Source: a virus
IMG/VR virus record: IMGVR_UViG_3300042902_000127
Coordinates: 1-21,237 of that record
Length of the DNA stretch: 21,237 nt
Direction: 5' to 3' (one strand)
Under the pieces are notes generated by a model. The model saw only the letters and a program-made list of their open reading frames with translations, did not search any database and had not been told where the DNA came from. Within the stretch, counting starts at the first letter, position 1; every line of letters starts with the position of its first letter. Shown here piece by piece: positions 1 to 21,237 of the stretch. The position numbers were made by a program, and so were the translations under genes.

Positions 1-273
1 TGTCCAATCAATACGTCTGGCTACAAATGATGCTTGAGCATTAGTCAATCGTTTTGCAAACAGAGCATTTTTGTATAATATGTTTAAACAATTTGTGCCC
101 TGAGTTGGTGTAGGAGGATTCTCTTCATCTTGCCAAGGAGTTTGTCTACCCAAAATTGCATAAAAGTAATTCTGTCTATCCGCAGGAAGAGAAGAATTCA
201 GACCCAAGTCTAATGAATCATACAATTTCTTTGCGAGTTCGACTTTAAAGTTTTCAGTGATTAGTGTTGTCAT
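1..273 (-). CDS. 8: Baseplate wedge protein gp8-like, N-terminal part (runs off window)
   Basis: Only the first 91 codons are present; the gene continues past the left edge. The product begins MTTLITENFKVELAKK and carries the N-terminal signature I associate with gp8 of marine T4-like phages: an aromatic-rich strand ending in a GRQTPWQDEENPPTP block (about residues 46-60), followed by an arginine pair and DWT near residue 90. In T4, gp8 is a wedge subunit that binds gp7 and gp10. Its place directly downstream of gp6 and gp7-like genes is the T4 order. The ATG lies 8 bp after the gp7 stop codon and has no clear Shine-Dalgarno sequence; instead an AATAAATA box lies 5 nt upstream. The identity rests on motif pattern and synteny; the rest of the protein is not visible. 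Confidence 0.72.
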   Translation of the reverse strand, partial: MTTLITENFKVELAKKLYDSLDLGLNSSLPADRQNYFYAILGRQTPWQDEENPPTPTQGTNCLNILYKNALFAKRLTNAQASFVARRIDWT

Positions 274-281
274 GGTTTTAT

Positions 282-3074
282 TTATTCAACTTTTCTATGA
301 ATAACTACGATATTGTTGCCATTAGTTACAAAATTACTATTTACTAATATTGTATTTGCGTTAACAAATGTTACAGTTTTCGTATCATTGAATATTAGAT
401 TTATTGTACTTCCAGTACTAGTAACACCAATTGTATTTTGTGTTATGATCGAGTTATTAGATTCAACACTCGTAATAACTTCAGTATTTCCAGTAGAAAT
501 TTGTATCAAATCTCCATCCTGAACTTGATTCAAGAAGTTTGTTGATAGTCCAACAACAACATTCGAATCTAAAGTTGTGTTTGCTGTGCCTTCTAAAACA
601 AGTTCCAAGTCTTCAAGGATAACAACATCACCAACAGAAATAGTTGCACTCAGATTTGCAGATACATTAGTTGATACCATATTATTTGATGAGTATGCAA
701 TATTGAATGTATCTGTATAAATTTGTTCTTTATAAATTAAACTCTGCAAGTTACTTGTAAAATTGCTTGAATGTGAATAAATTTTGTTGACGAAGGTCTT
801 TGTTCCTATCGGGTGAACAATGTTATCGAGACTTCCTTTGAATGTATCATAATCTTTTGTTGTGTTGATGACATATGAGAAATTGTGATATTTTGTTCCA
901 TCTTGAATCCGTTTATCTTCACTCAGATGTCCATCAGTATTTAGATATAGTCCTGGATATCTAATCAAACCATTTTCGAATGATGCTGTTGCTTTTGCTT
1001 TACCATCACCGTAAAATGAAGAACTTGTTAAAGATGCATCAACAGTATCATCATCGGATTTGATTAATAATTCTGTATTCAATGTTCCCGTATAATCAAA
1101 TACTCGCAACAATCCTGTATCAGAATTAAAACTATTGACATATGCAGAAAAAGATGATATTGTGTTTGATGTTCCCTGATATATTCTTGTATTCGAAACA
1201 AAGATTAAACCTGGTGTAACATTAGATACAACCAAATCAGCATTTCGCAGTGATATTTGTGGAGATGAGATGTAGTCATATCCATAACTCACAACTCTTA
1301 ATGATGAAATTGCACCAATACGTGATGTTGTCAATGAAAGTTCTTCACCATCTCCACACACTTCTGAAATATATAGTGCCGCATTTGAACCAGAAATAGT
1401 ATCGACTGAAATCGCAGGAAGATTTGTTTTCGTGTAACCTTCTCCGCCTATAACATAATCATCTGTTTGCAAAAATTCAACAGCCTTTATTCCGTTGTTT
1501 GATGAATGTATTTCTGTTATTACAGCATTAGCACCATATCCAGAACCTCCTGTGAATATTAAATATTCTCCAAGTGCATAGTCTTCACCACCATCCTGTA
1601 CTACGACTCTACCCAAAGATCCCAAATTATATACATCACTCCTTAAAACTTTATAAACAGATACACCATTTATATCATTTTCGAAATTATCAGTAAAATA
1701 TATGCTATTAGCATCAACCGATGATACTACTCGAATATCTTCATATCTTTGGTTAAGAAATATTCTAACATAATCGCCAGGTTCAAAAGATGATGTCAAA
1801 TCTTGATTGAAATCACTAATGTAATTTGTGTTTTTTATAATATTGCTTGATGATATCACCAACACATCTTCGTTTGATTCGTTATACAGGCTGTAAATAT
1901 TAACTTCAGGTTTTGATCTGTAACCACCACCTGAACCAACTATGGAAACAAAAGATATTGGATAAACATTAAAACTCTGATATGTTCCCAGTGTATTGAT
2001 TATTGTATTCTGTGCATTACCTGTACCACCAACATTGTCCAACGTCTCATCAAATATGAATTCGATTATCGTATTGGAAACATTCATTGTTCTACTTGTA
2101 CCAGAATCCGTTAATGAAATTTCGGCAGCAGCCTCAGTTCCAAAAAGTGTAGATGTAAATCCGTTTTTAATGTCTACTATAGATGTTGAGTATCCATCTT
2201 GTGCTGGGTCTCTAAATCCAAATCCGCCATTAACAACAATAATGTCAGTCACTGCACCCTTCGTGGTTTCTCCGACATACGCTATCGCACCAACTGGAGT
2301 ATTTGCATCTGGATTTAATCCACCAACCATCGTAACAGGATCACCAGTATAACCAGTCGTTGTGTCATATCCTCTGTAGAACAATCCTCTATTTGCAGGA
2401 TCAATTTTTATTTCTGATAGAGAACCAATGAGTTTTGCTGTAACAGTGATGTTAGATACGCCATCATTATATGTTGCCGATACGGTTTCGCCAGTTTCAA
2501 AAAGTCTCTGAACATTCGAAATATAGACTTCAATATATGATATTCCCAATTGTCGGTCTATCGATCTAGTCACACTTTCGACTAATGCTGTTGCTTTTGA
2601 ATTCTGTCCTGTTATAATTGAATTTTCTATATTGAAAATATTATCATCGGAAGTATCGAGTCGTAATGCTAAAGGTAAAACCCATTTACCATCTGAAACT
2701 TTAAGTATATCATCTTTTGGATAAAATATATCAATCTCTTCATTGAATAATGCTCTGAAAAGAAATTTTAAAGACTGTGGAGTACCTTTTGCTGAATACA
2801 GATTTCTGGCAAGTTTTATGAGCGTTCGGTCATCTACAGATATGTTTTCTGGCAAGTATGGAAGAAATTCTTTCTTTATCTGTTCAACATAATAATCTGA
2901 TGCAAGGTCAACATCATGACTGTTTTTAAGTTCTTCTGATGCCTGTATTGCATTACCAGACTGTTCTAACCAGAGATAGTATTTTTCTAAAAATAGAGCA
3001 AACTGTGGATATTCATCTCGAATGAATCCAGGAAGTTGTGCTGATACTATAGAAGATGTTATGTAATCGCTCAT
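282..3074 (-). CDS. 7: Baseplate wedge protein gp7-like, short form, with repeat modules
   Basis: 930 aa. Residues about 12-120 resemble the segment of T4 gp7 that lies in its C-terminal third: a run of aromatic residues (FLEKYYLWLEQ), then LARNLYSAKGTPQSLKFLFR at 88-107 and NEEIDIFYP at 111-119. A VHPIG motif at 753-757 matches a VHPVG motif that follows the same region in T4. The large N-terminal part of T4 gp7 (1032 aa) appears to be absent. The middle (about 270-620) instead holds repeated beta-type modules with glycine-glycine and aromatic-proline motifs, also found in the neighbouring gp6. The C-terminus (about 790-930) is a beta-rich Thr/Asn/Ser stretch. In T4, gp7 is the central wedge organiser that binds gp10, gp8 and gp6. 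The ATG overlaps the gp6 stop (ATGA). Family assignment is from remembered T4 sequence and gene order 25-6-7-8. Confidence 0.75.
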   Translation of the reverse strand: MSDYITSSIVSAQLPGFIRDEYPQFALFLEKYYLWLEQSGNAIQASEELKNSHDVDLASDYYVEQIKKEFLPYLPENISVDDRTLIKLARNLYSAKGTPQSLKFLFRALFNEEIDIFYPKDDILKVSDGKWVLPLALRLDTSDDNIFNIENSIITGQNSKATALVESVTRSIDRQLGISYIEVYISNVQRLFETGETVSATYNDGVSNITVTAKLIGSLSEIKIDPANRGLFYRGYDTTTGYTGDPVTMVGGLNPDANTPVGAIAYVGETTKGAVTDIIVVNGGFGFRDPAQDGYSTSIVDIKNGFTSTLFGTEAAAEISLTDSGTSRTMNVSNTIIEFIFDETLDNVGGTGNAQNTIINTLGTYQSFNVYPISFVSIVGSGGGYRSKPEVNIYSLYNESNEDVLVISSSNIIKNTNYISDFNQDLTSSFEPGDYVRIFLNQRYEDIRVVSSVDANSIYFTDNFENDINGVSVYKVLRSDVYNLGSLGRVVVQDGGEDYALGEYLIFTGGSGYGANAVITEIHSSNNGIKAVEFLQTDDYVIGGEGYTKTNLPAISVDTISGSNAALYISEVCGDGEELSLTTSRIGAISSLRVVSYGYDYISSPQISLRNADLVVSNVTPGLIFVSNTRIYQGTSNTISSFSAYVNSFNSDTGLLRVFDYTGTLNTELLIKSDDDTVDASLTSSSFYGDGKAKATASFENGLIRYPGLYLNTDGHLSEDKRIQDGTKYHNFSYVINTTKDYDTFKGSLDNIVHPIGTKTFVNKIYSHSSNFTSNLQSLIYKEQIYTDTFNIAYSSNNMVSTNVSANLSATISVGDVVILEDLELVLEGTANTTLDSNVVVGLSTNFLNQVQDGDLIQISTGNTEVITSVESNNSIITQNTIGVTSTGSTINLIFNDTKTVTFVNANTILVNSNFVTNGNNIVVIHRKVE
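1236..2270 (-). repeat. Repeated beta modules inside gp7-like protein
   Basis: Several degenerate copies of one module can be read in the protein: VTDIIVVNGGFGFRDP, then VSIVGSGGGYRSKPEVNIY, then LGRVVVQDGGEDYALGEY, then KAVEFLQTDDYVIGGEGY, then ISSLRVVSYGYDYISSPQI. The shared pattern is a hydrophobic strand, G/D-G, an aromatic residue, S/T, proline and a second hydrophobic strand. This is a protein-level repeat; the DNA has diverged. The same pattern occurs in the C-terminal third of gp6. Confidence 0.55.
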
Positions 3075-5146
3075 CGTATTTTTGTAGTTTTTACAACAAC
3101 ACTAGTAAGATCATCTTGATCAAGAACCAACATTTTATTCAGACTAGATGGTATGACATTAGTATTTGGAGTACAATAGACTGTGATGTCGCCAAAATCG
3201 TTATTTACAGATATTGGATTAAAATCATTGATTGTGATTTTGCCTGCAACATAATCTATAACGCCAACAATTCCAGAATTGACTGTCGAATTTAAAACAA
3301 TCTTAGTTTGTTCACTAGTGACCTCGTCTGGTTTATAGTAAGAGATTCTCATACTGCCATATCTGCCTTCAAGAACTGCTGAAGCCTGCGCAATAGAACC
3401 TCCACCCCCAGTAATTCTGACTGTTGCTGTTGTGTAACCAATGCCTGGATTTGTCACAGTAATTTTTGAAACTTTACCATTAACAATTGTTGCTAATGCT
3501 TTAGCACCTCCACCATCACCAATAATAGTTACAATTGGAGTTGATGTATAATTAAAACCGCCATTGAGAATTGTTACGGATTCAACACCTGTGTAAGATG
3601 AAGGTATCTCTTCAAAGAAACAAGTTCTCTGGGCACCATCCGAATCTAAAATAACAAAATCGGGTGTAGAGAAAAATGTATCATTCGTTGAACCACGTCT
3701 CAATTGAAAACCGAATTCTAAATTATATGTGTTTGACGTTGTTAGGTCTGGTCTAAACTTTTTACCAACACGAAAATCGATTTCGTTTGATGTGAAGGCT
3801 GAACTATAATCTTGTATACTTCTTTCTAATCCCGAATAATTGAAATATGTATTAAATTGATTTAAATTTGTATCAGTATAATTCAAAATCAATTGGCGCA
3901 CGGCCGAGATGATTTCCGATTCGTTTAAATTTGATTTTGTTTGATCGTAGTATACGGAAGATTCTACTTTCAAATAGTTATAATCAACGTCAACAATTTC
4001 TGGAGTGACTGTTAATACACTAATGGGCTTTAAAATTTGTTCTTTGACGTATTCTTTGATTGTGTCTGTGACTTCAAATCCTAAAGCAGGTTTTGCAGAG
4101 ACAAAAACTTTACCATAAACAGGAGGATCATTTTCTTCACCGCCCCACACATTCACGGCTTCGAAATATGGATACTTTTGTTGTATTAGATTTATGTAAT
4201 CATTTTTTGTGACAGCACGATTCTGCGATAAATTGTTGAGTGGTGCGGCAAATTTAATTTCATCAACAGTTTCTCTTTCTGATCCACCCGCTGCCTTAGA
4301 TACTGAATCAACCACAATGTTTGTGTATCCATCTATTGTAGCTACAGTGACAAAATTATTTGATGAGTTTGGAATAGAACCACTGCATGTGAGATATTCT
4401 AACGATACAACACCGCCGTCAGGAACACTTTTGCCAAAAACATCATTGCCAAAATATATCTGATAATTTCCGTTAGTGCCTTCTTGCAAAAAATAAACTT
4501 TATCTGTTGCAGTTAATGACAGAATGTCGTCTGCCAAATTGTATATCGTTATATCAGTATTTGATACTGAAGGTCTAATCGAAACTTTTAATGTTGATGT
4601 GTCTATGTCTGCGTCAGGAACATTGAAAATTTGCTTAGGATTGGATAAATTCGATTGGACATAATTATATGTTACAATTTGTCCTTCATAAATGTCAACA
4701 TTAGAGAATACGAAATTATTTGCAGTTTTTGCAGTTGTGTAACTCGACAATGTTGTGAAATTGAATGATCTACCATCGATCTCATTACTTACAAAATTGA
4801 ATCCCTTCGAGATTGTTGATGACATTGGTGCAGAATTTGCAGTATCTACAGTTATGTTAACTTTTGCAATTGCCGCACGTTTTGATCTTGGTGTATATCC
4901 CAATTTTTTTGCGTGAGAAACAACAGAGTTCCTCAACAATGCGCTGTCCAAAAATGATTCGTTTGCGACCATGTTTGTGTAGTATGCATTATAGTGTGTG
5001 TTGTATGCAAGGATATCCAACAGAACATTCAGTCCAGCACCATCGAAATCATAATCCTGAAATTCAGACTGTTGTTTTAAAAAATCTTTTAGATTTGTTT
5101 TGATTGCATCAAAATCAAGTTCTGTGACTCTTAATCTATCTGACAT
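3071..5146 (-). CDS. 6: Baseplate wedge protein gp6 (baseplate J family)
   Basis: 691 aa, close to T4 gp6 (660 aa). The N-terminus has the typical gp6 opening: DFDAIKTNLKDFLKQQSEF, then DYDFDGAGLNVLLDILAYNT (residues about 32-51), then YYTNMVANESFLDSALLRNS and KKLGYTPRSKRAA. The middle holds the baseplate-J-like core: KAAGGSERETVDEIKFAAP, NRAVTKNDYINLIQQKYP, and VNVWGGEENDPPVYGKVFVS. In the baseplate, gp6 dimers form the inner ring that joins the wedges around the hub and triggers sheath contraction. About residues 518-595 form an extra two-copy glycine-rich module (see the repeat entry), after which the C-terminal domain resumes. The ATG directly abuts the gp25 stop (TAAATG) with a GAGAG-type Shine-Dalgarno upstream, so it is probably coupled to gp25. 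Confidence 0.95.
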   Translation of the reverse strand: MSDRLRVTELDFDAIKTNLKDFLKQQSEFQDYDFDGAGLNVLLDILAYNTHYNAYYTNMVANESFLDSALLRNSVVSHAKKLGYTPRSKRAAIAKVNITVDTANSAPMSSTISKGFNFVSNEIDGRSFNFTTLSSYTTAKTANNFVFSNVDIYEGQIVTYNYVQSNLSNPKQIFNVPDADIDTSTLKVSIRPSVSNTDITIYNLADDILSLTATDKVYFLQEGTNGNYQIYFGNDVFGKSVPDGGVVSLEYLTCSGSIPNSSNNFVTVATIDGYTNIVVDSVSKAAGGSERETVDEIKFAAPLNNLSQNRAVTKNDYINLIQQKYPYFEAVNVWGGEENDPPVYGKVFVSAKPALGFEVTDTIKEYVKEQILKPISVLTVTPEIVDVDYNYLKVESSVYYDQTKSNLNESEIISAVRQLILNYTDTNLNQFNTYFNYSGLERSIQDYSSAFTSNEIDFRVGKKFRPDLTTSNTYNLEFGFQLRRGSTNDTFFSTPDFVILDSDGAQRTCFFEEIPSSYTGVESVTILNGGFNYTSTPIVTIIGDGGGAKALATIVNGKVSKITVTNPGIGYTTATVRITGGGGSIAQASAVLEGRYGSMRISYYKPDEVTSEQTKIVLNSTVNSGIVGVIDYVAGKITINDFNPISVNNDFGDITVYCTPNTNVIPSSLNKMLVLDQDDLTSVVVKTTKIR
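3364..3589 (-). repeat. Two-copy glycine/aromatic module in gp6
   Basis: Two tandem copies can be aligned by eye at protein level: VESVTILNGGFNYTSTPIVT with the following strand IIGDGGGAKALATI, and VSKITVTNPGIGYTTATVRI with the following TGGGGSIAQASAVL. Each has a hydrophobic strand, an N-G/P-G turn, an aromatic-Tyr-Thr motif, another strand and a GGGG turn, and then an Ala-rich strand. The copies are about 37 residues apart. The same module type occurs in gp7. Confidence 0.65.
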
Positions 5147-5551
5147 TTATCTTACTCTCGAAAGGAAAAAACTTATTTGTATGGGATCGGTTCTGTTTAT
5201 TATTATAAATTTTAAATCAACTCTAAATCCATTTCTATCATGATCGGGAAAAATTGCAATCTGTGATACCTTCGCTCTGGGTTCGAAGTTGTTTATTGTT
5301 TGTTCGATCTCTTTTTGTAGATCCACAGCAACAATAGCATCTAGAGGTTCGAACAACATTTTTCTTATGTTAGAACCAATTTCCGGATGGAATGGTCGTT
5401 CGTAGTAAATTGTTAATAACAGATTTTTTATAGAGTTCGTTACTGCTTGAACCCCAGTGTGTTTATTGATATCTTTCCGAATCGGATGAATCGTAAAATT
5501 TAGATCCAAGTCTGAGAAATCTCTGGGATTAGAAAGAATTGTATTTGCCAT
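5147..5551 (-). CDS. 25: Baseplate wedge protein gp25 (GPW/gp25 family)
   Basis: 134 aa, the usual gp25 size (T4: 132 aa). Diagnostic features are the N-terminal DLDLNFTIHPIRKDINKHTG, the central IKNLLLTIYYERPFHPEIGS and IRKMLFEPLD (about residues 42-72), and the strand pair that ends ISFFLSRVR. The family has a lysozyme-like fold without known activity in the tail and is shared by phage baseplates and type VI secretion (TssE). gp25 binds gp6 and gp53 in the inner wedge core and is part of the trigger bundle. The start has no Shine-Dalgarno sequence: the ATG is preceded at 4 nt by CATAAATA, which also contains the stop codon of the preceding gene. Confidence 0.95.
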   Translation of the reverse strand: MANTILSNPRDFSDLDLNFTIHPIRKDINKHTGVQAVTNSIKNLLLTIYYERPFHPEIGSNIRKMLFEPLDAIVAVDLQKEIEQTINNFEPRAKVSQIAIFPDHDRNGFRVDLKFIIINRTDPIQISFFLSRVR

Positions 5552-5555
5552 GGTT

Positions 5556-5563
5556 TATTTATG
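5556..5563 (-). promoter_or_regulatory. CATAAATA box, late-promoter-like, before gp25
   Basis: On the minus strand CATAAATA differs in one base from the T4 late consensus TATAAATA. It ends 4 nt before the gp25 ATG, so a transcript started at T4 spacing would begin at the start codon. It overlaps the TAA stop of the upstream gene, so part of the match could be coincidental. gp33, a co-activator needed by late promoters of this type, is encoded in the same window. Confidence 0.35.
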
Positions 5564-6407
5564 TGTTTGCGATTATGGTTTTTAGTTTTTCTGTACCAAT
5601 ATATTGATTGATTAGTGATATTTGTGTGTTGCCAACATAAGTAAATCTTGTTACATTTGCAAGATCACTGAGTATATCTAGACTATTCTGAAAAAATTGC
5701 CAATCCTCAGTTCTTCGAGTATTGATTAGTGTGTATAAAGATGATACATTATTGTAAACTGATGCGACTTGTCCAATAGTTAAATTGCTAACTTCAATCT
5801 GTATTGTAGTATTTGGATCTTCGGGATCCACAATTTCCTCAAGTCTAATGGAAGAATCTACCAGATCAACATCATTCTGTAATATTGTCAAATACGTATC
5901 AAGATCATCTCCTACAAATAAACTAGTTGCGCTACCGAAAACACCAGATGTGTTTGCAATATTTTCTTCGGTAACAATCAATCTAGTTATTTCATTTCCT
6001 ACAGCAACCATTAGATCATATGATGGTATTCCCTGACTCATCGATAATGTAGATACACCAGAAACATTATCCGTATGACTCTTGAATTCGTCAATCTCGA
6101 TATATACATCTTGGGATTTTGGTGAAATTAAATTTCCCGTAGTTTCATCATTTTCAAACGAAACATTCAATGAATTTAGATATAACGAGTTTGCTGAAAT
6201 TTTGATGTCTGAACAAACTTGTGAAACAGGATTAACAAAATATTGTTCTCTGCCAGCAGTCGAGTTTATGATATCTTGATATTGCCAATCTTTAAGATTT
6301 GTTGATATTGAATTATAGTAATCGATAGAGGTGTTTCCTAACAACTCAATGTCACCAAATTTACTACTATCAAAATTGAAAGATAATCGTTCGAATATGC
6401 TAGCCAT
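5559..6407 (-). CDS. Unidentified baseplate-operon protein, 282 aa
   Basis: I do not recognise the family. The protein is acidic and rich in Asn, Ser, Thr and Ile, with no Cys pairs beyond a single Cys near residue 65, no signal peptide and no membrane segment. The N-terminus (MASIFERLSFNFDSSKFG) and the Trp-containing segment LKDWQYQDIINSTAGREQYF (about 37-56) look like docking elements. The C-terminal third has another Trp-Phe segment (TEDWQFFQNSLDILSDLANV). The gene sits between the spike gene and gp25, with a 12-bp gap and a good GGAG Shine-Dalgarno 6 nt before the ATG, so it is translated as part of the baseplate operon. A structural role in the hub-wedge interface is an inference from position only. 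Confidence 0.85.
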   Translation of the reverse strand: MASIFERLSFNFDSSKFGDIELLGNTSIDYYNSISTNLKDWQYQDIINSTAGREQYFVNPVSQVCSDIKISANSLYLNSLNVSFENDETTGNLISPKSQDVYIEIDEFKSHTDNVSGVSTLSMSQGIPSYDLMVAVGNEITRLIVTEENIANTSGVFGSATSLFVGDDLDTYLTILQNDVDLVDSSIRLEEIVDPEDPNTTIQIEVSNLTIGQVASVYNNVSSLYTLINTRRTEDWQFFQNSLDILSDLANVTRFTYVGNTQISLINQYIGTEKLKTIIANT

Positions 6408-6419
6408 AATTACTCCGTA

Positions 6420-7259
6420 TCAAATTGGCATAAATGTAGTTGGTGGTCCAGATGGACCATGTGGCGTCGGATGGATATGAGTATTGAATATCGTCTTAGT
6501 GTATGATAATGGACTATATCTGTGGATCATTTCCAATGTTCCTATAACAATTCCGCCAGTGATGATTCCTGGTGCACCACCATAATATTGGCATTGAATC
6601 ATACCAGGAACAGCAAACGGTAATCCCGATGATATTCCACCAAGTGTTGAAATACCAGCAAGTGGATTTGTTGACCCCTCCACTCCAGCATGTATTCCTG
6701 TTCCAGCAACAACATCATTCGTTGATGTTAATTGTCCAGCAGTCAATTTACCCTCAACAGTGACTTCAGATTTTATATTGAAATCATTAGAAGACACACT
6801 GACTGAACCTAATCCTAAAGGATTACTTGCAATATCAACATCACCATTTCCTATAATATTTGTTGAACCACCAACAATCAAATCATAATCTCCATCAACA
6901 ACAGTTCTCATATCTCCACCAACATGCATATGTAAATCTTTCTGCACATCAATTGCGGCATTTCCTTCAACAACAATCGTGCATGTACCCTTAATTAAAA
7001 CATGTCCATTAGATTCGACAATATGAAAACTTTCGCCCAAAATATGATTGACTTGTGTGCCATCTGGGTGCATCTCAACGAATGTACCAGTTCTGTGAGA
7101 TATTCTAACACGCTCTCTTTCTGGCGTATCGTCCATTTCAAAATAATGTCCAGAATTTGTTCTCGTTACAGTATTATAAGGATATTCTGGAGGATAAGAT
7201 GTGTTGGCAGCCGATTCTGGTTCAGTTATTGAAAATTCGCCTAAATTTTTATCTGACAT
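6420..7259 (-). CDS. Central spike protein, gp5 C-terminal beta-helix type with His-x-His tip
   Basis: 279 aa. After a short N-terminal segment, residues about 48-150 form short valine/glycine-rich repeats typical of the intertwined beta-helix of gp5C/VgrG spikes: RISHRTGTFVEMHPDGTQV, FHIVESNGHVLIKGTCTIVV, IDVQKDLHMHVGGDMRTVV, and DYDLIVGGSTNIIGNG. The C-terminus reads NTHIHPTPHGPSGPP (residues 259-273). This His-x-His-Pro pattern is the metal-binding tip of P2 gpV and Mu gp45 type spikes. The gene starts 1 nt after the stop codon of the OB-fold hub gene, with only a weak Shine-Dalgarno, so the two are probably translated together. In T4 both parts are one polypeptide (gp5) cleaved after assembly; here they are separate genes. 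It is the membrane-piercing needle under the hub. Confidence 0.85.
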   Translation of the reverse strand: MSDKNLGEFSITEPESAANTSYPPEYPYNTVTRTNSGHYFEMDDTPERERVRISHRTGTFVEMHPDGTQVNHILGESFHIVESNGHVLIKGTCTIVVEGNAAIDVQKDLHMHVGGDMRTVVDGDYDLIVGGSTNIIGNGDVDIASNPLGLGSVSVSSNDFNIKSEVTVEGKLTAGQLTSTNDVVAGTGIHAGVEGSTNPLAGISTLGGISSGLPFAVPGMIQCQYYGGAPGIITGGIVIGTLEMIHRYSPLSYTKTIFNTHIHPTPHGPSGPPTTFMPI

Positions 7260-7260
7260 A

Positions 7261-8379
7261 TTATACTAACACCGGTTGATAATTGCTTTGATTGAATTTT
7301 GAGAAACCATCATATGCTTTTGAAAATAATTCCTCAACTTGTGCATCTGTCATTGCTGATGGTTGAAACAGTGCTTCTACGACTGATACGGGACCAGCAT
7401 AAATTGTTGCGGCATTATTCAATAACGTATTCGTTTCTGATAATATATTTTGGACTTCACTAGTGACAGACGAGACATCTATACCAACAACATCTGATCC
7501 TTCAGATACTCCTCCAGAAATAATGTCGAATGCTGTTGATGAAATTAGATTGTATAATTTATTCAAACAGTCTGTAAAATATGCGGCAATGTCAGCAGGA
7601 AGACTCAATATGTATTCTATGACACGACTAATATCCCTCACGACTTCAACAATTTTATTTAACTCCAAAATAATGTCATTCATAAATTTATTAATAGATT
7701 TCAGAGTTTTAGTTATATGTTCCAACATAGATTTGATCGCAGAAGAACCTGGCGATATACCGATTGCATCTAAGATTGCTTTTACCGCTTTCCTCAAAAC
7801 AACAACTATATTTTTAACAACAGTCTTTGCTGACGAAACTTGTTTTTTGGTGAGAAACGATATATCACAAGAATGTGATTTTAAAGAGTTCATTATCGAT
7901 ATAGTTGTGCCAACAACTTCACCCCTAGAAACTTTAGGTGTTGTGGGTTCACCCTGTTGTGGTGCAATTTCACCGGGAACTTCTGTTTCAGCAGTTTTAA
8001 TTGTTTTTGCTGGTACGGGTTGATCTGCAAGTTTCTGTAAATATTCCCTCTTTTGTTGACCTGTCAATTTAACATATGATGTATTATTAACTAATCCTGG
8101 CATAATTCCCAAGATGACTGGCATTTGTTTGTTCTTACCGTCTAGAAAGTAACCGAAAACCCAATCGCCAACATTTGGAACAGATATTGTCTTACTTCCA
8201 TTCAAAGGTATGGAAGGTATTGCCCAAGGTAAGGCTTCAGTTGGCAATTCTGTGCCATCAAATGAATGTGTTCCTATAATTCGAATCCTACATTGTCCAA
8301 TCTTTAGTGGATCGTTCGAATTATCCTCAACAATACCAACCCAAAAATCTGAATCTATATTTACATTATCTTTATTCAT
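7261..8379 (-). CDS. 5: Baseplate hub protein, gp5 N-terminal OB-fold type, lysozyme domain replaced
   Basis: 372 aa. Residues 11-95 are a gp5/VgrG-type OB fold: FWVGIVEDNSNDPLKIGQCR, then ALPWAIPSIPLNG, then VGDWVFGYFLDGKNKQMPVI and LGIMPG. This domain sits on the gp27 trimer and connects hub to spike. A Pro/Thr/Glu-rich linker follows (about 115-155). Where T4 gp5 has its lysozyme domain, this protein has about 210 residues of predicted amphipathic helix (158-372, for example KTVVKNIVVVLRKAVKAILD), with no Glu-Asp-Thr lysozyme signature. The ATG overlaps the stop of the gp27-like gene (ATGA), with AGGAAAAG upstream. The OB fold is a strong call; the function of the helical region is unknown. 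Confidence 0.85.
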   Translation of the reverse strand: MNKDNVNIDSDFWVGIVEDNSNDPLKIGQCRIRIIGTHSFDGTELPTEALPWAIPSIPLNGSKTISVPNVGDWVFGYFLDGKNKQMPVILGIMPGLVNNTSYVKLTGQQKREYLQKLADQPVPAKTIKTAETEVPGEIAPQQGEPTTPKVSRGEVVGTTISIMNSLKSHSCDISFLTKKQVSSAKTVVKNIVVVLRKAVKAILDAIGISPGSSAIKSMLEHITKTLKSINKFMNDIILELNKIVEVVRDISRVIEYILSLPADIAAYFTDCLNKLYNLISSTAFDIISGGVSEGSDVVGIDVSSVTSEVQNILSETNTLLNNAATIYAGPVSVVEALFQPSAMTDAQVEELFSKAYDGFSKFNQSNYQPVLV

Positions 8380-9659
8380 TTTACTTTTCCTGGGGTATCT
8401 TCTACAGAATCTGTAACAACTTCAATTATAGTATCGTGTTTGTTGTTTGATATGATATGTCTTGTCGCAACAATCAAGTATTTTCCATATAAAGTTTTGT
8501 CTTTCATATCTTCTGGATCATATGATGATGTTTTTTGTTTTTTCAAATTGACATTGAGTCCCGAAGTCAATAAGAAGTTTCCAGGTAAAGCAACTTTCAT
8601 TCTTTTAGAGAATAAGTGTGTCAATATAGCTCTTCTCTGATATGTATAATATTGTGGCGTCTCGTCCAAGTTTAATGATGTTGGATCGTTATTCTTTATG
8701 TATGATGAATTTTCCCTGAGTATTGGTGTCGGATAAACAACTCGCCTCGAGCCAGTCATTTCTGTATTAAACTTACCATCTTTATTTGTGTCTTGCGATG
8801 GTGTATAATTTCTATTCATCGATTTATCTTTGAACATATCATCAAAAGATATGTTTTGTTGAATGATAACTCTAGTGATTGGATCAAAACCAATGAACGT
8901 GCCAGAATATACACCAGAAACTATGCTGTCCAAATAATCAAACTGTGAAATAATTTCATAATCTCTTGCACCAAAAAATTCTCGACTAACATCTCTGTTG
9001 ATATTTTTCGGTTCAAATAAAATATCCATCACTGTGTCTTGATTTTTGAGATCTGATAATGAAACGAAATTATATCGATATGAGTTCTCAAAGAATAAGA
9101 AATTTGGCAAGTTTTTATCATTAGTTGCACGTTTCGAACACCAGATCAGAGATTCAAATGGACTCAAATTAGGCACAACGATTTTTCTAACTCCTAAACT
9201 ATTACCAACAACATAGTCTGAAGATTCTAGTTTTAGTTTTTGTGATAAAACATATTCTGCCATATCGGAATATGTTCCTTGAACATAATTGTTCAATGTT
9301 TGTTGTTGTGAATATACGAATTCATCTGAAACAAAGTATAAGATGTAAGATTCATTGTTTAAGTTTTGTGAACTCTTATCTGTTTGTTTGTAGATATGAA
9401 ACATCTTATTGATTCTAAGTTCATCTGAGTCTTTAGATATATCAATCTTGAGATACTCTGAACCATCAAATTTTAATATACTACTTAAACCAACAGCGTC
9501 ATTTATAACAATTGTTCCAGACATACATGGTTGAAGTATATGATCGAAAATATTCAATTCTATAAATGTGTTCCTTAGATCCAAATTGCCATAATTTGTG
9601 ATCAAAGACATCTCTTTAATTTTATATTGTGTTGTTTGTGAAATATCCATTGTAGACAT
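8376..9659 (-). CDS. 27: Baseplate hub protein, gp27-like
   Basis: 427 aa (T4 gp27: 391 aa). The N-terminal part has the tail-tube-like hub fold pattern: ISQTTQYKIKEMSLITNYGN, then FIELNIFDHILQPCMSGTIV, then GSEYLKIDIS. The middle reads DMAEYVLSQKLKLESSDYVV and LSPFESLIWCSKRATNDKNL, a hub domain pattern found in gp27, gpD of P2 and Mu gp44. The C-terminus has FSKRMKVALPGNFLLTSGLN and a final beta strand pair GKYLIVATRHIISNN and TIIEVVTDS. gp27 trimers form the hub ring that adapts the sixfold tube to the threefold spike. It lies immediately before the OB-fold gene (4-nt overlap) and starts inside the gp53 stop (TAATG). The second in-frame ATG (codon 4) is an alternative start. Confidence 0.82.
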   Translation of the reverse strand: MSTMDISQTTQYKIKEMSLITNYGNLDLRNTFIELNIFDHILQPCMSGTIVINDAVGLSSILKFDGSEYLKIDISKDSDELRINKMFHIYKQTDKSSQNLNNESYILYFVSDEFVYSQQQTLNNYVQGTYSDMAEYVLSQKLKLESSDYVVGNSLGVRKIVVPNLSPFESLIWCSKRATNDKNLPNFLFFENSYRYNFVSLSDLKNQDTVMDILFEPKNINRDVSREFFGARDYEIISQFDYLDSIVSGVYSGTFIGFDPITRVIIQQNISFDDMFKDKSMNRNYTPSQDTNKDGKFNTEMTGSRRVVYPTPILRENSSYIKNNDPTSLNLDETPQYYTYQRRAILTHLFSKRMKVALPGNFLLTSGLNVNLKKQKTSSYDPEDMKDKTLYGKYLIVATRHIISNNKHDTIIEVVTDSVEDTPGKVK

Positions 9660-10288
9660 TATCTATAAAGTTCCTCAAGTTCACGAACGACAGCATCAAT
9701 GTATTCTGGTTTCAATACTTTAATTTTTCGCTTACTTTCGTTTAAGCGATTTTCATAATCATAATACGATTCGTTTAACTTTTCTGTACTGTAAACTATA
9801 ACATCACCACTTTCTAATGTTATATTCGATGACGATGTTATGACATTTGCATATGTGTTAGCATCAACTTCGATAACTTCTCTTCTTGCTAATTTGCTTA
9901 TGGGATTAGATCGTTTTTCAACTCTGTAATATGATTTTATATTAGACTTGCTCCAACTCAAAACAGGAGATCCATTCGCTTCAACTTCATATTTTTTTTC
10001 AATAAATTTATTCAAAGAAATATCATTCTTTGGCCAATCGAATTGTGGATGGACGATATCATTCATCATCAAAATGATCCAGTGTTTATTTGAATTTCCA
10101 TAAAATCTATGTGCGAGATTTTCTGGTGTTTCACCATCAGAAACAACATAATCATAAAATGTACTTGCATTAGTTTTCACTGCATCGGCAATTTTAAATC
10201 TACTAGTTATATTGGTAACAACATCTAAAGAACTTTTATTGTCCTCTAAAAGGTAATACTCTTTAGGTAAATATTCAAAGAAGTCCAT
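9659..10288 (-). CDS. 53: Baseplate wedge protein gp53
   Basis: 209 aa, near T4 gp53 (196 aa). The opening MDFFEYLPKEYYL and the LysM-like centre are diagnostic: DYVVSDGETPENLAHRFYGN (about 46-65), then HWIILMMNDIVHPQFDWP (69-86). The C-terminal half is charged and likely helical (NRLNESKRKIKVLKPEYIDA). gp53 clamps the gp6-gp25 core to the next wedge and to the tube-proximal hub, closing the inner baseplate ring. The ATG overlaps the gp48 stop (TAATG) and has a strong GAGGGA Shine-Dalgarno, so it is co-translated with gp48. In T4, gp53 lies beside gp4 and gp5; here gp4 is still close, but on the other strand beyond gp48. Confidence 0.93.
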   Translation of the reverse strand: MDFFEYLPKEYYLLEDNKSSLDVVTNITSRFKIADAVKTNASTFYDYVVSDGETPENLAHRFYGNSNKHWIILMMNDIVHPQFDWPKNDISLNKFIEKKYEVEANGSPVLSWSKSNIKSYYRVEKRSNPISKLARREVIEVDANTYANVITSSSNITLESGDVIVYSTEKLNESYYDYENRLNESKRKIKVLKPEYIDAVVRELEELYR

Positions 10289-11598
10289 TATAATCCCTCT
10301 TTTGTTGATGGCACATCTTTAAGAATAACAGGAAATACTTGAGCGACAGGAGTGATCTCACCAACAGTGACAACTCCACGAGGAGCAGTATCATACTCTC
10401 CACTTGATGTGCTGGAAAACTTACGATCATCTGGAGCATAGTTAAACTTCGTCATCATTTGTGTTTCTGTAAACATCAGGGTTAGTGTTGTTGCAACTGG
10501 CATACCTGTTCCACCAAGTGTTGGTGTATTTTGATTTGCACTTTCATATGCAACAAAGTTGTTTGGAGCATAATTGACAATTATATCACTCAAAACACAA
10601 GTTGATATTGGATCAATGTTAGGATTAATTTTACCATTGTAATAAAATTTAATATCGAATTCGGAAGGAGGTATCAGAAAGTATCCTCCACTATTTTCTT
10701 TAATCTCGGGTGCTTGATGAAATCGGAGTCTCCTTAAAATGTTCTGAACTTCTAATGCCTCTTTTTCATCTCTAGGATAAAAGTTGAAATCGAATTGAAA
10801 TTTACGAAAATTTGGTTGACTGTACAACATCTCGATCATAGGATTCTGAACAACACCAAAACCTGCGGCCATGGCAGCTTGACCAATATTTCCAAATCCA
10901 TTTGCGATAGCTTGTGCCAAGAATGGAGCGAGATTTTTGCCAGTATTGTTATTTCCAGATTTCATTGAATCGATTGCCGATGAGATAGCTGAGGTTCCCA
11001 TTGATAAAACATTACCGCCTAAACTCAAATCATTATAAGACTGTGTAGATTGGAACGTTAGGCTATCTGGCATATAGAATGTTATCGAGTCTGTAGTTCT
11101 CTCAATTGTTCTAAGGAACTTATCTCCAGAAATGCTTTTATATGCACCAGTTGCCTGAGAACCAATATCGCCAAGAAATCCACCAAAATCATTTCCAGAA
11201 AATAGATTCTTTGCAACTTGGGAAGTTGATGAAGCAAATTCTTCCAAACCAAAGTTCGTTATTGCAGAATTCAATGCTCCACCAGCACGTTGACTGATCT
11301 CATTTCCTATGTTTTTCACATTTCCCGCAAGATTAGTTGGACCAACTTGAGACTGTAGTGCCCGAATATTCGCAATGACAGTGGGCAACTCATTTGATGT
11401 TGTGCCTTTGTATTGTGATTTCGTTTGCTGATTGACGTGGATCACCATGTAGTGACCTTTATCGGCACTACCAACATCTAGTGGATATCTTAGATTGTTG
11501 TATGTGTTACTGCCACCAATTAGGTTTTGTGGTCCACCAAATCTTGTTGCATGTTGGACTGTATCGTAAACAGTATCTAAAAAAGACATTATTGACAT
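10288..11598 (-). CDS. 48: Tail tube cap / baseplate-tube protein gp48-like
   Basis: 436 aa (T4 gp48: 364 aa). Signature elements are TYNNLRYPLDVGSADKGHYM (about 32-51) at the N-terminus, IERTTDSITFYMPDSLTFQS in the middle, the tube-fold strand KFQFDFNFYPRDEKEALEVQ followed by ILRRLRF, and the C-terminal IDPISTCVLSDIIVNYAPNN and TTLTLMFTETQMMTK. Alternating Gly/Ala-rich helices (about 125-270) form a linker-like centre. gp48 caps the hub and seeds the tail tube together with gp54. It is the first gene of the minus-strand baseplate operon. The ATG at 11598 has AGGA 6 nt upstream; a second in-frame ATG is at codon 4. A CATAAATA box lies 26 nt upstream. Confidence 0.85.
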   Translation of the reverse strand: MSIMSFLDTVYDTVQHATRFGGPQNLIGGSNTYNNLRYPLDVGSADKGHYMVIHVNQQTKSQYKGTTSNELPTVIANIRALQSQVGPTNLAGNVKNIGNEISQRAGGALNSAITNFGLEEFASSTSQVAKNLFSGNDFGGFLGDIGSQATGAYKSISGDKFLRTIERTTDSITFYMPDSLTFQSTQSYNDLSLGGNVLSMGTSAISSAIDSMKSGNNNTGKNLAPFLAQAIANGFGNIGQAAMAAGFGVVQNPMIEMLYSQPNFRKFQFDFNFYPRDEKEALEVQNILRRLRFHQAPEIKENSGGYFLIPPSEFDIKFYYNGKINPNIDPISTCVLSDIIVNYAPNNFVAYESANQNTPTLGGTGMPVATTLTLMFTETQMMTKFNYAPDDRKFSSTSSGEYDTAPRGVVTVGEITPVAQVFPVILKDVPSTKEGL

Positions 11599-11624
11599 AT
11601 GAGTTCCTGGAGTTTAACTACATA

Positions 11625-11632
11625 TATTTATG
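11625..11632 (-). promoter_or_regulatory. CATAAATA late-promoter-like box for the baseplate operon
   Basis: On the minus strand CATAAATA matches the T4 late box TATAAATA at 7 of 8 positions. T4 spacing predicts transcription from about 11619, a leader of about 20 nt that includes the AGGA ribosome site of gp48. It lies in the 31-bp gap between the divergent operons, and its first three bases are the complement of the gp4 ATG. It is the best placed of the three such boxes because it leads a long operon. Confidence 0.5.
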
Positions 11633-12079
11633 TCATTTGGAAACAAAACTTACAAAGGATTCTTCAAACCTAAGAATCCATCAAAATACAATGGAAATCC
11701 CAACAATATCATATATAGATCAAGTTGGGAAGTTAGAGTTATGAAATACTTTGATGACCATCCTGGTGTAATATGGTGGGCATCTGAAGAGATTGCAATA
11801 CCATATTATAGTCCAGTTGATGAGAAAATGCACAAGTACTATCCAGATTTTGTTGTTAAGATGAAGAAAACTGATGGAAAAGTGATGACTTATCTTATTG
11901 AAGTTAAACCATTCGCACAAACACAACAACCAGTAAGAAAAAGAAAAACACAAAGATTTATCACTGAATCTGTAACTTATGTTGTTAATCAATGTAAGTG
12001 GAAAGCGGCAGATCAATTCTGTCAAGAACATGGATGGGAATTCAAAATCTTAACAGAGAAAGAATTAGGAATTAAATAG
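11630..12079 (+). CDS. 4: Head completion protein gp4, TnsA-like nuclease fold
   Basis: 149 aa, the usual gp4 length. The order of motifs is typical of the family: YKGFFKPKNPSKYNGNP at the N-terminus, then IIYRSSWEVRVMKYFDDHP (Glu34), then SPVDEKMHKYYPDFVV (Asp73), then TYLIEVKP (Glu91, Lys93), and finally KWKAADQFCQEHGWEFKIL. The E...PDF...E-x-K arrangement is that of TnsA/restriction-endonuclease-like nucleases. In T4, gp4 (gp50/gp65) acts at head completion after DNA packaging. Glu34, Asp73, Glu91 and Lys93 are the expected catalytic set. The start has no Shine-Dalgarno at normal distance (GGAG is 17 nt away), so initiation may be weak or leaderless. It is the first gene of the plus-strand operon. 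Confidence 0.92.
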   Translation: MSFGNKTYKGFFKPKNPSKYNGNPNNIIYRSSWEVRVMKYFDDHPGVIWWASEEIAIPYYSPVDEKMHKYYPDFVVKMKKTDGKVMTYLIEVKPFAQTQQPVRKRKTQRFITESVTYVVNQCKWKAADQFCQEHGWEFKILTEKELGIK

Positions 12080-12083
12080 TTTA

Positions 12084-12112
12084 TTGAACAACCTAACAGC
12101 TTTACTTATAAG
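12084..12112 (+). promoter_or_regulatory. Possible sigma70-type promoter between gp4 and the 192-aa gene
   Basis: TTGAAC (12084-12089), a 17-nt spacer and TATAAG (12107-12112) fit the host sigma70 pattern with 4 of 6 and 5 of 6 matches. It starts just after the gp4 stop codon, in the longest untranslated gap (98 bp) of the plus-strand operon. In AT-rich DNA such matches arise by chance, so this is tentative. Confidence 0.35.
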
Positions 12113-12131
12113 ACTTTATGGAGAAAATTAC

Positions 12132-12162
12132 GGTAATAGTATCGAGTTAAATCATTATTACC
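12132..12162 (+). other. Inverted repeat in the leader of the 192-aa gene
   Basis: GGTAATA (12132-12138) is complementary to TATTACC (12156-12162). With a G-T pair and a further T-A pair the stem reaches 9 bp around a 13-nt loop. It is not followed by a T-run, so it does not look like a terminator. It could be an mRNA structure or a protein-binding site between the possible promoter and the start codon 16 nt downstream. Confidence 0.45.
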
Positions 12163-12165
12163 TAA

Positions 12166-12173
12166 CATAAATA
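12166..12173 (+). promoter_or_regulatory. CATAAATA box before the 192-aa gene
   Basis: The same 8-mer as before gp48 and gp25, here on the plus strand and ending 4 nt before the ATG at 12178. No Shine-Dalgarno sequence is present between it and the ATG. If it acts as a late promoter with T4 spacing, the transcript would start at the start codon. Confidence 0.35.
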
Positions 12174-12177
12174 GATC

Positions 12178-12756
12178 ATGGCATACTTAATAGATCGATT
12201 AGAGCAAGAACTTGGCACGACTAACTACGAACCAGGATCAAGACGATCCAGAACTTGGTTACGTAAAAAGATCAACGACCTTAAACCTACTGCTCAAACA
12301 GTAATGGCAGATAGGCAGAGACTCAAGAATTCTGCGTTTATTGGAGGTATGTACTTTTTCTATTATGATCCTAAGCACAAGAAAACGTTGCCATATTACG
12401 ATACATTCCCATTGGTAATCCCAATAGAACAATACCCAGACGGGTTTTTAGGGTTGAATCTACATTACATTCACCCAAAGCAACGAATTCTTCTTTTAGA
12501 CACATTGAGTGCATATAAGACGAATAATAATTATGATGAAAAAACTAGATTGAAATTGAGTTATGATTTTTTGAGGAGAGTATCATCGGCATATCAAGCA
12601 ACTCCTTGCATTAAAAGATATCTTTTCACTCAAGTAAATTCTAGATTTTTAGAGATAACTGCTAATGAATGGGATATTGCTATTATGTTACCAGTTGAAC
12701 AATTTACCGGCGCAACATCTAACAAAGTTTGGAACGACTCAAGGAAGAAATTCTAA
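12178..12756 (+). CDS. Conserved-looking tail/head-region protein of unknown function, 192 aa
   Basis: I have the impression of a conserved T4-like marine phage family but cannot name it with confidence. The N-terminus is basic and helical (RRSRTWLRKKINDLKPTAQT, about 22-41). A central aromatic block follows: FIGGMYFFYYDPKHKKTLPY (about 54-73), then YDTFPLVIPIEQYPDGFLGL and NLHYIHPKQRILLLDTL. The C-terminus has IKRYLFTQVNSRFLEITANE and DIAIMLPVEQF. No signal peptide, membrane segment or nuclease motif is seen. It stands between gp4 and a tube-like protein and overlaps the latter by one base (TAATG). A virion or assembly role is likely from position. A DNA-end protector (gp2-type) role is a possibility I cannot support from motifs. 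Confidence 0.8.
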   Translation: MAYLIDRLEQELGTTNYEPGSRRSRTWLRKKINDLKPTAQTVMADRQRLKNSAFIGGMYFFYYDPKHKKTLPYYDTFPLVIPIEQYPDGFLGLNLHYIHPKQRILLLDTLSAYKTNNNYDEKTRLKLSYDFLRRVSSAYQATPCIKRYLFTQVNSRFLEITANEWDIAIMLPVEQFTGATSNKVWNDSRKKF

Positions 12757-13484
12757 TGGCATTTTCACCTAACGATTTTATATCGAATATCAACTCTAGA
12801 GGAGGTCTCACAAGATCAAATCTCTATGCGGCAGTTATTCCTATTCCAGTGTATATTGACAACTTTGTGACTTATAGTGTAACCGATGCATTGGAAAATC
12901 TAGGCAATAATATTGTGAACTCTTTTGTGGATCCAATAACTAGTTTTGTCAATCAAGCATTGGGTCGTGGTCCTATCAACGGACAATCAAGAACTGCAAG
13001 TGGAGATTTTTCTAGAAGTTTGGCACTATTGTGCGAGGCTGCTGAGTTACCTGGAAAATCATTGATGACACATGAAGCAAGGGTGTATGGTCCAACATAT
13101 AAAGTTCCTTATCAAGCACAATATGGAGAAATGAGTCTAACATTTCTTTGCACAAATGACTTCAGTGAAAGAACTCTTTTCGATAGATGGATGGAAGCAA
13201 TTCTTCCATCTGACACAAATAATCCTAGATTTCCAAAGAGTGATAAATCTAGATATATGACAAATATACAAATAATAAAATATGATGATACTGCTCAAGA
13301 AATATACATTATAGAATTGCAAGATGCATTTCCAACATCAATTGCTGCCCAACAAATGAGTTGGCAAGATGATGGTTTCTTAAGATTGACTGTACAATTC
13401 TCTTATCAATTTTACAAAGTTATATTTCAGGGTGGTTTCAATCCATCGCAACAAAATCTCACTACATTTGGCTTGGGTAGATAA
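12756..13484 (+). CDS. 54: Tail-tube-fold protein, gp54-like baseplate-tube junction (or gp19-like)
   Basis: 242 aa with the start at 12756, where the ATG overlaps the previous stop (TAATG) and an AAGGAAG Shine-Dalgarno lies about 8 nt upstream; an earlier in-frame ATG at 12729 would lie inside the preceding gene without such a site. The opening MAFSPNDFISNINSRGGLTR, then CEAAELPGKSLMTHEARVYG, then YGEMSLTFLCTNDFSERTLF and WMEAILPSD form the tube fold. The terminal strand pair has AFPTSIAAQQMSWQDDGFLR and LTVQFSYQFYK. This is the common tail-tube/hub fold. T4 gp54 (320 aa) and gp19 (163 aa) share the pattern: a proline-containing loop, a strand ending in P-x-S, then a terminal beta strand. 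An N-terminal arm absent from the simple tube protein and the tail-assembly context favour gp54. Confidence 0.65.
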   Translation: MAFSPNDFISNINSRGGLTRSNLYAAVIPIPVYIDNFVTYSVTDALENLGNNIVNSFVDPITSFVNQALGRGPINGQSRTASGDFSRSLALLCEAAELPGKSLMTHEARVYGPTYKVPYQAQYGEMSLTFLCTNDFSERTLFDRWMEAILPSDTNNPRFPKSDKSRYMTNIQIIKYDDTAQEIYIIELQDAFPTSIAAQQMSWQDDGFLRLTVQFSYQFYKVIFQGGFNPSQQNLTTFGLGR

Positions 13485-13502
13485 TTTTTTAATGGAGTAA
13501 TT

Positions 13503-14240
13503 ATGGCATTACCTAAAATTGACGTACCAATATATGAAATCGAACTTCCTTCAAATGGAAAGAGCATTAGATTTCGTCCGTTTACAGTAAAAGAAGAAAA
13601 GTTGTTTTTAATGGCATCACAATCTGAAGATGCTGATTCAATATTTAAAACAATCATACAAGTATTAAACAACTGTATTCTAGATGAACTTGATATTGAA
13701 AAAACTTCATTATTTGATATTGAATTTTTGTTCCTAAATCTTCGTGCAAGATCGATTGGTGAAGTTGTTGAACTATCATACAAATGTAATAACGAGGTTA
13801 CTGGTGAGGATGGACACAGCAAAACATGTAACAATGTAGTCAATATAGATGTTAATGTTTTAGATATTAAACCATCGGGTAATGCATCTAAAGATAACAA
13901 AATTCAATTCTCACCAAAATTGGGTATGGTGATGAAATATCCCACACTCTCTATATTAGAATTGAGTAAAGATAAGACTGATGAACTCGACATCATTATT
14001 GAGATGATAGTTGCTTGCGTTGATTATATTTACGATGAAGATAATATCTATTATGCTAAAGACAGCACAAAAGAAGAATTGATGGAATTTTTGGATTCAC
14101 TACAATCAAAAGAACTCGATAAAGTTAAAGATTTTTTTGAAGATTTACCCAAATTAGAAAAAGATTTGGATTTTAAATGCAATAAATGTGGACATGAAGA
14201 AATTATTAAATTAGAAGGCATACAAAATTTTTTCGTGTAA
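13503..14240 (+). CDS. 26: Baseplate hub assembly protein gp26 (T4 baseplate chaperone family)
   Basis: 245 aa (T4 gp26: 208 aa). The N-terminal PIYEIELPSNGKSIRFRPFT followed by VKEEKLFLMA (about 9-38) is the family signature. FDIEFLFLNLRARSIGEVVE (71-90) continues it. Cys95 and Cys109 surround a Gly/Asp loop, and Cys226-x2-Cys229 with His231 lie near the C-terminus; together they could form a split zinc ribbon. The protein acts in hub assembly and is not known to stay in the mature T4 particle. GGAG is 7 nt before the ATG. The last codons read through A AAT TTT TTC just before the stop, which is a slippery site leading into the gp51 frame. The gene immediately precedes gp51 as in T4 (25-26-51). 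Confidence 0.88.
   Translation: MALPKIDVPIYEIELPSNGKSIRFRPFTVKEEKLFLMASQSEDADSIFKTIIQVLNNCILDELDIEKTSLFDIEFLFLNLRARSIGEVVELSYKCNNEVTGEDGHSKTCNNVVNIDVNVLDIKPSGNASKDNKIQFSPKLGMVMKYPTLSILELSKDKTDELDIIIEMIVACVDYIYDEDNIYYAKDSTKEELMEFLDSLQSKELDKVKDFFEDLPKLEKDLDFKCNKCGHEEIIKLEGIQNFFV
14225..14234 (+). other. Programmed -1 frameshift site joining gp26 to gp51
   Basis: In the gp26 frame the bases read A AAT TTT (14225-14231), an X XXY YYZ heptamer, overlapped by T TTT TTC (14228-14234), a second one. Slipping back one base enters a frame that is open from 14210 to 14425, has no ATG, GTG or TTG before 14291, and encodes gp51. The zero-frame stop TAA is at 14238. The fusion would have 243 gp26 residues plus 65, in total 308 aa. 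No strong downstream hairpin or upstream internal Shine-Dalgarno is obvious. Confidence 0.8.
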
Positions 14241-14428
14241 TTTTTAGTCATGATAACTTAGGTAATTTCTTTCAAACTAATTTTGCTTTAATGCAACATC
14301 ACAAATATAGTTTGACTGAATTGGATAATATGTTACCTTGGGAAAGAGATGTTTATGTAAGTATGCTTATGAAATATTTGGAAGAAGAATCTGAGAGAAT
14401 AAAACTACTAAATCAGCAGAGAAAATAA
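14231..14428 (+). CDS. 51: Hub assembly protein gp51, expressed as -1 frameshift extension of gp26
   Basis: 65 codons in the frame -1 to gp26. The product reads FSHDNLGNFFQTNFALMQHH, then KYSLTELDNMLPWERDVYVS, then MLMKYLEEESERIKLL. The LPWERDVYVSML block is the pattern seen in the second part of tail assembly chaperones (the T part of lambda-type GT and gp51 of T4-like phages). No ATG, GTG or TTG precedes the conserved FSHDNLGNFF segment, and the first ATG (14291) lies after it. Production as a gp26-gp51 fusion is therefore most likely. The stop TAA touches the next gene's ATG (TAAATG). An ATT start at 14240 is a weaker alternative. The family call relies on motif and on its place between gp26 and the tape-measure-like genes. 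Confidence 0.8.
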   Translation, partial: FRVIFSHDNLGNFFQTNFALMQHHKYSLTELDNMLPWERDVYVSMLMKYLEEESERIKLLNQQRK

Positions 14429-15943
14429 ATGGCAACATTAGCCGATGTAATACGAAAACGAAGAGAATCTGGACAAGGAGTTGGACAATCACTTGCCGGA
14501 AGTCTTAAGGAAAAACTGAAAGAGAAGATTGATCCTAGAAGATTCTTAAATCAGTCTGGGATCATAACAGCATTGTTTCCGAAACTTAAAGCGTTCAAAG
14601 CATCAGGTTCACGTGGTGTTGGTTCAGAACTGCAAAAGAGGAGTGTTGAACTTACCGGAAGTTCTTCTTCATTGTCTAGTGGATCTTTAAGTAGAATAAA
14701 ATTAGATTCTGAAATAACTGCGAAAAATAGTATGGTTCTTCCTGCATTGGCTCGGGATATGAATATCATGCGCCAAAATATCGCAAAACTTCTAAAAGAA
14801 TTTGGCGTTAAACCGACATATAGATCCGATAGATTCTTCAAGAAAAGTAAAGATCGAGAAACTGAATATGAAAGTGCAATATCGACTGGTTCCAAATCAC
14901 CTGAAAAATTAAATAAATCCGACAATGAAAAAGAATCGTCTGGTGGAATATTATCAATATTAGGAAAAATTCTACCATTTGTAACTTCTATTGGTGGAAT
15001 ATTAATATCTTCTATTGGAAAATTGAAAGGACTTGTTACTGGTTTTCTAAGTATGGCGATTAAACCGGTAATGTCTTTAGTTCAATCAGTTTTTTCTGGA
15101 CTAGTAGTTTTGGTAACATCAATACTTGGTAAAATCTTAAAGAGTGTTTTGAGAATATTCAGTTTGTCTAATATGTCGAAAATATTAGGTAGATTCTTAA
15201 TAGGTACAGTTGGCACAGGACTTATTGCCGCATCACTTGCCGCTGTTGCCGCAACATATGGATTAAATGCAATTTCTAATAAATTCAAACAGGATAGTTT
15301 GGATAAGTTCAATGCTGATCCAAGTCGATCGGCAAAAGATGCCATAGAATCAGAGAAAACTTTTGGAAAAGTTGGTGCTAATGCTCTAGGAATTGGTACA
15401 CAATCCGTCAAAGAAAATTATGTTGCATCAGAATTAATGAAGACTGATCCAACATTAACTGCAGGTCAAGCATTGAATAAATCTAGTCAAATCTTAGAAG
15501 GCAAAGATCCTAATGGAGCATCTGCACCAAGTGAATTTTCTGGCATGGATACTGATGGTGCTTCAGATGGTATGCAATTGGATCCTGTATATGCTGAACT
15601 TGTACGTACAGCAGAGATTTTATCTACAACAGGAAATGTCGAATCTAAAATAACTCAAGACCAGAGTAACATTACTGATACAAATCAAAAAGCAATAACA
15701 CCACCACAACAAGTGCAAAACCCTGCAACACAATTACAGGGACAAACTATTGGATCACAGACCCAAGATAATAAAGAAAATATTATGGGCATTGTCGAAG
15801 TTGGTGAACCTGAAACAGTAGTTGCTCCAATAAATCAACAAAACAATTCTACTAGAGAAATCACTCAAGATAAAATCCCAAGTGCCGTAAATGATGATAT
15901 TGTTTATTATTTTGGTGGAGGTGTAAACAATGTCTACGCTTAG
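14429..15943 (+). CDS. Tape-measure/hub-like protein, paralog A
   Basis: 504 aa. The N-terminal motif TLADVIRKRRESGQGVGQSL with SLKEKLKEKIDPRRFLNQSG and ALFPKLKAF (residues 3-56) is nearly repeated in the next gene. A second shared motif is DRFFKKSKDRETEYESA (134-150). Residues about 172-280 are strongly hydrophobic and contain several possible membrane segments (for example ILPFVTSIGGILISSIG and LIAASLAAVAATYGL), then a polar Gln/Asn/Thr-rich C-terminus. Hydrophobic stretches inside a long helical protein directly after tail chaperones are typical of tape-measure proteins; T4 gp29 has 590 aa. The ATG abuts the gp51 stop, with only a weak AGAGAAAA ribosome site, so it is probably coupled. No sequence match to gp29 was recognised; the role is inferred from layout. 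Confidence 0.6.
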   Translation: MATLADVIRKRRESGQGVGQSLAGSLKEKLKEKIDPRRFLNQSGIITALFPKLKAFKASGSRGVGSELQKRSVELTGSSSSLSSGSLSRIKLDSEITAKNSMVLPALARDMNIMRQNIAKLLKEFGVKPTYRSDRFFKKSKDRETEYESAISTGSKSPEKLNKSDNEKESSGGILSILGKILPFVTSIGGILISSIGKLKGLVTGFLSMAIKPVMSLVQSVFSGLVVLVTSILGKILKSVLRIFSLSNMSKILGRFLIGTVGTGLIAASLAAVAATYGLNAISNKFKQDSLDKFNADPSRSAKDAIESEKTFGKVGANALGIGTQSVKENYVASELMKTDPTLTAGQALNKSSQILEGKDPNGASAPSEFSGMDTDGASDGMQLDPVYAELVRTAEILSTTGNVESKITQDQSNITDTNQKAITPPQQVQNPATQLQGQTIGSQTQDNKENIMGIVEVGEPETVVAPINQQNNSTREITQDKIPSAVNDDIVYYFGGGVNNVYA

Positions 15944-17525
15944 TTCACTCATATCGAAAAGAAGAATCTCTGGACAAGGCGTTGTTAGTTCTTTGGGTGG
16001 TAGTTTGAAAGATAGATTGAAAGAGAAAATTGATCCTAGAAGACTATTCAATCAGAATGGTGTAATGACATCACTGTTTCCTGGTTTGAAATCATATAAC
16101 GCATCGACTAGTTTTTCACCGAAAGAAAATGTTATAAATGATCCTATTTTACAAGACATATCAAAAAGTATGACTGTCCTTGCAAAAAAAACGAGTGTAT
16201 TGAAAGAACTTTCTCGTGACGCTAGAAATATGTCAACGAATTTGAAAAAGTTCATCAACATGCTTGGTAAACAAAAGGCGGCAGAAAGTGTAGACGCATT
16301 TTTCTTAAAATCTGATGAACGTGAAAAGTTGTATGAAAACACTAAACTTGATCCCATGTCAAACTCACCAGAAAGACAATCTAAGCAGAAAAAGAAACTT
16401 GGTGGTCTGATGGGAACACTACTAACAGTGGGACTTGCTGGAGTTGGTTATTTGACATATGATTTCCTGATGAATGGTGGAAATTCAATTGTTGCTAAAA
16501 CTTATGAGAAAATTAAAAATAAATTTATTCAACTGAAAATTGAATTTATGGATTATGTGATGAACACTGTAACTCCAAACATGGAAAAACTGTGGAGCGA
16601 TATTAGTAAACTTTCTGAAGATAGTTTGAACGATATCGTTGATAGACTACTCGATGGATTGTCGATTGGGAATATACTCAAATCTTTAGATAGTGACGAA
16701 TCTTCTATAGATTCTATGATGAAAGAGATTGAGAAATCCACAAACAACTACAAAAATAAGATGTCGGAATCGATCAACAATTTTTCTTTTTTTCCCGAAG
16801 CAAAAGCATCAACTTTGCCATCAGCATTAAGATCAAAAAGTCAACAAGATTTTCGTCAAACTGGTGTCGAAGATATTGATGCATCAACCAATACACAATT
16901 GCCTTCATTACAACAAAAACTTCTAAAGCGAGAGTCTGGCGGTAATTACAGAGTGATCAATACTATTGGTTATGTTGGTGGTTATCAATTTGGCGCAGCC
17001 GCACTGGAAACTTTAGGATATATTAAAACAGGAGCATCAAAACAGGGCAATCGTGTTTTAAAAGACTCGTCTGTTTGGACTGGAAAAAATGGTGCAAAAA
17101 GTTTAGATGATTTTCTATCAAGTCGTTATATACAAGATACTGCATTTCAAGAAAACGTTAGATTCAACGAGAGAGTGTTGAAAGATATTGGCGTCATCAA
17201 TAATAAAACAACAGAAAAACAAAAGTCTGGTCTTTTAGCAGTGGCACACTTACAAGGTGCTGGTGGTGCTAGAGATTTTTCTCGTGGTATAAACAAAGCA
17301 GACGCATATGGCACAAAATCTTCAGAGTACTTTAAACTGGGTTCTTCAGCGACATCAATTAATGAAATGTCATCATCTATTATCACAAATGAAAATATTC
17401 CAACAACTAAAGTTAAAACAGTGATCGTTGCAACGAATAGAGAAAATAATACAACAATCATAAAAAATAACAATTCAGTTATTCAACAAGATTACACCAA
17501 ATCTCTGATTGGCAACAATTCATAA
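15930..17525 (+). CDS. Tape-measure/hub-like protein, paralog B, with lytic transglycosylase-like C-terminus
   Basis: 531 aa. Residues 3-58 repeat the N-terminal module of the preceding protein (LISKRRISGQGVVSSLGGSL, then KDRLKEKIDPRRLFNQNG, then SLFPGLKSYNAS); DAFFLKSDEREKLYEN (122-137) repeats the second. One hydrophobic segment lies at about 158-182. The C-terminal domain starts with LLKRESGGNYRVIN (331-344, putative catalytic Glu335), then GYVGGYQFGAAALETLGY (347-364) and LAVAHLQGAGGARDFSRG (436-453), a pattern of SLT/lysozyme-like peptidoglycan hydrolases. It could open the wall during DNA entry. The tail is Asn/Thr-rich. The ATG overlaps the previous gene by 14 bp and has a GGAGGT Shine-Dalgarno 8 nt away. 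It is the last gene of the operon, closed by a terminator. Confidence 0.72.
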   Translation: MSTLSSLISKRRISGQGVVSSLGGSLKDRLKEKIDPRRLFNQNGVMTSLFPGLKSYNASTSFSPKENVINDPILQDISKSMTVLAKKTSVLKELSRDARNMSTNLKKFINMLGKQKAAESVDAFFLKSDEREKLYENTKLDPMSNSPERQSKQKKKLGGLMGTLLTVGLAGVGYLTYDFLMNGGNSIVAKTYEKIKNKFIQLKIEFMDYVMNTVTPNMEKLWSDISKLSEDSLNDIVDRLLDGLSIGNILKSLDSDESSIDSMMKEIEKSTNNYKNKMSESINNFSFFPEAKASTLPSALRSKSQQDFRQTGVEDIDASTNTQLPSLQQKLLKRESGGNYRVINTIGYVGGYQFGAAALETLGYIKTGASKQGNRVLKDSSVWTGKNGAKSLDDFLSSRYIQDTAFQENVRFNERVLKDIGVINNKTTEKQKSGLLAVAHLQGAGGARDFSRGINKADAYGTKSSEYFKLGSSATSINEMSSSIITNENIPTTKVKTVIVATNRENNTTIIKNNNSVIQQDYTKSLIGNNS

Positions 17526-17553
17526 AAAACCCCACCGAAGTGGGGCATTTTTC
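17524..17553. terminator. Bidirectional rho-independent terminator
   Basis: CCCCAC (17530-17535) pairs with GTGGGG (17540-17545) around a CGAA loop. On the plus strand ATTTTTC follows the stem; on the minus strand the loop reads TTCG and the stem is followed directly by TTTTTT. It lies exactly between the stop codons of two converging genes: the tape-measure paralog B and gp32. The minus-strand version is the stronger. Confidence 0.93.
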
Positions 17554-18450
17554 TTAGTCAGATTCTGCTAGAGATTTAAAGTAATCCAAATCATCATCTT
17601 CTGTTGCAGTACTTGCTTTAGTGAAGACTTGCAAATCATCTTCCTTAAAACCCGAAACTTCAACATCTTCAGCCTTAGTTCTCAAATTGATTGCACCTTC
17701 GAGACCCAACGCTTTATCTAAACGTTTCTTCAAATCATCATATGACTTAAAGTTTGATTTCTCTAAGAACTCTTTAAGTGAGTATTCTGATTTCCAAAGC
17801 GCCTCTAGTTTCTCATCATCACCACCCAATAATGCTGATGCATCAGAGAATTCACTCTTATCATAGTTGCGATAACCCTCAACTTGACGAATCTTTAATT
17901 TGAAGTTTGCACCATCCCAAAAATCGAAGGGATTGATTGGAGTCTCATCTGCAAATTCTGGATTCATTGCTTCAGTGATTTTGTCAAAGATTTTCTTACC
18001 ATATTTGAATAGAAAAACTTTACCTTCATTTTCTGGATTAGATGGATCGGAAATAACTTGAATGTTTGCGATATAAGAAAGTTTGCGTTTTTGTTTGCGA
18101 ACGATTTCTTTGTTTGCTTCAACACCAGAGTTCCATAACATAGAGTTATGTTCACACACTGGACACTTATCGTTTGTTGTAGTCAAACAGTTATCGATCA
18201 ACCAGCCACCTGGTCCTTGAAAACCGTGATTGAAGATGCGTACCCAAGGAAGAGCATCATCACCATCAACTGCTGGTGCAGGAAGAAAACGAATGATTGC
18301 CATTCCGTTACCTGCTTTATCTACTGTTGGTTGCCAATACCGTTCATCATTCTTTTTTGAACCAGAATCAGAATTCTGTTGAGTGTTCTCGATTGCTTTC
18401 GTCAATTGATCGAAAGAACGATTCTTTTTTAGTTTAGCAAAGTCTGTCAT
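17554..18450 (-). CDS. 32: Single-stranded DNA-binding protein gp32
   Basis: 298 aa (T4: 301 aa). The start at 18450 has GAGGT about 6 nt upstream; the frame is open 20 codons further, but that stretch holds the leader and has no matching domain. N-terminal residues (LKKNRSFDQLTKAI) correspond to the basic cooperativity segment. The core has GNGMAIIRFLPAPAVDG (about 48-64) and FNHGF (His75), Cys88, then KCPVC (Cys96, Cys99): the zinc-binding set H-x12-C-x7-C-x2-C. PENEGKVFLFKYGKKIFDKI and PFDFWDGANFKLKIRQVEGY follow. The acidic C-terminus (TEDDDLDYFKSLAESD) is the tail that contacts other replication proteins. It has a private promoter, follows gp59, and ends at the bidirectional terminator. 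Confidence 0.97.
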   Translation of the reverse strand: MTDFAKLKKNRSFDQLTKAIENTQQNSDSGSKKNDERYWQPTVDKAGNGMAIIRFLPAPAVDGDDALPWVRIFNHGFQGPGGWLIDNCLTTTNDKCPVCEHNSMLWNSGVEANKEIVRKQKRKLSYIANIQVISDPSNPENEGKVFLFKYGKKIFDKITEAMNPEFADETPINPFDFWDGANFKLKIRQVEGYRNYDKSEFSDASALLGGDDEKLEALWKSEYSLKEFLEKSNFKSYDDLKKRLDKALGLEGAINLRTKAEDVEVSGFKEDDLQVFTKASTATEDDDLDYFKSLAESD

Positions 18451-18500
18451 ATAATACCTCGTATAAAAAAATTGTATGTTTGATTGTCCACATAAATCAT

Positions 18501-18529
18501 AGTATAACACATATGTATAATACTATCAA
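18501..18529 (-). promoter_or_regulatory. Strong sigma70-type promoter for gp32
   Basis: On the minus strand TTGATA (18529-18524), a 17-nt spacer and TATACT (18506-18501) are each one or two bases from consensus, and TGT directly before TATACT makes an extended -10. Transcription would start near 18494, giving a leader of about 44 nt. The whole element lies in the gap between the gp59 stop and the gp32 ATG, so gp32 can be transcribed independently of the upstream genes by unmodified host RNA polymerase. Confidence 0.8.
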
Positions 18530-18532
18530 TAA

Positions 18533-19120
18533 CTATTTTAGTGATTCTACTGCAATTTGCTTAAATTTACCTCTATCATAACTTATGAATGGAGAATATT
18601 TCAAGCACTTCAAGTGGAAATTTGGCCATTGTATATTATCAGTTATCTTTTTCTTCCATAACGGAAAGAATCCGATCAATGAATTTAATATACATAAAGT
18701 TTCAATTTCCGTTTCTTTTTGTAGAGTTGATACTAACAATATGGGATAATCTCCCTTTGTTTGAAACAACTGATTCACATCATCAACACCAGATCTAAGT
18801 TTTTCACAATCATTCTTGAATCGATATGATAGTGACTGTATTACCGCCATCCTATTCTTGTACCTTGTGATAGACTCTTCTTGAATGAGTTCTCCGACCC
18901 AGAGATTTGGATTTTCGATGAAATTTGAAACCAAGAATTGTGTGTAATCATCTTCATTCTGTTGTCTGGATAACTTATAAAAATAGTATTTGTCTTTCCG
19001 CTTTTCGAATGAATCGATTGTGGTTCTACTCTTGCCTTTATATTTGAAAAAATCATAACTCTCACTTGTAAAATGTAATTTCAATGCATTATAAATTGTA
19101 AAGGCTTCATATCCTGTCAT
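18533..19120 (-). CDS. 59: Helicase loading protein gp59
   Basis: 195 aa (T4 gp59: 217 aa). The segment SFEKRKDKYYFYKLSRQQ (about 37-54) parallels the KRRDKYFFQKLSEKY signature of T4 gp59. Also visible are FLVSNFIENPNLWVGELIQE (about 62-81) and RYKNRMAVIQSLSYRFKNDC (about 86-105), then LLVSTLQKETEIETLCILNS. The family is all-helical, binds fork DNA and gp32, and loads the gp41 helicase. Its start overlaps the gp33 stop (ATGA), and gp32 follows after the promoter gap. The order 33-59-32 is the T4 order, which supports the call. Confidence 0.88.
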   Translation of the reverse strand: MTGYEAFTIYNALKLHFTSESYDFFKYKGKSRTTIDSFEKRKDKYYFYKLSRQQNEDDYTQFLVSNFIENPNLWVGELIQEESITRYKNRMAVIQSLSYRFKNDCEKLRSGVDDVNQLFQTKGDYPILLVSTLQKETEIETLCILNSLIGFFPLWKKKITDNIQWPNFHLKCLKYSPFISYDRGKFKQIAVESLK

Positions 19121-19338
19121 ATCGGTAAGCGACTAGATTTTGGTAATAAGTTTAGGTCTTGTGCATCAGTTTCTAATTTAAATTTCAAATTGGAATTCAC
19201 TAAAGTTGATGCAACTTCAATTTCCATTCCTGTATTTTTACAATATTCTACAATTGCTTCGATATGATTATAATCTGTCTCTGATACAATCCTATCGATC
19301 TCCATTGCAAATTTTAACATCTCGTCTTTTGTAGGCAT
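19117..19338 (-). CDS. 33: Late transcription coactivator gp33-like
   Basis: 73 aa (T4 gp33: 112 aa). The start is taken at the ATG at 19338, which has AGGA 6 nt upstream; a TTG two codons earlier overlaps the previous stop but has no Shine-Dalgarno of its own. Residues about 22-50 (YNHIEAIVEYCKNTGMEIEV) and the end of the protein (TDAQDLNLLPKSSRLPI) follow the gp33 pattern. gp33 bridges RNA polymerase beta-flap and the gp45 sliding clamp at late promoters; its short hydrophobic C-terminus binds the clamp, and LPI could serve this. Similarity is modest; position between DsbA and gp59, as in T4, is the stronger argument. Confidence 0.75.
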   Translation of the reverse strand: MPTKDEMLKFAMEIDRIVSETDYNHIEAIVEYCKNTGMEIEVASTLVNSNLKFKLETDAQDLNLLPKSSRLPI

Positions 19339-19340
19339 AA

Positions 19341-19634
19341 TCAATCCTGTTTATATAGTTTTTTATCTGATGATCCTACAGTTCTACTATAAACTGTTTT
19401 TCCTTTATCAGGACTTTCAAAGATTTGATTATTGGATGGCTCACTGAATGTATCATATGCATAAGTTTCCTCAGTTTCACATTCATTCACAATATCCAAT
19501 CGACCTTCAAAGTAATAACCACAACCTCGTAGAAATTCTCCGAATCGTTCAACTACATCATAGAGGTATTCTGAATCAAATTCTTTTGTTGTTACTGCAT
19601 CTTCACAGATCGAAGTTAGTATAAATTTGGACAT
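19341..19634 (-). CDS. Small conserved-looking phage protein, 97 aa
   Basis: I do not know its function. The start at 19634 is chosen because GAGAAAAG precedes the ATG; a GTG at 19646 overlaps the DsbA stop (GTGA) but has no ribosome site. The N-terminal half reads SICEDAVTTKEFDSEYLYDV and VERFGEFLRGCGYYFEGRLD, a compact alpha/beta pattern that I associate with small genes of marine T4-like phages. The C-terminal half is polar (Ser/Asp/Lys-rich) and probably flexible. Cys10, Cys39 and Cys53 have no zinc-motif spacing. It lies between DsbA and gp33, so it is expressed with the late-transcription regulators. Confidence 0.8.
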   Translation of the reverse strand: MSKFILTSICEDAVTTKEFDSEYLYDVVERFGEFLRGCGYYFEGRLDIVNECETEETYAYDTFSEPSNNQIFESPDKGKTVYSRTVGSSDKKLYKQD

Positions 19635-19642
19635 ATCTTTTC

Positions 19643-19915
19643 TCACTTAACAATTGTTTCGTAGAGTGTCTCAAATTGATCATGTGTTGCGACCTCTTCA
19701 TCATAATTTTGTTTGTGATAAACTTTAACCATACGATTAACTAGACTTTTTGGCAACTGTAAATTCTTACAAATATCTGCAATACTTTCTTTAATGTAAT
19801 CTTTTTCTCCACCCATTCGTGTTAATGATGCAGAACATTCTCGTAATACATTCAACAACTTTTCACGATCAGCGGGATTTGAAATTTGATTGACTGACAT
19901 TTGTTGTACTGACAT
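19643..19915 (-). CDS. dsbA: Double-stranded DNA-binding protein DsbA-like
   Basis: 90 aa from the ATG at 19915, which has AGGAG 8 nt upstream; this is almost exactly the length of T4 DsbA (89 aa). An upstream extension to 19954 overlaps the previous gene and has no Shine-Dalgarno sequence. The C-terminal half (LPKSLVNRMVKVYHKQNYDE, then DQFETLYETIV) resembles the T4 DsbA segment FNRLLALYHKDNRD followed by VVELYDTVF. T4 DsbA binds double-stranded DNA and has been linked to late transcription. The neighbours gp33, gp59 and gp32 follow as in T4. This is not the periplasmic disulfide oxidase of the same name. Confidence 0.82.
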   Translation of the reverse strand: MSVQQMSVNQISNPADREKLLNVLRECSASLTRMGGEKDYIKESIADICKNLQLPKSLVNRMVKVYHKQNYDEEVATHDQFETLYETIVK

Positions 19916-19925
19916 AATAAAACTC

Positions 19926-20492
19926 CTAGTTTTTATAAAAAATATGACTACCAATTTGTACTGTTTTTTCTACTTTCTTACTCCAATACGGGGTAACATA
20001 ATCCGCATGGAAGTATATTGCTTCATCTGTTATATCATACATGTGTTCATGATATAGATAGATCAATACTGCTAAATTGTATATCTTATTATACAACACT
20101 TTCTTGGGTTTTGTCAACTTCTTTTTTGTGCCAACCCATGAAAATTGCCAAACTTTACCGTTATTTTGATGAACGACTTTACATATTGTATTTGGATATC
20201 GTTTAGATTCGACACGGTTCATTGTTACCATACCAACTGCAAGCCAACCTATACTACCTTCACCCTTAGATTCGTGGTACATATTTTTCGTGAGACATTC
20301 CAATTCTTTTTTTTCTTTCTTGGAAAAAATTCTCGTGTTGATTGGTAATGGTGCGAGATAGTCTTTCACTTTTATCTTATGTGTTTTGATCGGATAACTT
20401 GTAGCATACGAGGACTCTTGTGACAGAGATAGAAATACAGCGGCGATCAATAAAAATAAACCAATTGATAAAGCGATGATATTATTTTTCAT
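19926..20492 (-). CDS. SleB/CwlJ-type cell wall hydrolase with N-terminal anchor, probable endolysin
   Basis: 188 aa. The ATG at 20492 overlaps the previous stop (TAATG); a TTG three codons earlier is poorly spaced from its ribosome site. Residues 5-25 are hydrophobic (IIALSIGLFLLIAAVFLSLS), followed by SSYATS, so the protein is exported or membrane-anchored. The catalytic domain begins CLTKNMYHESKGEGSIGWLA (about 66-85) with Glu74 and Glu78, then VGMVTMNRVESKRYPNTICK, WQFSWVG, and ends AIYFHADYVTPYWSK plus IGSHIFYK. These are the motifs of the Hydrolase_2 (SleB) family of peptidoglycan hydrolases. A signal-anchor endolysin is the likely role. It is encoded among replication genes, not with the tail, and no holin is seen in the window. 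Confidence 0.85.
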   Translation of the reverse strand: MKNNIIALSIGLFLLIAAVFLSLSQESSYATSYPIKTHKIKVKDYLAPLPINTRIFSKKEKKELECLTKNMYHESKGEGSIGWLAVGMVTMNRVESKRYPNTICKVVHQNNGKVWQFSWVGTKKKLTKPKKVLYNKIYNLAVLIYLYHEHMYDITDEAIYFHADYVTPYWSKKVEKTVQIGSHIFYKN

Positions 20493-21148
20493 TAGTCCCA
20501 AAGTCCTCTGTAATATGTTCCAAATAATCTTAATCCATTATCGATTCTTTTTTGTTCTTTGGCCATACCTTCATAGTCACATTCGTAAGTATCATTAGGA
20601 CCAGAAACCATTTCACTGTGTCCATCTTCGAGTTTTTTCCATTGTATATCATGTTTACCTGAACGGTACTTTTCTTCCCAATCGTAAGAGTATGATTCAA
20701 AAGCAAAGATCATTTCATTAAGAACCCAATCCCAACGATCATGCAAGTCATAACCTTTTTTCTCTGTGTCTTCATTGTAAAATTCAAAACACGCCTGATT
20801 AGAATGATCTTCAGTATTTGAAGTTCTCATGTATTCAGGGACATCTTCTAATTCAACAATCGGTGAGCCATGTTTATCTTTCTTTAATTGCTTCAACATT
20901 GGTAAAACGATTGTAGCAAGTGTTGAGTCCATGCTCCACGTATCCCAACGGTCAATCTTTACGTATTCAACACGAGGGTGAATCTTATCTAGAAACCATT
21001 GAATACCTTTTGAAATTGGCGTTAATCTGTTTGACCATTTTTCAACAATTGGATCATCATAATCTATATCACGGCGATAGACTACTTTTTCTAAAAAAGT
21101 ATATGGTGAATACCAATGATTACGATATTTGCTTATGTAGACTTTCAT
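20492..21148 (-). CDS. Tryptophan-rich phage protein of unknown function, 218 aa
   Basis: I have seen this architecture in marine T4-like phages as a hypothetical protein but know no function. The start has AGGA 7 nt upstream. Notable blocks are VYISKYRNHWYSPYTFLEKV (3-22), VEYVKIDRWDTWSMDSTLAT (about 60-79), then IVLPMLKQLKKDKHGSPIVE, and RWDWVLNEMIFAFESYSYDW (about 138-157) with EEKYRSG. Trp and Tyr are strikingly frequent. A segment between about 105 and 135 is polar and probably variable. No membrane segment, nuclease motif or metal ligand cluster stands out. It is followed by the lysin gene with a one-base overlap, so the two are co-translated. Confidence 0.85.
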   Translation of the reverse strand: MKVYISKYRNHWYSPYTFLEKVVYRRDIDYDDPIVEKWSNRLTPISKGIQWFLDKIHPRVEYVKIDRWDTWSMDSTLATIVLPMLKQLKKDKHGSPIVELEDVPEYMRTSNTEDHSNQACFEFYNEDTEKKGYDLHDRWDWVLNEMIFAFESYSYDWEEKYRSGKHDIQWKKLEDGHSEMVSGPNDTYECDYEGMAKEQKRIDNGLRLFGTYYRGLWD

Positions 21149-21237
21149 TATAATTCCTAATGTAATTTTTTAACTCGTCTAGGTAATCATACTTCTCTTT
21201 TACAAATATTTGTGGTGATGTTTCATTCTCAACTGCA
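21120..21237 (-). CDS. C-terminal end of an unidentified gene (partial)
   Basis: A frame open to the right window edge gives 38 residues, including VENETSPQIFVKEKYDYLDE and LKNYIRNYNESLHKQIS, before a TAA at 21120-21122. The other two frames on this strand have stops, and the composition (Glu/Lys/Tyr/Asn) resembles neighbouring proteins. It would overlap the start of the 218-aa gene by 29 bp. No family can be named from so short a piece. T4 has rnh upstream of dsbA, but nothing here supports that. Confidence 0.45.
   Translation of the reverse strand, partial: AVENETSPQIFVKEKYDYLDELKNYIRNYNESLHKQIS

Follow-up and report, generated by a model that had tools for sequence, protein, structure and literature searches.

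Genes 26 and 51 of an uncultured T4-like virus very probably form a single tail assembly chaperone locus, in which gp26 would be the short form and a 308-aa gp26-gp51 fusion, produced by -1 slippage of the ribosome on the heptamer T_TTT_TTC, would be the long form, with an upstream Shine-Dalgarno (SD)-like element probably helping. A -1 frameshift of this kind, likened to that of the lambda G/GT chaperones, had been proposed in an initial annotation of the DNA, and comparison with relatives now upholds it on five lines of evidence: the conservation of the slip site, the coding of the -1 frame, the lack of an independent start for gp51, the fold of gp26, which resembles that of chaperones, and the homology with the T4 proteins gp26 and gp51. 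The whole stretch of DNA that was analysed (the window) has 21,237 bases and comes from IMG/VR as a virus record. The features discussed below are:

12756 to 13484, + strand: tail-tube-fold gene, T4 gp19/gp54-like, upstream of gp26 (phrog_45 tail tube, 5.6e-35; PF06841 below threshold, 1.2e-5)
13503 to 14240, + strand: gp26, 245 aa with QNFFV before the stop, putative short tail assembly chaperone (PF12322, phrog_150, N-terminal fold)
14213 to 14218, + strand: AGAAGG, SD-like element 9 nt 5' of the slip site (anti-SD pairing)
14225 to 14231, + strand: A_AAT_TTT heptamer in the gp26 frame, not conserved (17/40 non-redundant sequences)
14228 to 14234, + strand: T_TTT_TTC slippery heptamer in the gp26 frame, conserved candidate -1 slip site (129/129 scored sites)
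14234 to 14428, + strand: -1-frame gp51 segment that follows the slip, 64 aa and a stop, putative C-terminal extension of the long form (phrog_634, C-terminal part of phrog_150, codon-position conservation)
14429 to 15943, + strand: 504-aa gene in the tape-measure position (weak match to phrog_10030 tape measure, 0.0039; otherwise position only)

The terminal codons of gp26 are CAA AAT TTT TTC GTG TAA. The gp51 frame is -1 relative to gp26 and open from 14210 to 14428, with no ATG, GTG or TTG ahead of the conserved FSHDNLGNFF, exactly as the initial annotation had read it, and a slip on T_TTT_TTC would join 244 and 64 residues into the product of 308 aa that it had predicted. Profile searches matched gp26 to T4_baseplate PF12322 (2.2e-60) and phrog_150 (8e-64), while the -1 segment matched phrog_634, 'baseplate hub assembly catalyst' (3.1e-27), and also the C-terminal part of phrog_150.

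Comparison with relatives confirmed the -1 register. A first set of 80 relatives was fetched from viral contigs; 76 of them reach the gp51 segment, the contig ending in the other four. The gp51 frame is -1 in 76/76, and T_TTT_TTC, replaced in two of them by T_TTT_TTT, lies exactly 10 nt 5' of the gp26 stop. A second set of 75 more distant relatives gave the -1 frame in 75/75 and T_TTT_TT(C/T/A) in 75/75. We then scored 129 sites (the second set, 13 isolate genomes, and the first set reduced to a single representative of each 90% cluster, window included), 110 of which are distinct at 85% identity. T_TTT_TT(C/T/A) was present in the gp26 frame near the end of gp26 at all 129, and the distinct sites were divided into TTTTTTC (79), TTTTTTT (28) and TTTTTTA (3). 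Isolates with the heptamer include members of Kyanoviridae, Schizotequatrovirus, Emdodecavirus, Otagovirus, Menderavirus and Busanvirus, as well as Caulobacter phage Cr30. The slip site is fixed at an invariant Phe-Phe, and the gp26 stop follows 7-16 nt further on (31 nt in Pelagibacter phage Mosig).

The alignment of this junction over T4-like relatives, suggested in the initial annotation, thus found the slip site at 129 of 129 sites but not in four Ackermannviridae or near-Ackermannviridae isolates, which were left out of that count; these four keep the -1 tail and lack the T_TTT_TTN heptamer. At the heptamer-less loci of Ackermannviridae and related Vibrio relatives (L087 2700-2905, L088 2720-2917, L090 2660-2880, L091 2720-2905), the junctions read ctt ttt gcg, gtt ttt cgc, ctt ttc aga and att ttc att. 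Two of the four Ackermannviridae-type relatives have TAATG at the gp26 stop.

Homopolymers are error-prone, and an error of sequencing or assembly in the T run, splitting one continuous gene, had been named from the start as a possible refutation of the frameshift. Since the same -1 junction recurs in 76 + 75 further contigs and in the isolate genomes, such an error is excluded; its probability is close to nil.

The codons of the slip site are themselves under evident constraint. Among 40 sequences that share less than 90% identity, TTT is the first Phe codon in 40/40 and TTC the second in 39/40, compared with a TTC share of 18% (83/471) among the Phe codons elsewhere (upstream) in gp26. At the codon level, few columns of gp26 are as conserved as those of AGT/AAT, TTT and TTC. 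Both of the slippery heptamers originally pointed out do lie in the gp26 frame. Only the second is conserved: A_AAT_TTT occurs in just 17 of the 40 non-redundant sequences, which leaves T_TTT_TTC as the relevant slip site, and we rejected A_AAT_TTT for this role. Beyond the gp26 stop, variation tracks the codon positions of the -1 frame (0.41, 0.21 and 0.82 bits).

Upstream of the slip site, relatives carry an AGAAGG/GGAGGG-like element, with 9 nt between its end and the heptamer. For its pairing with the 16S tail, a mean of -6.25 kcal/mol is predicted, versus -5.00 for synonymous shuffles (n=110; difference from synonymous recodings -1.25, s.e.m. 0.19). A conserved Glu-Gly supplies part of the SD-like signal, so that selection on protein and selection on RNA are not fully separable. 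In a control stretch, anti-SD pairing was not in excess over shuffles. Downstream, no conserved pseudoknot or hairpin was found at the usual 5-9 nt 3' of the slip site, and RNA structure gave a mean z of -0.25 in the first 50 nt, and of between -0.8 and -0.9 when 80-110 nt were taken (control -0.3). The best local hairpin (14267-14320) starts more than 30 nt past the slip site, beyond the usual spacing, and was discarded as a stimulator.

The same fusion could arise in a different way, with RNA polymerase slipping on the T run and adding an extra U to some transcripts while the ribosome stays in frame. The T run is there, and one added U would give the correct frame; however, the run has six Ts in most relatives, which by general knowledge is under the usual length for slippage of this type. 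The conserved unit, moreover, is a codon-phased heptamer that is usually closed by C, and the SD-like element upstream of it acts on ribosomes. We consider transcriptional slippage highly improbable.

Several database records annotate gp51 as a separate small protein instead, which in the window would be started from an internal ATG (14292, MQHHKYSL...) or from a non-standard codon in the -1 frame. The records of Mosig and Melnitz-2 have a gp51 of 44-47 aa that begins at an internal codon, and TAATG at the gp26 stop in some relatives speaks for a separate start as well. Against it, the lack of ATG, GTG or TTG ahead of FSHDNLGNFF extends from the window to 33/40 non-redundant sequences, and a protein initiated at 14292, which has no SD-like sequence 5' of it, would lose the conserved first part of the segment. 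A separate gp51 would also leave the invariant T_TTT_TTC unexplained, and T4 carries the same segment fused to a gp26-like N part. There is, in our estimate, very little chance that gp51 is made in this way.

The expected conservation of the missing gp51 start accordingly held for these 33 of 40 sequences and not for a minority with ATG, GTG or TTG in the -1 frame near the junction. In some frameshift-type relatives (L063, L064, L066, L067, L114, L119, L140, L144 and others), an ATG in the -1 frame lies at the gp26 stop itself (TAATG). Because of these start codons, some of the minority could also reinitiate, and coupled reinitiation might operate besides slippage in the relatives that bear TAATG.

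A -1 frameshift at this locus has direct consequences for annotation. In a T4-like genome comparison of 2010, the length of cyanophage gp51 was put at only ~20% of that of other gp51 proteins (PMC3037559). Isolate records either start gp51 at an internal codon, which leaves 44-47 aa, or lack the segment, so the frameshift explains the short cyanophage gp51; the database entries would be fragments of a frameshifted gp26-gp51, with the segment missing from some records. None of the isolate records examined has a joined, frameshifted gp26-gp51 annotation. Records in need of re-annotation as a joined gp26-gp51 CDS are L083 (2561-2695), L084 (2561-2704), L082, L101, L178 and L179. For this gene pair, which is near-core in very abundant marine viruses, the frameshift supplies a straightforward rule for correcting annotations.

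The fold of gp26 was examined by comparison of an AlphaFold2 model (pLDDT 85) with solved structures. For residues 1-94, the top matches were RBSTP2171 (Z 7.7), YqbN (7.2) and HK97 gp13 (7.1), followed by a next match at 5.0; all three are tail assembly chaperones (PMC9603447). These matches are limited to this one domain with Z below 8, and a sequence search against solved structures returned no meaningful homologue. With Foldseek E-values that are weak by themselves and moderate Z-scores over one domain, the fold evidence is moderate, and the model suggests that the N-terminal domain of gp26 has the tail assembly chaperone fold. Further along the protein, C95, C109, C226 and C229 (window 13785-14190) are invariant in 36 aligned close relatives and absent from several isolates; the four invariant cysteines suggest a metal-binding site in gp26.

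The order of tube gene, gp26, gp51 and tape measure, on which the initial annotation had also relied, agrees on its upstream side with the tube-like gene; downstream, the 504-aa gene is a candidate by position and by the weak tape measure match given above (phrog_10030). Tape measure profiles match the next large gene in three relatives, R11Z, phiN3 and Cr30. The 504-aa gene itself had no match among isolate phages, and BLASTP found no relation between it and the Cr30 tape measure. It shares a similar 180-aa N-terminal part (39% identity) with the gene at 15930-17525, which also has a hub/tail-lysozyme-like part (phrog_27932).

The two T4 proteins can be placed by the same comparison. A profile of the fused relatives matched T4 gp26 (2e-22), T4 gp51 (8e-14) and gp51 of Aeromonas phage Aes508 (1e-19). 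It aligns with T4 gp26 as far as the Phe-Phe position, and gp51 of Aes508, and more weakly that of T4, aligns to it along the N part as well as the extension. BLASTP between the two T4 proteins gave 1e-5. These alignments show T4 gp26 and gp51 to be paralogues that correspond to the short and long forms, respectively. In a tree with long branches, the T-even gp26 and gp51 rows fall into one group (96/92), as expected from one duplication. Schizotequatrovirus, of the same family as T4, retains the frameshift form. In T4 the two genes are transcribed divergently and start independently, whereas in the window they overlap in the -1 register within one locus and gp51 lacks a start. T4 gp51 is needed for assembly and is not in the final particle (PMC3004832).

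A broader scenario can be drawn, to which we give an even chance: in non-T-even T4-like phages, one frameshift gene (T_TTT_TTC with an upstream SD-like element and no downstream structure) would set the chaperone ratio, the T-even branch would have swapped it for gene duplication 26/51, and the Ackermannviridae relatives would rely, at that junction, either on slippage at a non-canonical site or on coupled reinitiation. The T4-like phages offer a natural comparison, within one phage group, between a ratio set by a frameshift and one set by two separate genes.

For the window, comparison shows the -1 register, the conserved slip site, the enrichment of the SD-like element, the chaperone fold and the paralogy in T4; slippage itself, its rate, the short/long ratio and the roles of the two forms are inferred, as follows. 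The majority of ribosomes would terminate at 14238 and release gp26 of 245 aa, the short form. A minority would slip back by one base on T_TTT_TTC (14228-14234), with tRNA-Phe in both the P and A sites, probably assisted by the pairing of AGAAGG (14213-14218) with 16S rRNA. These ribosomes would continue to 14428 and yield the 308-aa fusion, the long form, so that frameshifting would set the stoichiometry of gp51, as proposed at the outset. By analogy with lambda G/GT, both forms may wrap around the tape measure protein, bring in components of the tube or hub, and dissociate afterwards.

According to papers that cite it, Vladimirov, Gautam and Davidson 2022 (Virology 566:9-15) named the short and long chaperone genes of T4-like phages (PMC10885494, PMC12846349), with separate short and fused long genes in place of frameshifting in some of these phages (PMC10885494) and with poly-T -1 signals in the TAC-N genes (PMC12846349). 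Judging from these accounts, the central claim has probably been published. The connection of T4 gp26/gp51-type genes with tail assembly chaperones, which the initial annotation had drawn, was already in print in 2022, and a gp26-gp51 frameshift is probably not new in kind; the statistics on the upstream stimulator and the explanation of the 'short' cyanophage gp51 may be additions. A limited literature search found no paper that itself describes a gp26-gp51 frameshift in cyanophages or pelagiphages.

As in lambda gpG/gpGT, a tube gene is followed by the short form, its -1 extension and the tape-measure position, and the slip comes close to the 3' end of the gene for the short form. Xu, Hendrix and Duda reportedly described gpG/gpGT, and -1 frameshift chaperones more widely, in 2004. 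The lambda slip site is G_GGA_AAG, in contrast to T_TTT_TTC here, and gp26 differs in having a large second part past the chaperone domain. We know of no sequence similarity to lambda gpG/gpGT. In E. coli dnaX, an SD-like element about 10 nt 5' of the slippery heptamer acts in -1 frameshifting together with a downstream hairpin; the upstream SD-like element is shared with the present locus, which differs in that no hairpin was found at the usual distance and may thus be an example of an apparently SD-stimulated slip site without downstream structure. A poly-T -1 signal is likewise found at the chaperone locus of Pakpunavirus Adele and the Andersonviridae, where GTTTTT is conserved and the -1 frame is open (PMC12846349); these are other families, and their motif is not identical to the one described here.

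Follow-up and report, generated by a model that had tools for sequence, protein, structure and literature searches.

A predicted lysozyme-like domain on a tape-measure-like tail protein, and wall-hydrolase exchange next to gp26 in a T4-like phage lineage

Tail genes of the window

The window, meaning the whole stretch of DNA that was analysed, is an IMG/VR virus record of 21,237 bases, a metagenomic contig. Matches to Pfam and PHROG profiles identified T4-type tail genes within it, namely gp26, gp53, a gp48-like tube cap and a gp19-like tube. The features relevant to this study are as follows.

6420 to 7259, minus strand: C-terminal beta-helix (needle) of gp5, in its own ORF (phrog_430, E 2e-41)
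7261 to 8379, minus strand: N-terminal part of gp5 with OB domain and a helical extension, in which no hydrolase was detected (phrog_430, E 2e-26; Gp5_OB at 0.0012, sub-threshold)
8376 to 9659, minus strand: hub protein at the gp27 position (phrog_350 tail protein, E 3.7e-65)
12729 to 13484, plus strand: gp19-like tail tube protein (phrog_45, E 9.5e-36)
13503 to 14240, plus strand: gp26-like baseplate hub protein, used as the synteny anchor (PF12322, E 2.2e-60)
14291 to 14428, plus strand: 45-aa ORF in the place of the short gp51 of cyanophages, a candidate identity based on position and size only
14429 to 15943, plus strand: first paralog, 504 aa, with the N-terminal family common to both paralogs and a hydrophobic helical middle, without hydrolase
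15930 to 17525, plus strand: second paralog, 531 aa, with a helical N-terminal half, linker, lysozyme-like domain and C-terminal tail
16905 to 17363, plus strand: predicted lysozyme-superfamily (lytic-transglycosylase-like) domain of the second paralog, residues ~326-478 (phrog_27932, AlphaFold2 and structural matches)
16932 to 16934, plus strand: GAG codon of the putative catalytic Glu335 (alignment of homologues)
17529 to 17546, no strand assigned: bidirectional hairpin resembling an intrinsic terminator, between the second paralog and the gp32 gene on the opposite strand
19926 to 20501, minus strand: SleB-like cell wall hydrolase with a hydrophobic N-terminus, a candidate separate lysis enzyme (PF07486, E 9.4e-23; kept in relatives)

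The ORF, coordinates and motifs of the second paralog agreed with a preliminary description of this DNA, with the motif RESGGNY beginning at residue 334. That the two tail proteins are paralogs was likewise borne out, residues 1-165 sharing 39% identity (E 4e-29). A full-length model of the second paralog (mean pLDDT 67.3) predicts long helices at residues 72-139 and 161-283, followed by a disordered linker (285-324), the lysozyme-like domain and a disordered tail. The domain had been described as C-terminal; this placement is correct, but it does not form the extreme C-terminus, as it ends at around residue 478 and is followed by a tail of ~50 residues.

The same description had called the protein tape-measure-like. 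A long helical region, one of the criteria for the tape-measure class, is present in the predicted structure, and position, helical prediction and sequence character all fit the term and suggest a tape-measure role for the second paralog. However, homology to T4 gp29 was not found: in profile searches the gp29 tape measure family (phrog_1283) was listed for neither paralog and for none of 7 related contigs. The N-terminal family of the paralogs had no match among the phage records searched and therefore, as judged from sequence, represents a lineage without an isolate in that collection. A relationship of this family with cyanophage T4-GC13/14 or with a 643-aa protein of ORM_20 was looked for and not supported (hhalign probabilities of 0.1-26%, no HMM hit).

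The gp5 of the window is divided between two ORFs (7261-8379 and 6420-7259) lying one base apart in different frames, and the T4 gp5 arrangement of OB domain, lysozyme and beta-helix in one product is not present. Neither ORF gave a hydrolase match with Pfam and PHROG profiles, in agreement with the earlier statement that the gp5-like hub protein has no lysozyme domain; the gp5 pieces of ten relatives also yielded no hydrolase with Pfam. Many relatives likewise encode the needle in an ORF of its own, several of them with a third ORF for the OB part. Elsewhere the OB domain and needle are joined directly (L074), and the N-terminal ORF reaches ~600 aa in L027, L029, L031 and L049. In the window, the helical extension of this ORF (residues ~165-340) matches tape-measure profiles weakly (phrog_1535, E 6.7e-6).

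The lysozyme-like domain and its carriers

Residues 286-480 of the second paralog match phrog_27932, 'baseplate hub subunit and tail lysozyme' (E 1.1e-37). When phage records were searched with the domain by tblastn, it matched gp5 in T4-like phages of rhizobia, agrobacteria and ochrobactra at ~38-46% identity. On these two lines of evidence, the proposed domain stands well above chance. Against Pfam Transglycosylas (PF06737) the domain scores 19.9 bits, below the gathering cut-off of 27, and it is not classed as a member. Alignment of 13 diverse homologues revealed that Glu335, the Ser that follows it and positions occupied by Asn, Gly, Gln and His are invariant; in L086 the Glu is retained alongside a one-residue deletion. 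A profile of the 13 homologues compared with solved structures gave only a weak match, to RpfE, whose ES motif aligned with Glu335, and neither the full protein nor a second profile matched any solved structure by sequence. A scan of genome contigs for the domain found no relative. The 13-row alignment was too diverse to serve as a query against the collection.

Structure prediction, which had been put forward as a check, returned a lysozyme-like fold. The AlphaFold2 model of the domain, built with eight sequences, has a pLDDT of 81.8 and a pTM of 0.77, with the loop directly after Glu335 poorly predicted. Foldseek gave no significant match in the PDB (best E 1.0), and its list was rich in lysozymes and lytic transglycosylases. 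Re-alignment with VIA gave Z scores of 8-9.3 to several lytic transglycosylases and lysozymes, headed by destabilase (9.3), Cj0843 Slt (9.1), phi6 lysin (9.0), MltC (8.9) and MltE (8.5). Nearly all of the VIA rows listed have a lysozyme-type fold; the one clear outlier is a GPCR (Z 7.0). Amongst the BFVD viral models the best match was gp5 of Atu_ph04 (TM 0.87). The domain is thus predicted to belong to the lysozyme superfamily, with Glu335 as its putative catalytic acid. Poor modelling of the loop after Glu335 would suit a structural or glycan-binding remnant that has lost catalysis, but the invariance of Glu335 and its neighbouring motif residues in 13 distant homologues on unrelated carriers, together with the presence of other hydrolase families at the equivalent position in relatives, makes such a remnant very unlikely.

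In phiM9 the domain lies within gp5, at residues ~337-491. Downstream of it, the beginning of the needle was recognised by matches to a solved central spike (9f4a, over residues 521-607) and to T4 gp5 (over residues 521-597, from T4 residue 376); the domain therefore sits where T4 gp5 keeps its lysozyme. Given that the domain is found inside gp5 of rhizobial T4-like phages, the difference in carrier between lineages (gp5 or the gp26-adjacent protein) is real. The domain also opens giant proteins of the podovirus-like contigs L002 and L003, and lies at the N-terminus of a giant protein of pYD6-A (Schitoviridae; annotated as virion RNA polymerase). In a tree of the domain, gp5 copies form one group, whereas gp26-adjacent copies are scattered and require about three changes; the window copy pairs weakly (85/80) with the L002/L003 internal proteins and not with gp5. 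The preliminary description had the hydrolase moved to the paralog. The change of carrier holds, whichever its direction, and the tree does not favour an origin in gp5. Descent from gp5 by a single move is unsupported, and repeated acquisition by gp26-adjacent proteins is plausible.

Hydrolase exchange at the gp26-adjacent locus

A gp26-based scan recovered 80 loci of the same layout: the tube gene and gp26, followed by one or two genes and then by gp32 on the opposite strand. From the window and its IMG/VR relatives 62 gp26-adjacent proteins were analysed, comprising 14 first copies and 48 single or second copies, and all 62 fell into a single N-terminal BLAST cluster. A seed search recognised a hydrolase in none of the 14 first copies, compared with 36 of the 48 single or second copies (Fisher p 3e-7, kinship ignored). 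In the remaining 12 of the 48 no hydrolase was recognised by this search, and at least two of these are truncated. In single-gene relatives the N-terminal family and a hydrolase occur on one protein.

At least eight hydrolase types were found: GH24, GH19, M23, Amidase_2, phage lysozyme2, an SLT-like type, the phrog_30077 type and the lysozyme-like domain of the window. Pfam matches in the 62 proteins were to Phage_lysozyme2 (9), Transglycosylas (6), M23 (5), SLT (4) and SLT_3 (3), and more rarely to Amidase_2 (2), Phage_lysozyme/GH24 (2), GH19 (2) and Glucosaminidase (1). Those above the Pfam cut-off included GH24, GH19, M23, Amidase_2, Phage_lysozyme2 and SLT_3, GH24 being encoded next to gp26 in two relatives (L064, L071). 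These comparisons, which are of sequences, show the locus to be modular: the N-terminal family is constant and hydrolase families are exchanged.

Two further features of the C-termini were noted. The gp26-adjacent proteins of L020, L022, L041 and L061 have related C-terminal regions (residues ~295-680) without a seed match; in L061, the one of the four that was scanned singly, this region has no Pfam match. These regions may be a further hydrolase type. In many of the 62 proteins, by eye, a short tail containing tyrosine and aspartate follows a low-complexity stretch, and the C-terminal ~30 residues of many carry a motif of the type [ST]xY[DN]xx...L..L irrespective of hydrolase type. This recurrent motif is possibly a hub anchor.

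Cyanophage counterparts, role and known systems

Frequent annotations of the Kyanoviridae genes that separate gp26/gp51 from the gp27 position are endolysin, SleB, chitinase, M23-like and GH104. In cyanophage S-WAM1 the second gene after gp26 (gp012) contains the lysozyme-like domain of the window at residues 744-881, and the GH19 of L090 matches ORF208 of S-CREM2 (E 1.7e-34). ORF208/209 of S-CREM2 and ORF213/214 of S-SCSM1 occupy the same gene position as the window pair (positions checked). Mass spectrometry detected both pairs in purified virions, the former with 73 and 71 unique peptides (PMC10665884) and the latter in S-SCSM1 (PMC9602691); both studies interpreted them as endolysins or as possible cargo of the virion (PMC10665884, PMC9602691). 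An HMM search detected no match between the N-terminal family of the window and these counterparts; the link with cyanophages is one of position and shared hydrolase types only. Extension of the module to cyanophages is probable.

Taken together, these data suggest that the product of 15930-17525 is probably a tape-measure-type tail protein of the virion and bears the wall hydrolase used by the phage at entry; we infer its enzymatic activity, its packing inside the tail, its role as tape measure and the timing of its action. The preliminary description had suggested that the job of the T4 gp5 lysozyme is done here by a protein of the tube or hub. The lysozyme-like predicted fold, a gp5 without hydrolase and the pattern in relatives argue for this, and it is further supported by the positional counterparts found in virions of two cyanophages (PMC10665884, PMC9602691). 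Under this reading, the largely helical first ~285 residues would occupy the tail tube or hub, and the flexible linker would keep the lysozyme-like domain near the baseplate, with Glu335 as catalytic acid. On sheath contraction the gp5 needle, in which no lysozyme was seen, would pierce the outer membrane. The second paralog would then leave the tube and its domain cut glycan strands locally, allowing the tube and DNA to pass. In duplicated genes only the helical part is left in the first copy, the predicted enzyme being on the second.

The annotation of the cyanophage counterparts as 'endolysin' raises the alternative that the second paralog serves lysis at the end of infection. It lies within the tail cluster, however, is a paralog of a hydrolase-free protein and has no evident export signal, and the window holds a separate SleB-like hydrolase, conserved in relatives, that is the likelier lysis enzyme. 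This genomic context, the separate gene and the virion data for the counterparts (PMC10665884, PMC9602691) led us to set the endolysin aside as extremely improbable.

A second alternative is that the protein is internal to the virion or ejected from it, bearing a wall hydrolase without being a tape measure, and that tail length is set by the first paralog or another protein. This would accord with the N-terminal position of the domain on the giant proteins of L002, L003 and pYD6-A, and with the duplicated genes, where the hydrolase is always on the second copy and the first is purely helical. Moreover, tail length does not neatly follow gene length. Cyanophage counterparts of 933+722 aa accompany a 138 nm tail in S-N03, 1565+1456 aa a 418 nm tail in S-CREM2 and 893+780 aa a tail of 72-114 nm in S-SZBM1; the longest genes go with the longest tail, yet not in proportion. 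Nevertheless, single-gene relatives combine the shared N-terminal family and hydrolase on one protein, and no other long helical candidate was noticed among the tail genes of the window, so we consider this alternative unlikely.

The 418 nm tail of S-CREM2 is the longest reported for a cyanomyovirus, and the two virion 'endolysins' of this phage (L106, 6484-15555) summed fit ~0.14 nm per residue. A rule by which summed gene length x 0.15 nm gives tail length was rejected; it fits S-CREM2 and fails for S-N03, S-H34 and S-SZBM1.

More broadly, and more tentatively, the gene or genes after gp26/gp51 in this large uncultured T4-like lineage and in marine cyanophages may encode a carrier of tape-measure type on which a wall hydrolase, as an exchangeable cassette, stands in for the gp5 lysozyme, a generalisation that has somewhat less than an even chance of being correct. 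If true, swapping glycosidase, amidase and peptidase types at one site would adapt the chemistry of entry to that of the host wall, and 'endolysin' would be the wrong label for many cyanophage enzymes that act at entry. The locus suggests a place for the entry hydrolase in an abundant T4-like group where gp5 lacks one, and its natural domain-swap series at a single site could be used to ask if host range is limited by wall chemistry. A further suggestion is that 'endolysin' labels at the gp26-adjacent position of cyanophage genomes be re-read as tail proteins.

Several known systems are comparable. T4 gp5 cleaves the wall at entry from the spike (PMC3004832); it shares with the proposed role in the window a baseplate-associated, wall-cleaving lysozyme-superfamily domain, but this is a GH24 domain within the spike, whereas that of the window is of another subfamily on another carrier. 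The rhizobial T4-like phages (Pootjesviridae phiM9 and RHph_N34; also ORM_20, LG08 and Atu_ph04; phrog_27932) have a homologous domain with the same invariant residues, placed in gp5 ahead of the needle, whereas none was found in the gp5 of the window. The cyanophage 'endolysins' (S-CREM2 ORF208/209, S-SCSM1 ORF213/214, S-WAM1 gp012) resemble the window pair in gene position and in hydrolase domains or annotation, but have no detectable N-terminal homology and have been published as endolysins or as possible cargo of the virion rather than tail hydrolases. Tape measures of siphophages that include a hydrolase domain, such as T5 Pb2 and those of TM4 and phiIPLA35 (PMC6116005), similarly place the enzyme on a tube-filling protein, but in non-contractile tails that are not T4-like. 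The published precedent is Sit of the myophage P1, a tape measure protein with an SLT domain in a phage whose gp5 lacks lysozyme (PMC9024508). As proposed for the window, the gp5-like needle lacks lysozyme and a long helical protein has a lytic-transglycosylase domain close to its C-terminus. Sit, however, is one protein of 1140 aa whose SLT domain can be recognised, whereas the window has two copies of the gene, belongs to a T4-like lineage (gp26/gp53/gp48) and has relatives among which the hydrolase varies by exchange. The arrangement is already known from P1; an exchangeable form of it in a T4-like lineage, probably extending to cyanophages, is new.
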